The notes under the pieces are model-generated. The model did no database searches. It saw only the letters and a program-made list of their open reading frames with translations, and was not told the origin of the DNA. The position numbers and the translations under genes were made by a program. Shown piece by piece: positions 1 to 64,000 of a DNA stretch of 64,000 nucleotides (positions within the stretch are counted from its first letter, which is position 1; each line of letters opens with the position of its first letter). This stretch comes from Myxococcales bacterium (GTDB lineage: Bacteria > Myxococcota_A > Polyangia > Haliangiales > Haliangiaceae). Location of the stretch: contig JAEUJY010000141.1 of NCBI GenBank assembly GCA_016794525.1, forward strand, positions 1 through 64,000, given 5' to 3'.

Positions 1-206
1 TCGAAGAACGTCGCGAACCCCAGGTGGCGATGCACGCCGGCCGCCCGCGCGCGCCGCAGCCACCCGGCCTCCTCGACGTCGAGCGCCGCCCGCCGCCGCG
101 CCAGGCCGCGCAGCGTCCGGTCGACCTCGCGCCAGTCGTCCTTGTCCGCCGCCGCGCCGGCTGCCGCTGCCCCCGCCTTCTCTCCGCCCTCACCGCCGTC
201 CAGCAT
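1..206 (-). CDS. DUF222/HNH-type protein, N-terminal fragment (runs off left edge)
   Basis: Reverse-strand reading from the ATG at 206 gives about 68 residues before the window ends. The stretch [20 protein letters not shown], followed by a WLRR..R..GVHRHLG motif, matches the N-terminus of the complete DUF222/HNH protein at 62390-63928 almost residue for residue. This is therefore a paralogue whose HNH domain would lie outside the window. The first 25 residues are an Ala/Gly-rich variable leader, as in the paralogue. The function (DUF222 plus HNH nuclease) is inferred from the paralogue only. Confidence 0.75.
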   Translation of the reverse strand, partial: MLDGGEGGEKAGAAAAGAAADKDDWREVDRTLRGLARRRAALDVEEAGWLRRARAAGVHRHLGFATFF

Positions 207-352
207 GCCCGACACCTCAGCAAGCCGCGCGCCAGCCGCAACCCCGCGACGCCACGCGCCGGATGTCCGAATCTCGGACACGACGTCCGGTTTCGTCCGG
301 CTTCCGGCCGGACACCGGACACGCGCGCGTGTCCGGCCCCGGACACCCGGCC
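207..352. repeat. Cluster of TCCGGA-type palindromes upstream of the DUF222 gene
   Basis: This intergenic stretch between the dioxygenase stop and the DUF222 start is packed with GTCCGG/CCGGAC words. Positions 315-336 are a perfect 22-bp palindrome (CCGGACACGCG and its complement). Positions 265-279 (GTCCGAATCTCGGAC) form a 6-bp-stem hairpin that recurs exactly, in inverted orientation, at 60870-60884. The cluster could end transcription of the dioxygenase gene or be a REP-like repeat. Confidence 0.6.
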
Positions 353-1237
353 CTAGCCGGCGACCGTCACCACCTTCGACGCGAGCATCGCGCCATCGGT
401 CATCCGCGCCACCGTGAGGACGTGGCGATCGCGGTCCGCGCTGGCGATGCCCGCGATGATGTTGTCGTCGCTGAACGTCGTATCGGGCTGGCCGTATCCG
501 GCGTACTCGGCGTGGCTGGCAAAGATCGCGCTGGTGACGGCCTCGGGAAAGAACAGCTGCGACACCCGGTAGCTGGTCGCGCCCTGCTTGACCTGGAAGT
601 GGATGTGGACCGCGCGCCCGCGGTACCAGCCGGGGAAGCAGGTGTCGAACCCGACCACGCCGCTGGCGTCAGTGGTCTGCACGCCGCGGAAGAAGTCGGC
701 GCTGCTGTACGACTGGTTCGTCAAGCACATCGTCGGGTTGGGGGTCTCGCCCGAGTAGCTGCCGGCCAGGTTGGTGTGCCAGATCTTGACGGTCACGCCG
801 GCCAGCGGCGCGCACGCGCTGTCGACCACCTTCAGCAGCAGCCGCACCGGCAGCCCGGTCCAGCCCTCGGAGACGTCCTCGCGCACCTGATCGTCGCTGG
901 TGGTGCACGGCCCCTCGGTCGTGGTCGCGACCAGCGCGCACGACGTCAGCGCCGCGGTGAACGGGTCGGGGTACGACGCCTTGCCGGTCATCGCCGCCGT
1001 CCCGCCGCTGGCCCAGTCGGTGACCGCCGCCCCGTCGCCGGTGCTCGCGGCGTCGGGGCCGGCCGCGACGTCGCTGTCGGTGCACGCCGCCGCCTGGACC
1101 AGCGGGATCGCCGCGAGCCCCCAGCCGAGGCGACGCAAGAAGTCGCGGCGGGCCAGGTCGCTGCCCCGCGGGCGCGACTCCGGGCGGCCGAGCATCGTGA
1201 AGCGATCGAGCGGCGAACGACGGGGTGGCTTGGTCAT
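353..1237 (-). CDS. Tat-exported intradiol ring-cleavage dioxygenase-like lipoprotein
   Basis: This 294-residue protein begins with a twin-arginine signal (ARRDFLRR at about 29-36, then a hydrophobic run) that ends in a lipobox-like QAAAC with Cys52. The C-terminal half has the intradiol dioxygenase fold signature. Tyr161 (in LAGSYSG), Tyr205 (WYRG), His211 and His213 (VHIHF) match the 2-Tyr/2-His Fe(III) ligands of catechol and protocatechuate dioxygenases. The family cleaves dihydroxy-aromatics between the hydroxyls. Export and lipidation suggest a cell-surface version rather than the cytoplasmic catabolic enzyme. I chose MTKPP over the longer open frame because the extra N-terminus has no signal character. 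Substrate unknown; no aromatic-degradation genes nearby. Confidence 0.8.
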   Translation of the reverse strand: MTKPPRRSPLDRFTMLGRPESRPRGSDLARRDFLRRLGWGLAAIPLVQAAACTDSDVAAGPDAASTGDGAAVTDWASGGTAAMTGKASYPDPFTAALTSCALVATTTEGPCTTSDDQVREDVSEGWTGLPVRLLLKVVDSACAPLAGVTVKIWHTNLAGSYSGETPNPTMCLTNQSYSSADFFRGVQTTDASGVVGFDTCFPGWYRGRAVHIHFQVKQGATSYRVSQLFFPEAVTSAIFASHAEYAGYGQPDTTFSDDNIIAGIASADRDRHVLTVARMTDGAMLASKVVTVAG

Positions 1238-1346
1238 GACCTGATTCGACGGCCGCGATCTGGCGGGGCGCTGAAGCCGGCCTGACGCACGCCTGAACCC
1301 GGTCGATTTGTCGCGCCCGCCGGCCCCGCCGCCCGCCACGCCAGCG

Positions 1347-1375
1347 TTGACAGCCGCGGCGTCGCGACCGAGGAT
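1347..1375 (+). promoter_or_regulatory. Sigma-70-like promoter for the DUF4920 operon
   Basis: A perfect -35 hexamer TTGACA (1347-1352) is followed by 17 bp and a weak -10, GAGGAT (1370-1375). The leader to the ATG at 1401 is about 20 nt and carries a GAGGA Shine-Dalgarno-like sequence. Confidence 0.45.
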
Positions 1376-1400
1376 GCGCCAGCTTCACCGCCGAGGACCC

Positions 1401-1988
1401 ATGACGCTCCGCTTCGCTTCGTTCGCCCTTCTCGCGGCCCTGGCCGCCGCCGGCTGCTCCAAGGGCCCCAAGGCCGACGCCAACGCCAAGCCGGCCGCAG
1501 CGCCCACCGCGGCCGCCAAGCCCGAGGGCGCCGGCGCCGCCGCGGCCAAGCCCGAGGGCACCGGCGCGGCCACCGCCGCCGGCCAGTCGTTCGGCGCCGG
1601 CGTCAAGCTGCCCGACTCGACGCCGATCGCCACGATCCTCGCCAACCCCAAGGACTTCGCCGGCAAGACCGTGCGCGCCGAGGGCATGATCGTCGACGTG
1701 TGCCCCAAGCGCGGCTGCTGGTTCGAGATGGCCGGCCCCAACCCGGGCGAGAAGCTCCGCTTCAAGGTCGTCGACGGCGAGATGGTCTTCCCGCTCGACG
1801 CCAAGGGCAAGTGGGCGGTCGCCGAGGGCGTGCTGTCGGTCAAGGACATGTCGCTCGAGGACTCGGTCGCGTACGCGAAGTACCAGGCCGAGGAGAAGGG
1901 CGAGCCCTTCGACCCCGCGTCGGTGACCGCGCCGATCAGCGTCGTGCGCATCGACGGCACCGGCGCGCTCATCCGCGACAAGCAGTGA
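1401..1988 (+). CDS. DUF4920-type lipoprotein
   Basis: This 195-residue protein has a lipoprotein signal peptide (lipobox ending at Cys19), an Ala/Pro/Lys-rich linker with two AAAKPEG repeats (about 25-60), and a compact C-terminal domain of about 120 residues. The motif VDVCPKRGCWFEM resembles the paired Cys-CW motif of DUF4920 proteins, which may bind a ligand or metal; biochemical function is unknown. A GAGGA ribosome-binding sequence precedes the ATG. The stop overlaps the start of the next gene (GTGA), so the two are probably translationally coupled and may work together at the membrane. Confidence 0.75.
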   Translation: MTLRFASFALLAALAAAGCSKGPKADANAKPAAAPTAAAKPEGAGAAAAKPEGTGAATAAGQSFGAGVKLPDSTPIATILANPKDFAGKTVRAEGMIVDVCPKRGCWFEMAGPNPGEKLRFKVVDGEMVFPLDAKGKWAVAEGVLSVKDMSLEDSVAYAKYQAEEKGEPFDPASVTAPISVVRIDGTGALIRDKQ

Positions 1989-2650
1989 GCGCCTCCGACG
2001 CGCCCGCGGCCACCGCGCCCGACGCGCCCGACGCCGCATCCCCCGCCCCCGCCGCGCCGCCCACGGCCAAGCCCCGCCGCGCGCGCGACGGGATCATGTG
2101 GCGCAAGTGGCTCCGCGTCCTGCACCGCGACGTCGGCTACGTCGCGGTCGCGCTGATCATCGCGTACGGGGTCTCGGGCCTCGCGGTCAACCACATCGAG
2201 GACTGGAACCCCAGCTACACGTTCGCCGAGCGCGGCTTCGACATCGGGCCGCTGCCGGCCGGCGAGCCGGCGGTCATGGCCGACGCGGTGATCGACCGGC
2301 TCCGCCTCGATCGCGCCAGCGTCCGCGGCCACTTCCTCGAGACCGCCCGCGAGCTGCGGGTGTTCCTCACCGACGGGCAGGAGGCCCGGCTCGACGTCAC
2401 CACCGGCAAGGGCAAGCTCAAGCTGGTGGCGCGGCGGCCGGTGCTGTTCCAGCTCAACGCGCTGCACCTCAACAACCTCAAGGGCGCGTGGACCTACGTC
2501 GCCGACGTGTTCGCGGTGGCGCTGATCTTCCTCGCGCTGACCGGCATGACGATGATGAAGGGCGACCGCGGGCTGTTCGGCCGCGGCAAGTACTTCGTGC
2601 TGGCCGGCCTCGCGGTGCCGGTCGGCTTCATCGCCTACGTGTTCGCGTAG
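1985..2650 (+). CDS. PepSY-associated transmembrane protein
   Basis: The start is taken at the GTG that overlaps the upstream stop by 4 nt; ATG 2096 (MWRKWLR) is an alternative. The product is 221 residues. A Pro/Ala-rich tail of about 37 residues precedes a first membrane helix containing GYVAVALIIAYGVSGLAVNH. A soluble loop of about 110 residues follows, then two more helices near the C-terminus (VFAVALIFLALTGM and YFVLAGLAVPVGFIAYVF). The arrangement (WRKWLRVLHRD, VNHIEDWNP, ALTGMTMMKGD) fits small PepSY-associated TM proteins, often found with respiratory or metal-reduction systems. Role here unknown. Confidence 0.7.
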   Translation: MSASDAPAATAPDAPDAASPAPAAPPTAKPRRARDGIMWRKWLRVLHRDVGYVAVALIIAYGVSGLAVNHIEDWNPSYTFAERGFDIGPLPAGEPAVMADAVIDRLRLDRASVRGHFLETARELRVFLTDGQEARLDVTTGKGKLKLVARRPVLFQLNALHLNNLKGAWTYVADVFAVALIFLALTGMTMMKGDRGLFGRGKYFVLAGLAVPVGFIAYVFA

Positions 2651-2703
2651 CCGAGCGCCAGCGAGGCTATTCTCGGGGTCTACGAGGCCGGGCCGTTCGC
2701 ACG

Positions 2704-3423
2704 TCACGCGCCGCGCGCGGCGGCGCCCGGCCACCACGCGGCGATCCACTCGACCTCGCCGTAGCGGAACGTGCACTGCTCGACGCCGGGCATCGCGTCG
2801 ACGTGGACCGCGACCTTGCGCGCCGCCGGCGCGAAGTAGGTCACCAGGCACGCGTGGCCCAGCCGGTCCATCGTCCGCAGGAACCGCGGCATGTCGCTCA
2901 TGTAGTAGATGACCTCGCACGCGGTCACCAGGTCGAACCGGCCGCGCTCCTCGGCCCATGGCTGGGCGTGGACGTCGCCGACGGCGAACTCGGCGTCGGG
3001 CAGCCGGCGCCGCGCCCGCTCGATCGCGGTGGCCGACACGTCGAGCCCGGTCACCCGCTCGGCCAGCGCCGCGAGGTGCTCGGTCTGGTGGCCCTCGCCG
3101 CAGCCGATCTCGAGCAGCGAGCCGAAGTGGTCGCCCAGCTCGCGCTCGATGACCGCGTTGGTCTCGGCGAAGCGCGCCTGCTCCTGCGCCGACGCCATGT
3201 GCCACGGGTCGGGCATCTTGTAGGCGAGGTCGAGGCGATCGTGGGCGTCGTTCTGGCGGACCGTGCGCAGCGCGTACTTCATCCACGCCCGCCGCACCGT
3301 CTGCTCGGCGCGCTCGCGGGCCGCGGCGGCGCGGGTCGGGAGGTCGAGCTCGACCAGCGCGGCGCGGAGGTCGCCGTTGCGCAGGTGTTGGTAGGCGGCC
3401 AGCAGATCGTCTTTGGTGCTCAT
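2704..3423 (-). CDS. NodS-like SAM-dependent methyltransferase
   Basis: This 239-residue class I methyltransferase has the SAM-binding motif LLEIGCGEGHQTEHLA at about 105-120, then TGLDVS, and an acidic-aromatic CEVIYYMSD post-motif. The preceding DPWHMASAQEQARF block and the overall layout match the NodS family (N-methyltransferases acting on glucosamine in rhizobial Nod factors). It is the third gene of a tight operon: its ATG overlaps the deacetylase stop by 4 nt. The context suggests methylation of a deacetylated sugar made by the two upstream genes, but the substrate is inferred only. Confidence 0.8.
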   Translation of the reverse strand: MSTKDDLLAAYQHLRNGDLRAALVELDLPTRAAAARERAEQTVRRAWMKYALRTVRQNDAHDRLDLAYKMPDPWHMASAQEQARFAETNAVIERELGDHFGSLLEIGCGEGHQTEHLAALAERVTGLDVSATAIERARRRLPDAEFAVGDVHAQPWAEERGRFDLVTACEVIYYMSDMPRFLRTMDRLGHACLVTYFAPAARKVAVHVDAMPGVEQCTFRYGEVEWIAAWWPGAAARGA

Positions 3424-4466
3424 GCGGTCTCGGGGCGGGTATACGCGAAGCCGGGGGCGGCCAGCTGCGCGAAGAACATCGCGTCGGTCAGATCGCGGTC
3501 GACCGCGACCCGCGCCAGGTTGAGGCGGTCGAGCCCGGCCGGCCGACGCACGTCGAGCTTGCCGCTGGCGTTGGTGAAGCCGAGCCGGTAGCCGGCGTCG
3601 GCGACCGCCGCCTTGACCGCCGGGTAGCGGGCGATCGTGCGCCCCACGGGGTACGCGATCGCGCGGCTGTCGACGCCGACCTCCCGCGCCAGGTCGGCCC
3701 GGGCGCCGGCCAGGTCCTCGGCCAGCGCCGCCGCCGGCATCGTCTCGAGGACGCGGTGATCGCGGGTGTGCGACTCGATCGTCATGCCGGCGGCGCGCAT
3801 CGCCCGCACCTCGTCCCAGGTCATGATCAGCTCCTCGGCCAGCGCCCGCTCGCGCGCCGCGTCCCACGGCACCGCCGCCGCGACCGCCAGCTCGTCGAGG
3901 AAGCGCGCCAGGTCGAGGTCCTTGGTGTTCTTGACCAGCTTGACCAGCGCCGACCGCGCCGCGCCGCGATCGGCCAGCGCCAGCTCGATGGGCGACGGGT
4001 AGGTCAGGCGCAGCCGCGGGCCCGCCGCCTGGTGCACGACGTAGGCGATGCGGTCCCACCAGTACAGCCGGCGGTGCGTCGTGAAGCCGGTGGTGATGAA
4101 GAACGTCGCGGTGGCGCCGGCCGCCCGCAGCGCCGGCAGCGCCTCGGTGTAGTTCGAGCGGTAGCCGTCGTCGAAGGTGATCAGGCACGGGTTGCGCGGC
4201 AGCGGCCCGCCGTCGAGCCCGCGGGTCAAGGTCGGCAGGTCGATCACCGTGAAGTGCCGGGTCAGGATCGCCAGCTGGCGGCGGAACTGCGCCGGCGTCA
4301 CGTCGGCGACGTCGGGATCGAAGCGGTAGTCGCGGCCGGGATCGCAGACGTGGTGGTAGGTCAGGATCGCCACCGACCGCGGCGGCAGCAGCGTGCGCGC
4401 GCGCATCGCCGCCCCCAGCGCGCCGCTGGCGTGGAGCACGCGGGCGGCGCGATCGCGCAGCCCCAT
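3420..4466 (-). CDS. Polysaccharide deacetylase (NodB-like fold)
   Basis: This 348-residue protein shows the NodB-homology signature: ILTYHHV near residue 34, the catalytic Asp pair in LITFDDGYRSNY (about 96-107), and the metal motif SHTRDH (about 225). An insert of about 70 residues lies between the second and third motifs. The family removes N-acetyl groups from chitin-like or peptidoglycan-like polymers using a divalent metal. There is no clear signal peptide, so action on a membrane-linked cytoplasmic intermediate is plausible. Start and stop overlap the neighbouring genes (TGATG and ATGA), showing tight translational coupling in a GT2, deacetylase, methyltransferase operon. Confidence 0.88.
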   Translation of the reverse strand: MGLRDRAARVLHASGALGAAMRARTLLPPRSVAILTYHHVCDPGRDYRFDPDVADVTPAQFRRQLAILTRHFTVIDLPTLTRGLDGGPLPRNPCLITFDDGYRSNYTEALPALRAAGATATFFITTGFTTHRRLYWWDRIAYVVHQAAGPRLRLTYPSPIELALADRGAARSALVKLVKNTKDLDLARFLDELAVAAAVPWDAARERALAEELIMTWDEVRAMRAAGMTIESHTRDHRVLETMPAAALAEDLAGARADLAREVGVDSRAIAYPVGRTIARYPAVKAAVADAGYRLGFTNASGKLDVRRPAGLDRLNLARVAVDRDLTDAMFFAQLAAPGFAYTRPETA

Positions 4467-5395
4467 CACCGACCTCCCAGCGCGCGGCGGACCCGGACCA
4501 CCGCGTTCTTCGACACCAGCGCGCCGGTCTTCGCCAGCTCGCGGGCCTCGGCCGGGGTGCGGGCGAAGCGCGCGGCCTGCACGGTCAGCCGCGCGGCGTC
4601 GGACAGCGTGCCGACGGTCAGCGCGCCGCGGACGTTGCGCAGGTACGCCCAGAACAGCGCCGCGGCGCGATCGGCCGGCGCGATCTGCGCGGCGTGGGTG
4701 TCGACGAAGCGCTCGATCGCGTCGAGGTAGTCGCGGTTGGTGCGGGCTAGCGCCGACAGCCCCTGGTGGCCGCGCATCGCGCGAGTCAGCGGCTCGGCGA
4801 TCACCGCAATCTGGAACCGCGCCGCCACCCGCAGGTGGAAGTCGAGATCCTCGGCGGTGCGCAGCGTCGTGTCGAAGCCGCCGGTCGCGGCGAAGACCTC
4901 GCGGCGCAGCATCGCCGACGCCGGCGCCAGCGCCGGGTTGCGCAGCACGTGCGGCAGCACCCAGCCGTCGACGGGGATGAACTCGCGGCGGCGGAAGATC
5001 TCGAACCCGACGCGGTCGGCGTCCATGCGCTCGACGTCGGTGATGACCATGCCGATCTCGGGCCGGCGCGTCAGCAGCTCGACCTGGCGCGCGATCTTGG
5101 CCGGGCGCCACTCGTCGTCGTCGTCGAGCAGCGCCAGGTACTCGCCGGTGGCCGCGGCCATGCCGTGGTTGCGCGCCGCCGACACCCCGCCGTTGGGCTT
5201 CTTCAGGTAGCGGACCCGCGCGCCGAGCTCGGCGCACACCCGGGCGGCGCCGTCGTCGGCGCTGCCGTCGTCGACGACGATGATCTCGAGCGCCTCGGCC
5301 GGGTAGGTCTGGGCCACGACCGAGGCCAGCGCCAGGCGCAGGTCAGCCGGGCGCTGGTAGGTCGGGATGATCGCGGACACCCGCGGCGGAGCCAC
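4466..5395 (-). CDS. Family 2 glycosyltransferase
   Basis: This 309-residue GT-A fold enzyme begins with the classic VSAIIPTYQRP strand-loop. IIVVDDGSADD (about 40) and ALLDDDDEW (about 93) supply the nucleotide-sugar and metal-binding Asp residues. GGFDTTLRTAEDLDFHLR near 170-190 is the usual acceptor-side motif. No membrane helices are visible, so it is not a processive NodC/chitin-synthase type. It leads the operon with the deacetylase and NodS-like methyltransferase. The GTG start at 5395 is preceded, 5 nt away, by a -10-like AACAAT. Confidence 0.88.
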   Translation of the reverse strand: MAPPRVSAIIPTYQRPADLRLALASVVAQTYPAEALEIIVVDDGSADDGAARVCAELGARVRYLKKPNGGVSAARNHGMAAATGEYLALLDDDDEWRPAKIARQVELLTRRPEIGMVITDVERMDADRVGFEIFRRREFIPVDGWVLPHVLRNPALAPASAMLRREVFAATGGFDTTLRTAEDLDFHLRVAARFQIAVIAEPLTRAMRGHQGLSALARTNRDYLDAIERFVDTHAAQIAPADRAAALFWAYLRNVRGALTVGTLSDAARLTVQAARFARTPAEARELAKTGALVSKNAVVRVRRALGGR

Positions 5396-5494
5396 GCGGC
5401 ATTGTTGCTGGCGCGCCGAGATCGGTCAACTCGCGGCGGCGCTGACGACGGCTCGGGCATGGACCGACCGCTGCCGGTGCGGTACGACAGGCCG
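5396..5494. promoter_or_regulatory. Divergent promoter region between the two glycan transcripts
   Basis: On the minus strand, AACAAT (5401-5406) lies 5 nt before the GT2 GTG. On the plus strand, TACGAC (5483-5488) lies 6 nt before the GTG at 5495. Neither start has a Shine-Dalgarno. The spacing matches the leaderless pattern seen throughout the window. Confidence 0.4.
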
Positions 5495-6547
5495 GTGACC
5501 GCCCGCGCTCGTCTGTCTCAGCTCGCCAAGTCCGCCGCGGTCCAGCGCGCGCTCTACCGCTCGGGGGCCCTCGACGCGTGGCACCGGCGGCGCAACCGCG
5601 ATCGGCTGACGGTGATTATGTTCCACCGGGTCCTGGCCCCCAGCGATCCGCGCTGGGCCACCGCCGATCCCGAGTACAGCCTGCGCGACGACCTGTTCGC
5701 CGACTGCCTGGCGTTCTTCAAGCGCCACTACCACGTCGTCGCGCTCGACGACGTCCTGGCGGCGCGCGCCGGCGGCCCGCCGCTGCCGCCGCGCCCGCTG
5801 CTGATCACCTTCGACGACGGCTGGAGCGACAACGAGGAGTTCGCGCTGCGCCACCTGCGGCGCGCGGGGCTGCCGGCGCTGCTGTTCGTCGTGGCCGACG
5901 TCGTCGGCCGCAAGGAGCCGTTCTACCAGGAGCGCCTCGTCGGGGCCTGGCTGGCCGGTCGCCTCGACGCCGCCCGCGCCACGGCGCTGTGGCAGGCGAC
6001 CGGCGGCGCGGCCGAGGCGGCGCCGCGGTTCGGCGCGCGCGACGACCTCGAGCCGCTGCGCGCGGTGATCGCGCGGGTCGAGGCGCTCGATCCCGACGCC
6101 CGCGCCCGCGTGCTGGCCGAGCTGGCGCCGGTCCTCGACGACGGCGTCCGCTACATGGTCACCGGCGATCAGCTGCGCAACCTGGCCGGCCACTTCGTCG
6201 CGATCGGCGCCCACGGCAAGACCCACACGCCGCTGACCCGCGCGCCGGACCTGGGCGCCGAGCTGACCGGGGCGCGCACCGCGCTGGCGACCCACGTCGG
6301 CGCCACCCCGGTGACGATGTCGTGCCCGCACGGCGCCCACGATCCGCGGGTGGTCGCCGCCGCGCACGCGGCTGGCTACCGGCTGGTCTTCACCAGCGTG
6401 CCCGAGCTGCCGGCCGCGCGCGGCGACGGCCCGGGCGTGCTCGGCCGCGTCGGCTTCACCGGCGAGACCATCACCGACGCCAGCGGCCGGTTCGCCCCCG
6501 AGCGCCTCGCGCTGCACCTGTTCCGCAAGCCGCACGCCGCGGGCTGA
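5495..6547 (+). CDS. Polysaccharide deacetylase (second paralogue)
   Basis: This 350-residue NodB-fold enzyme has VIMFHRV, the catalytic LITFDDGWSDN (about 95-105) and a GAHGKTHT motif (about 240) where the His residues fit the metal site. CPHGAHDPRV and YRLVFTS match later motifs. It is only distantly similar to the deacetylase at 3420-4466, across a divergent promoter. The GTG at 5495 is preferred to the ATG at 5459 because a -10-like TACGAC lies 6 nt upstream of it; the longer start would add 12 residues. The stop is followed after 6 nt by a compound hairpin element. Confidence 0.85.
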   Translation: MTARARLSQLAKSAAVQRALYRSGALDAWHRRRNRDRLTVIMFHRVLAPSDPRWATADPEYSLRDDLFADCLAFFKRHYHVVALDDVLAARAGGPPLPPRPLLITFDDGWSDNEEFALRHLRRAGLPALLFVVADVVGRKEPFYQERLVGAWLAGRLDAARATALWQATGGAAEAAPRFGARDDLEPLRAVIARVEALDPDARARVLAELAPVLDDGVRYMVTGDQLRNLAGHFVAIGAHGKTHTPLTRAPDLGAELTGARTALATHVGATPVTMSCPHGAHDPRVVAAAHAAGYRLVFTSVPELPAARGDGPGVLGRVGFTGETITDASGRFAPERLALHLFRKPHAAG

Positions 6548-6553
6548 ATCCCT

Positions 6554-6640
6554 GGGAGGGTTTGTCGACAAACCTTCCCCCGCGGGGTCATGCCCCCGCG
6601 GGTCCCCTTCCGATACGCGAGATCCGCCCTCGCGGATCCG
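6554..6640 (+). repeat. Compound 3'-end double-hairpin element, copy A
   Basis: Hairpin 1 (6554-6579) has a 13-bp stem, one G-T pair, centred on TCGA. Hairpin 2 (6579-6602) has a 9-bp stem CCCGCGGGG/CCCCGCGGG with loop TCATGC. The tail is CCCCTTCCGATACGCGAGA (6604-6622). A third small hairpin, GATCCGC-cctc-GCGGATC, follows (6621-6638). It begins 6 nt after the stop of the deacetylase gene. There is no run of T after either stem. Confidence 0.8.
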
Positions 6641-6681
6641 CGTGCCGATCAACCCCGCCGAACGATCGTGAGGCTCTGCCG

Positions 6682-7134
6682 ATGCCCCTGACCCTGGCCA
6701 CCGACTACCTCTGGTTCGAGAAGGTCGACTGCTCGCAGCAGTCGCTCACCGCGACGATGACCCGCGGCGCGGCGGTGCTCACGCCCAACCTGATCGCGAT
6801 GATCCCGGTGCAGAGCATGGGCAGCGTCTTCGTCGCCACCGTGCTCACCCGCTACGGCGGCGATCCGGTCGGCGCGGTCAAGGCGCTGCTCGCCGATCCG
6901 GCGACGACGGTGGCCTCCCTCGAGGACGCGCTGCGCGCGATGTACGCCACCGCCAGCACCCGCTGGCTGTTCCCGGTGAGCGAGCTCGACACCTTCAAGG
7001 TCACCACCGGCTTCTTCGGGATGATCTCGCTGAAGATGCGCGGCGAGTCGGTGCGGCGGATGGTCATCCGCGACAAGGGCGGCAAGGCCGCGGCCAAGGC
7101 GTTCTACGCCGCCGCGCTGGCCGCCCGCGGCTGA
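6682..7134 (+). CDS. Conserved-looking hypothetical protein, 150 aa
   Basis: I do not recognise this protein. It is soluble, with no signal peptide or membrane helix. It begins with mixed strands (LATDYLWFEKVDCSQQSLTATMTR) and ends in a basic SLKMRGESVRRMVIRDKGG segment and a short helix. Codon use is like its neighbours (strong third-position G/C), which supports real coding. It stands alone between the compound element behind the deacetylase gene and the convergent M36 protease gene. Confidence 0.6.
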   Translation: MPLTLATDYLWFEKVDCSQQSLTATMTRGAAVLTPNLIAMIPVQSMGSVFVATVLTRYGGDPVGAVKALLADPATTVASLEDALRAMYATASTRWLFPVSELDTFKVTTGFFGMISLKMRGESVRRMVIRDKGGKAAAKAFYAAALAARG

Positions 7135-7166
7135 CCCGCGGCCACCCCGCCGCCGCCCACCGACCG

Positions 7167-9446
7167 CTACGCCCGCGGCCGGCGGCGACGCCACCAGCCG
7201 AGCGCCGCGCCGATCACCAGCAGCGTCGACGCCGGCGGCGCGCCGCTGCCGGTCTGGCAGCAGCCGCCCGACTCGTCGCCCTTGCCGGGGTCGGCCGCGT
7301 CGGGACCGACCGCCGCGTCGATCGGATCGACGCTGCCGTCGACCGGCGGCGGGGGCGCGTCGATCACCGGCGCCGCGTCGATCACCGGCGCCGCGTCGAT
7401 CGCCGGCGCCGCGTCGATCGCGGCCGCGGCGTCGATCGGCTGGGCGGCGTCGATCGGCTGGACGCCGCCCATCGCCTCGATGCGATCGATGCGGTAGCCG
7501 GCGCGCTGGCCGGTGCGGTTGGTGACCAGCCGCGCGCGGATCGTGTCGCCCGGCACCTGCACGCTGGTGACGTCGGTCATCGTGCCCGACAGGATCTGGA
7601 ACAGGTCGCCGTTGGCGTCGAACAGGTAGACGCTGTCGCACGCGCCGGCGAAGCAGCTGGCGGCGGTCTCGGTGGCGAGCGACGCGAAGTGCACCCGCAC
7701 CGCGGTCGCGCCGGCCAGCGTCACGGTCTGGGTGTCGTCGGCGTTGTTGGCGTACAGGCCGCCGGTGACCGGGTTGCCGACGTTGACCGTCTGCGTGTTG
7801 ACCACCGTCGGGAACGCCGGGCCCGGCACCAGCGTGCGCAGGAGGCCGTGGTGGTACAGCGCGCGGCGCAGCGCCAGCCGGTTGGCGCCGGCGAAGAGCA
7901 TGTCGTCGGCGGTCAGGATCGCGTTGGCCGCCTGATCGAAGGTCGCGGTGGTGCCGAGCAGCTCGTGGGCCTCGATGATCACCCGGTCGGCGACGTCGGC
8001 GCCGACCGCGGTGCGCGCGCGCCACAGGCCGGCCGACCACATCTCGCCGTCGTCGTGGACCTCGCCGTCGGCGTCCTCGGGGTAGTGCTTCGGCTCGTCG
8101 AGGCGGCGCAGGCACGGCGGGTTGCGCGTGTCGTAGGAGACGGCGTCCCAGTCGGCGACGCACGCCGGATCCGCCGGCTGCGGGTGGCCGGCGGCCGGCG
8201 CCTGCACCTGCTCGAACGACCCGGCCAGGTAGTCGCCGAAGCCCTCGCCCATCGCGCCCTCCATGCCGCCGCCCCAGCCCGGCACCTGGTTGTCCTGGAT
8301 CGAGTGGCCGTACTCGTGCAGCACGACCTCGCCGTCCTCGGCGTCGTCGACGCCGCCGGCGCCGAACGACAGCTGCTTGTTGGCGGGGCTGTAGAACGAG
8401 TTGTCCTGGTTGCCGTCGTTGACGACCGCGACCTGGACCCGGTTGTTCACCGCGGTGAAGCCCAGCGCCTGGATCCGGGTCTGGGCGCGATCGAGGTGGT
8501 AGTAGGCCATCACCTCCTCGAAGCGGTTGTCGGCGCGATCGTAGTTGAAGGTCAGGGTCGCGCTGGTCGCGCGCTGGCCGGCGTTGGTCGGGCGGGCGTC
8601 GGCGTAGGTGCCGCGCAAGACGCCGCTGCCGTCGAGGTTGGGCAGCGTGACGGTGAAGCGCGCGGCGTCGAGCGCGGCGCTGGTCGCGTCGTTGTTGTCG
8701 GTGAGCGCGGTGTTGCCGGTCGAGGCCACCGCGTTGGTGTCGAACACCATGCCGGTGCCGTTGGCGTTGACGTTGCGGTCGCGGGTCCACACCACCGCGC
8801 CGGTGGCCGCGTCGACGCCGACCTCCCAGGTCGCCCGCGCCGCGGCGACGGTGACCCGGTACGCCTGGCGGGGGGCGCCGTGATCGAGATCGACGCCGCG
8901 CTCGACGGTGGGCGCCATGATCTCGGCCGGCGCGCCGACCTGGGCCCGGGCCCGCGCCAGCGCCGCGGCGTCGCCGATCGGCCGCGGCACCGCCGGCGCC
9001 GCCACCGCCTCGTGGTTGAGCTGCACCGCGCGCACCCGATCGCCGGCCGGCGACAGCGTCACGACCACCTGGCGGTCGAACACCGGCAGGCCGTCGACCC
9101 GCTGCTGGAACCGCAGGTGGGTGCCGGTCAGGCCGCGCCGCGTGGTCACGAGCGCCAGGTCCTTGGCCTCGGGGGCGATCCGGAACAGCGCGGCGTGGGT
9201 GCGCAGGAAGCCGCGGGCCGCCGCCTCGGGCGCGCCGGTCACCGCGAACTCGCCGGTCACCGCGGCCGGCCGGTCGCGCGCGACGTCCCACCGCACCTGG
9301 ACCGGCCCGCGGGCCGCGGCGTCGAGCGCGGCGACCGAGCGGTAGGCCGCCGGCGCGGGGACCGCGGTGGCGGTGTCCGAGGTGAGATCGTCCCCGGTGC
9401 AGGCGACGAAGGCGACGGCAGCAGCGAGCCAGGTGAAGCGCGACAT
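7167..9446 (-). CDS. M36 (fungalysin)-type secreted metalloprotease with myxosortase-like tag
   Basis: This 759-residue protein has a lipoprotein-like signal (FVAC), an FTP/PepSY-type propeptide (about 75-200), and a catalytic domain with the zinc motif VVLHEYGHSIQ. The downstream MGEGFGDYLAGSF supplies the third-ligand Glu. A beta-rich C-terminal domain follows, then a linker of six PxIDAA repeats, a CC pair, one hydrophobic helix and an Arg-rich end (WWRRRRPRA). That tail is typical of MYXO-CTERM tags processed by myxosortase. The family digests extracellular protein. Start 9446 is preferred over ATG 9455 because TAGCAT (9454-9459) would be its -10 at 7 nt. Confidence 0.85.
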   Translation of the reverse strand: MSRFTWLAAAVAFVACTGDDLTSDTATAVPAPAAYRSVAALDAAARGPVQVRWDVARDRPAAVTGEFAVTGAPEAAARGFLRTHAALFRIAPEAKDLALVTTRRGLTGTHLRFQQRVDGLPVFDRQVVVTLSPAGDRVRAVQLNHEAVAAPAVPRPIGDAAALARARAQVGAPAEIMAPTVERGVDLDHGAPRQAYRVTVAAARATWEVGVDAATGAVVWTRDRNVNANGTGMVFDTNAVASTGNTALTDNNDATSAALDAARFTVTLPNLDGSGVLRGTYADARPTNAGQRATSATLTFNYDRADNRFEEVMAYYHLDRAQTRIQALGFTAVNNRVQVAVVNDGNQDNSFYSPANKQLSFGAGGVDDAEDGEVVLHEYGHSIQDNQVPGWGGGMEGAMGEGFGDYLAGSFEQVQAPAAGHPQPADPACVADWDAVSYDTRNPPCLRRLDEPKHYPEDADGEVHDDGEMWSAGLWRARTAVGADVADRVIIEAHELLGTTATFDQAANAILTADDMLFAGANRLALRRALYHHGLLRTLVPGPAFPTVVNTQTVNVGNPVTGGLYANNADDTQTVTLAGATAVRVHFASLATETAASCFAGACDSVYLFDANGDLFQILSGTMTDVTSVQVPGDTIRARLVTNRTGQRAGYRIDRIEAMGGVQPIDAAQPIDAAAAIDAAPAIDAAPVIDAAPVIDAPPPPVDGSVDPIDAAVGPDAADPGKGDESGGCCQTGSGAPPASTLLVIGAALGWWRRRRPRA
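7357..7464. repeat. Six tandem 18-bp units in the protease linker
   Basis: Units of the form GCGTCGATCxCCGGCGCC repeat six times, encoding the Pro-x-Ile-Asp-Ala-Ala linker between the catalytic region and the C-terminal tag. The first units are nearly identical at DNA level and the last ones diverge. Confidence 0.8.
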
Positions 9447-9515
9447 CTGGGCCATGCTACGCCAGGCTCGGCGCGGCCGGCGCGCATTCACCCTAACCTG
9501 CGCTACCTTCGGTCG
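9447..9515. promoter_or_regulatory. Divergent promoters, M36 protease / TraB-like gene
   Basis: Minus strand: TAGCAT at 9454-9459, 7 nt before ATG 9446. Plus strand: TACCTT at 9504-9509, 6 nt before ATG 9516. No Shine-Dalgarno is present for either gene. Confidence 0.45.
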
Positions 9516-10355
9516 ATGCCTCGGGCTTGCATCGCCGCCGCGCTGGCGTTGACGCTGGTCGCCTGCGCGCCGGCGGCGCGCTGCCCGGTCGAGCCGCTGG
9601 CCCCGGAGGCGCCGTTCCTGTGGCGAGTCGCACACGGCGACGGGCCGCCGGTCTGGCTGTACGGGACGATCCACAACGCCGGCGCCGCCGAGGTGCCGGC
9701 GGCGGCGTGGACCGCGCTGGCCGCGGCGCCGCGCTACGCGTCGGAGCTGGGCGACGCGGCGCCCGACCCCGACGAGGTGGGCGAGCTGGCCCGCCTGCCG
9801 CGGGGCAAGGGCCTCGACGCGCTGCTGCCGGCCGACGACTGGTGGGATCTCGAGGGCGAGCTGCGCGGCCGGATCAAGCCCGACGATCTGCGCCGCGCCC
9901 GCCCGTGGTACGCGATGTCGCTGCTCACCGCGAAGGTGGCGCCGGGGCCGTCGCCGACGATGGACGAGGCGCTGACCCGCCGGGCCCGCGCGCTGCATCA
10001 CCCGATCGACGCGCTCGAGACGTGGCGCGCGCAGCTGACGACGGTCGCCGACGCGGTGACCATCGCCGACCTGCAGGACGCGCTGCGCGCGCGCGCGACG
10101 ATGCGCTGCGACCTCGACGCGATGAAGCAGTCGTACGTCGCCGGCATCGCCGCGCGGATGGCGCGCCACCTGAACGTCGCCGGCGCGGGCCGGCTGTTGC
10201 ACGATCGCAACGCCGCCTGGTTGCCGACGATCGAGGGCTACCTCGCGGCCGACGGCGCGTTCGTCGCGGTCGGCTTGAGCCACCTGCTCGGCGACGATGG
10301 CCTGCCGGCCCAGCTCGCGGCCCGCGGCTACACCGTCGAGCGGCAGCGCTGGTGA
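9516..10355 (+). CDS. TraB/GumN-family lipoprotein
   Basis: This 279-residue protein has a lipoprotein signal (LTLVACAP). The GumN/TraB signature is present: VWLYGTIHNAG near residue 48, and GLSHLLGDDGL near residue 255 in place of the usual G..HL.G..G. The family is thought to hold a metallo-hydrolase or protease-like fold, but the bacterial function is not settled. A membrane-anchored periplasmic or outer-surface location is likely. The gene is monocistronic and converges on a small lipoprotein gene. Confidence 0.8.
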   Translation: MPRACIAAALALTLVACAPAARCPVEPLAPEAPFLWRVAHGDGPPVWLYGTIHNAGAAEVPAAAWTALAAAPRYASELGDAAPDPDEVGELARLPRGKGLDALLPADDWWDLEGELRGRIKPDDLRRARPWYAMSLLTAKVAPGPSPTMDEALTRRARALHHPIDALETWRAQLTTVADAVTIADLQDALRARATMRCDLDAMKQSYVAGIAARMARHLNVAGAGRLLHDRNAAWLPTIEGYLAADGAFVAVGLSHLLGDDGLPAQLAARGYTVERQRW

Positions 10356-10377
10356 GCGCCGCCGCGTCGGACGCGGA

Positions 10378-10746
10378 TCAGCAGGACTCGAGCGCCGCGC
10401 ACTCGGCCGGCAGCATGAACGTGCCCGCGCACAGCTCGGCGTCGGTCGCGCCGGAGATGCCGCCGATGCACGCGCGGGCGTCGCCGACCGTGGCGGTGCA
10501 CGCCGCCGGCGGGGTGGTGATGTTGGCGCAGTCGGCGGCCGACTGACCGACGGTGAGCGTCTGGCCCCCGCCGCAATCGACGGTGCGCTCGGGGAAGTCG
10601 GCGGCGAGCTCCTCGCAGACCGACTTGATGTCGGCGGCCGAGAGGCTGGTCAGCTTGGTGCTGTCCGACGGGCCGTCGTCACCGCCACAGGCGATCAGGC
10701 CGACGGTGAACAGCGCCGCACACAGGAGCGAGGTCAGGTTTTGCAT
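10378..10746 (-). CDS. Small Cys-rich lipoprotein, 122 aa
   Basis: The protein has a clear lipobox (GLIAC, Cys20) followed by GGDDGPSD, a typical myxobacterial lipoprotein linker. The mature part holds seven more Cys residues, probably paired in disulfides after export. I know no family. It is convergent with the TraB-like gene. The upstream TGTTATCTC places a TATCTC hexamer (10753-10758) 6 nt before the ATG, an extended -10 pattern shared with the genes at 55622 and 56751. Confidence 0.65.
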   Translation of the reverse strand: MQNLTSLLCAALFTVGLIACGGDDGPSDSTKLTSLSAADIKSVCEELAADFPERTVDCGGGQTLTVGQSAADCANITTPPAACTATVGDARACIGGISGATDAELCAGTFMLPAECAALESC

Positions 10747-10849
10747 GGCCCCGAGATAACACGGCGGCCGGCGGCTGTGACCTTTTCTGTCGCGGCGACG
10801 AGCGCCTGGAATATTCCGCGCTCACCGCAACGCGCCGACGCCGCGGGCC

Positions 10850-11746
10850 TCAGCGGATCTCGATGGTCAGCGTCGTCGGCCGCCCCCGGCGCGTCAGCTC
10901 GATGTCGAGCCGGGTGGCGTTGCGCAGCTTGGTGTAGACCTCGAGCGCGCGATCCATCGAGTCGAGCGACTCGCCGTTGATCCGGTGGATGGTGTCGCCG
11001 TTGGCGAAGCCCAGCGCCGCGAACATCGAGCTGGGCCGGATCGCGTACAGCTTGAAGCCGTCGGGTTCGCCGTCGTGGATCGACGGCACCACCCGCACGC
11101 CCTTGGCCGTCGCCATCGGGTTGGCGAACAGCTGATCGACGGCGGCCCGCGTGATCACCGCGTGGGTGTCGTCGATCTTGGTGATGCCGGCGGCCGGATC
11201 GGCGCTGGGATCGGCGCTCGGATCCGCGCTCGGATCCGCGGGGGGGACGGCGGGCGGCGACAGGAACCGATCGGCGTCGGGCCCGGCCAGCGCGCCGAGA
11301 TCCGGCCGCGCGGTCAGCGCGGCGCGGTCGCCGTCGATCGCCACCCGGACGACGACGATCGCCCCGCCCCGCTCGACCTCGAGCAACAGCGTCTCGGGGC
11401 GCGCCCGCAAGAGCCGGCGCAGCTGGGCGCGGCCGGCCGCGGCGCTCTCGACCGGCGCGCCGCCGATCGTCCGCACCAGGTCGCCGGGGGCCAGCCCCAG
11501 CGCCGCCGGATCGGTGGCCAGCATCCGGCCGCCGTCGAGGTGCAGCGGCGTCCCGGCCACCGCCGCCGCGAGCGCGGGCGCCGTGGTCCGGGCCTCGACG
11601 AGGCGCACCGCGCCGCCCGGCTCGCCGCCGCGGTCGCGCCCGAGCACGACGACCGCGGTCACCGCGGCCAGCACCAGCGCGAGGCCCGCGAGGCCTCCGG
11701 CGATCAGCGGCCCACGCGAACGAGCGACCGGCGGCGACGTCTCCAT
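10850..11746 (-). CDS. PDZ / GspC-like membrane-anchored protein
   Basis: This 298-residue protein has one N-terminal helix (about 13-36) and then a PDZ-like domain (APGDLVRTIGGAPVESA, about 85-100). A four-fold SADP repeat linker (about 168-184) follows, then a C-terminal PDZ-like domain: YAIRPSSMFAALGFANGDTIHRINGESL and the helix that follows. The C-terminal part resembles the HR/PDZ region of type II secretion protein GspC. No other gsp gene is nearby, so it may be an orphan GspC-like adaptor or a separate periplasmic scaffold. Confidence 0.7.
   Translation of the reverse strand: METSPPVARSRGPLIAGGLAGLALVLAAVTAVVVLGRDRGGEPGGAVRLVEARTTAPALAAAVAGTPLHLDGGRMLATDPAALGLAPGDLVRTIGGAPVESAAAGRAQLRRLLRARPETLLLEVERGGAIVVVRVAIDGDRAALTARPDLGALAGPDADRFLSPPAVPPADPSADPSADPSADPAAGITKIDDTHAVITRAAVDQLFANPMATAKGVRVVPSIHDGEPDGFKLYAIRPSSMFAALGFANGDTIHRINGESLDSMDRALEVYTKLRNATRLDIELTRRGRPTTLTIEIR
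11196..11243. repeat. Four tandem 12-bp units in the PDZ gene
   Basis: GGATCsGCGCTs-type units repeat four times and encode SADP repeats in the linker. This is coding microrepeat variation, not a CRISPR. Confidence 0.75.
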
Positions 11747-11786
11747 GCCGCCGGTTCTAGCACTACCACGGCCCCCGCCGCGGCGA

Positions 11787-13034
11787 TCAGTCCATCGGCG
11801 CGGCGGCGCCGGCCAGCGTCTGATCGATCACCTGCGCCGGCACCGCCAGCGCCTCGGCGACCCGCGCCATCTCGGCGTACTCCTCGTCGGCGACGTGGCC
11901 GTCGACGCCGGCGATCACGGTCAGGTGCTGCACCAGCTGGGCCCGGCGCGCCAGGCTGGCCGAGGCCAGCCCCGCCAGCAGGCCGTCGAGCTCGCCGCGC
12001 AGCTTGGCCACGTCGTCGACCGCCGGCGCCTGCTTGGCGCCCAGGAGCGCGCGCAGCGCCGCCAGCTCGGCGTCGGACACCCCGCCGTGGGCGTCGGCGA
12101 CGCACACGCCGGCGCAGTACAGCGCGCGCCGCATCTGCTCGGCCTCGGCGCCGCGATCCTCGAGGTACGACGGCTCCATCAGCGCCAGGTCGCGCTCGAC
12201 GATCGCCTCGACGTCGTCGAGCGACAGGTCGCCCCGGCCGGCGCCGACCCGCTCGGCGAACGCCGCCGAGCGGCCGAACGCCAAGAGCGCCCGCACCCGC
12301 ACCGGCGTGTACGGGTGGGTCGAGAAGCAGTCGAGCGTGTCGTCGTCGTCGCGCACCTCGTGGGCCGCGCTCGGCGCCGACGCCAGCGACTCGACCTGCG
12401 ACGCGAACGCCTCGAGGTCGGTCTTGATGATCGGCCGCGACAGCCCGCTGGTCATCTTGAAGAACGCGGTGGCCGCGACCTCGGGATCGCCGGCGCACAG
12501 CACGCCGGCGCGATCGGCCGACACCTCGGCGGCGCGGCACCACACGAACAGCTTGAGCTGCACCGGGCGCGACACCAGCGTGCCGCCGATGTCCTCGATC
12601 GTCGCGGTGATCGGCATCGGGATGCCGAAGTGGTCGTAGAGCGCGTGGCCCAGCTCGTGGCCGATCACGAAGCGCAGCTCGGTCGGCGAGAACTCCTCGA
12701 GGAGCCGCGACGACAGGCCGAGCACGATCGGCCCCGAGCGCCCCTTCGACACGAACGCCGAGTAGACCGGCTTGGGCTCGAGGAACACCTCGATCGGCGC
12801 GGTCACCCCGAGCCGCTCGCGGCAGTCGGCAAGGGCCTCGGCCACCTGCGGCGCCATCCGCCGGTTGAGGCGGATCGCCTCCGCCAGCAGGCTGCGCCGG
12901 TGGCGGAAGCCGTACCCCGACGCGCGGTGCTCGAACTTCTCGAGCGCCTTCTTGACGCCGCGGTCGGCGCTCAGCTCGTCGCGCAGCGCCCGATCGCGCC
13001 GCGCCTGGACTCCCGGGGCGTCGAGGGCGGCCAT
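11787..13034 (-). CDS. M48 metalloprotease fused to a TerB-like domain
   Basis: This 415-residue protein has the M48 zinc motif HELGH (126-130) with the third ligand Glu170 in AAEVSADRAG. There is no membrane helix, unlike HtpX. The C-terminal 120 residues are a TerB-like helical domain, ending in a LTVIAGVDGHVADEEYAEM segment that resembles the ADG..EE metal motif of TerB. The gene starts 1 nt after the stop of a stand-alone TerB gene, so the two form an operon. The combination suggests a cytoplasmic quality-control or stress protease steered by TerB-type metal-sensing modules. Confidence 0.8.
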   Translation of the reverse strand: MAALDAPGVQARRDRALRDELSADRGVKKALEKFEHRASGYGFRHRRSLLAEAIRLNRRMAPQVAEALADCRERLGVTAPIEVFLEPKPVYSAFVSKGRSGPIVLGLSSRLLEEFSPTELRFVIGHELGHALYDHFGIPMPITATIEDIGGTLVSRPVQLKLFVWCRAAEVSADRAGVLCAGDPEVAATAFFKMTSGLSRPIIKTDLEAFASQVESLASAPSAAHEVRDDDDTLDCFSTHPYTPVRVRALLAFGRSAAFAERVGAGRGDLSLDDVEAIVERDLALMEPSYLEDRGAEAEQMRRALYCAGVCVADAHGGVSDAELAALRALLGAKQAPAVDDVAKLRGELDGLLAGLASASLARRAQLVQHLTVIAGVDGHVADEEYAEMARVAEALAVPAQVIDQTLAGAAAPMD

Positions 13035-13035
13035 C

Positions 13036-13470
13036 TTACTTGGCGTACTTGAGGGCGAGGATCGAGATCGCCGTGTTGGCCAGGTTGTCGTCGATGCCCA
13101 TCACGCGCTGCATCGCCTCGAGCAGCTCCTCCTCGGCCTCGTCGACGTCGCCGCTCGACAGCGCGATGTCGGCGGCCAGGATGAACGCCTTCTTGCGCAC
13201 GGCCTCGCTCGAGATCTCGCCCAGCGCCTTGACCGCCTCCTGCACGCTGTTGAACTTGGCGCGCAGCTTCTTGGCGTCGGCCATCTGCTTGTCGAAGTCG
13301 GCCTCCTTGAACTCGGGCAGCGTGTTGATGAACGCCTCGAGCGTCTCGATCTCCGAGCCCTCCATGTAGCCGTCGGCCGAGGCCATCAGCAGCATCGCGT
13401 GCAGGAGCAGGACGTCGTCGCTGGCCTTCTTGGCGGGCTGCGAGCCGAGAATCTTTCCGAACAGACCCAT
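13036..13470 (-). CDS. TerB-family protein
   Basis: This 144-residue all-helical protein matches the TerB fold. The ASADGYMEGSEIETLEAF segment (about 30-48) carries the conserved Asp/Glu cluster, and a second acidic segment (SSGDVDEAEEELL) follows near 110. TerB proteins bind divalent metals and occur with tellurite and stress systems, but no other ter gene is present. It has the strongest Shine-Dalgarno in the region (AAGGAGG, 5 nt before ATG), unlike the leaderless genes around it. It is the first gene of a pair with the M48-TerB fusion. Confidence 0.8.
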   Translation of the reverse strand: MGLFGKILGSQPAKKASDDVLLLHAMLLMASADGYMEGSEIETLEAFINTLPEFKEADFDKQMADAKKLRAKFNSVQEAVKALGEISSEAVRKKAFILAADIALSSGDVDEAEEELLEAMQRVMGIDDNLANTAISILALKYAK

Positions 13471-13680
13471 GGGAGCCTCCTTCTCGAACGGTTGCGAGGT
13501 TGCGTGCCGACCGAGGTTCGGACCACGGTCCCGGCGCCGTCAATCGACCGGGCTGGCAATCGCCGCACTCCCGCCCGCGGCCCGGTGTCACCGCCATCAC
13601 ACCGCGGCCGGCGCCGGCCCCGCGCGCCGGGCGGACGCGGTACGCTCGACGAGCCGCCCGTCCATGTCGTGGAGTCCCCC

Positions 13681-14382
13681 GTGAATCGATCCGTCGCCCT
13701 CGTCGTCCTGACCCTCGCCGGCGCTGCCGAGCTCGCCAGCGCTGGCACCGTCGAAGGGACCGTCGTGGTCCAGGGCAGCGCCCAGGTGCAGCCGATCGCG
13801 TCCCAGCCGCGGCGCTACCGCCGGCGCCCCGGCCCGCGGCTGATGGCCCCGCTGCGCATCGACCTCGGCGCGATCGGCGCCGCCTCGGATCACGGCACGC
13901 TGGGCGGCGCCGAGGCGTCGATCGGCATCCACTGGGCGTCGCTGTCGCCGCAGCCGACCAACTTCGACATCGGCCTCGGCGTCTTCGCCGGCACGATGAG
14001 CAACAGCCGCCTGCCCGACGACGCCAGCGGCAACCCCGAGTCGCTCGACTACGGCGGCCTGTACGGCGAGTTCGGCAAGACGCTGTCGGGCGGCGACTTC
14101 TGGCGCACCTGGGCGCTGGGCCGCGCCGAGTACCTGACCAGCGAGGGCCGCCTCGACACCACCGGCGGCACCGAGCGCCACACCGGCGTCGGCGTCAGCG
14201 CCAAGCTCGAGGCCGAGCTGTACCTGTCGGGCGTCGGCATCTCGCCCGACGGCATCTTCCTCGGCACCTACGCGATCGGCCTGTACGTCGAGGGCGCGGT
14301 GCGGCGCCTGCACGACGACGTCAGCGATCTGCAGCTCGGCGTCGGCCTGACGATCCGCACGCCGATGGTCTGGACCTGGTAG
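13681..14382 (+). CDS. Secreted beta-barrel-like protein, 233 aa
   Basis: The start is a GTG with a GGAG sequence upstream. A signal peptide (VALVVLTLAGAAELASAG) precedes a protein dominated by alternating strands: LRIDLGAIGAA, SIGIHWASL, FDIGLGVFAG, GLYGEFGKTL, VSAKLEAELYL, GIFLGTYAIGLYVEG, DLQLGVGLTIR. This resembles a small outer-membrane beta-barrel ending in aromatic residues (MVWTW). Family and ligand unknown. A GC hairpin lies just after the stop. Confidence 0.6.
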   Translation: MNRSVALVVLTLAGAAELASAGTVEGTVVVQGSAQVQPIASQPRRYRRRPGPRLMAPLRIDLGAIGAASDHGTLGGAEASIGIHWASLSPQPTNFDIGLGVFAGTMSNSRLPDDASGNPESLDYGGLYGEFGKTLSGGDFWRTWALGRAEYLTSEGRLDTTGGTERHTGVGVSAKLEAELYLSGVGISPDGIFLGTYAIGLYVEGAVRRLHDDVSDLQLGVGLTIRTPMVWTW

Positions 14383-14388
14383 CGCGGA

Positions 14389-14416
14389 CCGCGCGCGCGA
14401 CGCCGGCCGCGCGCGG
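14389..14416 (+). terminator. GC-rich hairpin after the barrel-like gene
   Basis: CCGCGCGCG (14389-14397) pairs with CGCGCGCGG (14408-14416) around a 10-nt loop, 6 nt after the stop. There is no T-run, so termination is only suggested. Confidence 0.4.
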
Positions 14417-14422
14417 CGCGGG

Positions 14423-14428
14423 TACACT
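14423..14428 (+). promoter_or_regulatory. -10 hexamer TACACT for the 100-aa membrane protein
   Basis: TACACT ends 6 nt before the ATG at 14435, with no Shine-Dalgarno, fitting a leaderless transcript. Confidence 0.45.
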
Positions 14429-14434
14429 CGGCGC

Positions 14435-14737
14435 ATGCTGACTGGCATCGTCATCGCCGTGGTCGTGACCATCACCCTCGGGCTGGTGAACCAGCGCAAC
14501 GCGCGCAAGGGGACCGGCCTGCCCGGCCAGCTCGAGCAGGTGCTGCGCACGCGCGGCCCGGCGACGCTGCGCGAGCTGGCGGGCGCGGTCGGCAAGGACA
14601 CCTTCCTCGGCCGCGGCGACGTGAGCCAGGCGCTCGCCGCGCTGCAGGCCACCAAGAAGGTGCGGATGATCCCGGCGCCGCCCGGCACGCCGGGCAGCAA
14701 GGCCGAGACCACGCGCTACGAGCTGATCGCGCCCTGA
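14435..14737 (+). CDS. Small membrane-anchored winged-helix-like protein, 100 aa
   Basis: One N-terminal helix (MLTGIVIAVVVTITLGLV) is followed by a short basic stretch and a 65-residue domain. The pattern LEQVLRTRGPATLRELAGAV, then VSQALAALQATKKVRMI, looks like a small winged helix: three helices and a wing with a Pro-Gly turn. No family is recognised. It could be a membrane-tethered DNA- or protein-binding module. It converges on the RCC1 gene with 1 nt between stops. Confidence 0.6.
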   Translation: MLTGIVIAVVVTITLGLVNQRNARKGTGLPGQLEQVLRTRGPATLRELAGAVGKDTFLGRGDVSQALAALQATKKVRMIPAPPGTPGSKAETTRYELIAP

Positions 14738-14738
14738 C

Positions 14739-16916
14739 TCACTCGCAGGCGAGCGCGACCGGCGCAGGCGTGGCGCCGGTGAGGCCGAGCCCGAGGGCGC
14801 CGCGGCTGCCGGCGCCGGCGCAGGCCAGCGCGCCCGCGGCGTCGATCGCGCACTGCACCGCGAACGCGCCGGCGACGACGGTGGCGCCGCTGACCGCGCC
14901 GAACGGCGCCGGCGTCGGGCCGCTGCCCTCGTCGCCGGTGCCGCGCGAGCCGTAGGCGTTGGCGCCCCAGCACAGCGTCTGGCCGTCGGTCAGCGTCGCG
15001 CACGTGCTGTCGTAACGCGCGAACACCGCGACCGCGGCGGCGGGCAGCGCGACCGCGTGGGGCGCGACCTGATCGGAGCCGGCGAAGCCGAGCTGGCCCG
15101 ACTCGTTCTCGCCCCAGCAGTAGACGATCTGATCGGCGCCCAGCGCGCAGGTGTGCACGCGCGCCGCGGCGATGGCGCGCACGGTCGTCGCCGGCAGCGT
15201 CACCTGCACCGGCGTGCGCACCGGCATGCCGCCGCTGTCGGTGCCGACCTGGCCGCGCGCGTTCTCGCCCCAGCACCACAGCGCGCCGACGTCGGTGCGC
15301 GCGCAGGCGTGGCTCGCGCCGGCCGCCAGCTCGACGACGCCGGTCGGCATCGCGACGTCGACCGGCGTCAGCGCCTCGCCGGTGCCGCCGTCGCCGAGCT
15401 GGCCGACGTCGCCGCCGCCCCAGCACCGCGCGACCCCGCCGACGCTCGCGCACGCGAAGTCGAAGCCGACCGCGACGTCGGTGATCGCCGGCGACGCGAG
15501 CACCCGCGCCGGCGTCGGGTCGACGCCGTAGCCGCGCCCGTCGCCGGGGTAGCCGACGCCCCAGCACCACGCGCCGGCGGCGTCCCACGCGCAGACCTGG
15601 CCGCCGGCGGCGGACAGGCCGCGCGCGCCCGCCGGCAACGCGCGCACCGGGGCGGTCGTGCCGGTGATGGCCCCGCCGCCGAGCTGGCCCAGCTCGCCGT
15701 CGCCCCAGCACCACACCGCGCCGTCGCTGGCGGTCGCCGCGCAGACGCTGTGCAGCGTCACCGCCACGTCGCGCAGCGGGCCCAGCGCGGCGGCGACCGG
15801 CACCGGCACGGTCGTGACCGAGCGGGTGCCGCGCCCGAGCTGGCCGCTGTCGTTCTCGCCCCAGCACCAGATCGCGCCGGCGCGCTCGACGCAGACGTGG
15901 TGCGCGCCGGCGGCCAGCGCGCGCACGCCCGCCAGCGTCGCGATCGCCGTCGGCGTTGCGCGCGGCGCGAGGTCGCCGGCGCCCAGCTCGCCGGCGCGGT
16001 TCTGGCCGAAGCACGCGACGGTGCCGGTGGCGTCGAGCGCGCAGGTCGCGCGCGCGGCGGTCGCCACCGCGGCCACGCCGCCGCGGATCACCGGCCCCGG
16101 CGTCGCGCGGCTGCCGTCGCTGTCGCCGAGCTCGCCGCGATCGTTGCGGCCCCAGCAGCGCAGGCCGCCGGCGTCGACGCCGCAGGCGTGGCGGCCGCCG
16201 ATCGCGAGCGCGAAGCCGGCCAGCGCCGGCGCGGCGGTCGGCGCCGTCGCGATCTCGGTGACGCCGAGGCCGAGCTGCCCGGCGTCGTCGTGGCCCCAGC
16301 ACCGCACGCGGCCGTCGCCGCGGCGCGCGCACACGGCGCGGTGGCCGACGGTCAGCGCGACCGTGCCGGCGGTGTCGGCCACCACCTGCGGCGCGGCGAT
16401 CGGCTCGGACGGCGGCACGCCGAGCTGGCCCTTGAGGTTGTCGCCCCAGCACGCGACGTGATCGTCGGGGCCGACCACCGCGCACATGTGGCGGAGGCCG
16501 CCGGCCAGGCCATGCACCGGCCCGCCGACGTCGAGCGCGACCACCGCCCCGAGCGTGCTGCTCGAGCCGCCCTCGCGCCCGCCCCAGCACCACGCGGCGC
16601 CGTCGGCGGCGCGCGCGCAGGTCGCGTCGGAGCCGGCCGCCACCTCGACCACCGCCGCCGGCACCGGCACGCGGACCGGGGTCAGCGCCGGCGGCCCGTC
16701 GCCGCCGCCGCGGGTCATGCCCGCGCGATCGTCCCCCCAGCACCACACCGCGCCGGCGGAGTCGACCGCGCACGCGTGATCGCGGCCCAGGCTGAGCGAT
16801 CGGAACCGGCAGGTGGCGGCGGCGTCGATCGCGCCGCCGTCGCCGTCGACCGGGTCGTAGCCGATGCGCCCGCAGGCGGCCGCGAGCGCGAGCGCGAGGG
16901 CGAAGCGGCGCGTCAT
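14739..16916 (-). CDS. RCC1-repeat lipoprotein
   Basis: This 725-residue protein has a lipobox (LAAACG, Cys15) and a short Asp-rich linker. The remainder is built from about a dozen RCC1-type blades of some 50 residues, each carrying a C.AR..G..WCWG.N..GQLG variation. The repeats should form one or two seven-bladed propellers on the cell surface. Each repeat has two Cys residues, which suits an exported, disulfide-stabilised fold. Such lipoproteins are abundant in myxobacteria; ligands are unknown. Asp/Asn-rich loops suggest protein or polysaccharide binding. Confidence 0.88.
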
Positions 16917-16953
16917 CGCCGCCGATGGTAGCCGAACTCGCCCGCCGCGCGCG

Positions 16954-18252
<1,299 letters not shown>

Positions 18253-18258
18253 GTCGGG

Positions 18259-18287
18259 AACGTCGGCTGGCCGGGGCCTGGTGTCAA
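18259..18287 (-). promoter_or_regulatory. Promoter of the HD gene, leaderless geometry
   Basis: On the minus strand, a perfect TTGACA (18282-18287) is followed by 17 bp and then GACGTT (18259-18264). The GTG start begins 6 nt further. Transcription should begin at or within a base or two of the start codon. Confidence 0.6.
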
Positions 18288-18289
18288 CT

Positions 18290-18317
18290 TTGCGGTGGCG
18301 GCCCGCCGACGTATACA
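18290..18317 (+). promoter_or_regulatory. Promoter of fdhD
   Basis: TTGCGG (18290-18295), a 16-bp spacer and TATACA (18312-18317), with the GTG 5 nt later. Its -35 lies next to the -35 of the divergent HD promoter, so the two polymerase sites should compete or share a regulator. Confidence 0.5.
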
Positions 18318-18322
18318 GGGGC

Positions 18323-19090
18323 GTGCCCCAGCGCCGCGTCGACCGCCTCGACCTCGCCACCGGCGCCCGGGCCGGCGTCGACGACGACGTCGCCGACGAG
18401 GCCGCGCTGGTCGTGACCGCGCGCGGCCAGGCCATCGCGACGCTGATGCGCACCCCCGGCGACGACGTCGCGCTGGTGCGCGGGCTCTTGTACGCCGAGG
18501 CCGGCCCGGAGGTGGCCGCCCGGGCCATGACCCAGGCCGGGCCGCACCAGGTCGACGTCGACGCCGACCCGGCCGAGCTGCCGGCCCGCGCGGTGCTGGC
18601 GTCAGCGGCGTGCGGCGTGTGCGGCCGGATCGAGGTGGCCGCGCTCGAGGGCCGGGCCCGGGCGGTGGCCGCCGACTGGCAGCTGCCGGCCGCGGTGATC
18701 GCCGCGATCCCCGCGGCGGTGCGCGCCGAGCAGCCGACCTTCGCCACCACCGGCGGGCTGCACGCCGCGGCGCTGTGCGATCGCGCCGGCCGGGTGCTGG
18801 CGGTGGCCGAGGACGTCGGCCGCCACAACGCCGTCGACAAGCTGGTCGGCGCCGCGGTCGCCGCGGGCGGCCTGCCGTGGCGCGACCAGGTGCTGGCGCT
18901 CACCGGCCGCGCCGGCTACGAGCTGCTCGAGAAGGCGGTGCTGGCCGGCGTGCCGGTGGTGGTCGCGGTGTCGGCGCCCAGCCGGCTCGCGATCGACGTC
19001 GCCGAGCGCTTCGGCATCACGCTGTGCGGGTTCGTGCGGCCGCCGCGGCTCAACGTCTACAGCCACGGCTGGCGCGTCGTCGGGCCGTGA
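18323..19090 (+). CDS. fdhD: Formate dehydrogenase accessory sulfurtransferase FdhD
   Basis: This 255-residue protein has the FdhD hallmarks: the redox pair in SAACGVCGR (near 93-101), [24 protein letters not shown], and a C-terminal [13 protein letters not shown]. FdhD passes sulfur from a cysteine desulfurase to the Mo/W-bis-pterin cofactor, needed by formate dehydrogenases and some related enzymes. No formate dehydrogenase is in the window; the nearest pterin enzyme is the aldehyde:ferredoxin oxidoreductase at 26802-28835. The GTG start sits 5 nt after TATACA. Confidence 0.88.
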
Positions 19091-19195
19091 CCGCGCGGCG
19101 CGCAGCCGATCACGGCTTGACCGATCGCCCGGAGCTGCCATACACCGCGCGCAATACGCCGCGCCCGGCGCGCGTTGCCGCACGACGTCGGTAAG

Positions 19196-19225
19196 TTGCC
19201 CACCGCTCCACCTCATGCCTAGGGT
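19196..19225 (+). promoter_or_regulatory. Promoter of the sulfatase-fold gene
   Basis: TTGCCC (19196-19201), an 18-bp spacer and TAGGGT (19220-19225), then 6 nt to the ATG at 19232. No Shine-Dalgarno. Confidence 0.5.
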
Positions 19226-19231
19226 TCCGCG

Positions 19232-21454
19232 ATGACCTCTCTGCCCCGCGCGACGACGCTGGTCGCGCTCGTCCCGTCGCTCCTGATCGCCTGCAAGGGC
19301 GGCGGCGACAAGAAGCCCCCGCCCACCACTGGCACCGGCACCGGCACCAGCGCCGGCACCGCCGCGCCGACCAAGACGCCGACCAAGGCCCCGTCGCGCG
19401 GCCCCGAGCACGCGGTCTACTCGCTGGTCGACAACCGCCTCGCCGCGCACCTGCACCGCAAGGGCAACCTGGTGCTGGCCGGCGGCTCGGCCGGGTTTGC
19501 CAAGTACACCCGCTTCGGCAACACCGAGAAGATCAAGACGCCGACCTGGCAGCTGCGCCAGACCCAGGACACCACCAAGGTGGCGATCATGTCCGGCGCG
19601 TCGGCCCGCGTCGACGTGCCGCTGTCGCCGGCCGAGCTGCCCGGCGAGCCGGTGGTGCGAGTCCGCACCTTCAGCACCACGGCGCGCGCGTTCTCGGTGC
19701 GCGTCAACGGCAACAAGGACGTCGCCGGCGAGGCCCCCGAGGGCTGGGGCGTGGTCGAGTTCAAGCCGCCGGCCGGCCAGTTCAAGGAGGGCGAGAACGA
19801 GCTCCTGTTCTTCACCCGCGGCCCCGGCCTCGCGGTCGACTGGATCTCGGTCGGCAGCGGCCAGCCCACCGAGGCCACCATGACGACGTTCTACGACGCC
19901 GGCGCCAAGGCGCTGGTGCTGCCCGAGGGCGGCGGCATGTCGTACTTCGTGCAGGTGCCCGAGGGCGCGCGGGTCACCGGCGATCTCGCCGACGGCGCGT
20001 GCGCGGTGCAGGTCAAGGCGGTCGCCGCCGACGGCGCCGGCACCGACGGCACGCTCAGCGGGCTCGGCTCGGCGGTCGACCTCGGCACGCTGGCCGGCAA
20101 GGCGGTGCGCCTGGATCTCGTCGCCACCGGCTGCCCGTCGGCCAAGCTCACCAACGCCGCGCTGGTGGTCGCCGGCGAGGCGCCCAAGCCGGCGCGCGGC
20201 ACGCCGCCCAAGTACGTCGTCATGTTCGTGATGGACTCGCTGCGCGCCGATCGCGTGCGAGTGTTCAACCCCGGCGCCCGCCCCGAGGTGCCGACCTGGG
20301 AGAAGCTGGCCGAGACCTCGGCCGTGTTCACGCAGCACTACGTCCAGGGCAACGAGTCGCGGGTCTCGCACGCGTCGCTGTGGTCGTCGCTGTACCCGAT
20401 CAAGCACTCGATGATCGGCGCCAGCGAGAAGCTCGACCTCAAGTGGACGACGATCGACGAGGTGGCCAAGGCCGGCGGCAAGTTCGTCGCCGGCGCCAGC
20501 GCCAACGGCTACGTCGATCCCAAGCGCTGGGGCTTCGGCCAGGCGTGGGACGCGTACTCCAACCACATCCACGAGGCGCTCGGGCTCAAGGCCGAGGACA
20601 TCGTCGCCAAGGGCCTGAAGTTCGTCGGCGACAAGAAGGAGCCGTGGTTCCTGTACATCGGCACCGTCGACACCCACGTGTCGTGGCGGGCCAAGGAGCC
20701 GTGGCTGGCCAAGTACGACCCGGGCTACACCGGCCGCTACAAGGACGTCTTCTCGGGGGCCGACGCCGCCGCCGCCGCCAGCGGCGCGGCGCTGACCGAC
20801 GCCGAGATGAAGCACGTCCGCGCGCTCTACGACTCGAACGTCAGCTACCAGGACAAGGTGCTCGGCGACCTGATCGCCAAGCTCGAGGCCGCCGGCATCT
20901 GGAACGAGACGATGCTGATCATCACCGCCGACCACGGCGACGAGCAGTGGGAGGACGGCCGCGTCGGCCACGGCGCGTCGTCGCGCGACATGCTGGTCCA
21001 CGTGCCGCTGCTCATCCACTACCCGCCGATGTTCCCGGCCGGCAAGCACACCGAGGGCACCGAGCTGGTCGACATCGTGCCGACGGTCGCCGACGCGCTC
21101 GGCGTGCAGACCGACCCCGAGTGGCAGGGCCAGTCGCTGGTCCCGCTGGCCAACGGCGTCGGCGCCGGCTACGGGCGGATGTCGTTCTCGTCGATGTACG
21201 AGGACAGCCACGGCGCGCGGCTCGGCGACTGGAAGGTCCGCATCTCGGGCGGCGCCAACCTGCGCGTCTACGACCTCGCGACCGACGCCGACGAGATGAA
21301 GTCGCTGACCGGCGACGCCGCCGCGGCGATCGGCGGCCGCACCGTGCTCGACCCGCTGTGGCTGTTCCGCACCTTCAACAAGGAGTGGAAGAAGTCGGTG
21401 TGGGGCAACGCGGCCAACGTCAGCGCGCGGTTCGCCGAAGACATGGGCGAGTGA
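19232..21454 (+). CDS. Sulfatase / phosphotransferase-fold lipoprotein
   Basis: This 740-residue protein has a lipobox (LIACKG) and a Thr/Gly/Pro-rich linker. An N-terminal beta domain of about 270 residues precedes an alkaline-phosphatase-superfamily sulfatase domain (about 325-690). VMDSLRADRV gives the first metal Asp, and ITADHGDEQW and VGHGASSRDMLVHVPLL supply the late metal and His motifs. The usual C/S-x-P-x-R formylglycine site is not seen: the matching stretch reads VSHASLWSSLYP. It may therefore be a phosphoglycerol or phosphoethanolamine transferase/hydrolase rather than a true sulfatase. Coupled to the next gene by TGATG. Confidence 0.75.
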   Translation: MTSLPRATTLVALVPSLLIACKGGGDKKPPPTTGTGTGTSAGTAAPTKTPTKAPSRGPEHAVYSLVDNRLAAHLHRKGNLVLAGGSAGFAKYTRFGNTEKIKTPTWQLRQTQDTTKVAIMSGASARVDVPLSPAELPGEPVVRVRTFSTTARAFSVRVNGNKDVAGEAPEGWGVVEFKPPAGQFKEGENELLFFTRGPGLAVDWISVGSGQPTEATMTTFYDAGAKALVLPEGGGMSYFVQVPEGARVTGDLADGACAVQVKAVAADGAGTDGTLSGLGSAVDLGTLAGKAVRLDLVATGCPSAKLTNAALVVAGEAPKPARGTPPKYVVMFVMDSLRADRVRVFNPGARPEVPTWEKLAETSAVFTQHYVQGNESRVSHASLWSSLYPIKHSMIGASEKLDLKWTTIDEVAKAGGKFVAGASANGYVDPKRWGFGQAWDAYSNHIHEALGLKAEDIVAKGLKFVGDKKEPWFLYIGTVDTHVSWRAKEPWLAKYDPGYTGRYKDVFSGADAAAAASGAALTDAEMKHVRALYDSNVSYQDKVLGDLIAKLEAAGIWNETMLIITADHGDEQWEDGRVGHGASSRDMLVHVPLLIHYPPMFPAGKHTEGTELVDIVPTVADALGVQTDPEWQGQSLVPLANGVGAGYGRMSFSSMYEDSHGARLGDWKVRISGGANLRVYDLATDADEMKSLTGDAAAAIGGRTVLDPLWLFRTFNKEWKKSVWGNAANVSARFAEDMGE

Positions 21455-21783
21455 TGGCGATCGCCGACGCCGAGCGGCGGCGGATGGTGCCGGCGACCGG
21501 CGCCCGGCTGTTGCTGGATCGGCTAGCCGATCATGGGGCCCGCGCCGACTACGCCGCGTGGGTGCTGACCGCCGCTGGCGAGCACGCCTACGCGGCGGTG
21601 CTGGCTGACGACGGTGAGGTCACGCTGACGCCGGTGGCGGCGCCGGCCGACGCCGACGCCGAGGCCGACCTGCGGATGCTCGCGAAGCTCACCGCGCGCG
21701 CCGCGCCCAAGCGGGTCGCCGACGGCCTGCCGGCGTGGCCGCCGCGGGTGCTGCGGTGGCGCGGCGCCGGCCGCGGCGCGTGA
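21454..21783 (+). CDS. Small coupled hypothetical protein, 109 aa
   Basis: Its ATG overlaps the upstream stop (TGATG), so translation is probably coupled to the sulfatase-fold gene. The sequence is soluble and alternates helices and strands (YAAWVLTAAGEHAYAAVLADDGEVTLT). It ends in a Trp/Arg-rich tail (PPRVLRWRGAGRGA) with no signal peptide. No family is recognised. It may be a cytoplasmic partner of the lipoprotein's biosynthesis or simply cotranscribed. Confidence 0.55.
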   Translation: MAIADAERRRMVPATGARLLLDRLADHGARADYAAWVLTAAGEHAYAAVLADDGEVTLTPVAAPADADAEADLRMLAKLTARAAPKRVADGLPAWPPRVLRWRGAGRGA

Positions 21784-21872
21784 CGGCCGGGCCTGCGACA
21801 CCGTGAGGCGCCGCGACCACGGCGGGCGATGGCATGTCAGGGCGGGCCGCGCCCGATCCGTGCGCGCGCCGG

Positions 21873-21878
21873 TAGCAT
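21873..21878 (+). promoter_or_regulatory. -10 hexamer TAGCAT for the kelch-like gene
   Basis: TAGCAT lies 7 nt before GTG 21886. The same hexamer and spacing precede the M36 protease ATG at 9446. It overlaps the alternative ATG at 21877, which argues for the GTG start. Confidence 0.4.
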
Positions 21879-21885
21879 GCTCGGC

Positions 21886-22926
21886 GTGCGACCCCTGACG
21901 ACGCTCGCGATCCTCGGCGCGGTGGCCGGCGGCGCCGGCGCGAGCAACGGCTGCGGCTGCGGGCCGGTCGACGGCGCGTACCTGACGCCGCAGGTGGTGG
22001 CGCTCGACGGCGACGCCTGGCGGCCCGGCCCGACGCTGGCGACCCCGCGGGCCTTCGCGGTGGCGCTGCCGGTCGACGGCGCGCGGTTCGTCGTCGCCGG
22101 CGGGTTCACCGCCGATCAGCCGGGCGACGTCGCGTACCGCGCCACCAGCGTCGAGCTGTGCACGGCCGGCGCGGGCTGCGCGCCGCTGGCGCAGGCGCTC
22201 GACGACCGCGCGCTCGACCCGCCGCTGCCGTTCGCGGTCGGCGTGCTGCCCGACGGCACCGCGGTGAGCAGCGCCGGGATCGTGCGCGACGTCGGCGGCG
22301 CGCCGCAGGTGCAGCTGCGCCGTCAGCGCGTCGTCCAGGTCGGCGCCGAGGTCGTGGCCGAGGTCCCGGCGGCGCTGGCGGTCTGGTCGCGCGGCGACGC
22401 GGCGCCCCGCGCGATCGCCCTGGCGCCGGGCGCGCGGCTGGTGGGCGCGGTCGACGATCACCGCGTGCTCGTGGTCACCGACGCCGACCACGCCACGCTG
22501 GTCGACGTCCGCGACGGGACCGCGACGCCGATCGCCGGCCCCGGGGTCGCGCCGACCGCGGTCGTGGCCCTCGGCGAGGGCGCCGGGCTGGTGTTCGGCC
22601 CGCGCGCGGTCCGCCGCTACGACGTCGCCGCCGCCGCGTGGCGCGACGTCGCCGCGCTGGCCGGCGGTGGCTTCACCCCGCTGGGGACGCTGGCCGACGG
22701 CGCGCTGGTCGCGACCGGCGATCCGGACGTGCCGATCGACGCGCCGGCCCCATCGACCTACCGGCTGTACCGCTACCGCGCCGCCGACGACGCGCTGGTG
22801 CCGTTGCCCGCGACCGACGGCTACGACGTCGGCGCCACCTGGCTCGAGCTGCCCGGCGGCGCGGTGCTCCGCGTCGGCGGCGCCCACGGCCACTTCGACG
22901 ACGAGGAGACGCTGGCGGCGGGCTGA
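21886..22926 (+). CDS. Secreted kelch-like beta-propeller protein
   Basis: From the GTG start the protein is 346 residues with a signal peptide (RPLTTLAILGAVAGGAGAS) and a Cys pair (GCGCG). The body is made of repeating strand blocks with kelch-like turns: DAWRPGPTLATPRAFAVALPVDG, RFVVAGGFT, AWRDVAALAGGGFTPLGTLADGALVATG, GGAVLRVGGAHG. It probably folds as an extracellular propeller. No enzyme motif is seen. Converges on the nuclease gene. Confidence 0.6.
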   Translation: MRPLTTLAILGAVAGGAGASNGCGCGPVDGAYLTPQVVALDGDAWRPGPTLATPRAFAVALPVDGARFVVAGGFTADQPGDVAYRATSVELCTAGAGCAPLAQALDDRALDPPLPFAVGVLPDGTAVSSAGIVRDVGGAPQVQLRRQRVVQVGAEVVAEVPAALAVWSRGDAAPRAIALAPGARLVGAVDDHRVLVVTDADHATLVDVRDGTATPIAGPGVAPTAVVALGEGAGLVFGPRAVRRYDVAAAAWRDVAALAGGGFTPLGTLADGALVATGDPDVPIDAPAPSTYRLYRYRAADDALVPLPATDGYDVGATWLELPGGAVLRVGGAHGHFDDEETLAAG

Positions 22927-22941
22927 CGCGCCTCCTCGAAG

Positions 22942-23739
22942 TCAGTCGTCGTCGTCGTCGAAGTAGACCGGCTCCCACCGCTCCTGCGACGCCGGGCACA
23001 GCGAGCGGTAGGCGCAGCGATCGCACCACGGGCCGGGGTTGGTGCGCGGGCCGTCGTCGATCGCCAGCGCCGCGGCCTCGATGTTGTCGAGCACCGACGG
23101 CGCCAGCCGATCGGTGATCTCGGCGGCGGCCACCGGCGGCGACCACTCGACGGCGCGCTCGGCCACCCAGTGCAGGCCCAGCCAGAACGTGCGCGCCGAC
23201 TTCCACCACGCCGCCGACAGCACCAGGTAGCCCTCGAGCTGGTCGCGCATCGACGTGCCCGGCACCCGGCGCCCGGTCTTGTGATCGACGACCGCGAGGT
23301 GCTCGTCGTCGTACAGGTAGGCCGCGTCGACGACGCCGCGGTAGAACGCGTCGCCGCTGTAGAACTGGGTCGGGGTCAGGTCCTCGCGCACCGCCAGCGA
23401 GTACTCGACGAACTGCCGCAGCACGCGCCGCTGCCGGCGGAAGCGGTTGATGCGCTCGGTGAACGGCGCCACGCCGGCGGTCAGCGCGTCGTAGCGGTGC
23501 AGCTCGTGCTCGTCGCTGAGGTCGGCGCGGGCCTTGGCCGCGGCCTCGGTCGGCGGCGTGCCTTGCAGCGCGTGCTCGAGCGCGACGTGGATGGCCTTGC
23601 CGATCCGCGCCTCGGGCATGACCTCGGGCTCGGGCACCTTCTCGACGTAGCGGAAGTGGAACAGCCGCGGGCAGCGCAGCGCGGTCGACACCTTGGAGGC
23701 GGACCACGGAGCGTGGATGAGCGCGCGCGTCGACGGCAA
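22942..23739 (-). CDS. PD-(D/E)XK nuclease with Fe-S cluster (RecB/Cas4-like)
   Basis: From the TTG at 23739 the protein is 265 residues; the open frame extends further, but that part would overlap the divergent gene's upstream region. SKVSTALRCPRLFHFRY near the N-terminus holds the first Cys. GKAIHVALE is the RecB-like His motif, GVVDAAYLYDDEHLAVVDHK contains the D...DxK catalytic core, and WCDRCAYRSLCP supplies three more Cys for a 4Fe-4S cluster, as in Cas4 and AddB C-termini. It should be a DNA exonuclease of repair or defence type; no cas gene is nearby. The tail ends in five Asp. Confidence 0.8.
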   Translation of the reverse strand: MPSTRALIHAPWSASKVSTALRCPRLFHFRYVEKVPEPEVMPEARIGKAIHVALEHALQGTPPTEAAAKARADLSDEHELHRYDALTAGVAPFTERINRFRRQRRVLRQFVEYSLAVREDLTPTQFYSGDAFYRGVVDAAYLYDDEHLAVVDHKTGRRVPGTSMRDQLEGYLVLSAAWWKSARTFWLGLHWVAERAVEWSPPVAAAEITDRLAPSVLDNIEAAALAIDDGPRTNPGPWCDRCAYRSLCPASQERWEPVYFDDDDD

Positions 23740-23824
23740 GGGACCCCGTCGACGACGGTAGCACGCCGCCACGAACACCGAAAACTTGCCCGGCCACCCG
23801 GCGGGCCGTACCACCGATCCCACG

Positions 23825-24361
23825 ATGGTACCGCCGGCCCACGAGTGCGATGTCTGCCACGCCAAGGTCCACGAGCTGCGCCGCGGCCGCTGCTGGGGCT
23901 GCTACGCCCGGTGGGTCGACAGCCGGCCGGTGGGCGCCGGCGCCCGCTGCGTCACCTGCCTCGAGCGACGCCGGCGCTTGCTGCGCTCGGTCGAGCTCCT
24001 CGGCGGGTGGCACCCGATGTGCTTCTCGTGCCACGGCCAGGTCCAGACCCTCGAGCCGATGCCGACCACGGTCGCCGACCTGCGGATCGCGCTGACCCGC
24101 GAGCGCCGCGCCAACGATCGCCGCGTCGGCAAGACCGACACCCGGGTGTTCCAGTACGAGCGCCGCGTCGGCCAGCGCCGCGAGCTGCGCGACGGCGAGT
24201 GGGTGTCGATCGACGACGAGATGATCGTCGAGATGAGCGTCGAGGGCGACGACCTCGGGCCGGTCAAGCCGGTCGCGGTGATCGCGGCGATGCCGATGGC
24301 CGGCGCCAGCGACAACGACTTCGAGGACCTCACCCGGATCCTCGAGCGCGTCGCGCTGTAG
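23825..24361 (+). CDS. CxxC-rich zinc-ribbon-like protein
   Basis: This 178-residue protein has four CxxC pairs in the first 65 residues (CDVCHAK, CWGCYARW, CVTCLERR, CFSCHGQ), enough for two zinc sites in a treble-clef or ribbon arrangement. A basic middle (TRERRANDRRVGKTDTRVF) follows, and an acidic C-terminus ends in DFEDLTRILERVAL. No family name is known to me; the basic helix suggests nucleic-acid contact. It is divergent from the Fe-S nuclease gene across about 85 bp. ATG 23825 is preferred to 23786 because it starts directly before the Cys region. Confidence 0.65.
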   Translation: MVPPAHECDVCHAKVHELRRGRCWGCYARWVDSRPVGAGARCVTCLERRRRLLRSVELLGGWHPMCFSCHGQVQTLEPMPTTVADLRIALTRERRANDRRVGKTDTRVFQYERRVGQRRELRDGEWVSIDDEMIVEMSVEGDDLGPVKPVAVIAAMPMAGASDNDFEDLTRILERVAL

Positions 24362-24385
24362 CGCGCCGGGCGGCGCAGCGCCTGG

Positions 24386-24420
24386 GAGGGCTCGGCGACA
24401 CGCCCTCTGAACCCAGAGGG
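24386..24420 (+). repeat. Compound 3'-end element, copy C (partial)
   Basis: GAGGGC (24386-24391) pairs with GCCCTC (24402-24407). An alternative 7-bp stem CCCTCTG/CAGAGGG (24403-24420) overlaps it, so the RNA could switch folds. The element starts 24 nt after the CxxC gene's stop and lacks its own ACGCGAGA tail. It faces copy B on the opposite strand. Confidence 0.55.
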
Positions 24421-24444
24421 TTGATCTAAATACCGATCCGCGCG

Positions 24445-24522
24445 GGTGGGCTCTCGCGTATCGGGAGGGGGACCCACGGGGGCATGACCCCGTGGGGGAG
24501 GGTTTGTCGACAAACCCTCCCC
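24445..24522 (-). repeat. Compound 3'-end double-hairpin element, copy B
   Basis: Hairpin 1 is a perfect 28-bp palindrome (24495-24522) beginning GGGGAGGGTTTGTC. Hairpin 2 (24473-24496) pairs CCCACGGGG with CCCCGTGGG around loop TCATGC, read in the sense of the gene. The tail, on the minus strand, is CCCCCTCCCGATACGCGAGA. The element starts 5 nt after the stop of the gene at 24528-25760. Confidence 0.82.
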
Positions 24523-24527
24523 GTAGT

Positions 24528-25760
24528 TCAGCGCGTCGGCGCCGGCGTCGGCGCGGGGCGGGGCGCCGGCCGCGGGGTCGGCTTGGGCGTCGACGGACGC
24601 GCCGGCGGCTGCATCATCGGCGGCCGCGGGCTGACGGTCGCGGCCTTGGGCTTCGCGCCCAGCAGCACGGCGCTCGCCACGCCGAGGCCGACCACGCCGA
24701 CCGGCAGCACGTCGGACAGCCGGCGGCCCTTGGTGATCACCGTGACCAGGTTGCCCTTCTGCGTCACCGTCGCGGTGAACTTGCCGTCGCCGGTCAGCTC
24801 GTCGACCGCGGCCAGGATCTTGTCCTTGTGCTTGATCGCGTCGTCGATCTCCGACGACGTGCCGGCGTAGCTGGGCAGCGCGGCGACCGCCAGCTCGACC
24901 ATCCCGCGCGGCGACAGGTGGGCGGCGCGCATCAGCTCGATCCAGCCCTCGGACGCCAGCTTGATCCGCGCCGCGAACGCCGCGTCCTTGGCCTGGTACA
25001 CCCAGCCGACGCCGGTGGCGCTGGCGCTGACGATCGCCAGCTGGTGCTGCGCGATCAGATCGCGGCCGAAGCTGGCGTTGACCTGGGCCGCCAGCGCGGT
25101 CGCCGCGGCCGCCGACGGCTTCGACGCCAGCACGAAGAACGGCCGCTGGTCGAGCACCGTCGCGATCTGCGCCCACGCCGAGCCCTTGGCCCGCGGCGCC
25201 GGCTTCCACGCGTCGGCGAGGCGCGGCGCGACCAGGTCGCGCTGCCCGGCCAGGAGCGTGCCGTCCTTGGTGAGGCCGATCAGCATGCCGTCGGGGGTCG
25301 CGCCCGCGACCCGGCCGTCGATCGTCTCGGGCTTGCCGCCCATCGGCTGCACCAGCCGCTGCGGCAGGTCGGCGGCGAACTTGCCGCGCACGACCACGAC
25401 GAAGTCCGGCACGCCGGCGCCGCGCATCCGGGCGAAGCCGGTGAGCGACGTCAGGTCGGCGGTGAGGTCGATGCCGATCAGGTTCTTGACCATCGCGCGC
25501 CCGCCCTCGACCTGGGTCTGGACGGTGCGCAGCCCGGCGGCCAGCTCGGCGTTCTGCTTGATCAGCGGATCGTCGGCCAGCTTCTGCCACGTCGGGTAGT
25601 TGTCGATGAGCGTCGGCTGCAGGTCGACGTGCACCACCACGTCGGCGTCGTCCACCGCGTAGACGAGCGCGGCGTCAGCCGTCGGCGCCTTGGGGTTGGG
25701 CTTGATGGTGAAGCTGGTGAGCGCCATGATCATGGCGAGGATCGGTTCCCACAGGTTCAT
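24528..25760 (-). CDS. Hypothetical protein with proline-rich tail, 410 aa
   Basis: The body of about 340 residues alternates strands and helices (ALVYAVDDADVVVHVDLQPTLI, MVKNLIGIDLTADLTSLTGF, DFVVVVRGKF). It resembles DUF3352-type or surface-localised proteins that monitor variable values, but I cannot name the family. Near the C-terminus a hydrophobic helix (VLPVGVVGLGVASAVLLGA) is followed by a Pro/Thr/Arg-rich tail with repeated TPxPRPAP units. AAGGAG lies 7 nt before the ATG, so this gene uses a normal Shine-Dalgarno. The stop runs straight into compound element B. Confidence 0.6.
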   Translation of the reverse strand: MNLWEPILAMIMALTSFTIKPNPKAPTADAALVYAVDDADVVVHVDLQPTLIDNYPTWQKLADDPLIKQNAELAAGLRTVQTQVEGGRAMVKNLIGIDLTADLTSLTGFARMRGAGVPDFVVVVRGKFAADLPQRLVQPMGGKPETIDGRVAGATPDGMLIGLTKDGTLLAGQRDLVAPRLADAWKPAPRAKGSAWAQIATVLDQRPFFVLASKPSAAAATALAAQVNASFGRDLIAQHQLAIVSASATGVGWVYQAKDAAFAARIKLASEGWIELMRAAHLSPRGMVELAVAALPSYAGTSSEIDDAIKHKDKILAAVDELTGDGKFTATVTQKGNLVTVITKGRRLSDVLPVGVVGLGVASAVLLGAKPKAATVSPRPPMMQPPARPSTPKPTPRPAPRPAPTPAPTR

Positions 25761-25799
25761 CGAGGTCTCCTTGACCGACGGTGTAACACCTCGCCGCGA

Positions 25800-26019
25800 T
25801 CGGATCGATCGAGGAAAAATTGCAACCGCGGTCGTCGATCATTTGCGCCGCCGTCCTCGACGATTTTTTTCCAGCATGTCAAGACTGGTAGCGACGGGCG
25901 ACTTGGCTAGGATGACGAAGCTCGGGCGCTGGGCTCGAGCGAGCGACGACGACGACCGAAACGGCCAGGGGGAATGGCCACCGCCATCACGCGGGGGATT
26001 CTTCCCAGGGGGACTCACG
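25800..26019 (+). promoter_or_regulatory. AT-rich upstream region and leader of the HARE-HTH gene
   Basis: In an otherwise GC-saturated window, 25812-25905 contains GAGGAAAAATTGC, ATCATTTGC and a seven-T tract (25864-25870). TAGGAT (25908-25913) is a plausible -10, leaving a leader of about 100 nt and a GGGGGA ribosome site before ATG 26020. The facing gene starts at 25760, so this region may serve both. The A/T tracts could be a bent or nucleoid-protein binding site. Confidence 0.5.
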
Positions 26020-26361
26020 ATGAGCACGCTAACCGTGGTTGAGGAGATTCTCAGGACCTCGGGCGCGCCGATCTCGGTGCGCGAGATCGTGGAGCGCGCC
26101 GGCGCGCGGCTCCCGAGCAAGTCCAAGACTCCCGACACCGTGGTGGCGCGCGACCTCGCGATGGACATCAAGCGCCAGGGCGACCAGTCGCGCTTCGTGC
26201 GCACCTCGCCCGGCCGCTACACGCTGCGCGAGCTGGTCGCGCCGGCCGCCCCGGTGGCGACCCCGATCGCCGCCACCGCGCTCAAGCAGGAGCGCGCCGC
26301 GACGCTGCCGGCCAAGCGCAGCGACCGCCCGGGCACGTCGACCGCCAGCTCGGCTAGCTGA
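26020..26361 (+). CDS. HARE-HTH (RpoE-delta-like) domain protein, 113 aa
   Basis: Residues 1-70 ([20 protein letters not shown], then [38 protein letters not shown]) match the HARE-HTH winged-helix domain. That domain occurs in RNA polymerase delta, restriction enzymes and chromatin proteins. The remaining 40 residues are a flexible Ala/Thr/Ser tail with basic residues. A stand-alone HARE-HTH protein is likely a small DNA-binding or polymerase-associated regulator. The GGGGGA ribosome site and the AT-rich leader set it apart from its neighbours. The stop is followed after 3 nt by compound element D. Confidence 0.75.
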
Positions 26362-26364
26362 GAG

Positions 26365-26465
26365 GGGCTTTCGCAAAGCCCAGGTGGCGGCAGGTGGCTC
26401 ACCGGCCCGCGTGAACGACCACGGGTCGACGGGGACGTCGACGCCCCCACCCGAAACGCGAGAAT
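26365..26465 (+). repeat. Compound 3'-end element, copy D
   Basis: Hairpin 1 GGGCTTT-CGC-AAAGCCC (26365-26381) starts 3 nt after the stop. After an insert of about 40 nt, hairpin 2 pairs GTCGAC with GTCGAC (26425-26442) inside GGGG...CCCC. The tail CCCACCCGAAACGCGAGA (26444-26461) closes it. The arm sequence differs from copies A and B but the pairing is kept. Confidence 0.7.
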
Positions 26466-26497
26466 CCGCCTCGGGACTTCGGGCGCGTACCCAGCCC

Positions 26498-26797
26498 CTA
26501 CCCGCCGGCGAGCGGCGCCAGCAGGTAGAGCGTGTCGCCGTCGGCCAGCGTGCGGCCGCCGTGCTCGTCGACCGGGCAGCGCTCGCCGTTCCACATCAGC
26601 GTGTGGGCCAGGTGCGGGCTGTGGGCCAGCGCCGCGGCCAGCGGCAGGCGGTAGCGATCGCCGTCGGCGACCAGCTGCGCCAGCGTCGTGCCCGGCGGCA
26701 GCGCGACCCGCTCGTCGACGTCGTACCAACCGTCGCCGATGCGCCCGCGGATCAGCACGTGGACGGTGATCGTGGCCTTGCGCTTGCCGAACCACAT
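26498..26797 (-). CDS. MoaD/ThiS-like sulfur carrier, 99 aa
   Basis: The sequence follows the beta-grasp pattern: [10 protein letters not shown], then [13 protein letters not shown], and it ends [12 protein letters not shown]. The C-terminal Gly-Gly is the site adenylated and thiocarboxylated in MoaD-type carriers. It lies 4 nt downstream of an aldehyde:ferredoxin oxidoreductase gene, a pairing seen for tungsten pterin enzymes. It probably supplies dithiolene sulfur for that enzyme's cofactor. No MoaE, MoeB or other moa gene is in the window. Confidence 0.8.
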
Positions 26798-26801
26798 CGC
26801 G

Positions 26802-28835
26802 TCAGGCGACGAACTCGCCGAGCAGCTCGGCGATGCCCAGCTCCTGCGCCCGCGCCTTGCTCACCCGCCCGCTGGTGGTGTCCCAGTGCATGTGCCGGTA
26901 GTAGTCGTCGCGCAGGACCGGCAGCGCGACCCGCACGCCCTTGAGCGGGCCGGCGGTGAGGTTGCCGTCGCCCTCGCCCATCATCCGCGGGTGCGCGGTG
27001 AAGTCGCCGGGGCGCAGGCCCTCGCGCCAGTTGAACGCGGCGCGCAGGTTCTGGATCCGCTCGCCCGCGCGCAACAGCTCGGCCTCGTCGATGCCCCAGC
27101 CGGTGACGGTGTTGACCAGCTCGAGCCACGGCAGCCGGCCGGTGAGCATCGTGAACATGCACAGCCCCAGGCCGTTCATCGCCTGGTGCGCGTTCGAGAA
27201 GTGCGCCTGGGCCTGGCCCTTGCCCTTGTCGCTCTTCCACTTCACCTCGACCTCGCCCTTCGGCGCGCCGGCCGGCAGGGAGAAGCCGACGCCGAAGGTC
27301 TCGTTCCACGACGCCGAGCCGGCGGTGTGGCGGCCCGGCGTCGGATCGGCGGTGTAGGTCACGCCCATCAGCGAGGTGAAGCGCGGGTCGTGGTAGGCGG
27401 GCTCGGAGCCGTGGACGTGGACCGCGAACTGCTCGGAGCCCTTGCCGAGGTGCTTGGCCGCGCGCTCGACGCCGTGGGCCAGCCACGCGCCGCAGCCGCT
27501 GCCCTCGCCCATCTTGATCGTCAGCGCCAGCGCCGCGGCGCCGTTGCCCCAGCGCAGGTCGACGCCGTCGAGGTCGTCCTTGGTGAGCAGGCCGCGCTCG
27601 ACCGCCTCGCACACCCAGCCCAGCGTCGCCGACGAGCTCACCGCGTCCATGCCGTAGCGGTTGCACGCGTCGTGGCACGCCGTGACCAGCTCGAGATCGT
27701 CGTTGAGCAGGTTGGCGCCGAAGCCGCAGATCGTCTCGTAGTCGGGGCGGCGCACGTCCTCGAGCCCCTTGTCCTTGACCCGGACGATGCCCTTGCACGG
27801 CATCGGGCAGTCGCCGCACGACAGCTTCTTGGTGACGTACTTGTCGACCTCCTTGCCGTCGAGCTTGTAGCCCTGCTTGCCGAGCGGGAAGTCGCGGCTG
27901 CCGACGCCCTTCCAGTTCATCACCGGCGCGTCGCCGTTCTCGACCGACAGGCTGACCGCGCCGGTGGTGCCGCGATCGGCCCACAGCTGCCGCATCGCCG
28001 CGACCGGCGCCTGGATCTTCATGCCCCGCCGCGGGAACAGCCGGTACAGCCACGCCAGCCACCGCTTGGGCTTGCCCATCCACACGAAGAACCGCATGAA
28101 CACGCCGATCGAGCTCTTGTACTCGTCGGTGATGCGCTTGGCGACCGCCTTCCACTCCTTGGGCTGGGCGATCGGCACCTCGCCCGAGCCGCCCACGACG
28201 ATCGCCTTCAGGTTCTTCGAGCCGTAGATCGCGCCGAAGCCCTGGCGGCCGAACGCGTGGTAGCGGTCGTTCATCACCGAGGCGATGCGCGCCTGGCGCT
28301 CGCCGGCCGGGCCGATCGCGCTGACGCCGACCTCGCGCTTGCCGCCGAACCGGCGCTTGAGCTCGTCGAACACCGGCGGGATCTGCTGGCCCCACAGCTC
28401 GTCGGCGGGCGCGAAGCTGACCTCGTCGTCCTTGATCACCAAGAGCGTCGGCCGCGCCGCCTTGCCGCGCACGACCAGCGCGTCGAAGCCGGCGTGGCGC
28501 AGGTGCGACGCCACCGAGCCGCCCGAGTTGGAGTCGGCCCAGGTGTTGGTCAGCGGCGACTTGCCGACGATCTGGATGCGCCCGGAGAACGGCGTCGCGG
28601 TGCCGGTCAGGAGCCCCGAGCAGATCGCGAAGCACGCCTCGGGGGCGAGCGGATCGGTGCCGGCCGGGTAGTGCTTCCACATCAGCCACGCGCCGAGGCC
28701 GTAGCCGCCGAGGAACTGCTTGTAGACGGCCTCGTCGACCTCCTCGACCCAGTGGCGCTCGGTCGACAGATCGACGTGGAGGACGCGGCCGAGAGAGCCG
28801 AAACGCGAGACGGTCGCCGGTGCGGGGTCGGTCAC
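26802..28835 (-). CDS. Aldehyde:ferredoxin oxidoreductase family (tungsten pterin) enzyme
   Basis: This 677-residue protein has the AOR layout: [10 protein letters not shown] near the N-terminus and the pterin motif [17 protein letters not shown] (about 391-407). The [4Fe-4S] ligands are Cys340, Cys343, Cys347 (CGDCPMPC) and Cys559 (GLGLC), with spacing like P. furiosus AOR. The family oxidises aldehydes, or reduces acids, with ferredoxin. A basic-hydrophobic insert near 245-270 may be a partner or membrane contact. The GTG start follows a CACAAT hexamer by 6 nt. Paired with a MoaD-like carrier. Confidence 0.88.
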
Positions 28836-28841
28836 GCGCCT

Positions 28842-28893
28842 ATTGTGTGCGCTGGTCCGCCGGGTGGGAAGCGGCCACGGTCTGGCATATGCT
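28842..28893. promoter_or_regulatory. Divergent promoters, AOR gene / Gly-rich lipoprotein gene
   Basis: Minus strand: CACAAT (28842-28847) 6 nt before GTG 28835, with TTCCCA 17 bp upstream as a -35. Plus strand: TATGCT (28888-28893) 7 nt before ATG 28901. Neither gene has a Shine-Dalgarno. Confidence 0.45.
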
Positions 28894-28900
28894 GAGCGCC

Positions 28901-30214
28901 ATGTTGCGGTCCGTCCTCGCCTTGTCGCTGCTGTCGGCGGCGGGATGCACGTTCTCGCCGGCCGGCGGCGACGACGGCGTCTGTACGCCGGGCTGCGACG
29001 GCGCCGCCCTCACCACCTGCCCCGGCGGCGCGACCGGCGAGCCGGTGGTCGAGACCTGCGCCGAGGTGTGCGTCGCGTCGCCCGCGCCGCACTGCGGGCG
29101 GTGGATGCCGTCGAACCTCGACGCCGCGGCGCTCGACCCGCTCTTGACCGAGGCCACCGCGTCGCTGGCGCTCGCGCCCGGCGCGGACTACGCGATCAAC
29201 ACCGACACCGGCGCGATCACGGTCGCCGGCACCGGCGTCGCGGTGCCGCGGCTCGGCACCGCGTTCGCGCTGCGCGAGCCCAAGATGGCGGTGCTGGTGG
29301 TGGACGACTTCACGCTGCCGGCCGGCGTCACGCTGACCGGCACCGGCACCCGCGCGCTGATCGTCGTCGCCGAGGGCGACATCGAGCTCGACGGCGTCCT
29401 CGATTTCGGGCCCGGCTGCGTGATCGGCGCCGAGGGCGACACCAAGCGCTGCGCCGGCCCCGGCGGCGGCAACGGCGGCAAGATGGGCACCGTCGCGCAG
29501 GGCTGCGCCGGCGGCCACAACGGCGCCGGCGAGGGCGGCGGCGCCGGCGGCGGCTTCGGCACCAAGGGCGGCCTCGGCGGCCTGGGCTCGAGCGCGGCCA
29601 CCGCCGACGAGCTCGACAACTGCGGCAACACCGCGGCCAACCCGCTGGTGCCGCTGATCGGTGGCAGCGGCGGCGGCGCCGGCGCGATGATGAGCATGGC
29701 CAGCGGCGGCGGCGGCGGCGGCGCGGTGCAGCTGTCGGCGTTCGGGCGGCTGCGGCTGGCCGGGACCGCGACCGATCGCGCGACGATCTACGTCGGCGGC
29801 GCCGGCGGCCAGGGCTCGAGCGGCAACCACGGCGGCGGCGGCGGCGGCGCGGGCGGCGGCATCTTGCTCGAGGGCGCCACCGTCGAGCTGGTCGAGGCGG
29901 CGCTGATCGCCAGCGGCGGCGGCGGCGGCGGCGGGCGCGGCGGGCAGCCCGGCAGCGACGGGCGCTTCGACGGCGGCGTGGCGCCGGGCGGCACCAGCAC
30001 CGGCGGCGCGGGCGACGGCGGCGACGGCGCGGTCAACGCGAGCCCCGCCGAGAACGGCGCGGCGGGCGGCGGCGGCGGCGGCACCGACGGCGGCGGCGGT
30101 GGCGGCGGCGGGCTGGGCCGGATCCGGATCAACACCACGTCGGGTCAGTTCACGGTGCCGACGTCGACGCTGACCCAGGGCGTGCTGTCGACCGGACGCG
30201 TCCCGGGCGTGTGA
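28901..30214 (+). CDS. Glycine-rich surface lipoprotein, 437 aa
   Basis: The start at 28901 is set by TATGCT 7 nt upstream and gives a clean lipoprotein signal ([15 protein letters not shown]). A Cys-rich N-terminal domain of about 60 residues is followed by a region with beta-helix-like strands ([35 protein letters not shown]). Then come some 230 residues of GGxGGxGG-type sequence broken by short valine strands. This is reminiscent of PE_PGRS or polyglycine-helix surface proteins. A wall-facing or adhesive role is possible; nothing catalytic is seen. Confidence 0.65.
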
Positions 30215-30242
30215 TCGGCGCCGCGGCGGCGCGATCAACTCG

Positions 30243-31142
30243 TCACGGCGCGGGCGCGAGCTCGATGCGCGCCGCCTTGCGCAGCGCGGTCAGCGCCTGG
30301 GCCCGCGCGACCTGCGCGGCCTCGTCGCCGAGCCGCAGCTCGATCGCCGGCCGGGCTCGCTCGAAGGTCTGCTCGTCGTCGCGCTGGCGATCGATCACGC
30401 GGATGATCCAGAAGCGCCCGCCGGGCCCGGCGATGACGCCGCTGGTGCCGCCGACCGCGAGCCCCGGCAGCGTCGTCGACCACGCCGGCGGCAGCTGGTT
30501 CCACGCCAGGTAGCCGACGTCCCACGGCGTCGTGCCCGGGGGCGCGTTGAGCACGCGCTGCGCGACCGCCTCGAACGTCGCGCCGCCGGCCAGCTCGGCC
30601 GCCGCCGCCGTGGCCTTGGCGCGATCGCGGAACAAGATCTGCCAGACGTGGACCCGCGTGCGGATCTCGTCGACGTGCTGGTCGTAGAACGCCTGCACCG
30701 CGGCGGGCGTCACCGCCGCGCGCGCCGCGACGTCCTTGTCGAACAGCGACGCCAGCCGCTGGCGCCGCACGCTGGCCAGCTGCGCCTCGAGCTTGGCCTG
30801 CTCCTCCTTGAACCCGGGGTCGGCGTCGAGCCCGAGCGCCACCGCGCGCTGCGCCGCCAGCTCCTGATCGATCAGCCCCGCCAGCACCTGCGCGCGATCG
30901 GGCGCCACGCCGGAGCCGCCGCCGTGCGGGTTCTCGGCGCGCGCCGCGGTCCCCATCGCCAGCGCCAGCTCGGCCGCGCTGATCGCCGCGCCGTTCACGG
31001 TCGCCGGCGCCACCGTCGCGGTGGGCGTGGCGGTCGTCGCAGCCCCACCATGGCTCGCCCATTTCGGCGCCGGCTCGTCACAGCCCGCCGCCATCGCCAC
31101 CACCAGCATCAACGGGATCCCTCGTCTGGTCAGGTCGTGCAC
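30243..31142 (-). CDS. Parvulin-type (PpiC/SurA-like) lipoprotein
   Basis: From the GTG at 31142 the protein is 299 residues with lipobox VAMAAGC. A helical N-terminal region (ATVNGAAISAAELALAMG, then VLAGLIDQELAAQRAVALGL) matches SurA/PrsA chaperone domains. The C-terminal parvulin-like domain contains VHVWQILFRDRAKA, AELAGGATFEAVAQRV, GYLAWNQLPP and GRFWIIRVIDRQ. It probably helps fold exported proteins, and lies next to the decaheme cytochrome gene on the same strand. CAGGTT lies 6 nt before the chosen GTG; the longer frame adds an unlikely basic N-terminus. Confidence 0.75.
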   Translation of the reverse strand: MHDLTRRGIPLMLVVAMAAGCDEPAPKWASHGGAATTATPTATVAPATVNGAAISAAELALAMGTAARAENPHGGGSGVAPDRAQVLAGLIDQELAAQRAVALGLDADPGFKEEQAKLEAQLASVRRQRLASLFDKDVAARAAVTPAAVQAFYDQHVDEIRTRVHVWQILFRDRAKATAAAAELAGGATFEAVAQRVLNAPPGTTPWDVGYLAWNQLPPAWSTTLPGLAVGGTSGVIAGPGGRFWIIRVIDRQRDDEQTFERARPAIELRLGDEAAQVARAQALTALRKAARIELAPAP

Positions 31143-31383
31143 GCCGCCAACCTGCCACGCCGCCACCACGACCGGCAACACCCCCGCCGCCGCCACTCCG
31201 AAACGCAGCGAGGCCGCCTCCCGGCGACCTCGCACTCATTCTTGCCATCCGATCGTGCTGGCTTGCTCCCCATCCTCGCGACACCCGCACGGGGTGCGCG
31301 GGAATCCGGTCCCCGATGTGCGCTCTCGCGTTTCCGGTGGGGGCCCCACGTCTTGTGGGGGAGGGTCTTTGCGAAAGACCCTC
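31143..31383 (-). other. Intergenic region between cytochrome and parvulin genes
   Basis: No gene is seen here. On the minus strand it begins with compound element E directly behind the cytochrome stop, and ends with the CAGGTT (31149-31154) hexamer before the parvulin GTG. The middle, 31250-31310, has a further GC hairpin (GCAC..GGTGC). Confidence 0.5.
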
Positions 31384-31384
31384 C
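31318..31384 (-). repeat. Compound 3'-end double-hairpin element, copy E
   Basis: Hairpin 1 pairs GGAGGGTCTTT (31360-31370) with AAAGACCCTCC (31374-31384); its outer base is part of the cytochrome stop codon. Hairpin 2 pairs CCCCAC (31344-31349) with GTGGGG (31355-31360). The minus-strand tail reads CCCCCACCGGAAACGCGAGA. The stem sequence differs from copies A and B with pairing maintained. Confidence 0.78.
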
Positions 31385-34257
31385 TAATGACAGGTCTTGC
31401 AGGCCTCGTTCTCGTCGCCGCTCCACGGATCGGCCGGGGTCGGGTCGTCGGTGTTGAGCTTCATGTGGGTCATCGCGGCGTCGCTGTCGTGGCAGCCCGA
31501 GCACGGCAGGCGGCTCGGCTCGCTGGCCCAGGTGCCGCTGGTGTCGCCGTCGACGTGGCACGACTGGCAGTTGCGCACGTCCTGCGGGAACGTGATGTCC
31601 CAGTTGCGGCCGGTGGTCGGGTCGCCGTTCGAGTAGTCGACCGTGCGCAGCGGGTAGTTGAGGCTCGAGCCGTAGTGGATGGCGTGGACGCGGCGGTTGA
31701 TCGGCTTGGCGCCGACCCAGGCGCCGAGGCCGGTGGCGTCGGTGGCGGCCTGCGGCAGGTAGTCGTGGCAGGCCACGCACTGGTCGATCGCGGTCTGATC
31801 GAAGATCTTGTTGTGGCGCGACGGGTCGAGGATGAAGCCGTCGAAGTCACCGGCGGTGCCCGCCGTGGTCTGGTGGCACGAGTCGCAGTTGTTGGCGACC
31901 TGCTTCTCCTCGGTGGCGCTCTTCACCTTGAACGTGACCTTCTTGACCGACGGGGTGACGTAGTCGGTGGCGCTGACGCGACCGAGCTGGCCGACCTCGA
32001 GGTTGATCACGTAGGTGCCGGCCGGCGCGTCGGTCACGGGGTCGAGCGCGTACTCGATGTGATCGGCGAAGCGCGTGATCTTGCTGTCGGTCGTCGCCGT
32101 GAGCTGGTTACCGGCGGTGAAGCCCGACGGCATCTTCACGGTCAGGTCGCCGGCGAACACGTTGGTCGCGACCACGCTGGCCTGCAGCTGGATGCCGCGG
32201 ACCTTGCCGAGGTTGCGGCTGCGGATGGCGAGCTTGCCGGCCTCGCTCCAGGCGATGGCGCGCGCGGTGAAGGCGGCGTTGGCGTTGAGCCAGGTCACCA
32301 GCTCGGCGGTGGTGCACGCGGCGAGGCTGGCGCAGGTGGCCGCCGCGACCGGCACGGTGATGACGCCCGAGAGCCGCGTGCCCCAGTCGTCGGCGAGCGT
32401 GACCGCCACGCCCTGGTCGACCTTGAGCACGAGGTTGGCGCCAGCCGCGCTGAGGTCCCACGGCCCGGTGGTCGCGCTGATGATCTGCGCGCGGGCGGCG
32501 GTGGTGAGCTGCGGCTGGGCGCGGCCGCGCGGGCCGGTGACGAAGAAGCCCGAGTTGGCGAACTTGCCGTCGGTGTCGGCGTCGCACAGCACCGGCGAGA
32601 CCGTGTGCTTGCAGCCCTGGGCGGTGCCCGACTGGATCAGGTGGTTGATCGGCGTGCCGTTGCGCTTGATGACGATCGACACCACCGGCGCCTCGGTGCC
32701 GCGGTAGTCGGTGCCGTTGGCCGGCGGGGTCATCGACACGTCGAACGTGAACTCGGGGACGTTGCGCGCGTCGAACAGCGGCGCGTTGACGTCGGTGGTG
32801 GTGCGGTCGTGGATGCGCTCGAGCGGCACCAGCGAGCCGGTCGCCGGGTGGCAGACCTGGCAGGCGTTGTCGGGTTCGGGGCCCGGCTGGTGGTTGGCGC
32901 CGGTGACGAAGTTGACGTTGTCGTGGCACGAGCCGCACGCCTCGGCGCCCGGGGTGGTCTTCCACACGTCGGAGTCGGCGCCGGTGCCGTCGTGGCACTT
33001 GGTGCAGTTGTTGACCTGCGCCGGGAACCCGACCTTGTGCCACTCCAGCTTGGCGTTGCCGAAGCCCCAGATCGCGTACTCGCCGTTGTCGGCGGTCGCC
33101 CACGGGTTGCCGTCGGGACCGGCCACGGTCGGCAGCTCACCGCCGGCGTGGATCTTGTGGATCATCACCTTGAAGTCGAGGGTCTGGCCGCCCTGCGCGT
33201 CCTTCGAGCCGGGCGCGTGGCAGGTCACGCAGTTGTCGACGCTCAGGCGGTCGCCACCGTGGCCGTGGAAGTCGGCGCCGTGGCACTGCTTGCAGGCGGT
33301 GGTGCGGACGATGTCGCGGGTCGCGGCGACGGTGGTGCCGTCGGGCACGAAGTCGAAGGTCGCGGTGGCGGTGGCGCCGGCGTGGCCGCCCATCATCACC
33401 GACACGCGGTGCTTCTTGCCGCGCTCGTAGGTCACCGGGTTGCCGGCGACGACGATGTTCGAGATGTTGGTGGCGAACCGGTAGGTGTAGGTGCCGTCAC
33501 CGTGGTTGGTGAACGTGCCGTTGCCCTCGCGGTAGGCCTGCGCGGCCTGGGTGCCGGCCGGGTTCGGGAAGCCGGCGCCGCTCACGGTCTCGGTGCGGTA
33601 GATGTACGGCTCCCACTTGGTCCGGTTGCCGCTGCCCGGCGCCGGGATCGGCGTGACGGTCAGCTTGGCGATGTTGGCGGTGACGGCCGCGATGTCGGTG
33701 ACGGCGGTGCCGCCCGCGCGGGTGACCCGGAAGTCGACGGTGACGACGCCGGCCGCGTCGGCCGTCGCGCCGGTGATCACCGCGTTGGCGATGTACTTGC
33801 CGTTGGCGTACTCGCCGGTCGACTGCATGAAGTCTTCGCCGTGGCGGTCGGTGATGAGCGCGCTGGCCGCGTTCTGACCGTCGCGGACGGTGACGTGCGT
33901 GCCGTCCTCGCAGGTGATGGTCTTGGTGCCGTCGCCGTTGTCGGCGACCGTGCACGACGTGCCGGCTGTGCCATTGTTGACGGTGACCGTCGTGCCGTCC
34001 TCGCACGCGATGGTCTTGGTGCCATCCGGATTGTCGGTGACCGTGCACGACGATCCCGGCGTGCCGGGCGTGCCGGGCGTGCCGGGCGTGCCCGGGGGCA
34101 GCGTCACCGAGGTGCCGTCGTCACAGCGCACCGTGGCGCTGCCGTCGGCGTTGGCCGTGACGGAACACGAGCTGCCGTCCTCTCCGGAACACGCTGTGGC
34201 GAGCAGCGCAGCCGAGGCCACGAAGAGTGTTGCGAGTGCCAGCCGGATGGAGCGCAT
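31384..34257 (-). CDS. Decaheme OmcA/MtrC-type surface c-type cytochrome
   Basis: This 957-residue lipoprotein (LLATAC) carries exactly ten CXXCH motifs in two groups of five (CKQCH, CVTCH, CTKCH, CGSCH, CQVCH; CDSCH, CVACH, CQSCH, CSGCH, CKTCH). Two beta domains separate them, the OmcA/MtrC layout. Such proteins pass electrons across the outer surface to minerals or partners. The last heme motif is the very C-terminus. After the lipobox come three tandem repeats of about 30 residues (SCTVxDNxDGTKTIxCEDGT) split by four PGT triplets. No MtrA/MtrB partner is nearby. AAGGA lies 8 nt before ATG. Confidence 0.9.
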   Translation of the reverse strand: MRSIRLALATLFVASAALLATACSGEDGSSCSVTANADGSATVRCDDGTSVTLPPGTPGTPGTPGTPGSSCTVTDNPDGTKTIACEDGTTVTVNNGTAGTSCTVADNGDGTKTITCEDGTHVTVRDGQNAASALITDRHGEDFMQSTGEYANGKYIANAVITGATADAAGVVTVDFRVTRAGGTAVTDIAAVTANIAKLTVTPIPAPGSGNRTKWEPYIYRTETVSGAGFPNPAGTQAAQAYREGNGTFTNHGDGTYTYRFATNISNIVVAGNPVTYERGKKHRVSVMMGGHAGATATATFDFVPDGTTVAATRDIVRTTACKQCHGADFHGHGGDRLSVDNCVTCHAPGSKDAQGGQTLDFKVMIHKIHAGGELPTVAGPDGNPWATADNGEYAIWGFGNAKLEWHKVGFPAQVNNCTKCHDGTGADSDVWKTTPGAEACGSCHDNVNFVTGANHQPGPEPDNACQVCHPATGSLVPLERIHDRTTTDVNAPLFDARNVPEFTFDVSMTPPANGTDYRGTEAPVVSIVIKRNGTPINHLIQSGTAQGCKHTVSPVLCDADTDGKFANSGFFVTGPRGRAQPQLTTAARAQIISATTGPWDLSAAGANLVLKVDQGVAVTLADDWGTRLSGVITVPVAAATCASLAACTTAELVTWLNANAAFTARAIAWSEAGKLAIRSRNLGKVRGIQLQASVVATNVFAGDLTVKMPSGFTAGNQLTATTDSKITRFADHIEYALDPVTDAPAGTYVINLEVGQLGRVSATDYVTPSVKKVTFKVKSATEEKQVANNCDSCHQTTAGTAGDFDGFILDPSRHNKIFDQTAIDQCVACHDYLPQAATDATGLGAWVGAKPINRRVHAIHYGSSLNYPLRTVDYSNGDPTTGRNWDITFPQDVRNCQSCHVDGDTSGTWASEPSRLPCSGCHDSDAAMTHMKLNTDDPTPADPWSGDENEACKTCH
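34058..34093. repeat. Four tandem 9-bp units coding PGT triplets in the cytochrome gene
   Basis: GGCGTGCCG units repeat four times and encode a short collagen-like Gly-x-Pro stretch between two cysteine-bearing repeats near the protein's N-terminus. Confidence 0.8.
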
Positions 34258-34444
34258 GGAGCCGTCCTTGGAGAGAAGCGTAACCTTGCGCTAGGCACGT
34301 CCCGTGCCAGCGCGCGTCGCCCGTACGGGCGCGGGTGAAGATTCACCGAAATGCGCAGTCGGTGCAATCCCCTCGCAAGGGGCGCAGCTTGTGCGCGAAA
34401 GCCGCGTCGCCGCGGCGCTCGATCTGCGCCCTGGGTGGCGGTGC
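34258..34444 (-). promoter_or_regulatory. Upstream region of the cytochrome gene
   Basis: No gene is seen in these 187 nt between the kinase stop and the cytochrome start. On the minus strand TACGCT (34278-34283) is a plausible -10. Further up lie a perfect palindrome GCCCGTACGGGC (34319-34330), the inverted repeat GGTGAA-GA-TTCACC (34334-34347) and a CCCCT-cgca-AGGGG hairpin (34370-34383) that could end the kinase transcript. Confidence 0.4.
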
Positions 34445-35422
34445 TCAGGACAGCGCGATCGCCGCCGCGACGGCGACGGCGACCAGCACCAGCGCGACCA
34501 GCGCGATCACCATGCCCGTGCGCGTGTCGCCGCCGCTGGACGGGCGTTCACCCGCGGCGGGTGACGGCATCGGCGGCGCCGGCGCCACCGGCGCCCCGCC
34601 ACCGCGGACAGTGGCCACGACCTCGGCCAGCGAGCCGACCCGGCGCTCGCGCTCCTTCTCGAGCATGCGGCCGATCAGCGGCCCGACGAACGGCGGCAGG
34701 GTCGCGGGCAACCGCTCGAGCGGCGGCGGCTGCGTGAGGTGCGCCTGCATCTGCTCGAACAGGTTGCGCCCGCTGAACGGCGGCTGGCCGACGCACAGCT
34801 CGAAGAACACGCAGCCGAGCGCGTAGACGTCGGCGCGGTGGTCGACCAGCTTGGCGTTGCGGAACTGCTCGGGCGCCATGTACGTCGCGGTGCCCATCTG
34901 GGTGCCGGTCGCGGTCTTGACCGAGCCGTCCTCGACCTTGGCGATGCCGAAATCGAGCACGCGCACGCGCGGCCGCTGCGGATCGAGCGGGTCGGGCACG
35001 AGGAACACGTTCTCGGGCTTGAGGTCGCGGTGGATGATCCGCTCGGCGTGGGCCGCGGCGACGGTGTCGGCCAGCTGATCCATCACCGCCAGCGCGGTGG
35101 GCGCCGGCAGCGGGCCGCGCTTCCACAACACCTCGCGCAGCGTCTCGCCCACCACCAGCTCCATGATGATGCACAGCTCGCCGGTCGGCGCGACCATCAC
35201 CTCGAAGACGTCGACGACGCCGGGGTGGCGGATCCGCCCCATCGCCTTGGCCTCGTTCATGAAGCGCTCGACGATGCCGGGCGAGCTCGAGAACTCGGGG
35301 AGCAGGACCTTGATCGCGACCTGGCGGCCGACGTTGGTGTCCTCGGCGGCGTAGACCCGGGCCATGCCGCCCTCGCCGAGCGGACGCAGCACGCGGTAGC
35401 GCCCGATCATCTGCCCGACCAT
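34445..35422 (-). CDS. Hanks-type Ser/Thr protein kinase, membrane anchored
   Basis: This 325-residue protein has all kinase landmarks: the glycine loop [10 protein letters not shown] (15-24), Lys38 in [14 protein letters not shown] (about 128), LDFGIAK (about 150), and [10 protein letters not shown] for the activation segment. The C-terminus is a Pro/Ser linker plus one membrane helix ([21 protein letters not shown]), with no extracellular sensor domain after it. It starts 5 nt after the stop of the FHA/coiled-coil gene, so the FHA protein is a likely substrate or partner. Confidence 0.92.
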
Positions 35423-35427
35423 GGCCG

Positions 35428-38574
<3,147 letters not shown>

Positions 38575-38648
38575 GCCCGGACGCGAGGCTACCATGGGGC
38601 AAATCCGCTCGCGCGGGGCGGCGGCGCCGATCTAGACGACCGGCGCGG

Positions 38649-39791
38649 TCACGACTGCAGCGCGGCCAGCAGCTCGTCGACGGACGCCAGCGCCCGATCG
38701 GGGTCGTCGTCCAGGAGCAGCACGTGCCCCATCTTGCGAGCGCGGGCCGGCGACAGCTTGCCGTAGAGGTGCAAGCGCGCGTGTGGTCGGGCCAGCACGT
38801 GCTGCCAGCGCGGATCGCCGTCGGCCCACAGGTCGCCGATCAGGTTGATCATCACCGCAGCGGTGAGCTGGCGCGGATCGCCGAGCGGCAGGCCACACAC
38901 CGCGCGCACGTGCTGTTCGAACTGCGAGGTCGCGCACGCGCCGTACGTGTAGTGACCGCTGTTGTGGGTGCGCGGCGCGATCTCGTTGACCAGCAGCGTC
39001 CCGTCGGGCAGCTCGAACATCTCGACCGCCATCACGCCGACGTGGTCGAGGGCCGCGGCGATCGTCGTCGCGATCCGCTCGGCGGCGGCGCGCTGGGCCG
39101 GGGCCATCGGCGCCGGCGCCCGGGTCGTGTGCAGGACGTGGTGGCGGTGGACGTTCTCGGCGATCGGGTAGATCGCGATCGCGCCGTCGACGCCGCGGGC
39201 CAGCACCACCGAGATCTCGCGCGCGAACCGCACCAGCGCCTCGACCGTCGCCGGCTGGCTGCCGATCCGGTGCCACGCCGCCGGCGCGTCGGCCGCGTGC
39301 TCGACGCGGGCCTGGCCCTTGCCGTCGTAGCCCGCGCGCCGCGCCTTGATGATCGCCGGCGCGCCGATCCGGGTCAGCGCCGCGGCCAGCTCGGCGTCGT
39401 CGGCGAACGTCGACCACGCCGCCTGCGGCAGGCCGAGGCGGTCGAGGAACTGCTTCTGCACGGCGCGATCCTGGATCGTCGCCAGCACCCGCGGCCCGGG
39501 CCGCACCGGCGCCACCTCGCTGATCGCCGTCAGCACCTCGGCCGGCACGTGCTCGGTGTCGAGCGTCACCACCGCCGAGCGCTCGGCGACGCAGCGCGCG
39601 CTCTCGAGATCGTCGAGCGTGCCGACGACGACGTCGTCGGCGAACTGGCCGGTCGGGCACCGCGTGTCGCGGTCGAGCACGCAGATGCGGTAGCCCATGC
39701 GCCGGGCCTCCATCGCCATCATGCGCCCGAGCTGGCCGCCGCCGAGCACGCCGATCGTGGCGCCGGGGAGCAGCGGCAGCGACCGGTTCAC
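38649..39791 (-). CDS. purK: 5-(carboxyamino)imidazole ribonucleotide synthase PurK
   Basis: This 380-residue ATP-grasp enzyme has [20 protein letters not shown] at the N-terminus, [17 protein letters not shown] for ATP binding, and a C-terminal [14 protein letters not shown] motif. PurK carboxylates AIR to N5-CAIR with ATP and bicarbonate in purine synthesis. The GTG start overlaps the purE stop by 4 nt (GTGA), as expected for coupled purE-purK. The length is normal for the family. Confidence 0.95.
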
Positions 39792-40273
39792 AGCGGATCC
39801 TCGAGGACGCGCTGGGTCTGCGCGGCGCGGTAGGCCGCGACCTTGGCCCGCACCGTCGCGTCGCCGCGGGCGACGATCGCCGCCGCCAGCAGCGCGGCGT
39901 TGACCGCGCCGGCCTCGCCGATCGCGAGCGTGCCGACCGGGATGCCCTTGGGCATCTGCACGATCGACAACAGCGAGTCGAGCCCCGACAGCGCCTTGGA
40001 CTGCACCGGCACGCCCAGCACCGGCAGCGCGGTCTTGCTGGCGCACATGCCGGGCAGGTGCGCCGCGCCGCCGGCGCCGGCGATGATCACTTGCAGGCCG
40101 CGGTCCTCGGCGGACTCGGCGTAGTCGAACAAGAGGTCGGGCGTCCGGTGGGCGGACACCACCTTGCACTCGTGGGCGACGCCCAGCTCGGTCAGCGTCT
40201 CGCTGGCCAGGCGCATCGTCGCCCAGTCGCTCTTGCTGCCCATGATGATCCCGACCACGGGCTCAGTCGTCAT
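39788..40273 (-). CDS. purE: N5-CAIR mutase PurE
   Basis: This 161-residue class I PurE has the GSKSDW motif (12-17), SAHRTP (about 40) and [10 protein letters not shown] (about 68-77), which form the CAIR site with its catalytic His. It converts the PurK product N5-CAIR to CAIR. Its start lies inside the end of the sua5 gene (11-nt overlap) and its stop overlaps purK, so the three genes form one coupled operon. Confidence 0.95.
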
Positions 40274-41243
40274 ACTCGCCTCCCGGGCTGCGCGGTCCGC
40301 CGGCGCGGTGCAGGCGATCGGCGATCGCCTCGCCGAGGCCGACCGACTCGGGGACCGCGGCGACGATCGTCGCGACGCCGAGCGCGTCGAGCTCGCGCAG
40401 CGCGGCGTACAGCCGCGCCGCCATCGCCGCCGGATCGTCGGGCAGCTCGATCGCGCTGATCGCCGGCGGCAGCGCGGCGGCGGCCAGCACCGACGCCGGG
40501 GCCAGCGCGCCGACCGGGCCGGGCGCCAGCGCGCAGGCGCCGCCGAGATCGCCGGGCGCCACCGGCACGACCCGCGCGCTCGGCGCGTAGTGCGAGGCCA
40601 GCGTGCCGGGCGCCGGGGTCGCCGACGGCGCGGCCAGCGGCCGGCCGAGGAACGCCTCGATCGCCTCGCGCGGCACGCCGCCCGGGCGCAGCAGCGCCGG
40701 GTGCGGGCCGGACACGTCGACGATCGTCGACTCGACGCCGATCGCGCAGGCGCCGCCATCGAGGATGTAGTCGACCGCGTCGCCGAGATCCTGGACGACG
40801 TGGGTGGCGGTGGTGGCGCTGACCGAGCCGAAGCGGTTGGCGCTGGGCGCCGCGACGCCGCGGCCGAACGCCTTGAGCAGCGCCAGCGCCATCGGGTGCG
40901 ACGGCACGCGCAGGCCGACGGTGGGCGCGCCGCCGGTCACCGCGTCGAGCACCTTGGGGCCGCGGCGGGCGATCAGCGTCAGCGGGCCCGGCCAGAACCG
41001 CGCCGCCAGCGCCCGCGCCGCGTCGGACAGCTCGGCGGTCCACGCGCCCAGCTCGTCGGCCGACGCCAGGTGGACGATCACCGGGTGCGTGGTCGGGCGG
41101 CCCTTGGCGGCGTAGATGCGCGCCACCGCCGCGGCGCTGGTGGCGTCGGCGCCAAGGCCGTAGACCGTCTCGGTCGGGAACGCGACCAGACCGCCGTCGG
41201 CGAGGACGCGCGCGGCGTGGGCGATGTCGGCTCCGAGGCGCAT
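40263..41243 (-). CDS. sua5: Threonylcarbamoyl-AMP synthase, Sua5 type
   Basis: This 326-residue protein has a YrdC domain (about 1-190): [33 protein letters not shown], and the [10 protein letters not shown] motif. The linker [16 protein letters not shown] leads into the smaller Sua5 C-terminal domain, which distinguishes it from short TsaC. It makes TC-AMP from Thr, bicarbonate and ATP for the t6A tRNA modification. It is first in an operon with purE-purK; both enzyme classes consume bicarbonate and ATP, though the pairing may be only organisational. Confidence 0.93.
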
Positions 41244-41376
41244 GGGGGCGGCAGTTTCGCCGGACCGGGGCCCCGCCGCAATGGCTGAGCTGGCTTCGCG
41301 CACCGGGACGCCGCGGGGCGAAACGCGAGCCGAGTGCGAGTCCGCGCCGGCCCGGCGCCGCGCCATAGTCGCCGCC
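41244..41376. promoter_or_regulatory. Divergent region sua5 / P450
   Basis: The P450 start at 41377 is preceded by CATAGT (41364-41369) at 7 nt. Near 41313-41328 the sequence CGGGGCGAAACGCGAG resembles the tail of the 3'-end compound elements without clear hairpins, perhaps a degenerate copy. Confidence 0.35.
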
Positions 41377-42696
41377 ATGACCACCGCCGCCCTGCGCGTC
41401 GAGCCCGGCCTGCCGCTGATCGGGAACCTGCTGGAGTTCCGCCGCGATCGGCTCGGCTTCCAGATGCGGGTGGCCGACAGCGGCATCACCCGCACCCGGA
41501 TCGCGTGGCGCACCGTATATATCGTCACCGATCACGAGCTGGCGCACGAGGTGCTGGTCGAGAAGGACGACGCCTTCATCAAGGGGCCCGGGCTGTCGGT
41601 CGTGGCCAAGCCGCTCCTGGGCGAGGGGCTGCTCACCGCCGAGAAGGACTTCCACCGCCGCTCGCGCAAGCTGCTGGCCCCGGCGTTCACGCCGAAGCGG
41701 ATGGCCGGCTACGGCGCGGTGATGGCCGATCGCGCGGTGGCCCACGCCGCCCAGGTCCGCCCCGGCGCGATGATCGACATCGCCGAGCGCATGATGGCGA
41801 CGACGCTCGACATCGTCGGCCGGACGCTGTTCGACGCCGACCTCGCCGGCGACGCCCGCGCCGTCGGCGACGCGCTGACCGAGGCGATGGAGTACGTGCT
41901 CGCGGCGGTGCTGTCGGCGGTGCCGCTGGGCTGGCCGACGCCGCGGCGCAAGCGCGGCATGGCGGCGATCGCCCAGCTCGACGAGATCGTCCTGCGGATC
42001 ATCGCCGAGCGGCGCGCCGCCGGCGGCGATCGCGGCGACGTGCTGTCGACGATCCTGGCCGCCCGCGACGACGACGGCACCGGCTTCACCGATCGCCACG
42101 TCCGCGACGAGATCATGACGCTGATGCTGGCCGGCCACGAGACCACGGCCAACCTGCTAGCGTGGGTGTGGTACGCGCTGGCGACCGAGCCGGCGGCGCA
42201 GGCCCGGCTCGACGCCGAGCTGGCCGAGGTGCTGGGCGGCCGCCCGCCGACCTACGAGGACCTGCCGCGGCTGCCGGTGACGCTGGCGATCCTCGAGGAG
42301 GCGCTGCGGCTGTACCCGCCGGCGCACACGATCGCCCGCCAGGCCGATCGCGACGTCGCGATCGGCGGCGTGCCGATCGCCAAGGGCGCGATCGTGACGG
42401 TGTCGGTGGCCGCGATGCAGCGGCGCGCCGCGTACTGGGACGAGCCGCTGGCGTTCCGGCTCGAGCGGTTCCTCGGCGGCGATCGCAAGGCGCGGCGGGT
42501 CGGCTACCTGCCGTTCGGCGCCGGGCCGCGGGTGTGCATCGGCAACCACTTCGCGCTGGTCGAGGCGCAGCTGATCCTCGCCGCCTGGGCCCAGCGCTTC
42601 CACTTCCGGCTGGCCCAGCCGGCGCCGGTCGCGCTCGAGCCGCTGATGACGCTGCGGCCCAAGGGCGGCGTCTGGGTCGAGCCGATCGCGCGCTAG
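41377..42696 (+). CDS. Cytochrome P450
   Basis: This 439-residue P450 has the I-helix motif AGHETT, the ExxR motif EEALRLYPPA, and the heme loop FGAGPRVCIGNHFA with axial Cys387. There is no membrane anchor, so it is a soluble bacterial type closest in layout to the CYP102/4-like group (fatty-acid or terpenoid oxidation). It needs a ferredoxin or flavodoxin partner not seen here. The mRNA looks leaderless. Its stop overlaps the convergent TPP-TPS stop by 3 nt, in a shared CTAG. Confidence 0.92.
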   Translation: MTTAALRVEPGLPLIGNLLEFRRDRLGFQMRVADSGITRTRIAWRTVYIVTDHELAHEVLVEKDDAFIKGPGLSVVAKPLLGEGLLTAEKDFHRRSRKLLAPAFTPKRMAGYGAVMADRAVAHAAQVRPGAMIDIAERMMATTLDIVGRTLFDADLAGDARAVGDALTEAMEYVLAAVLSAVPLGWPTPRRKRGMAAIAQLDEIVLRIIAERRAAGGDRGDVLSTILAARDDDGTGFTDRHVRDEIMTLMLAGHETTANLLAWVWYALATEPAAQARLDAELAEVLGGRPPTYEDLPRLPVTLAILEEALRLYPPAHTIARQADRDVAIGGVPIAKGAIVTVSVAAMQRRAAYWDEPLAFRLERFLGGDRKARRVGYLPFGAGPRVCIGNHFALVEAQLILAAWAQRFHFRLAQPAPVALEPLMTLRPKGGVWVEPIAR

Positions 42697-44927
42697 CCCG
42701 AGGTCGAGCGCCCCGCGGCGACCTCGGCCAGCCGGGCGAGGAAGTCGTCGGCCCAGCTGGTCGCGGTGGGCGACGTCGCGGCGGTGATCAGCCGGGCGTG
42801 GCGGGCGCGGCGCTCGTCGAGCTCCATCCGCAGCGCGCGGTCGAGATCGGCGGCCACGCCGTCGACGTGGTACGGGTTGGTCAGCAGCGCGGCGTCGAGC
42901 GCCTCGGCGGCGCCGGCGAACCGCGACAGCAGCAAGACGCCGGGATCGTCGTCGCGCTGCGCGGCCACGAACTCCTTCGCGACCAGGTTCATGCCGTCGC
43001 GCAGCGGCGTCACCATGCCGACCGCGGCCAGCCGGTACAGGGGCGCCAGCACCGCCGGCGGGTACGAGCGGTACAGGTAGCGCACCGGCACCCAGTCGGC
43101 CTCGCCGAACTCGCCGTTGATGCGCCCGACCAGCTCCTCGACGCGCCGCCGCAGCTCGGCGTACTCGGGGACCTCGGCGCGCGACGGCACCGACACCTGC
43201 ACGAACGACACCTGCCGGCGCCACGCCGGGAACAGCTGCAGCAGGCGGCGGAACGCCTCGAGCCGCTCGGGGATGCCCTTCGAGTAGTCGAGGCGGTCGA
43301 CGCCGAGCACCAGCTTGCGCCCGGCCAGCAGCGCGCGCAGCCCGTCGAGATCGTCGGCGGGATCGCCGGCGGGCGGCGGCCGAAACCCGGCCGGCTCGAT
43401 GCCGATCGGGAACACGCCGACGGTGGTGGCCCGCCCGTCGCGCACCAGCCGATCGCCGTCGCGGCGCAGCCCGGCGACGCCGTGGGGCGCCGCGGCCAGG
43501 AAGTTGTCGGCCCAGCGGCGGGTGTGGAAGCCGATCAGGTCGCACGCGAGCAGCGCGTCGATCACCTCGCGGTGCCACGGCAGCGTCTCCCACACGTCGC
43601 GCGGCGGGAACGGCACGTGGAGGAACAGCCCGATCGGCCCGGCGTGGCCGAGCTGACGCAGCGCCGCGGCGGCCAGCAGCAGGTGGTAGTCGTGGATCCA
43701 CACCGTGCCGGTCGGCGGCGTGAGCCGCGCCGCGAGCCGCGCGTAGGCCGCGTTGGCGGTGACGTAGGTCGTCCACTCCTCGTCGACGTAGCGCACCCGC
43801 CCCGGGAAGCCGTGGAGCAGCGGCCACAGGCTCTGGTTGCAGAAGCCGCCGTAGAACGCCTCGCGCCAGCCGGGCGGGTAGTCGAAGGTCGCCAGCGCCG
43901 GCGGCGGCTCGGGGTCGAACGCCAGCGCCAGGCCGGGCGCGCGCTCGGCGCCGCTCCAGCCCAGCCACACGCCGCCGGTGCGCTCGACGATCGGCGTCAG
44001 CGCCGAGACCAGCCCGCCGACCTCCTTGCCGCGGCCGCTGCCGACGGTCGGCGTGCGGTTCGACATGATCACCAGCGGGTGCTGTGGCCGCGCCGCGCGG
44101 GCGCGGGTCCACGGCCGCACCGGCGCCGGCGGCGGCGGGCCAGGCGCGACCCGGGCCTCGACCAGCCAGCGCAGCAGCGCGCGGGCGCCGTCGGGATCGG
44201 GGACCCACCAGTCGGCGTGGCTGCGACGGTCGGGCGCGCCGACCAGCACCGCGGCGTCGTCGTCGGTCAGCGCCGCGAAGGTGTCCTCGTCGGTGGCGTC
44301 GTCGCCCAGCGCGATCAGGCGCGCGTCGGCCGGCAGCCGGGCCCGCACCCACGCGACCGCGGTGCCCTTGTGCGCGGCGCGGTGGCGGACCTCGAGCACG
44401 GCGGCGCCGTCGAGCCGCTCGAACGCCGGCTGCGCCTCGAGCCACTCGTCGACCAGCTGCTCGGCGCCGGCGATCAGCGCCGGACGATCGGCCTCGGCGA
44501 CGCGGCGCCAGTGCAGCCCGACCGCCAGCGACTTCTGCTCGAGGCGCGCGCCCGGCACCCGCTCGGCCAGCGACGCCAGCCGCCGCGCCAGGTCGCCGAG
44601 CTCGGCGGCGACCGTCGGCGCCTGCCAGCGGCCGTCGGTGTGGCGCCACGCGCCGTGCTCGGCGAACCACCACGCCGCCGGCACCGCGTCGCGCAGCGGG
44701 TCGATCGCCGCCCGCGGCCGCCCCGACACGACGACGACGTGGGCGCCGACCGCGGCCAGCCCGCGCAGCACGCCGGCCGCCGCGTCGTCGAGGCCGGCCT
44801 CCTCGACCGTCGGCGCGAACGGCAGCAGCGTGCCATCGAGATCGACCAGCACCGCCAGCGCCGGCGCGCGGGCCAGGCGGAACCAGGTCGTGGGGATATC
44901 GGACGCAACGGGCGCGGCCTCGCTCAT
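42693..44927 (-). CDS. Trehalose-6-phosphate phosphatase-synthase fusion (TPP-TPS order)
   Basis: In this 744-residue protein the N-terminal 270 residues are a HAD phosphatase (VDLDGTLLPF, VVSGRPRAAI, GDDATDEDTF), the OtsB type. From about 290 onward lies a GT20 synthase (SNRTPTVGSGRGKEVGGLVS, WIHDYHLLL, GVDRLDYSKGI, RDGMNLVAKEF), the OtsA type. One chain therefore makes Tre6P and dephosphorylates it to trehalose. Eukaryotic fusions and the best-known bacterial ones have TPS first, so this order is unusual. A GGAG sequence precedes ATG. Divergent from nhaA. Confidence 0.93.
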   Translation of the reverse strand: MSEAAPVASDIPTTWFRLARAPALAVLVDLDGTLLPFAPTVEEAGLDDAAAGVLRGLAAVGAHVVVVSGRPRAAIDPLRDAVPAAWWFAEHGAWRHTDGRWQAPTVAAELGDLARRLASLAERVPGARLEQKSLAVGLHWRRVAEADRPALIAGAEQLVDEWLEAQPAFERLDGAAVLEVRHRAAHKGTAVAWVRARLPADARLIALGDDATDEDTFAALTDDDAAVLVGAPDRRSHADWWVPDPDGARALLRWLVEARVAPGPPPPAPVRPWTRARAARPQHPLVIMSNRTPTVGSGRGKEVGGLVSALTPIVERTGGVWLGWSGAERAPGLALAFDPEPPPALATFDYPPGWREAFYGGFCNQSLWPLLHGFPGRVRYVDEEWTTYVTANAAYARLAARLTPPTGTVWIHDYHLLLAAAALRQLGHAGPIGLFLHVPFPPRDVWETLPWHREVIDALLACDLIGFHTRRWADNFLAAAPHGVAGLRRDGDRLVRDGRATTVGVFPIGIEPAGFRPPPAGDPADDLDGLRALLAGRKLVLGVDRLDYSKGIPERLEAFRRLLQLFPAWRRQVSFVQVSVPSRAEVPEYAELRRRVEELVGRINGEFGEADWVPVRYLYRSYPPAVLAPLYRLAAVGMVTPLRDGMNLVAKEFVAAQRDDDPGVLLLSRFAGAAEALDAALLTNPYHVDGVAADLDRALRMELDERRARHARLITAATSPTATSWADDFLARLAEVAAGRSTSG

Positions 44928-44989
44928 GGAACTCCGAGCGTGCTGGCGGCCCGACCAGCGCGTGCACCTGCGACCGACCTGGTCGCACC

Positions 44990-45020
44990 CTTGTTTCTTT
45001 TGAGGTCAAACGAATATCAT
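44990..45020. promoter_or_regulatory. AT-rich segment with a half-site like the treS palindrome
   Basis: TGAGGTCAAACGAATAT (45001-45017) matches the half-site TGACGTCAAACGATAT of the treS operator with one substitution and one inserted A. The left half (TTGTTTCTTTTGA) is degenerate. It lies between the TPP-TPS and nhaA genes and could link their control to that of treS. Confidence 0.4.
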
Positions 45021-45144
45021 GCGGGGCGCGGCCGGGCAAGCCGCCGTTGTGCCTCCGCCCGCGGCGTGCTACATCGCGGGCGGGTGCAGCGACGTCCGCT
45101 GCAGGCATCGCGACGGTCGGGCCGCCGTCGCATCGGTCGCACCC

Positions 45145-46506
45145 ATGGCGTCAGTCCCTCCCGATCGTTCGTTGCCCCCCGAGGCCTGGGGGCGCGCCCG
45201 CCGCGCCGCGGTCCGGCTGGTGTCCCCGCTGCAGCGGTTCCTCGCGGTCGAGGCCGCCAGCGGCGTCGTCTTGATCGTCGCGGCGCTGATCGCGCTGGGC
45301 TGGGCCAACTCGCCGTGGCGCGACGCCTACGCCTGGCTGTGGCACCAGCCGATCGGCGTCGTGATCGGCGACTGGGGCTTCGTGCGCCCCCTGCACTTCT
45401 GGGTCAACGACGGCCTGATGACGGTGTTCTTCTTCGTCGTCGGGCTCGAGATCCGCCGCGAGGTGTACGAGGGCGAGCTGGCCGAGCCGCGGCGGGCGGC
45501 GGTGCCGTTCGCCGCCGCGCTCGGCGGCATGCTGGTGCCGGCGGCGATCTACCTCGCGCTCAACCTCGGCCACGCCGGCGCCGACGGCTGGGGCGTGCCG
45601 ATGGCCACCGACATCGCCTTCGCGGTCGGCGTGCTGGCGTTGCTCGGGGCCCGCGTCAGCGCCGGCCAGCGCGTCTTGCTGCTGGCGCTGGCGGTCATCG
45701 ACGACATCGGCGCGATCGTGGTGATCGCGCTGTTCTACAGCGCCGGCATCGACGGCGTCGGCCTGCTGGTGATGGTCGGCGCGATGGTCGGCGTGCTGGC
45801 GCTGCGCTGGTTGGGCGTGCGCTCGCCGCTGGCCTACGTGGCGCCGGCGGTGGCGATGTGGGCCGGCCTGCTGGTCGCCGGCGTGCACCCGACGCTCGCA
45901 GGCGTCGTGCTCGGGCTCCTGACCCCGGCCCGCTCGTGGTTCGGCCCGGCCGGCTTCGCCGAGGCCACCGCCGCGCACCTCGACGAGCTGGCCGAGGCGT
46001 CGCGCCACGACCTCTTGACCCGCCTCGACGCCATCGAGCGCGCGCGCCGCGAGGCGGTGTCGCCGGTCGAGCACCTGTTGCACGCGCTGCACCCGGTGGT
46101 CGCGTTCGGGATCATGCCGCTGTTCGCGCTGGCCAACGCCGGGGTCGCGCTCGACGGCGCCGACCTGTCGGGCGCGCCGCTGCGGGTGTTCCTGGGCGTG
46201 CTCGCCGGCCTGGTCGTCGGCAAGCCGCTCGGCATCGTGCTCGCGACCAAGGCCGCGCGCGCCCTCGGCGGCGGCGCGGCCGGCGCGCCGCCGGTGCTGG
46301 TGGTCGGCCTGGTCGGCGGCATCGGCTTCACGATGTCGATCTTCATCGCCCAGCTGGCGTTCCCGCCGGGCCCGCTGCTCGAGACCGCCAAGCTGGCGGT
46401 GCTGGTGGCGTCGGGCACCGCCAGCCTCGCCGGCCTCGCGGTCGGACGCTGGGGTAGCGGCGCGGCGCCGGCGGTCGCCGCTGCGACCACCGAGGATCAT
46501 GGCTGA
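45145..46506 (+). CDS. nhaA: Na+/H+ antiporter NhaA
   Basis: This 453-residue protein has about 11-12 membrane helices. The conserved VPMATDIAFAVGVLALLGARV and LALAVIDDIGAIVVIALFYS include the Asp residues used for Na+ and H+ exchange in E. coli NhaA. LHFWVNDGLMTVFFFVVGLE is another family signature, and VGLVGGIGFTMSIFIAQLAF lies near the end. It exports Na+ using proton influx, for pH and salt tolerance. Its end overlaps the CLC gene by 8 nt. Start ATG 45145 is chosen; an upstream in-frame extension looks non-coding. Confidence 0.95.
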   Translation: MASVPPDRSLPPEAWGRARRAAVRLVSPLQRFLAVEAASGVVLIVAALIALGWANSPWRDAYAWLWHQPIGVVIGDWGFVRPLHFWVNDGLMTVFFFVVGLEIRREVYEGELAEPRRAAVPFAAALGGMLVPAAIYLALNLGHAGADGWGVPMATDIAFAVGVLALLGARVSAGQRVLLLALAVIDDIGAIVVIALFYSAGIDGVGLLVMVGAMVGVLALRWLGVRSPLAYVAPAVAMWAGLLVAGVHPTLAGVVLGLLTPARSWFGPAGFAEATAAHLDELAEASRHDLLTRLDAIERARREAVSPVEHLLHALHPVVAFGIMPLFALANAGVALDGADLSGAPLRVFLGVLAGLVVGKPLGIVLATKAARALGGGAAGAPPVLVVGLVGGIGFTMSIFIAQLAFPPGPLLETAKLAVLVASGTASLAGLAVGRWGSGAAPAVAAATTEDHG

Positions 46507-48454
46507 CCCGCGGCCGTCACCCACTCGGGGGCTCGGGCGCAGCCTCGAGAACGCCGCCGCGCTGGTGCTGCGCCCGATGCGCTCGCTCCTGAGCGTCGTC
46601 ATGGGCGAGGAGCCCCCGCTCGATCTGCGGCTGGTCGGCCGCACCGTCCTCGAGGCCATCGTCGTCGGCCTCACCGTCGGCGCCGCCGGCTGCCTGATGC
46701 TGATCGCGCTGGAGTTCCTCGAGACGCTGGTGCTCGAGCACCTGCTGGCCTACCCGCACCTGCGCGCGGTCGGCGAGTCGCGCACCCCGTTCGTCGACGC
46801 CGGCGGCGTGCGCCTGGCGCTGGTGGCGCTGGCGCCGATGGTCGGCGGGCTGATCGCCGGGCTGCTGGCGCGGCTGGCGCCCGAAATCCGCGGCGGCGGC
46901 GGCGACGCGATGATCGAGGCCTTCCACCATCGCGGCGGCGCGATCCGTCGCCGGGTGATCGCGCTCAAGCCGCTGGCGTCGATCGCGACCCTGGCCAGCG
47001 GCGGCGCCGGCGGCCGCGAAGGGCCGACGATGCACCTCGGCGGCGCGATCGGCGCGTGGATCGGTACGATCCTGCCGGCCACCGAGCGCGAACGGCGCGT
47101 GCTGATGGTGGCCGGGGTCGCGGCCGGCATCTCGGCGGTGTTCCGCACGCCGCTCGGCGCCGCGCTGCTGGCGATCGAGGTCCTGTACCGCGACGACTTC
47201 GAGTCGGAGGCGCTGATCCCGGCGGTGCTGGCCTCGGTGGTCGCGTACTCGCTGTCGGCGTCGGTGCTGTCGACCGCGCCGATGTTCGGCGCGCTGCCGC
47301 GGTTCCCGTTCCGCTGGGAGCACCTGCCGTTCTACGGCCTGACCGCGGTGGTGGTCGCGCTGGCCGCGTCGGCGTTCGTCAAGCTGCTGGCCGCGGTGCG
47401 CCGCGCCGCGGCCCGGCTGCCCGGCCCGGCCTGGGCCCGGCCCGCGCTGGGCGGGCTGGCGCTCGGCGGCCTCGCGGTCGCCGTGTTCGTGACGATCCCC
47501 GGCTGGCTCGAGGTCCCGGCCGCGCACGTGGCCACGCTCGGCGGCGGCTACGGCTCGGGCCAGCTCGCGATCACCGGCGACCCGGCGCTCGGCGTCGGCT
47601 CGGCCGCGGTGCTGGCGCTGGTCACGATCGCCGCGATCCGCGCGCTGGCCACGGCGCTCACGATCGGCACCGGTGGCTCGGCCGGCGACTTCGCGCCGTC
47701 GCTGGCGATCGGCGCGGCGCTGGGCGGCGCGGTCGGCCACGCCGCGTCGGCGTGGTTCGGGGTCAGCGGCGTGGCGCCCGGCGCGTTCGCGCTGGTCGGC
47801 ATGGCTGCGTTCTACGGCGGCGCCGCCAACGTGCCGCTGGCGGCCACGATCATGGTGTGCGAGATGGCCGGCAGCTACGATCTGCTGGTGCCGCTGATGC
47901 TGGCGCAGGGCGTCGCGTTCGTCGCGTTGCGCCGGGTGGCGCTGTATCCCGCGCAGGTGCCCAACCAGCGGTCGTCGCCGGCCCACGCCGCCGCTTGGGG
48001 GCGCCACGCGGTCGCGACGATCCGCGCCGGCGAGCTGGTGGTGGCCGGCCGGCCGGTGATCACGCTGGCGCCCGGCGACCCGGCCGACGTGGTGCTGCGG
48101 GTCATGGCCGACGCCGATCAGCAGGCCGTGTTCCCGGTGCTCGACGCCGCCGGCCAGCTGTGCGGGCTGGTCACCGGCCCCGGCACCCGCGAGATCGCCG
48201 CCGAGGACGACACCCGGTGGGCGGTCGCTGCCGACCTGATGGTGGCGCCGGTGGCGGTGCGCGAGGACGTCGCGCTGGGCGAGATCGCCCGCGCGCTGGT
48301 CCAGCACGACCTGCGCGCGGTGCCGGTGATCGACGCCGCCGGGCGCATCGTCGGGTTGGTCGACGAGCACGACGTGTCGCGCGCCTACGCCGGCGCGATC
48401 GACGCCGGCGGGCGCCGCTCGACGCAGCTCGACGCCGTCGCCCCGCCGCCGTGA
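46499..48454 (+). CDS. CLC chloride channel/antiporter with C-terminal CBS pair
   Basis: This 651-residue protein has about 10 membrane helices with the CLC motifs ASGGAGGREGPTMHLGG (GREGP) and GTGGSAGDFAPSLAIGAALG (the second anion-site loop). AAFYGGAANVPLAATIM follows. The last 150 residues hold two CBS domains (AVFPVLDAAGQLCGLVT and RAVPVIDAAGRIVGLVDEHD), which usually sense adenine nucleotides or ionic strength. It should move Cl- (or exchange Cl-/H+). Overlap with nhaA indicates co-translation. Confidence 0.92.
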   Translation: MADPRPSPTRGLGRSLENAAALVLRPMRSLLSVVMGEEPPLDLRLVGRTVLEAIVVGLTVGAAGCLMLIALEFLETLVLEHLLAYPHLRAVGESRTPFVDAGGVRLALVALAPMVGGLIAGLLARLAPEIRGGGGDAMIEAFHHRGGAIRRRVIALKPLASIATLASGGAGGREGPTMHLGGAIGAWIGTILPATERERRVLMVAGVAAGISAVFRTPLGAALLAIEVLYRDDFESEALIPAVLASVVAYSLSASVLSTAPMFGALPRFPFRWEHLPFYGLTAVVVALAASAFVKLLAAVRRAAARLPGPAWARPALGGLALGGLAVAVFVTIPGWLEVPAAHVATLGGGYGSGQLAITGDPALGVGSAAVLALVTIAAIRALATALTIGTGGSAGDFAPSLAIGAALGGAVGHAASAWFGVSGVAPGAFALVGMAAFYGGAANVPLAATIMVCEMAGSYDLLVPLMLAQGVAFVALRRVALYPAQVPNQRSSPAHAAAWGRHAVATIRAGELVVAGRPVITLAPGDPADVVLRVMADADQQAVFPVLDAAGQLCGLVTGPGTREIAAEDDTRWAVAADLMVAPVAVREDVALGEIARALVQHDLRAVPVIDAAGRIVGLVDEHDVSRAYAGAIDAGGRRSTQLDAVAPPP

Positions 48455-48468
48455 CGCGGCGACCGGGT

Positions 48469-48503
48469 TTGCCGCATATCGTTTGACGTCATACGATATC
48501 GCG
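48469..48503 (+). promoter_or_regulatory. Promoter of treS-maltokinase gene
   Basis: -35 TTGCCG (48469-48474), 17-bp spacer, -10 TACGAT (48492-48497), then 6 nt to ATG 48504. The transcript should be leaderless. Confidence 0.6.
48476..48499. promoter_or_regulatory. 24-bp operator-like palindrome in the treS promoter
   Basis: The 24-bp sequence is a palindrome with one mismatched pair: half-site ATATCGTTTGAC, core TGACGTCA (48484-48491), other half ending ACGATAT. It fills the spacer and covers the -10, the classic place for a repressor. The nearest regulator gene is the MarR family gene at 51745-52242. Confidence 0.7.
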
Positions 48504-51500
48504 ATGACCTCGACCCCGACCCCGCGCTGGTTCCAGCAGGCGGTGATCTACGAGCTGCACCTGCGCGGCTTCCGCGACGGCAACGGCGACGGCATCGGCG
48601 ACCTACCCGGGCTGATCGACCGGCTCGACTACCTGCAGGACCTCGGCGTCACGGCGCTGTGGCTGTTGCCGTTCTACCCGTCGCCGATGCGCGACGGCGG
48701 CTACGACATCGCCGACTACACCGCGGTCCACCCCGACTACGGCACGCTGGCCGACTTCGAGCGGCTGCTCGCCGAGGCGCACCGCCGCGGCCTCAAGGTG
48801 ATCACCGAGCTGGTCATCAACCACACGTCGATCGACCACCCGTGGTTCCAGGCGGCGCGGCGCGCCCCGCCCGGCAGCCCGGCGCGCGCGCGCTACGTGT
48901 GGAGCGACCGCCCCGATCGCTACGCCGACGCCCGGGTCATCTTCAAGGACTTCGAGGCCGGCAACTGGACCTGGGATCCCGTCGCGCAGGCCTACTACTG
49001 GCACCGGTTCTACGCCCACCAGCCCGACCTCAACTTCGACGAGCCGGCCGTCCACGCCGCGGTGCTGGCCGCGCTCGACTTCTGGCTCAGCCGCGGCGTC
49101 GACGGCGTCCGGCTCGACGCCATCCCGTACCTCTACGAGCGCGACGGGACGACCTGCGAGAACCTGGCCGAGACCCACGCGTTCCTGCGCACGCTGCGGG
49201 CCCACGTCGACGCCCGCTACGACGATCGGATGCTGCTGGCGGAGGCCAACCAGTGGCCGGTCGACGCCGCCGCCTACTTCGGCGCCGGCGACGAGTGCCA
49301 CATGAACTTCCACTTCCCGCTGATGCCCCGGCTGTTCCTGGCGCTGCAGCAGGAGGACCGCTTCCCGATCGTCGACGTCATGCGCCAGACGCCGCCGCTG
49401 CCGCCGGGCACGCAGTGGGCCACGTTCCTGCGCAACCACGACGAGCTGACGCTGGAGATGGTCACCGAGGAGGAGCGCGATCAGATGTACCGCGCGTACG
49501 CGGCCGACCCGACCGCGCGGCTCAACCTGGGCATCCGCCGGCGGCTGGCGCCGCTCTTGCGCTCGCGGCGCAAGCTGGAGCTGGCCAACGCGCTCCTGTT
49601 CTCGCTGCCCGGCAGCCCGGTCCTGTACTACGGCGACGAGCTGGGCATGGGCGACAACATCTACCTGGGCGACCGCGACGGCGTGCGCACCCCGATGCAG
49701 TGGTCGAGCGACCGCAACGCCGGCTTCTCGCGCGCCCACCCCCACCGGCTGTTCGCGCCGGTCGTCGTCGACCCCGAGTTCCACTACGCGGCGATCAACG
49801 TCGAGGCCCAGCAGCAGAACCCGTCGTCGCACCTGTGGTGGATGAAGCGGCTGATCGCGCTGTGGCGCCAGCACCCGGTGCTGGCGATCGGCGGGCTCAC
49901 CTTCGTCGAGCACGCCAACCCGCACGTGCTGGCGCTGGTGCGCGACGACGGCGCCGAGCGGGTGCTGGTGGTGGCCAACCTGTCGCGGTTCGCGCAGCAC
50001 ACCGAGCTCGAGCTCGAGGCGTACGCCGGGCAGGTGCCGGTCGAGCTGTTCGGCGGGGCGCCGTTCCCGCCGATCGGCGCGCGGCCGTACCCGCTGTCGT
50101 TCGGGCCGCACACGTTCATGTGGTTCCGGCTCGAGGCCGGCGCAGCGCCGGGGCGGACGCCGCCGCCGCTGAGCGCCGCCGCGCACTGGACCGCGGTGTG
50201 CGCGGCGCCGCGCGCGCTGGTCGACGCGGTCGCGAGCTACGCCGCGCGGCAGGGCTGGTTCCGGGGCGATCCCGAGCGCCGCGCCGGCGGCGCGCTGCGC
50301 GATCGCATCCCGCTCGGCGACGCGCTGGGCCTGGTGGTCGAGCTGCGCTCGGGCGACCGCGAGCCGCAGCGCTACCTGGTGCCGGTGGCCTACGCGGCGG
50401 GCGCCGCCGCCATCGAGCTCGAGGCGCGCGCGCCCGACGCGGTGATCGCGCGGCTGACCGTCACCGGCGCCGCGCCGACCGCCGGCGTGCTGTACGACGC
50501 GCTGGCCACCGGCGAGGCTGCGGCCACGCTCGCCGCGCTCCTGGCGCGCGGCGCCGCGGTGGCCGGCGCCCGCGGGCGCCTGGTGTGCGCGCCGGCCGAC
50601 GCCGAGCTGGGCGGCGAGCTCGCGCCGCGACCGATCGCGACGGCCGGCCACGCGACGGTCGTGCGGCTCGGCGACCGCGCGGTGCTCAAGGCGTTCCGCC
50701 TGCTCGAGCCCGGCGTCAACGCCGAGATCGAGCTGGGCCGGCACCTCACGCCGGGCGCGCCGACCGGCCGCCCGGCCGCGCCGGTCGCGCCGCTGCTGGG
50801 CGCGATCGACTACGTCGCCGACGACGGCGAGCCGGCGGCGGTGGCCGTGGTGCACCGCTACGTCGCCCACCAGGGCACGGCGCGCGAGCTGGTGCGCGGC
50901 GAGCTCGCCCACGCGCTGGCGCAGCAGCTGTCGGTGCCGACGCCGCTGCCGCCGCCCGATCCCCGCGACGCGACGGTGCCGGCCGCGGTCGAGCACGCGA
51001 TCGGCGGCCACCTGCGGACCGCGCGCGCGCTGGCCACCCGGGTCGCCGCGCTGCACCTGCGCCTGGCCGACGGCGACGACCTGGCGCTGCGCCCCGAGCC
51101 GTTCACGCCGATGCACCAGCAGTCGATCTACCAGACCGCGCGGGCCCGGCTGGCGCGCGTGCTCGACCAGCTCCGCCGCGGCGACGCCGGGTGGCCCGAC
51201 GAGACCCGCGCCCTGGCGGCGGCGGCGGTGGCGGCGGCGCCGACCCTCGAGGCGGCGCTGGGCCAGATCCAGGCGCGCCCGATCCGCGCGGTCCGGATCC
51301 GCTGCCACGGCGACCTGCACCTGGGGCAGGTGCTGCACGCCGGCGACGACTTCGTCGTGATCGACCTCGAGGGCGAGCCGGCGCGACCGCTCGGCGCGCG
51401 GCGGTACAAGCGCTCGCCGTTGCGCGACGTCGCGACGCTGATCCGGTCGCTGGCCGAGGTCGCCGCGGGCGCGCTCGACGCCGCGCCGCTGCGGCCGACC

Positions 51501-51740
51501 GACCGCGAGGCGCTGGCGCCGTGGGTCGCGGCCTGGGCCGCGTGGATGGCCCACGCCGTCGAGACGGCCTACGTCGCGGCGGCCGCGGCGGTGGTGCCGC
51601 CGGCGCTCGACGATCGCGCGGCGCTGCTGCGGTTCTTCGATCTCGAGCTGGCGGTGCTCGAGGTCGACCACGCCCTGCGCCGGGCGCCGCCCCAGCTCGC
51701 CCGGGCGCTGGGCCGGCTGCGCGCGCCGCCCGTCGCCTGA
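48504..51740 (+). CDS. treS: Trehalose synthase-maltokinase fusion (TreS-Mak)
   Basis: In this 1078-residue protein, residues 1-560 are a GH13 trehalose synthase: YELHLRGFRDGNGDGIGDLP, the catalytic Asp in GVRLDAIPYLYE, Glu in LLAEANQWP, and FLRNHDE. From about 640 to the end is a maltokinase/aminoglycoside-kinase-like domain with HGDLHLGQVL and VIDLEGEPARPL for catalysis and metal. TreS interconverts trehalose and maltose; Mak makes maltose-1-phosphate, the GlgE substrate for alpha-glucan. The fusion funnels trehalose into glycogen-like polymer. No glgE is in the window. Confidence 0.93.
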   Translation: MTSTPTPRWFQQAVIYELHLRGFRDGNGDGIGDLPGLIDRLDYLQDLGVTALWLLPFYPSPMRDGGYDIADYTAVHPDYGTLADFERLLAEAHRRGLKVITELVINHTSIDHPWFQAARRAPPGSPARARYVWSDRPDRYADARVIFKDFEAGNWTWDPVAQAYYWHRFYAHQPDLNFDEPAVHAAVLAALDFWLSRGVDGVRLDAIPYLYERDGTTCENLAETHAFLRTLRAHVDARYDDRMLLAEANQWPVDAAAYFGAGDECHMNFHFPLMPRLFLALQQEDRFPIVDVMRQTPPLPPGTQWATFLRNHDELTLEMVTEEERDQMYRAYAADPTARLNLGIRRRLAPLLRSRRKLELANALLFSLPGSPVLYYGDELGMGDNIYLGDRDGVRTPMQWSSDRNAGFSRAHPHRLFAPVVVDPEFHYAAINVEAQQQNPSSHLWWMKRLIALWRQHPVLAIGGLTFVEHANPHVLALVRDDGAERVLVVANLSRFAQHTELELEAYAGQVPVELFGGAPFPPIGARPYPLSFGPHTFMWFRLEAGAAPGRTPPPLSAAAHWTAVCAAPRALVDAVASYAARQGWFRGDPERRAGGALRDRIPLGDALGLVVELRSGDREPQRYLVPVAYAAGAAAIELEARAPDAVIARLTVTGAAPTAGVLYDALATGEAAATLAALLARGAAVAGARGRLVCAPADAELGGELAPRPIATAGHATVVRLGDRAVLKAFRLLEPGVNAEIELGRHLTPGAPTGRPAAPVAPLLGAIDYVADDGEPAAVAVVHRYVAHQGTARELVRGELAHALAQQLSVPTPLPPPDPRDATVPAAVEHAIGGHLRTARALATRVAALHLRLADGDDLALRPEPFTPMHQQSIYQTARARLARVLDQLRRGDAGWPDETRALAAAAVAAAPTLEAALGQIQARPIRAVRIRCHGDLHLGQVLHAGDDFVVIDLEGEPARPLGARRYKRSPLRDVATLIRSLAEVAAGALDAAPLRPTDREALAPWVAAWAAWMAHAVETAYVAAAAAVVPPALDDRAALLRFFDLELAVLEVDHALRRAPPQLARALGRLRAPPVA

Positions 51741-51744
51741 GCCG

Positions 51745-52242
51745 CTACTCCGGGCGCTCGAGCTCGACGACCAGCGTCGCCAGCAGCGCGCGCACCTGCG
51801 TCGCGGTGCGGTCGGGCACCTTGGCCAGCGCGCGGCGCACCGCGGCCTCGACCGTGCCCTTCTGCTCGCGATCGGCGCGCCGGCCGGCCGCGGTCAGCGT
51901 GAAGCGCGCGCGGCGGCGATCGCCGGGATCGACGTGGCGCGCCAGCATGCCGCGCTCCTCGAGCCGCGCCAGCACGCCGGTCAGCGTGCTGGCGTGCAGG
52001 TCGAGCATCCGCGCGATCTCGCCGGCGGTGGCGTCGGGCCGCTGCCCGATCACCCGCAGCACCAGCCGCTGCGGGCCGGTCACGCCCAGCGTGCGGCTCA
52101 TCCGCTTCGAGCGCACCTCGAGCGCGTGCACCAGCGCCCACAGCCCCTGCATGAAGCGCAGGGTCTCGCTGGCCGGGGTCCAGGCCGGCTCGTCGGGGAC
52201 GCTGGGGGGCACGGGCGGCGCGGCGCGGCGGGCGCGGGGCAT
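51745..52242 (-). CDS. MarR-family transcriptional regulator
   Basis: This 165-residue protein has a MarR winged helix. LGVTGPQRLVLRVIGQRPDA and EIARMLDLHASTLTGVLARL form the helix-turn-helix, and DPGDRRRARFTLTAAG is the basic wing with the D.R..R signature. A Pro-rich N-terminal arm precedes it. It converges on treS with 4 nt between stops, and is a natural candidate for binding the treS palindrome. TAGCGT lies 9 nt before its ATG. Confidence 0.88.
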   Translation of the reverse strand: MPRARRAAPPVPPSVPDEPAWTPASETLRFMQGLWALVHALEVRSKRMSRTLGVTGPQRLVLRVIGQRPDATAGEIARMLDLHASTLTGVLARLEERGMLARHVDPGDRRRARFTLTAAGRRADREQKGTVEAAVRRALAKVPDRTATQVRALLATLVVELERPE

Positions 52243-52289
52243 GGAGCCACCACGCTACCAGCGGCGCGGCGCCGACGCACCGGCCGCGG

Positions 52290-52622
52290 TCACTCGTTGG
52301 AGGCGCAACGATCGGTCGGCTGCCACGGGATCTCGGTCGGCAGGTCCCAGTAGACGTCGACCACGACGTCGGCGGCGTCGAGCCGGACCGCGAGGTAGTG
52401 GATGACGTCGTCCTCGCCGATGATCCAGCTGAGGATGCGGGCGTCGCCCAGCCGGCCGTCGCGGGTCGGCGGGCCCAGCGCCTCGCGCAGCGCGGCGCCG
52501 GTGGTGCGGCACAGCGCGATCGCGTCGATGACCGGGCGCGGATCGGCGCGGCGTGGGGCGCGCGCCGGCGCGGCGTGGCAGGCGGCCACGGCGAGCGCGG
52601 CGAGCGAGGTGGTCAGGCGCAT
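52290..52622 (-). CDS. Small lipoprotein, 110 aa
   Basis: MRLTTSLAALAVAAC gives a lipobox with Cys15. The mature part (PVIDAIALCRTTGAALREAL, GDARILSWIIGEDDVIHYLAVR and beyond) is a compact alpha/beta domain of about 85 residues of unknown family, somewhat like SmpA/OmlA-type outer-membrane lipoproteins (BamE-like pattern GxP...G.....W......). TATGGT (52629-52634) lies 6 nt before the chosen ATG, supporting this start over the longer frame. Divergent from cysD. Confidence 0.65.
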   Translation of the reverse strand: MRLTTSLAALAVAACHAAPARAPRRADPRPVIDAIALCRTTGAALREALGPPTRDGRLGDARILSWIIGEDDVIHYLAVRLDAADVVVDVYWDLPTEIPWQPTDRCASNE

Positions 52623-52673
52623 CGCCGGACCATAGCCTGCCCCGGCGCCCGCCTCGTCCGCAATCACGGAACT

Positions 52674-52727
52674 CCATCTGCTATGTTGACAGATGGCCGC
52701 CGGACGGGTATCCGTTATAGCAGATGG
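52674..52727 (+). promoter_or_regulatory. cysD promoter enclosed by an inverted repeat
   Basis: TTGACA (52686-52691), 17 bp, TATCCG (52709-52714), ATG at 52724. CCATCTGCTAT (52674-52684) and ATAGCAGATGG (52717-52727) are perfect 11-bp inverted copies flanking it, and a third CAGATGG lies at 52690-52696. The right arm includes the start codon. Confidence 0.65.
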
Positions 52728-53671
52728 CCGCGATCGCCACCACCCGCCTGCCCGACCCGACGCCCCAACCGGCCCGGCTGTCCCACCTGCGCCAGCTCGA
52801 GGCCGAGAGCATCCACGTGCTGCGCGAGGTCGTCGCCGAGTTCGAGCGGCCGGTCATGCTGTACTCGATCGGCAAGGACTCGGCGGTGCTGGTGCGGCTG
52901 GCGCAGAAGGCGTTCGCGCCGGCGCCGCTGCCGTTCCCGCTCTTGCACATCGACACCACGTGGAAGTTCCGCGCGATGTACGAGTTCCGCGACGCGTTCG
53001 TCGCGCGCGGCGGCTTCGACCTGCGGGTGTGGCAGAATCAGGCCGGCCTCGCCGCCGGCGTCAACCCGTTCGATCACGGGTCGAACCAGTACACCCGGGT
53101 GATGAAGACCGAGGCGCTCTTGGCCGCGCTGGCCGCCGGCGGCTACGACGCCGCCTTCGGCGGCGCCCGCCGCGACGAGGAGCGATCGCGGGCCAAGGAG
53201 CGCATCTACTCGTTCCGCGATCGCCACGGCGGCTGGGAGCCGCGGCGCCAGCGCCCCGAGCTGTGGAACCTCTACAACGGCAAGCTCGGCCCCGGCGAGA
53301 CGATCCGCGCGTTCCCGCTGTCGAACTGGACCGAGCTCGACGTCTGGCAGTACATCCTCGTCGAGCAGATCCCGATCGTGCCGCTGTATTTCGCGGCGCC
53401 GCGGCCGGTGGTCGAGCGCGACGGCACGCTGATCATGGTCGACGACGATCGCCTGCGGCTGCGCCCCGGCGAGCAGGTCCGCACCGAGACCGTCCGCTTC
53501 CGCACGCTCGGCTGCTACCCGCTGTCGGGCGCGATCCGCTCGGCCGCCACCGACGTGCCGGCGATCATCGCCGAGACGCTGGCGACCCGGCACAGCGAGC
53601 GCCAGGGCCGGCTGATCGATCACGACCAGGACGGCTCGATGGAGCAGAAGAAGCGCGAGGGGTACTTCTGA
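52724..53671 (+). CDS. cysD: Sulfate adenylyltransferase subunit 2 CysD
   Basis: This 315-residue PAPS-reductase-fold protein has the pyrophosphate loop [20 protein letters not shown] (about 43-62), [10 protein letters not shown], and [17 protein letters not shown]. The C-terminus [13 protein letters not shown] is nearly invariant in CysD. With CysN it adenylates sulfate to APS, driven by GTP hydrolysis. The stop overlaps the cysN start (TGATG). Confidence 0.95.
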
Positions 53672-55314
53672 TGTGGGCCGAGGCGGTGCCCGACGCCGGC
53701 GACGTCGACGCGTTCCTGCGCGCCCACGACGCCAAGGATCTGCTGCGGCTGGTGGTGATCGGCTCGGTCGACGACGGCAAGTCGACGCTGATCGGCCGGC
53801 TGCTCTACGACAGCGGCCGGGTCTACGACGACCAGCTGGCCGCCGCCGAGAAGGCCAGCGCCCGCGGCTCGACCCGCGGCCACGGCTCGACCGCGGCGAT
53901 CGACCTGTCGCTGCTCACCGACGGCCTGCGCGCCGAGCGCGAGCAGGGCATCACGATCGACGTCGCCTACCGCTACTTCACGACCGCGCGCCGCAAGTTC
54001 ATCGTCGCCGACACCCCCGGCCACGTGCAGTACACGCGCAACATGGCCACCGGCGCGTCGACCGCCGACGTCGCCGTGATCCTGGTCGACGCGCGGCTGG
54101 GCGTGCTGGCCCAGACCCGCCGCCACGCGTACCTCGCGGCGCTGCTCGGCCTGTCGCACCTGGTGGTGTGCGTCAACAAGATGGACCTGGTCGGCTGGGA
54201 TCCGGCGCGCTTCGAGGCGATCCGCGCCGAGATCACCGCCCACGCCAGCGCGCTCGGCATCGCCCACGTCCACGCGCTGCCGGTGTCGGCGCTGCACGGC
54301 GACGGCGTCGTCCGCCCGGGCGCCGGCGCGCCGTGGTACGCGGGGCCGACCCTGCTCGAGCTGCTCGAGACCGTGCCGGTGGTCGTCGCCGACGGCCCGG
54401 CGCTGCGGTTGCCGGTGCAGCTGGTGGTGCGCCCCGGCCTCGGCTACCGCGGCTTCGCCGGCCAGCTCGCCGCCGGCGGGCTGGCGGTCGGCGACGAGAT
54501 CGCGGTGCTGCCGTCGGGGCGCCGCACCCGGGTCGCCGGCATCGACGTCGGCAGCGAGAGCCGCGCCGCCGCCGCGGCGCCCGAGAGCGTCACCGTGCGG
54601 CTGGCCGACGAGGTCGACGTCGCGCGCGGCGACATGCTGGTCCGCCCCGACGATCTGCCGACGACGACGACGCGGCTCGACGCGCGGCTGGTGTGGATGG
54701 CCGAGGCGCCGCTCGATCCGACGCGGACCTACCTGCTCAAGCACACCACCCGCGCCACCCGGGTCGACGTCGAGCGGCTGGTCGCGGTGATCGATCCCGA
54801 GACGCTGGCCGAGACGCCGGCGGCGCGGCTCGAGCTCAACGATCTGGGCCGGGTCGTGCTGCGCGCGCACCGGCCGCTGTTCGTCGACGCCTACGCCCGC
54901 TGCCGGGCCACCGGCGCGTTCATCCTGATCGACGCGCTCAGCCACGACACCGTCGCCGCCGGCATGATCGATCCGCCGCGCGCCGACGACGCGCCCGAGG
55001 TCGAGCGGGTGACCGCGGTCGATCGCCGGGCCCGCCTGGGCCAGGCCGGCGCGGTGGTCGAGCTGGGCGGCGGCGACGCGATCGGCCGCGCGTTCGCGCT
55101 CGAGCGGGCGCTGTTCGAGGCCGGCCGGATCGCGATCGTCGTGGCCGCCGCGCACGCCACCGCGATCGCCGCCGCCGCGGTGATCGCGATCGTGCCGCGC
55201 GCCGATCTGCCCGACGGCGCCACCATCGACGGCGCCGCGGTCGAGGGCGACCTCACCCGCGCGGTGCTGATCGCCGCCGGCAAGCTCGACGCCGGCCGCG
55301 CCGATCGGCGCTGA
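53671..55314 (+). CDS. cysN: Sulfate adenylyltransferase subunit 1 CysN with degenerate CysC-like tail
   Basis: This 547-residue GTPase has the P-loop GSVDDGKSTLIGRLL (31-45), the switch region REQGITIDVAYRYF, DTPGH and NKMD, then two beta-barrel domains up to about 440. The remaining 105 residues align with the start of APS kinase (CysC). GAVVELGGGDAIGRAFALER, then ALFEAGR, corresponds to the P-loop region but lacks the GK(S/T), and the domain is about half length. It looks like the relic of a CysNC fusion that has lost kinase activity. Confidence 0.92.
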   Translation: MWAEAVPDAGDVDAFLRAHDAKDLLRLVVIGSVDDGKSTLIGRLLYDSGRVYDDQLAAAEKASARGSTRGHGSTAAIDLSLLTDGLRAEREQGITIDVAYRYFTTARRKFIVADTPGHVQYTRNMATGASTADVAVILVDARLGVLAQTRRHAYLAALLGLSHLVVCVNKMDLVGWDPARFEAIRAEITAHASALGIAHVHALPVSALHGDGVVRPGAGAPWYAGPTLLELLETVPVVVADGPALRLPVQLVVRPGLGYRGFAGQLAAGGLAVGDEIAVLPSGRRTRVAGIDVGSESRAAAAAPESVTVRLADEVDVARGDMLVRPDDLPTTTTRLDARLVWMAEAPLDPTRTYLLKHTTRATRVDVERLVAVIDPETLAETPAARLELNDLGRVVLRAHRPLFVDAYARCRATGAFILIDALSHDTVAAGMIDPPRADDAPEVERVTAVDRRARLGQAGAVVELGGGDAIGRAFALERALFEAGRIAIVVAAAHATAIAAAAVIAIVPRADLPDGATIDGAAVEGDLTRAVLIAAGKLDAGRADRR

Positions 55315-55320
55315 CCGCGG

Positions 55321-55629
55321 CTACTCGCCGAGGCGGGCGCGATCGCGGCACGCCACGTAGGCGGCGCAGTCGATCGGCTGCTGGGCCGCGCAGGCCAGCT
55401 CGGCCTCCATCTGCGCGACGGCGCGCGGCCCGAACACCTGCGGGTTCTTGCCGTTGAGCGCCTTCTGGCACATGTCGCCGACCAGCGTCAGCGCGTGCCG
55501 GGTCTCGGCGTCGGCGCAGGCCAGCTCGCGCGCGCGGTGCGGCTTGCACCGCGCGGCGGTCGGATCGGCCGGCGCGCCGCTGCCGCACGCGGCGACGACG
55601 AGCGCCAGGCCGACCCAGCGGTTACTCAT
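55321..55629 (-). CDS. Small Cys-rich lipoprotein, 102 aa
   Basis: [18 protein letters not shown] gives a lipobox with Cys15. Six further Cys residues are spaced as pairs in a helical domain ([22 protein letters not shown]), resembling the small Cys-rich lipoproteins elsewhere in the window, though without clear sequence identity. Its start overlaps the cyclophilin stop by 8 nt, so the two are coupled. Confidence 0.65.
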
Positions 55630-56137
55630 TCACGGTGACCTTGATCATCTTGACCGGCGTGCGCGGGCGGTCGCGCTGGTCGGTCGGCGTGGTCTCGATC
55701 TTCTTGACGACGTCCATGCCGGCGGTGACCTTGCCGAAGACCGGATGCTTCGACTGGCCGGGGGTGAACCAGTCGAGGAAGCTGTTGTGCTTGGTGTTGA
55801 CGAAGAACTGGCCGCCGCCCGAGTTGGGCTGGCCGGTGTTGGCCATCGACAGCGTGCCGATCTCGTTCGACAGCTTGTAGGCGGGCGGGTGCTCGTCCTG
55901 GATGCGGCCGAACGGCGAGTTGCCGGTGCCGGCGCGCGGGCTGTTCGGGTCCTTGGAGAACTCGCAGCCAAACTGGATCATGAAGTCGGCGATGACGCGG
56001 TGGAAGTGCAGCCCGTCGTAGAAGCCGCTCTTGGCCAGCTTGATGAAGTTGCCGGCGGTGATGGGCATCTGCTCGAGGTAGATCTCGGCGGTGAAGGAGC
56101 CCAGGGACGTCTCGAAGGTCGCGGTCGGGTTCGCCAT
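55622..56137 (-). CDS. Cyclophilin-type peptidyl-prolyl isomerase
   Basis: This 171-residue protein has the cyclophilin core: [20 protein letters not shown], then [30 protein letters not shown], and [16 protein letters not shown]. After FMIQ the usual GGD is FGC, a change next to the active-site Arg/Phe/Met/Gln set. There is no signal peptide, so it acts in the cytoplasm. It is coupled to a downstream lipoprotein gene. TACCAA at 6 nt within TGTTACCAACG precedes ATG. Confidence 0.9.
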
Positions 56138-56143
56138 GGGCCG

Positions 56144-56194
56144 TTGGTAACACGGCTCCTGGCGAAAGACAGCGGTCGGTCGGTGGGTTAGATA
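56144..56194. promoter_or_regulatory. Divergent promoters, cyclophilin / lipoprotein
   Basis: Minus: TACCAA (56144-56149) preceded by TGT, an extended -10, 6 nt before ATG 56137. Plus: TAGATA (56189-56194) 6 nt before ATG 56201. Confidence 0.45.
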
Positions 56195-56200
56195 TCCGGG

Positions 56201-56647
56201 ATGAAGCTCACCGTCCTCGCCGCGTCCCTCGCCCTCGCCCTCGCCGCCTGCGGCGGCAAGTCGGCCCCCACCACGCCCACCAACACCGGCGGCGAGGGCG
56301 GCCGCGTCGCCGCGCCGGGCACCGTGCTCGGCGACCCGGCGGTCTACGCCAAGGCCAAGGCGTCGACGATCGCGCTGCCGGCCGGCTACGACCAGACCAT
56401 GCTGTGCGAGGGCGCGGCCACGCTCGGCGAGCTGATGACCAAGTGGGAGGCCGACCTCGGCGGCGCGATCAACGCCAGCTGCGACGGCGCCAAGTGCCGG
56501 GTCGACGTGGCGTCGAAGCCCGACCCCGCGTGCGACACCGCGACCGACGTCGAGGGCTGCGACGGCTCGGCGATGATGCTCGAGTTCGAGGTCGACGACG
56601 CCGGCGCGATCGTCCCGACCTCGCTGATGTGCATGGCCGCGGGCTGA
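56201..56647 (+). CDS. Small lipoprotein, 148 aa
   Basis: The lipobox ALAAC (Cys17) is followed by [17 protein letters not shown] and a domain with four Cys in two pairs ([16 protein letters not shown]) and an acidic strand [11 protein letters not shown]. It resembles the exported, disulfide-held domains of other small lipoproteins here but has no recognised family. Leaderless-type start. Confidence 0.6.
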
Positions 56648-56738
56648 GCGGATCCAGGGGCAGGCCCCCGCCGGTACGCTCGCCCACGCGCGACGCCGGG
56701 CGTCGATCGTCGCGCGCGGCCACCACGCCGCGGCGTGT

Positions 56739-56744
56739 TACCAA
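56739..56744 (+). promoter_or_regulatory. Extended -10 of the 68-aa membrane protein gene
   Basis: TGTTACCAACG ends 5 nt before the ATG; the hexamer TACCAA lies exactly 6 nt from it. The same 11 bases precede the cyclophilin gene on the other strand. Confidence 0.5.
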
Positions 56745-56750
56745 CGCGCC

Positions 56751-56957
56751 ATGGACGGTCGGTTGTTCATGGGGCTCTTCTTCGCGATCGGCGCGATCGC
56801 GGTGTTCGTCGTGATGCCGGGGCTGGTCATCGCCAGCCGCTGGCGGCGGTGGGAGCCCGGCATGCGCCGCGGCATGCTGACGATCTACGTCGCGCTGCTG
56901 GTCGGCTGCGGCCTGGTCGCGCTGCTGCTCCGCCGGCTGACCGACGGGCCGCTCTGA
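56751..56957 (+). CDS. Small two-helix membrane protein, 68 aa
   Basis: Two hydrophobic helices (LFMGLFFAIGAIAVFVVMPGLVI and LTIYVALLVGCGLVALLL) are joined by the basic loop ASRWRRWEPGMRRG, so both ends likely face the same side. No family is known. The strong promoter-like motif and normal codon bias argue it is real despite its size. It lies between a lipoprotein gene and compound element F. Confidence 0.6.
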   Translation: MDGRLFMGLFFAIGAIAVFVVMPGLVIASRWRRWEPGMRRGMLTIYVALLVGCGLVALLLRRLTDGPL

Positions 56958-57018
56958 CCGCGGCCGGCGGCTCCGCGCCCGTACCTCTTTCGGTCGAGCA
57001 CCGACCCACGGACCAGGT

Positions 57019-57086
57019 GTTTCGCGTCTCGGGAGGGGGCCCCGTCGGGGCATGACCCGACGGGGAGGGCGTGGCGACACGCCCTC
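57019..57086 (-). repeat. Compound 3'-end double-hairpin element, copy F
   Basis: Hairpin 1 pairs GAGGGCGTG (57065-57073) with CACGCCCTC (57078-57086) around GCGA. Hairpin 2 pairs CCCCGTCGGG (57040-57049) with CCCGACGGGG (57056-57065) around TCATGC, in gene sense, the same loop as copies A and B. The minus-strand tail is CCCCCTCCCGAGACGCGAAA. It starts 7 nt after the stop of the gene at 57094. Confidence 0.8.
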
Positions 57087-57093
57087 GAGGAAC

Positions 57094-57489
57094 TCAGCGA
57101 TCGAAGGCCAGCGCGATCAGCGCCAGGATGCGCCGGGCCTCGGGGTCGGTGACGTTCTCGTCGATGAAGCCGTGGACGAACGGCTGCACCTGGCCCAGCA
57201 GCGCCAGCGAGTCGCCGCCGGCGGCGCGATCGAGATCGTCGAAGCTGACGACCCGCGGCGAGCGGCCGGTGCCGCGCTGGAAGAACTGCCCGATCAGCGC
57301 GGCGTGGAAGACGACGTTGACGATCGCGTCGGCGCCGCCCAGCTCGACGTCGTGCGCGCTGATGTACTGGGTGATCGCGGACTGGGTCTGGACGAAGCCG
57401 CCCACCAGCACCGCCGCGTAGTTGGGGTCGCTCATCTTCTTCGACGCCTCGGCGACGACCGCGGTGACGGCTTCTTTCGGTAGCGGCAT
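57094..57489 (-). CDS. Hypothetical protein, 131 aa
   Basis: This is a helical, soluble protein (VTAVVAEASKKMSDPNYAAV, HDVELGGADAIVNVVFHAAL, IGQFFQRG) with no signal peptide. I cannot place it in a family. Its ATG overlaps the upstream stop (TGATG), so it is translated together with the Cys-containing protein at 57489-58010 and may bind it. Confidence 0.6.
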   Translation of the reverse strand: MPLPKEAVTAVVAEASKKMSDPNYAAVLVGGFVQTQSAITQYISAHDVELGGADAIVNVVFHAALIGQFFQRGTGRSPRVVSFDDLDRAAGGDSLALLGQVQPFVHGFIDENVTDPEARRILALIALAFDR

Positions 57490-58010
57490 CAGGGCTCCTC
57501 GGGGATGGCGGTGATCGGGGGCGGCGTGGCGGCGAAGCGGCACAGCGCCTCGGCGGTGAGCGCCGCGACCTGCGCGGCGAGGCTGGTGCAGAAGGCCAGG
57601 CGGCGCGGGCCGGCGAAGTCGCCGAGCGGGCGCACCAGGTTGTTGCAGATGACGTCGGGGGAGGCGCCGCGATCGATCGTCGCGGCGGCCGCCTGATACC
57701 ACGTGATCGCGGCGCGCAGCGCGGCCGTCACCGCGCCGGTGGGGTCGGGATCGCCGAGCAGCTCGCCCAGCACGTGCTCGCCGGCGCGCAGCGCGCCGCA
57801 CGTGCCGGCGCCGGTGATGCCGCCGCGGCGCAGCACCTGGTACGGCGCGGTCGGGCGGCCGAAGACCTCGGCCACCGCGATGCCGCAGCTGCGGTGGGCG
57901 ACGCGGACGCCCTCGTACAGCGTGTGCGCGGTCGCACGCGCGCGCGCGACGTAGGCCTGCTCGTCGGGGTCGAGCGGCCGGGTCGCGGGGTCCTGCCTGG
58001 ACTCGACCAT
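57489..58010 (-). CDS. C_GCAxxG_C_C-like redox protein, 173 aa
   Basis: Helical protein with conserved-looking Cys sites: a CGIAVAEVFG block, GGITGAGTCGALRAGEHVLG, DVICNNLVRPLG and a late RRLAFC. This order fits the C_GCAxxG_C_C family of probable redox or metal-binding proteins, though the GCAxxG core reads GAGTCG here. It is first in a coupled pair with a helical partner protein. Confidence 0.55.
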   Translation of the reverse strand: MVESRQDPATRPLDPDEQAYVARARATAHTLYEGVRVAHRSCGIAVAEVFGRPTAPYQVLRRGGITGAGTCGALRAGEHVLGELLGDPDPTGAVTAALRAAITWYQAAAATIDRGASPDVICNNLVRPLGDFAGPRRLAFCTSLAAQVAALTAEALCRFAATPPPITAIPEEP

Positions 58011-58040
58011 GGGGTGATGCTACTGCCGAGGCGAGCCTTG

Positions 58041-59561
58041 ATGGAACCCGCGATGCCTCGAGACCGCGCCCGCTTCGTCCGGCGCGCCGCGTTCGTCTCG
58101 CTGGCGCTGCACGGCCTGGCGCTGTACGGGCTGGCGTCGAGCGGGCGGTCGCGGCCGGCGCACCGGCCGCCGGCGTTCGCGGTCGATCTGGCCCCGCCCC
58201 CGCCCAAGGCCGAGAAGCTCGCGCCGGAGATCGAGGACCAGCCGGCGGCGGCCGCGACCGCCGCCGCGACCGATCCCGGGCCGCCGCTGCCGACCGAGCC
58301 GGCGCCGCCGCTCACCGGCATCGGGCTGGCCGACGCCGGCGTCGACGCCGAGCCGGCCATCGACGCCGGGCGCCGCCGCCGCGACGCCGGGCTCGACGCG
58401 GCCGAGCCGTGGGACGCCGGGGTCGACGCCGACCTGGCCGACGCCGGGGTCGGGCCGGGCGGCGCCGCGGGCGAGGGCGACGCCGGCGGGGTCGCCGCGC
58501 TCGACGACGGCGGCCTCGGCGACGGCCCGCAGGTCGTGACCGCCGCGACCGACGGCGGCAGCGGCACCGTCCACGCCGACCCCGCCGGCGACCCGAACGC
58601 CAAGCCGTCGCCGGGCACCGCCTCGGACCTGCGGCGGTTCTTCCCGCCCGGCCACCAGGTCAGCGTGCTGGTGCGGCTCGATCGGCTGCGCGACACCGAG
58701 TGGGCGCCGCGGGTCGACGCGATCTTCGCGCCGATGCCCGACTACCGCGCGCTGGTCGGCGGCACCGGCGTCGCGCTGACCGACACCTTCGAGACGCTGG
58801 GGATCTCGACGCCCGAGCCGGCCGACGCCACCGCGACGACGCTGGTGGTGCGGGCCCGGCCGGCGCCGGCCGCGCTGCGCGACCTGCTCGACGCCGACGA
58901 CGGCCCGGTGGCGTGGTCGCCGGTGGTCGGCGGCGCGCTCGGCCGCCGCGCCCCGTCGCCGCGGCTGTTCCCCGGCGATCACCGCGTGTTCCTGCAGTGG
59001 CGACCGGGCTGGACCGCGCTGGCGCAGCCGATCGATCTGCGCGGCCTGCTCGCGCCGCGCAGCGGGCCGCTCGACGTCGACACGCCGACCGCGACCCTGC
59101 CGGTGTGGCTGCAGCGGGTGGCGGACCTCGAGGCGGAGGCCGGCGAGCCCACCGGCCCGGCGCTGATGGCCACCGCGTCGGGCATCTTCCCGCGCTCGCT
59201 GCCCATCCCCTACGGCAGCGGCGGCGACCTGCCGGGCCCCGACCGCGCCACCGTCACCCTCGAGCTCGATCCCCAGGGCTTCCTGGTCCGCGGCAACGTC
59301 CGGTTTCCGGACGAATCGGCGGCGGCGACCGCGGCCGACCTGATCATGCGGCTGCGGCTGCAGATCCTCGACGACCGGGTCACCGCGTTCGCGCTCGGCC
59401 AGGCCGGCGCGCTCAACGCCATCAAGGGGCTGACGATCGAGCGCACCGGCCGGCGGCTGGCGTTCGCGACCTCGATCAGCGTCGCCGACGCCCGCAACTT
59501 CCTGACCGTGGTCGCGACGATGGTCGACGGCTACTTCGCCAGTCGCCGCGCGCCGCCTTGA
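58041..59561 (+). CDS. Single-pass membrane protein with Asp-Ala-Gly-rich region, 506 aa
   Basis: The N-terminus has RRAAFVSLALHGLALYGLAS, a TonB-like or AgmX-like inner-membrane anchor. About 150 residues of Pro/Ala/Asp-rich repeats (DAGVDAEPAIDAG and similar) follow, then a 300-residue globular domain (VSVLVRLDRLRDTEWAPRVD, TATTLVVRARP, ATVTLELDPQGFLVRGNVRF). The layout resembles periplasm-spanning proteins of myxobacterial envelope machines, but I can name no family. ATG 58041 is chosen; 58053 is also possible. Confidence 0.55.
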   Translation: MEPAMPRDRARFVRRAAFVSLALHGLALYGLASSGRSRPAHRPPAFAVDLAPPPPKAEKLAPEIEDQPAAAATAAATDPGPPLPTEPAPPLTGIGLADAGVDAEPAIDAGRRRRDAGLDAAEPWDAGVDADLADAGVGPGGAAGEGDAGGVAALDDGGLGDGPQVVTAATDGGSGTVHADPAGDPNAKPSPGTASDLRRFFPPGHQVSVLVRLDRLRDTEWAPRVDAIFAPMPDYRALVGGTGVALTDTFETLGISTPEPADATATTLVVRARPAPAALRDLLDADDGPVAWSPVVGGALGRRAPSPRLFPGDHRVFLQWRPGWTALAQPIDLRGLLAPRSGPLDVDTPTATLPVWLQRVADLEAEAGEPTGPALMATASGIFPRSLPIPYGSGGDLPGPDRATVTLELDPQGFLVRGNVRFPDESAAATAADLIMRLRLQILDDRVTAFALGQAGALNAIKGLTIERTGRRLAFATSISVADARNFLTVVATMVDGYFASRRAPP

Positions 59562-59580
59562 ATCAGGGGCGACGACGACG

Positions 59581-59586
59581 CACACT
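59581..59586 (+). promoter_or_regulatory. -10 hexamer CACACT
   Basis: CACACT lies 6 nt before GTG 59593; no Shine-Dalgarno is visible. Confidence 0.35.
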
Positions 59587-59592
59587 CGAGGC

Positions 59593-60660
59593 GTGCGCAG
59601 CGCCTCGGAGCCCGGGCCGGGCCGTCCCTCGCGGGGCGGGGTTCGCGCCGCGGGCCGCCTCGCCGCCGGCTGCCTGAGCGGGCTCGCCGCCGCGCTCGCG
59701 CTGGCCGCCGCCTGCCGCCCGGTCGGCACCCCGCCGCTGGCGCCGGCCGGCGACCCGCGCGACGACGGCGTCGGCGTGCTCGCGCGGATGTCGCACCAGG
59801 TGCGGCTCGAGGGCGCCGGCGACGAGGCGTCCGACTCGGGGTACCGCGACGACCGCGTGGATCGCGACCTGTCCGAGGACAGCGACCCGCTGGCCTACGC
59901 CGGCTACGGCTACGGCGGCTTCGGCTACGGCGGCTTCGGCTATGGCGGCGCCGGCTACGGCGGCCTCGGCGGGCTCGCGCTCGGCTACGGCCCGCCGCCG
60001 CCACCGCCCCCGTCGACGTACGAGGCGGTCGGCTTCGGCGACCTCGGCCGCATCGAGGGCACGCTGACGTGGGCCGCGAACGGCGGCGTGGCGTGGCCCG
60101 CCGACTGCCCGCTGGCGCGGACCGCGGTGCGCGGCGCGCCGGTCGCCGGGGCGGTGGCGTACCTCGACAAGCTCGAGCGCGGCCGCGCCGGCATCGTGCA
60201 GTCGACGGCCGTCCTGACCGCGACCCCGTGCGGCCTCGCGCCGGCCGTGCAGCTGGTCAGCCCGGTGCCCGCGGTCGTCACGATCGAGAGCCACCGCAGC
60301 GCGGGCCTGATCCTCACCGCGCGGGCGATCAGCGACGAACTGGTCGAGCTCGACCCCGGCGGCCGCGTCGAGCTGGCGCTGGATCGCCCCGGGCCGACGC
60401 GGGTGTCGGCGCCCGGCCTGGCGCCGGCGTGGCTGTGGGCGCTGCCGCACCCGTACTACGCCGTGACCGACGCCGGGGGCCGCTTCGTGCTCGACGACGT
60501 CCCGCCCGGCAGCTACACGCTCGTCGTGTGGGCCGCGCCGCTGGCCGCGGCGGTCGGCGCCGACGGGCCGACCTGGTCGGCGCCGATCAGCGAGAAGCAC
60601 ACGGTCGTCGTGCGCGCGAGCGGGACGGCCGCCGTCAGCTACGCGCTGACGCCGCCGTGA
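59593..60660 (+). CDS. Exported protein with Tyr-Gly repeats and carboxypeptidase-like domain
   Basis: From the GTG the protein is 355 residues with a lipoprotein-type signal (LALAAAC near residue 41). An acidic linker and four YGG-type repeats (YGYGGFGYGGFGYGGAGYGG) precede a poly-Pro stretch. The remainder looks like a plastocyanin-like or carboxypeptidase-regulatory beta sandwich: GRIEGTLTW, VAGAVAYLDKLERG, PHPYYAVTDAGGRFVLDDVP, PGSYTLVVW. Such domains occur in myxobacterial surface proteins that bind glycans or metals. Ligand unknown. Confidence 0.65.
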   Translation: MRSASEPGPGRPSRGGVRAAGRLAAGCLSGLAAALALAAACRPVGTPPLAPAGDPRDDGVGVLARMSHQVRLEGAGDEASDSGYRDDRVDRDLSEDSDPLAYAGYGYGGFGYGGFGYGGAGYGGLGGLALGYGPPPPPPPSTYEAVGFGDLGRIEGTLTWAANGGVAWPADCPLARTAVRGAPVAGAVAYLDKLERGRAGIVQSTAVLTATPCGLAPAVQLVSPVPAVVTIESHRSAGLILTARAISDELVELDPGGRVELALDRPGPTRVSAPGLAPAWLWALPHPYYAVTDAGGRFVLDDVPPGSYTLVVWAAPLAAAVGADGPTWSAPISEKHTVVVRASGTAAVSYALTPP

Positions 60661-60986
60661 GCTGAGGGGCAGTCCTGCCGCGCGGCCGGGCGCGGGCGCG
60701 GGCGCGACCCGCGACGCGCCATGCGGGCGCCGGCGGCTGAGGCGCAGGCCCAGGCGCGGAGGGCGTGCGGCGGCGCCCGATCACGGCGGGAGTGGACGGA
60801 ACCGGACAGTCCGGCGTGGACGGGTCGTGGCCGGATCCCGGACATTTGTCCGGGATCCGGACGGATTTCGTCCGAGATTCGGACGCGGACCACGAGAGAT
60901 CGCGGGGTTGGCGTAGGCACGCAGGTTGAAAGGGGCCGGCGCACACCCGGCGGCATCTGCCGTCATCTCAACCAGGAGGCAACGTC
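60661..60986. repeat. Gene-free region with strong TCCGG-type hairpins
   Basis: 326 nt without a gene. 60831-60860 is a perfect hairpin with 14-bp arms (CCGGATCCCGGACA) and loop TT. CCGGAC-A-GTCCGG lies at 60802-60814, and GTCCGA-GAT-TCGGAC at 60870-60884 repeats the sequence at 265-279. The sequence GTTGGCGTAGGCACGCAGG and a strong Shine-Dalgarno (AGGAGG, 60973-60978) precede the next gene. Confidence 0.65.
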
Positions 60987-61268
60987 ATGAGTTTCGCGAC
61001 CGCAGGCAGTGGGTTTGGCAACAAGGGGCGCATGTTCAAGGTGCTGTGCCCGATCGAGCGGAAGGACGGGAGCACGCACTGGCTGCGGATCGGCTCCGGC
61101 TTCCCCAACAAGGACCAGTCGGTCAACATCTACCTCGACGTCCTGCCCGTCAACCTCAAGCTCCAGCTGCGCGAGCTCGACGAGGAGGACCTGCAGCCGC
61201 GCGCCAAGCGGGCCAGCGCGGCCGGCGGGGACGCGCCGAACCGCCAGGGCGAGGCGCTGCCGTTCTGA
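60987..61268 (+). CDS. Small protein with SSB-like C-terminal tail, 93 aa
   Basis: A compact strand-rich domain ([48 protein letters not shown]) is followed by a basic stretch (RAKRAS) and a disordered tail that ends GEALPF, resembling the PF tip of single-stranded DNA-binding proteins. It could be a small OB-like or nucleic-acid-binding protein; this is inference from pattern only. AGGAGG, 8 nt before ATG, is one of the strongest ribosome sites in the window. It is followed by compound element G and then a ComEA-like gene. Confidence 0.6.
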
Positions 61269-61274
61269 GTTCCA

Positions 61275-61341
61275 GGAGGTGCGTCGCCGCACCTCCCTCG
61301 GCGGGGCCAGGTCCCGCCGAGCCTCCCACCAGGACGCGAGA
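61275..61341 (+). repeat. Compound 3'-end double-hairpin element, copy G
   Basis: Hairpin 1 pairs GGAGGTGCG (61275-61283) with CGCACCTCC (61288-61296). Hairpin 2 pairs CTCGGCGGG (61297-61305) with CCCGCCGAG (61313-61321). The tail is CCTCCCACCAGGACGCGAGA (61322-61341). The element starts 6 nt after the stop codon. Confidence 0.78.
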
Positions 61342-61431
61342 CGCCCGCGCGCCGACGCTCCGCTGAGCGGACCGCGTCGCCGCGCCGTGGCGCCCGCGCA
61401 CCATCCACGTTTCAACGACCAGGAGACTTCC

Positions 61432-61848
61432 ATGACCACGATCGTTTCTCGTTCGCTCGCTCCCGCGCGCCGGCTCGCCGGCCGCACGCTCCCGGCGCTC
61501 GTCCTCGCGGCGTGCGCGTTCTTGTGGCTCCAGCCGCGACCCGCGCTGGCGGCGCCGCCCGCGGTGGCCGCCGCCGCGGCCGACGACGGCGACGACGCGC
61601 CGCCCGGGCGCAAGGCGACCAGCGGCAAGCTCAACCTCAACACCGCCACCGCCGAGCAGCTCGAGCTGCTGCCCGGCGTCGGCCCGGCGAAGGCCGAGCG
61701 CATCATCGCGTTCCGCCAGAAGCACGGCGCGTTCAAGCGGGTCGCCGACCTGCGGCGGGTGAAGGGCTTCGGCCGCAAGACGCTCAAGAAGCTCGAGCCG
61801 TTCCTCGACATCAAGGGCGAGACCACGCTCGTCGCGCCGAGCGACTGA
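61432..61848 (+). CDS. ComEA-like helix-hairpin-helix protein
   Basis: This 138-residue protein has a signal peptide ([20 protein letters not shown]), a short acidic linker, and the ComEA HhH signature [20 protein letters not shown], followed by [20 protein letters not shown]. ComEA-type proteins bind incoming double-stranded DNA in natural transformation, although similar exported HhH proteins have other uses. AGGAG lies 6 nt before ATG, a style shared with the upstream small SSB-tailed gene. Confidence 0.85.
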
Positions 61849-61876
61849 CGGCGGGCGTCGCGGCGCGCGGGTCGGA

Positions 61877-61890
61877 CGCTCCCGGGAGCG
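61877..61890 (+). terminator. GC palindrome after the ComEA-like gene
   Basis: CGCTCCCGGGAGCG is a perfect 14-bp palindrome 28 nt after the stop, without a T-run. Confidence 0.35.
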
Positions 61891-61999
61891 CCGCCCGCTC
61901 GCCCGCGGACGCTTGGCCGCGCGCGGCGTCGCACCATGTGGGTGCGGCTGCGCGCGAATCACGTGGCCGCCGCACCGCGCGAGCGGCGGCGCCACGCGA

Positions 62000-62005
62000 T
62001 ATGAT
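62000..62005 (+). promoter_or_regulatory. -10 hexamer TATGAT
   Basis: TATGAT, five of six matches to TATAAT, ends exactly 6 nt before ATG 62012. No Shine-Dalgarno. This is the clearest leaderless start in the window. Confidence 0.55.
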
Positions 62006-62011
62006 CGCCAC

Positions 62012-62308
62012 ATGAGCGACTCTGTGGGCATGCGGGTGGTTGGCACCATCCGGACCATCGAGTTGTACGCGGCGATGGCGAAGTTCCACAGCGTCGCGCC
62101 GCGGCAGGTCGCACGGATCGTCCTCGAGATCGAGCAAGCCAACGACGAGGACGGCATCGAGATCAACGTCGAGAACCTGGCCGGCATGCACTTCCAGGGG
62201 CCGCCCGAGCTGGTCCCGCTGTTCGTGCCCGGCCAGCGCGTCCAGATCGTGACGACCACGCCGAGCGGCATGCACATCGCCAGCATCAAGCCTGCGCCGC
62301 TGTCGTGA
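62012..62308 (+). CDS. Hypothetical protein, 98 aa
   Basis: A helix-strand protein ([20 protein letters not shown], then [20 protein letters not shown], and [18 protein letters not shown]) with no signal peptide or membrane helix. The second half has the alternating pattern of a small beta domain. No family is recognised. The start is fixed by TATGAT at 6 nt; an upstream in-frame ATG is less likely. Confidence 0.6.
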
Positions 62309-62340
62309 CCGCGCGCGCAGCGCGGCCACGATCCGCGGCC

Positions 62341-62354
62341 CACGCGCGCGCGTG
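62341..62354. repeat. Perfect CG palindrome upstream of the HNH gene
   Basis: CACGCGCGCGCGTG is a 14-bp palindrome 35 nt before the DUF222/HNH start; it could end the previous transcript. Confidence 0.3.
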
Positions 62355-62389
62355 ACGCGGCACCAGACAGATCACAGCGGGAGGCGGGG

Positions 62390-63928
62390 ATGGGCGAGCG
62401 GGGATGCGAGACAGACGCGACGACGGCGGCGGCGAGCGCCGACCGCGCGACGGCCGGCGAGGCCGAGTGGCAGGTCGTGGACCGGACGTTGCGGCACCTC
62501 GCGCGGCGGCGCGCCGCGCTCGACGTCGAGGAGGCCACGTGGCTGCGGCGCGCGCGCAGCGCGGGCGTGCATCGGCACCTCGGCTACGGCTCGTTCACCG
62601 AGTACGTCGAGCGCGTCCTCGGCTATGCCCCCGGTCCGGCGCGCGAGCGGCTCCGGGTCGCCGACGCGCTGACCGTCCTGCCGAAGCTGCGCGCGGCGAT
62701 GAACGCTGGCGACGTCGCGTACAGCGCCGTCCGCGAGCTCACGCGCGTCGCCACCGCCGACACCGAGGCCGCGTGGCTCAAGGCGGCCGCCAACCACACC
62801 GTGCGCGACATCGAGGCGATGGTCCGCGGCCGGCACCGCGGCGATCACCCGGACGACGCGCCCGACCCCGCGGCGCGCCTCCACGAGGTCCGGCTCCTCT
62901 TGACGTCGGCCACGCTCGCGCTGTTCACCGAGTCGCGGCGGGTCCGCGAGGCCGCGTGCGGCCACCCGCTCACCGACGAGGAGCGCGTCGCCGAGTGGTG
63001 CCGGCGCGATCTCGCGGGCGCGGCTACGGACGATCCCGCCGACCACCGCCCGCCGCACCAGATCGTCATCACCACCTGCGACGACTGCCGCCACGCCTGG
63101 CAGGACGCCGACGGGCGGGCGATCGAGATCAGCGAGACCGAGCTGGCCCAGGCGGCGTGCGACGCCGAGCTGCTCGGACGCGTCGACGGCGATCGCCCGG
63201 CGCGGGCGACGCGCTCGGTCCCGCCCCGGACCCGGCGGACCGTGCTGCGGCGCGACCGCGGGCGCTGCGTCGTGCCTGGCTGCCGCAACGCGCGTTACGT
63301 CGACGTCCACCACCTCGTGCCACGCGCGCGCGGCGGCGACCACGCCACCGCGCGCCTCGCCACGCTGTGCTACGCCCACCACCGCGCGGCCCACGACGGC
63401 CGCTTGAAGATCGACGGCCGCGCGCCGCACGCGCTCCGGTTCAGCCACGCGGACGGCCGCCCCTACGGCGTCCCGCCGTCCCACGTGGAACGCGCCGACG
63501 CGCCGGTCGGCGCCGCAGGCGGACGGCCCCGATCGGCCACGTCCGACCTGCCGGAGCCCGCTGGCGATCGCGCGCGCGGCGCCAGCGCGCCGTCAACCGC
63601 GCAGCAGCCAGACGCCGCGGGCCACGATCATCAACCCGACCGCGCCGAGCGCCAGCGGCGCCAGCCAGCCGCGCCCCGGCCGCGCCGGCCGCGCGCGTCG
63701 GGCCCGAGCCGCGAGGGCCGCCAGGGCCGCGAAGTAGGCCGCGGAGCCAAGCGCGACGCCGAGGGCCGCCGCGACCGCCGCGGCCAGGGACGACAGCGCC
63801 AGCGCCGCCGCGACGGCGAGCCACGCCGTCAGGGCCGCCGGGTTCGGCAGCGTCAGCGCGAGGCCAAACCAGAACGGCCGGGTCGGGACACCCGGCGCGG
63901 TCGGGGCGGCCGCCCGCCCCCGTCGTAG
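62390..63928 (+). CDS. DUF222/HNH endonuclease-like protein
   Basis: The frame is 512 residues. Residues 25-150 match DUF222 ([20 protein letters not shown], a GVHRHLGY motif, [17 protein letters not shown]). Residues about 290-350 form an HNH domain: [20 protein letters not shown] and [10 protein letters not shown] supply the His-Asn-His site and Cys residues. Such proteins are often multicopy and may be mobile or defence nucleases; activity is not proven. The last 110 residues are a low-complexity Arg/Gly tail lying antisense to the lysE gene. GGAGG lies 7 nt before ATG. Confidence 0.8.
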
Positions 63929-64000
63929 CGCCGCGATCGCCGCGAGGATGAGCACCGCGCCCGCCCCCAGCGACAGCGCCGCGCCGAGCCGCGGCCGGTG
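63593..64000 (-). CDS. LysE-family exporter, C-terminal part (runs off right edge)
   Basis: The minus-strand reading is open to the right edge. It shows LysE/RhtB features: [40 protein letters not shown] (the NP.A motif), then helices [20 protein letters not shown] and [20 protein letters not shown]. The family exports amino acids and related small molecules. The frame has good membrane-helix structure, which argues that this strand, not the opposite HNH tail, is the conserved one here. The N-terminus is outside the window. Confidence 0.75.
   Translation of the reverse strand, partial: HRPRLGAALSLGAGAVLILAAIAALRRGRAAAPTAPGVPTRPFWFGLALTLPNPAALTAWLAVAAALALSSLAAAVAAALGVALGSAAYFAALAALAARARRARPARPGRGWLAPLALGAVGLMIVARGVWLLRG

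Follow-up and report, generated by a model that had tools for sequence, protein, structure and literature searches.

Does a decaheme cytochrome without porin genes beside it belong to an outer-membrane electron conduit, and if so, through what would its electrons pass? This question is raised by a gene in a stretch of 64,000 nucleotides from a Myxococcales bacterium (contig JAEUJY010000141.1), which we analysed at its full length and call the window. The genome is a 9.8-Mb assembly that is 97% complete, and its nearest named relative at the cytochrome locus is a Kofleriaceae MAG. The locus contains the following features, all on the minus strand.

31384..34257, minus: decaheme c-type cytochrome lipoprotein of the OmcA/MtrC family, 957 aa (TIGR03507, PF22112/PF22113, PDB OmcA 4lmh, Foldseek OmcA)
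34189..34257, minus: signal peptide and lipobox LLATA/C23, residues 1-23 (sequence; lipid-anchor motif by eye)
33880..34170, minus: putative stalk, three Cys-pair repeats and a PGT run (regular-expression match)
33340..33786, minus: domain I, beta domain, PF22112, residues 158-306 (Pfam; beta strands in model)
32836..33318, minus: domain II, hemes 1-5, PF22113, residues 314-474 (Pfam)
31918..32760, minus: enlarged domain III, residues 500-780 (model and heme 5 to heme 6 spacing)
32584..32613, minus: CX8C pair C549/C558 in domain III (sequence comparison)
31387..31914, minus: domain IV, hemes 6-10, residues 782-957, last motif CKTCH (sequence, Pfam)
31360..31384, minus: 11-bp hairpin directly 3' of the cytochrome stop codon, without T run (sequence and fold)
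30243..31142, minus: parvulin-like lipoprotein, Rotamase_2 (PF13145, E 6e-16; start GTG at 31142 inferred from the lipobox MAAGC)

A divergent cytochrome of the OmcA/MtrC family

The initial annotation had reported a reading frame with ten CXXCH motifs in a 5+5 arrangement, the tenth at the C-terminus of the protein, and a lipobox; all of this is exact, including coordinates, strand and length. The motifs are CKQCH, CVTCH, CTKCH, CGSCH and CQVCH in the first set and CDSCH, CVACH, CQSCH, CSGCH and CKTCH in the second. In 2000 residue shuffles of the protein, the mean number of motifs was 0.03 and the maximum 2, compared to 10 in the real sequence. The lipobox LLATAC is relaxed at position -3, where it has Ala. 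The ATG is preceded by AAGGA, which resembles a ribosome-binding site; a scan for sigma-70 promoters gave no result, and the hairpin behind the stop codon received no terminator call.

Membership in the OmcA/MtrC family, which had been suggested from the motifs, is strongly supported, as family models, sequence matches and structure search all agree. The curated OmcA/MtrC model TIGR03507 scores 316.5 bits (cut-off 209.3), the OmcA/MtrC domains PF22112 and PF22113 match in Pfam, and the sequence matches in the PDB are OmcA, MtrF, UndA and MtrC (OmcA 4lmh, E 3e-29). Foldseek places OmcA on top (E 3.7e-16), and the first sixteen matches are all OmcA, MtrC, UndA or MtrF chains; the AlphaFold model used here is of low confidence (mean pLDDT 47.7) and usable only in parts of domains I and III. 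According to Pfam and to the strands modelled in domain III, two beta domains alternate with two domains of five CXXCH motifs each. Nine His residues outside these motifs (H333, 367, 370, 456, 483, 815, 858, 861 and 931) are each kept by 113 or more of the 122 family members. Five of these distal-type positions lie in domain II and the other four in domain IV; they match what would be expected for bis-His hemes, and a tenth candidate, H283, is kept in 95 of the 122.

Such a membership is in itself ordinary. The window protein shares with OmcA, MtrC, MtrF and UndA (TIGR03507) the 5+5 motifs, the alternating beta and pentaheme domains, the lipobox and the conserved distal His; a Cys pair in domain III is present as well, though in other alignment columns than in classical members. 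It differs from them in a domain III that is about 80-170 residues longer, in a long repeat stalk, in lacking an MtrA/MtrB partner in its genome and in having a conserved parvulin-like neighbour.

The N-terminal stretch contains three repeats of the form SC[ST]V...C.DGT (residues 30-55, 70-95 and 101-126), each of 26 residues with one Cys pair, and a PGT run of about five triplets lies between the first two (about residues 54-68). Both elements had been pointed out in the initial annotation and were recovered by regular-expression match. Its description of a collagen-like spacer holds in part: the PGT triplets exist, but there are merely about five of them in the window cytochrome, and long Gly-X-Y runs occur in relatives (27 consecutive triplets in L054, 23 in L188 and 33 in L190). 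The second OmcA/MtrC protein of the same genome has a Gly-X-Y stalk too. Across the branch, the stretch before domain I comprises about 95 to 320 residues and carries Cys repeats, Gly-X-Y runs or both. Relatives swap the one for the other, whereas domains I-IV remain conserved, which indirectly supports the idea of a stalk. Judging from this pattern of length and composition, the repeats probably act as a spacer, which would raise the heme domains off the membrane.

A branch marked by a larger domain III and a parvulin-like neighbour

By scanning genome contigs and searching 317 genomes of the class, we found 18 distinct proteins that score above 1000 bits against a profile of the first eight; these eight were used to build the profile and therefore match by construction. 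The next family member scores 378 bits. The spacing between heme 5 and heme 6 is 325 residues in the window cytochrome and 323-598 across the branch, compared to roughly 155-245 in most classical members, and the model shows a partly confident beta/alpha insert in domain III at about residues 590-700. In a quick ML tree of 122 rows (SH-aLRT, no bootstrap, midpoint root), the 18 branch members group together, and the clade that unites them with a sister group of five members has full SH-aLRT support.

A domain III Cys pair, spaced as CX4-16C, is common to all 18 members and takes the form CX8C in the window. Outer-membrane cytochromes of Shewanella have a CX8-15C disulfide in domain III, and the CX8C disulfide of Shewanella MtrC controls flavin binding (PMC4486940). 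However, the pair of the branch and those of the classical members fall into different alignment columns, so that the CX8C is not supported as a homologue of the MtrC disulfide. A role as a redox or flavin switch, as in Shewanella MtrC, is thus an analogy that the window protein may follow.

The adjacent parvulin lipoprotein gene, also mentioned in the initial annotation, lies directly downstream of the cytochrome gene on the same strand; its PPIC-type domain scores 59.8 bits (PF13145, cut-off 27). In a family-profile search, this family adjoins the cytochrome gene in 15 of the 18 branch members, including a gammaproteobacterial MAG. At E<=1e-5 it was not detected in 72 other genome loci (L058-L129), some of which are cut by contig ends. 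The counts for both genes rest on six-frame HMM searches, as gene calling had placed genes of several loci (71-74% GC) on the wrong strand. The term orphan that had been given to the cytochrome is therefore right as far as mtrA and mtrB nearby are concerned, but it overlooks a conserved partner as well as a second OmcA/MtrC gene in a candidate conduit elsewhere in the genome.

In an alignment with the structures of PrsA and HP_0175, the two usual active-site His of the parvulin-like protein are replaced by Gln and Trp. These residues stand at the His positions of the HIL and YHII motifs in all members of the family found, where parvulins are known to carry their active-site His. The simplest reading of these sequences is a dedicated, perhaps non-catalytic, foldase, that is, a periplasmic foldase-like lipoprotein that would aid folding or surface delivery of the cytochrome. 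A peptidyl-prolyl isomerase gene is known from operons of 16- and 26-heme cytochromes (PMC5539420), so that genes of this type accompany large multiheme cytochromes there as well; these are other cytochromes, however, and the parvulin of the window lacks both usual active-site His.

The gene could instead be a neighbour without functional link, or encode an ordinary prolyl isomerase that serves many envelope proteins. Envelope parvulins are common, and the gene was not found beside three branch members (L051, L057 and L189). The distance between the two genes is 4-67 bp in L183, L184 and L187 (four bases in L183 and L184); in the window it is 241 bp and includes a strong hairpin, so that the coupling of the genes may be looser there. 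Nevertheless, it is one specific family that recurs in 15 of the 18 members, even in the gammaproteobacterial MAG, and this family is present in no classical OmcA/MtrC locus that we fetched. We thus consider an unlinked parvulin rather unlikely and retain the dedicated foldase.

MtrAB and candidate electron conduits beyond it

That no mtrA or mtrB partner accompanies the cytochrome, as first reported from the window, extends to the whole genome. The called neighbours in the window include no multiheme set, and neither family model exceeds its cut-off anywhere in the assembly. The MtrB/PioB porin model PF11854 has no match at E<=1, which at 97% completeness makes its absence likely, and the best match to the MtrA/DmsE-type model TIGR03508 reaches 21.3 bits (cut-off 192.2).

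Among the relatives, L053 (a MAG labelled Gammaproteobacteria, 45% GC) resembles the MtrCAB conduit: its gene order is mtrA, mtrB, branch decaheme and parvulin, with 300 bits for MtrA (TIGR03508, cut-off 192) and 540 bits for MtrB (TIGR03509, cut-off 240). The window's genome is unlike MtrCAB in this respect, as are six other genomes tested besides L053, none of which contains MtrB. In L056 (6220-9224), the branch cytochrome is directly preceded by cytochrome c assembly genes of the ResB and CcsA types, and the upstream genes in L057 (2951-5931) match these assembly-type genes in size and start. Further genes of L057 encode a 4-heme protein, followed by an iron-sulfur protein, NrfD, cytochromes with 9 and 24 hemes, a member of the barrel family and a cytochrome with 13 hemes. 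The pair of cytochrome and parvulin lies among unrelated genes in most branch members.

The genome contains a second multiheme locus with an OmcA/MtrC gene, on contig C120.

C120:11540-19800 (L013): OmcA/MtrC, 10-heme CxxxxCH lipoprotein, NapC-like protein, small membrane protein, 382-aa exported protein, 12- and 27-heme cytochromes

Its OmcA/MtrC protein is classical (391.8 bits), and the window cytochrome is a further, divergent copy. The NapC/NirT-like protein stays below its family cut-off. The 382-aa exported protein has no match in Pfam or NCBIfam; the model of its relative in L126 has 22 strands (mean pLDDT 72, pTM 0.62) and aligns by VIA-align to receptor barrels of the outer membrane, with Z up to 19.0 (Fiu; rmsd 4.3 over 348 residues). 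MtrB is not among the VIA-align rows listed for this model, which leaves room for a likeness to MtrB, and a relation to MtrB is not detectable in sequence. Members of this predicted barrel family occur in 24 of 32 genomes searched, and in many genomes they share a contig with OmcA/MtrC matches, a few kb apart. L126, L083, L073 and L125 have sets like the one on C120, as do many of the family's genomes. No relative of the barrel was found in three genomes with the branch gene, namely G026 (fragmented), G035 (same locus) and G038, nor in the MtrB-bearing G037. We regard the C120 cluster as a candidate for an MtrAB-independent conduit, in which both the barrel and the passage of electrons are predicted.

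More multiheme sets lie on contigs C3, C24, C99, C11, C81 and C136. A single gene run on C3 (40325-45500, L015) encodes cytochromes with 20 and 10 hemes, an exported protein of 543 aa and lipoproteins with 5 and 8 hemes. On contig C24 (L019:8408-11181), a 13-heme cytochrome adjoins an exported protein of 533 aa; this arrangement recalls the two-gene sets of Anaeromyxobacter, which consist of a porin and a 12-14-heme Pcc cytochrome (PMC4245776). Like the Pcc clusters of Geobacter and Anaeromyxobacter (PMC4245776), C120 and C24 pair an exported protein, in C120 a predicted barrel, with 12-13-heme cytochromes. Unlike them, C120 adds OmcA/MtrC, a NapC-like protein and a cytochrome with 27 hemes, and the likeness is one of gene content. 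The cytochromes encoded on contigs C99 and C11 (L020, L026) are very large and have 28, 23 and 26 CXXCH motifs.

Electron supply and location of the cytochrome

On the surface of Shewanella, MtrC hands electrons to OmcA (PMC12304082). There is thus a model for a decaheme that sits on the surface with no porin of its own, and by this parallel we interpret the window protein as an OmcA-like cytochrome at the end of the chain. As the genome lacks MtrB, its electrons most likely come from a different conduit. The reading that we favour, and hold to be moderately probable, is that of a terminal cytochrome on the cell surface, helped by a chaperone of its own and fed by the C120 conduit. What the sequences show is its family and architecture, the conserved pairing, the lack of MtrB and the existence of the C120 cluster; its location, chaperone, switch and wiring are what we infer. 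The ten bis-His hemes would form a chain along which electrons travel between a conduit in the outer membrane and extracellular acceptors or donors. Electrons would arrive via C120, with its NapC-like protein for quinol oxidation, its 10-, 12- and 27-heme cytochromes, its predicted 22-strand barrel and its classical OmcA/MtrC protein. C120 is the most plausible feed, and another conduit could take its place. Synteny does not support this wiring, because the two OmcA/MtrC genes are on different contigs and the branch pair mostly lies among unrelated genes. The genomes G026, G035 and G038, which have the branch gene but gave no relative of the C120 barrel, also speak against it. The cytochrome would be matured with its parvulin-like partner and then exported by type II secretion, which is the proposed export route of MtrC and OmcA (PMC1974784); the T2SS secretin exceeds its cut-off twice in the genome. 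The extracellular electron transfer that the initial annotation proposed would follow from this reading.

One alternative is that the window protein plugs directly into another multiheme set, C3 or C24, independently of C120. These clusters exist in the genome, and the porin and Pcc sets of Anaeromyxobacter (PMC4245776) provide a parallel. However, neither the 543-aa nor the 533-aa exported protein matches Pfam or NCBIfam, their barrel nature is unsupported, and the 543-aa protein has no detectable sequence relation to the C120 barrel; we find this direct link fairly improbable. Still less likely is a decaheme lipoprotein on the inner leaflet of the outer membrane that faces the periplasm and acts as electron store or shuttle among periplasmic cytochromes instead of as surface reductase, since the missing porin genes, a parvulin partner that is itself a predicted envelope lipoprotein and the wealth of multiheme cytochromes in the genome would suit it, but the OmcA/MtrC domain plan, the collagen-like or repeat stalks of relatives and the mtrAB neighbours in L053 argue against it.

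A bolder reading would combine two linked novelties. The first would be an OmcA/MtrC branch with its own dedicated, catalytically altered parvulin chaperone, the two genes passing as a unit between lineages; the second would be a family-wide conduit unrelated to MtrAB (22-strand barrel, 12/13- and 24-36-heme cytochromes, classical OmcA/MtrC) that feeds the branch cytochrome. We put forward this combination tentatively, with somewhat less than even confidence. In the literature searched, whose coverage is incomplete, we found no description of the enlarged-domain branch with its altered parvulin or of the family-wide barrel cluster. Myxobacteria are best known as predators. If true, a surface decaheme together with a conserved candidate conduit other than MtrAB would extend the lifestyle of this family to an exchange of electrons with minerals or with other cells. 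The recurrent pairing with one altered parvulin offers a starting point for tests of how lipoproteins that are very large and rich in hemes are folded, loaded and exported.

Lastly, we note the other genes around the pair. An aldehyde ferredoxin oxidoreductase gene lies at 26498-28835 (minus), adjoined by a small gene that weakly resembles ThiS, below cut-off. Between it and the parvulin gene, on the opposite strand, a Gly-rich putative lipoprotein without family match is encoded at 28889-30214 (plus). Directly upstream of the cytochrome and on the same strand, 34445-38595 (minus) encodes a Ser/Thr kinase as well as an FHA/coiled-coil protein of 1055 aa.
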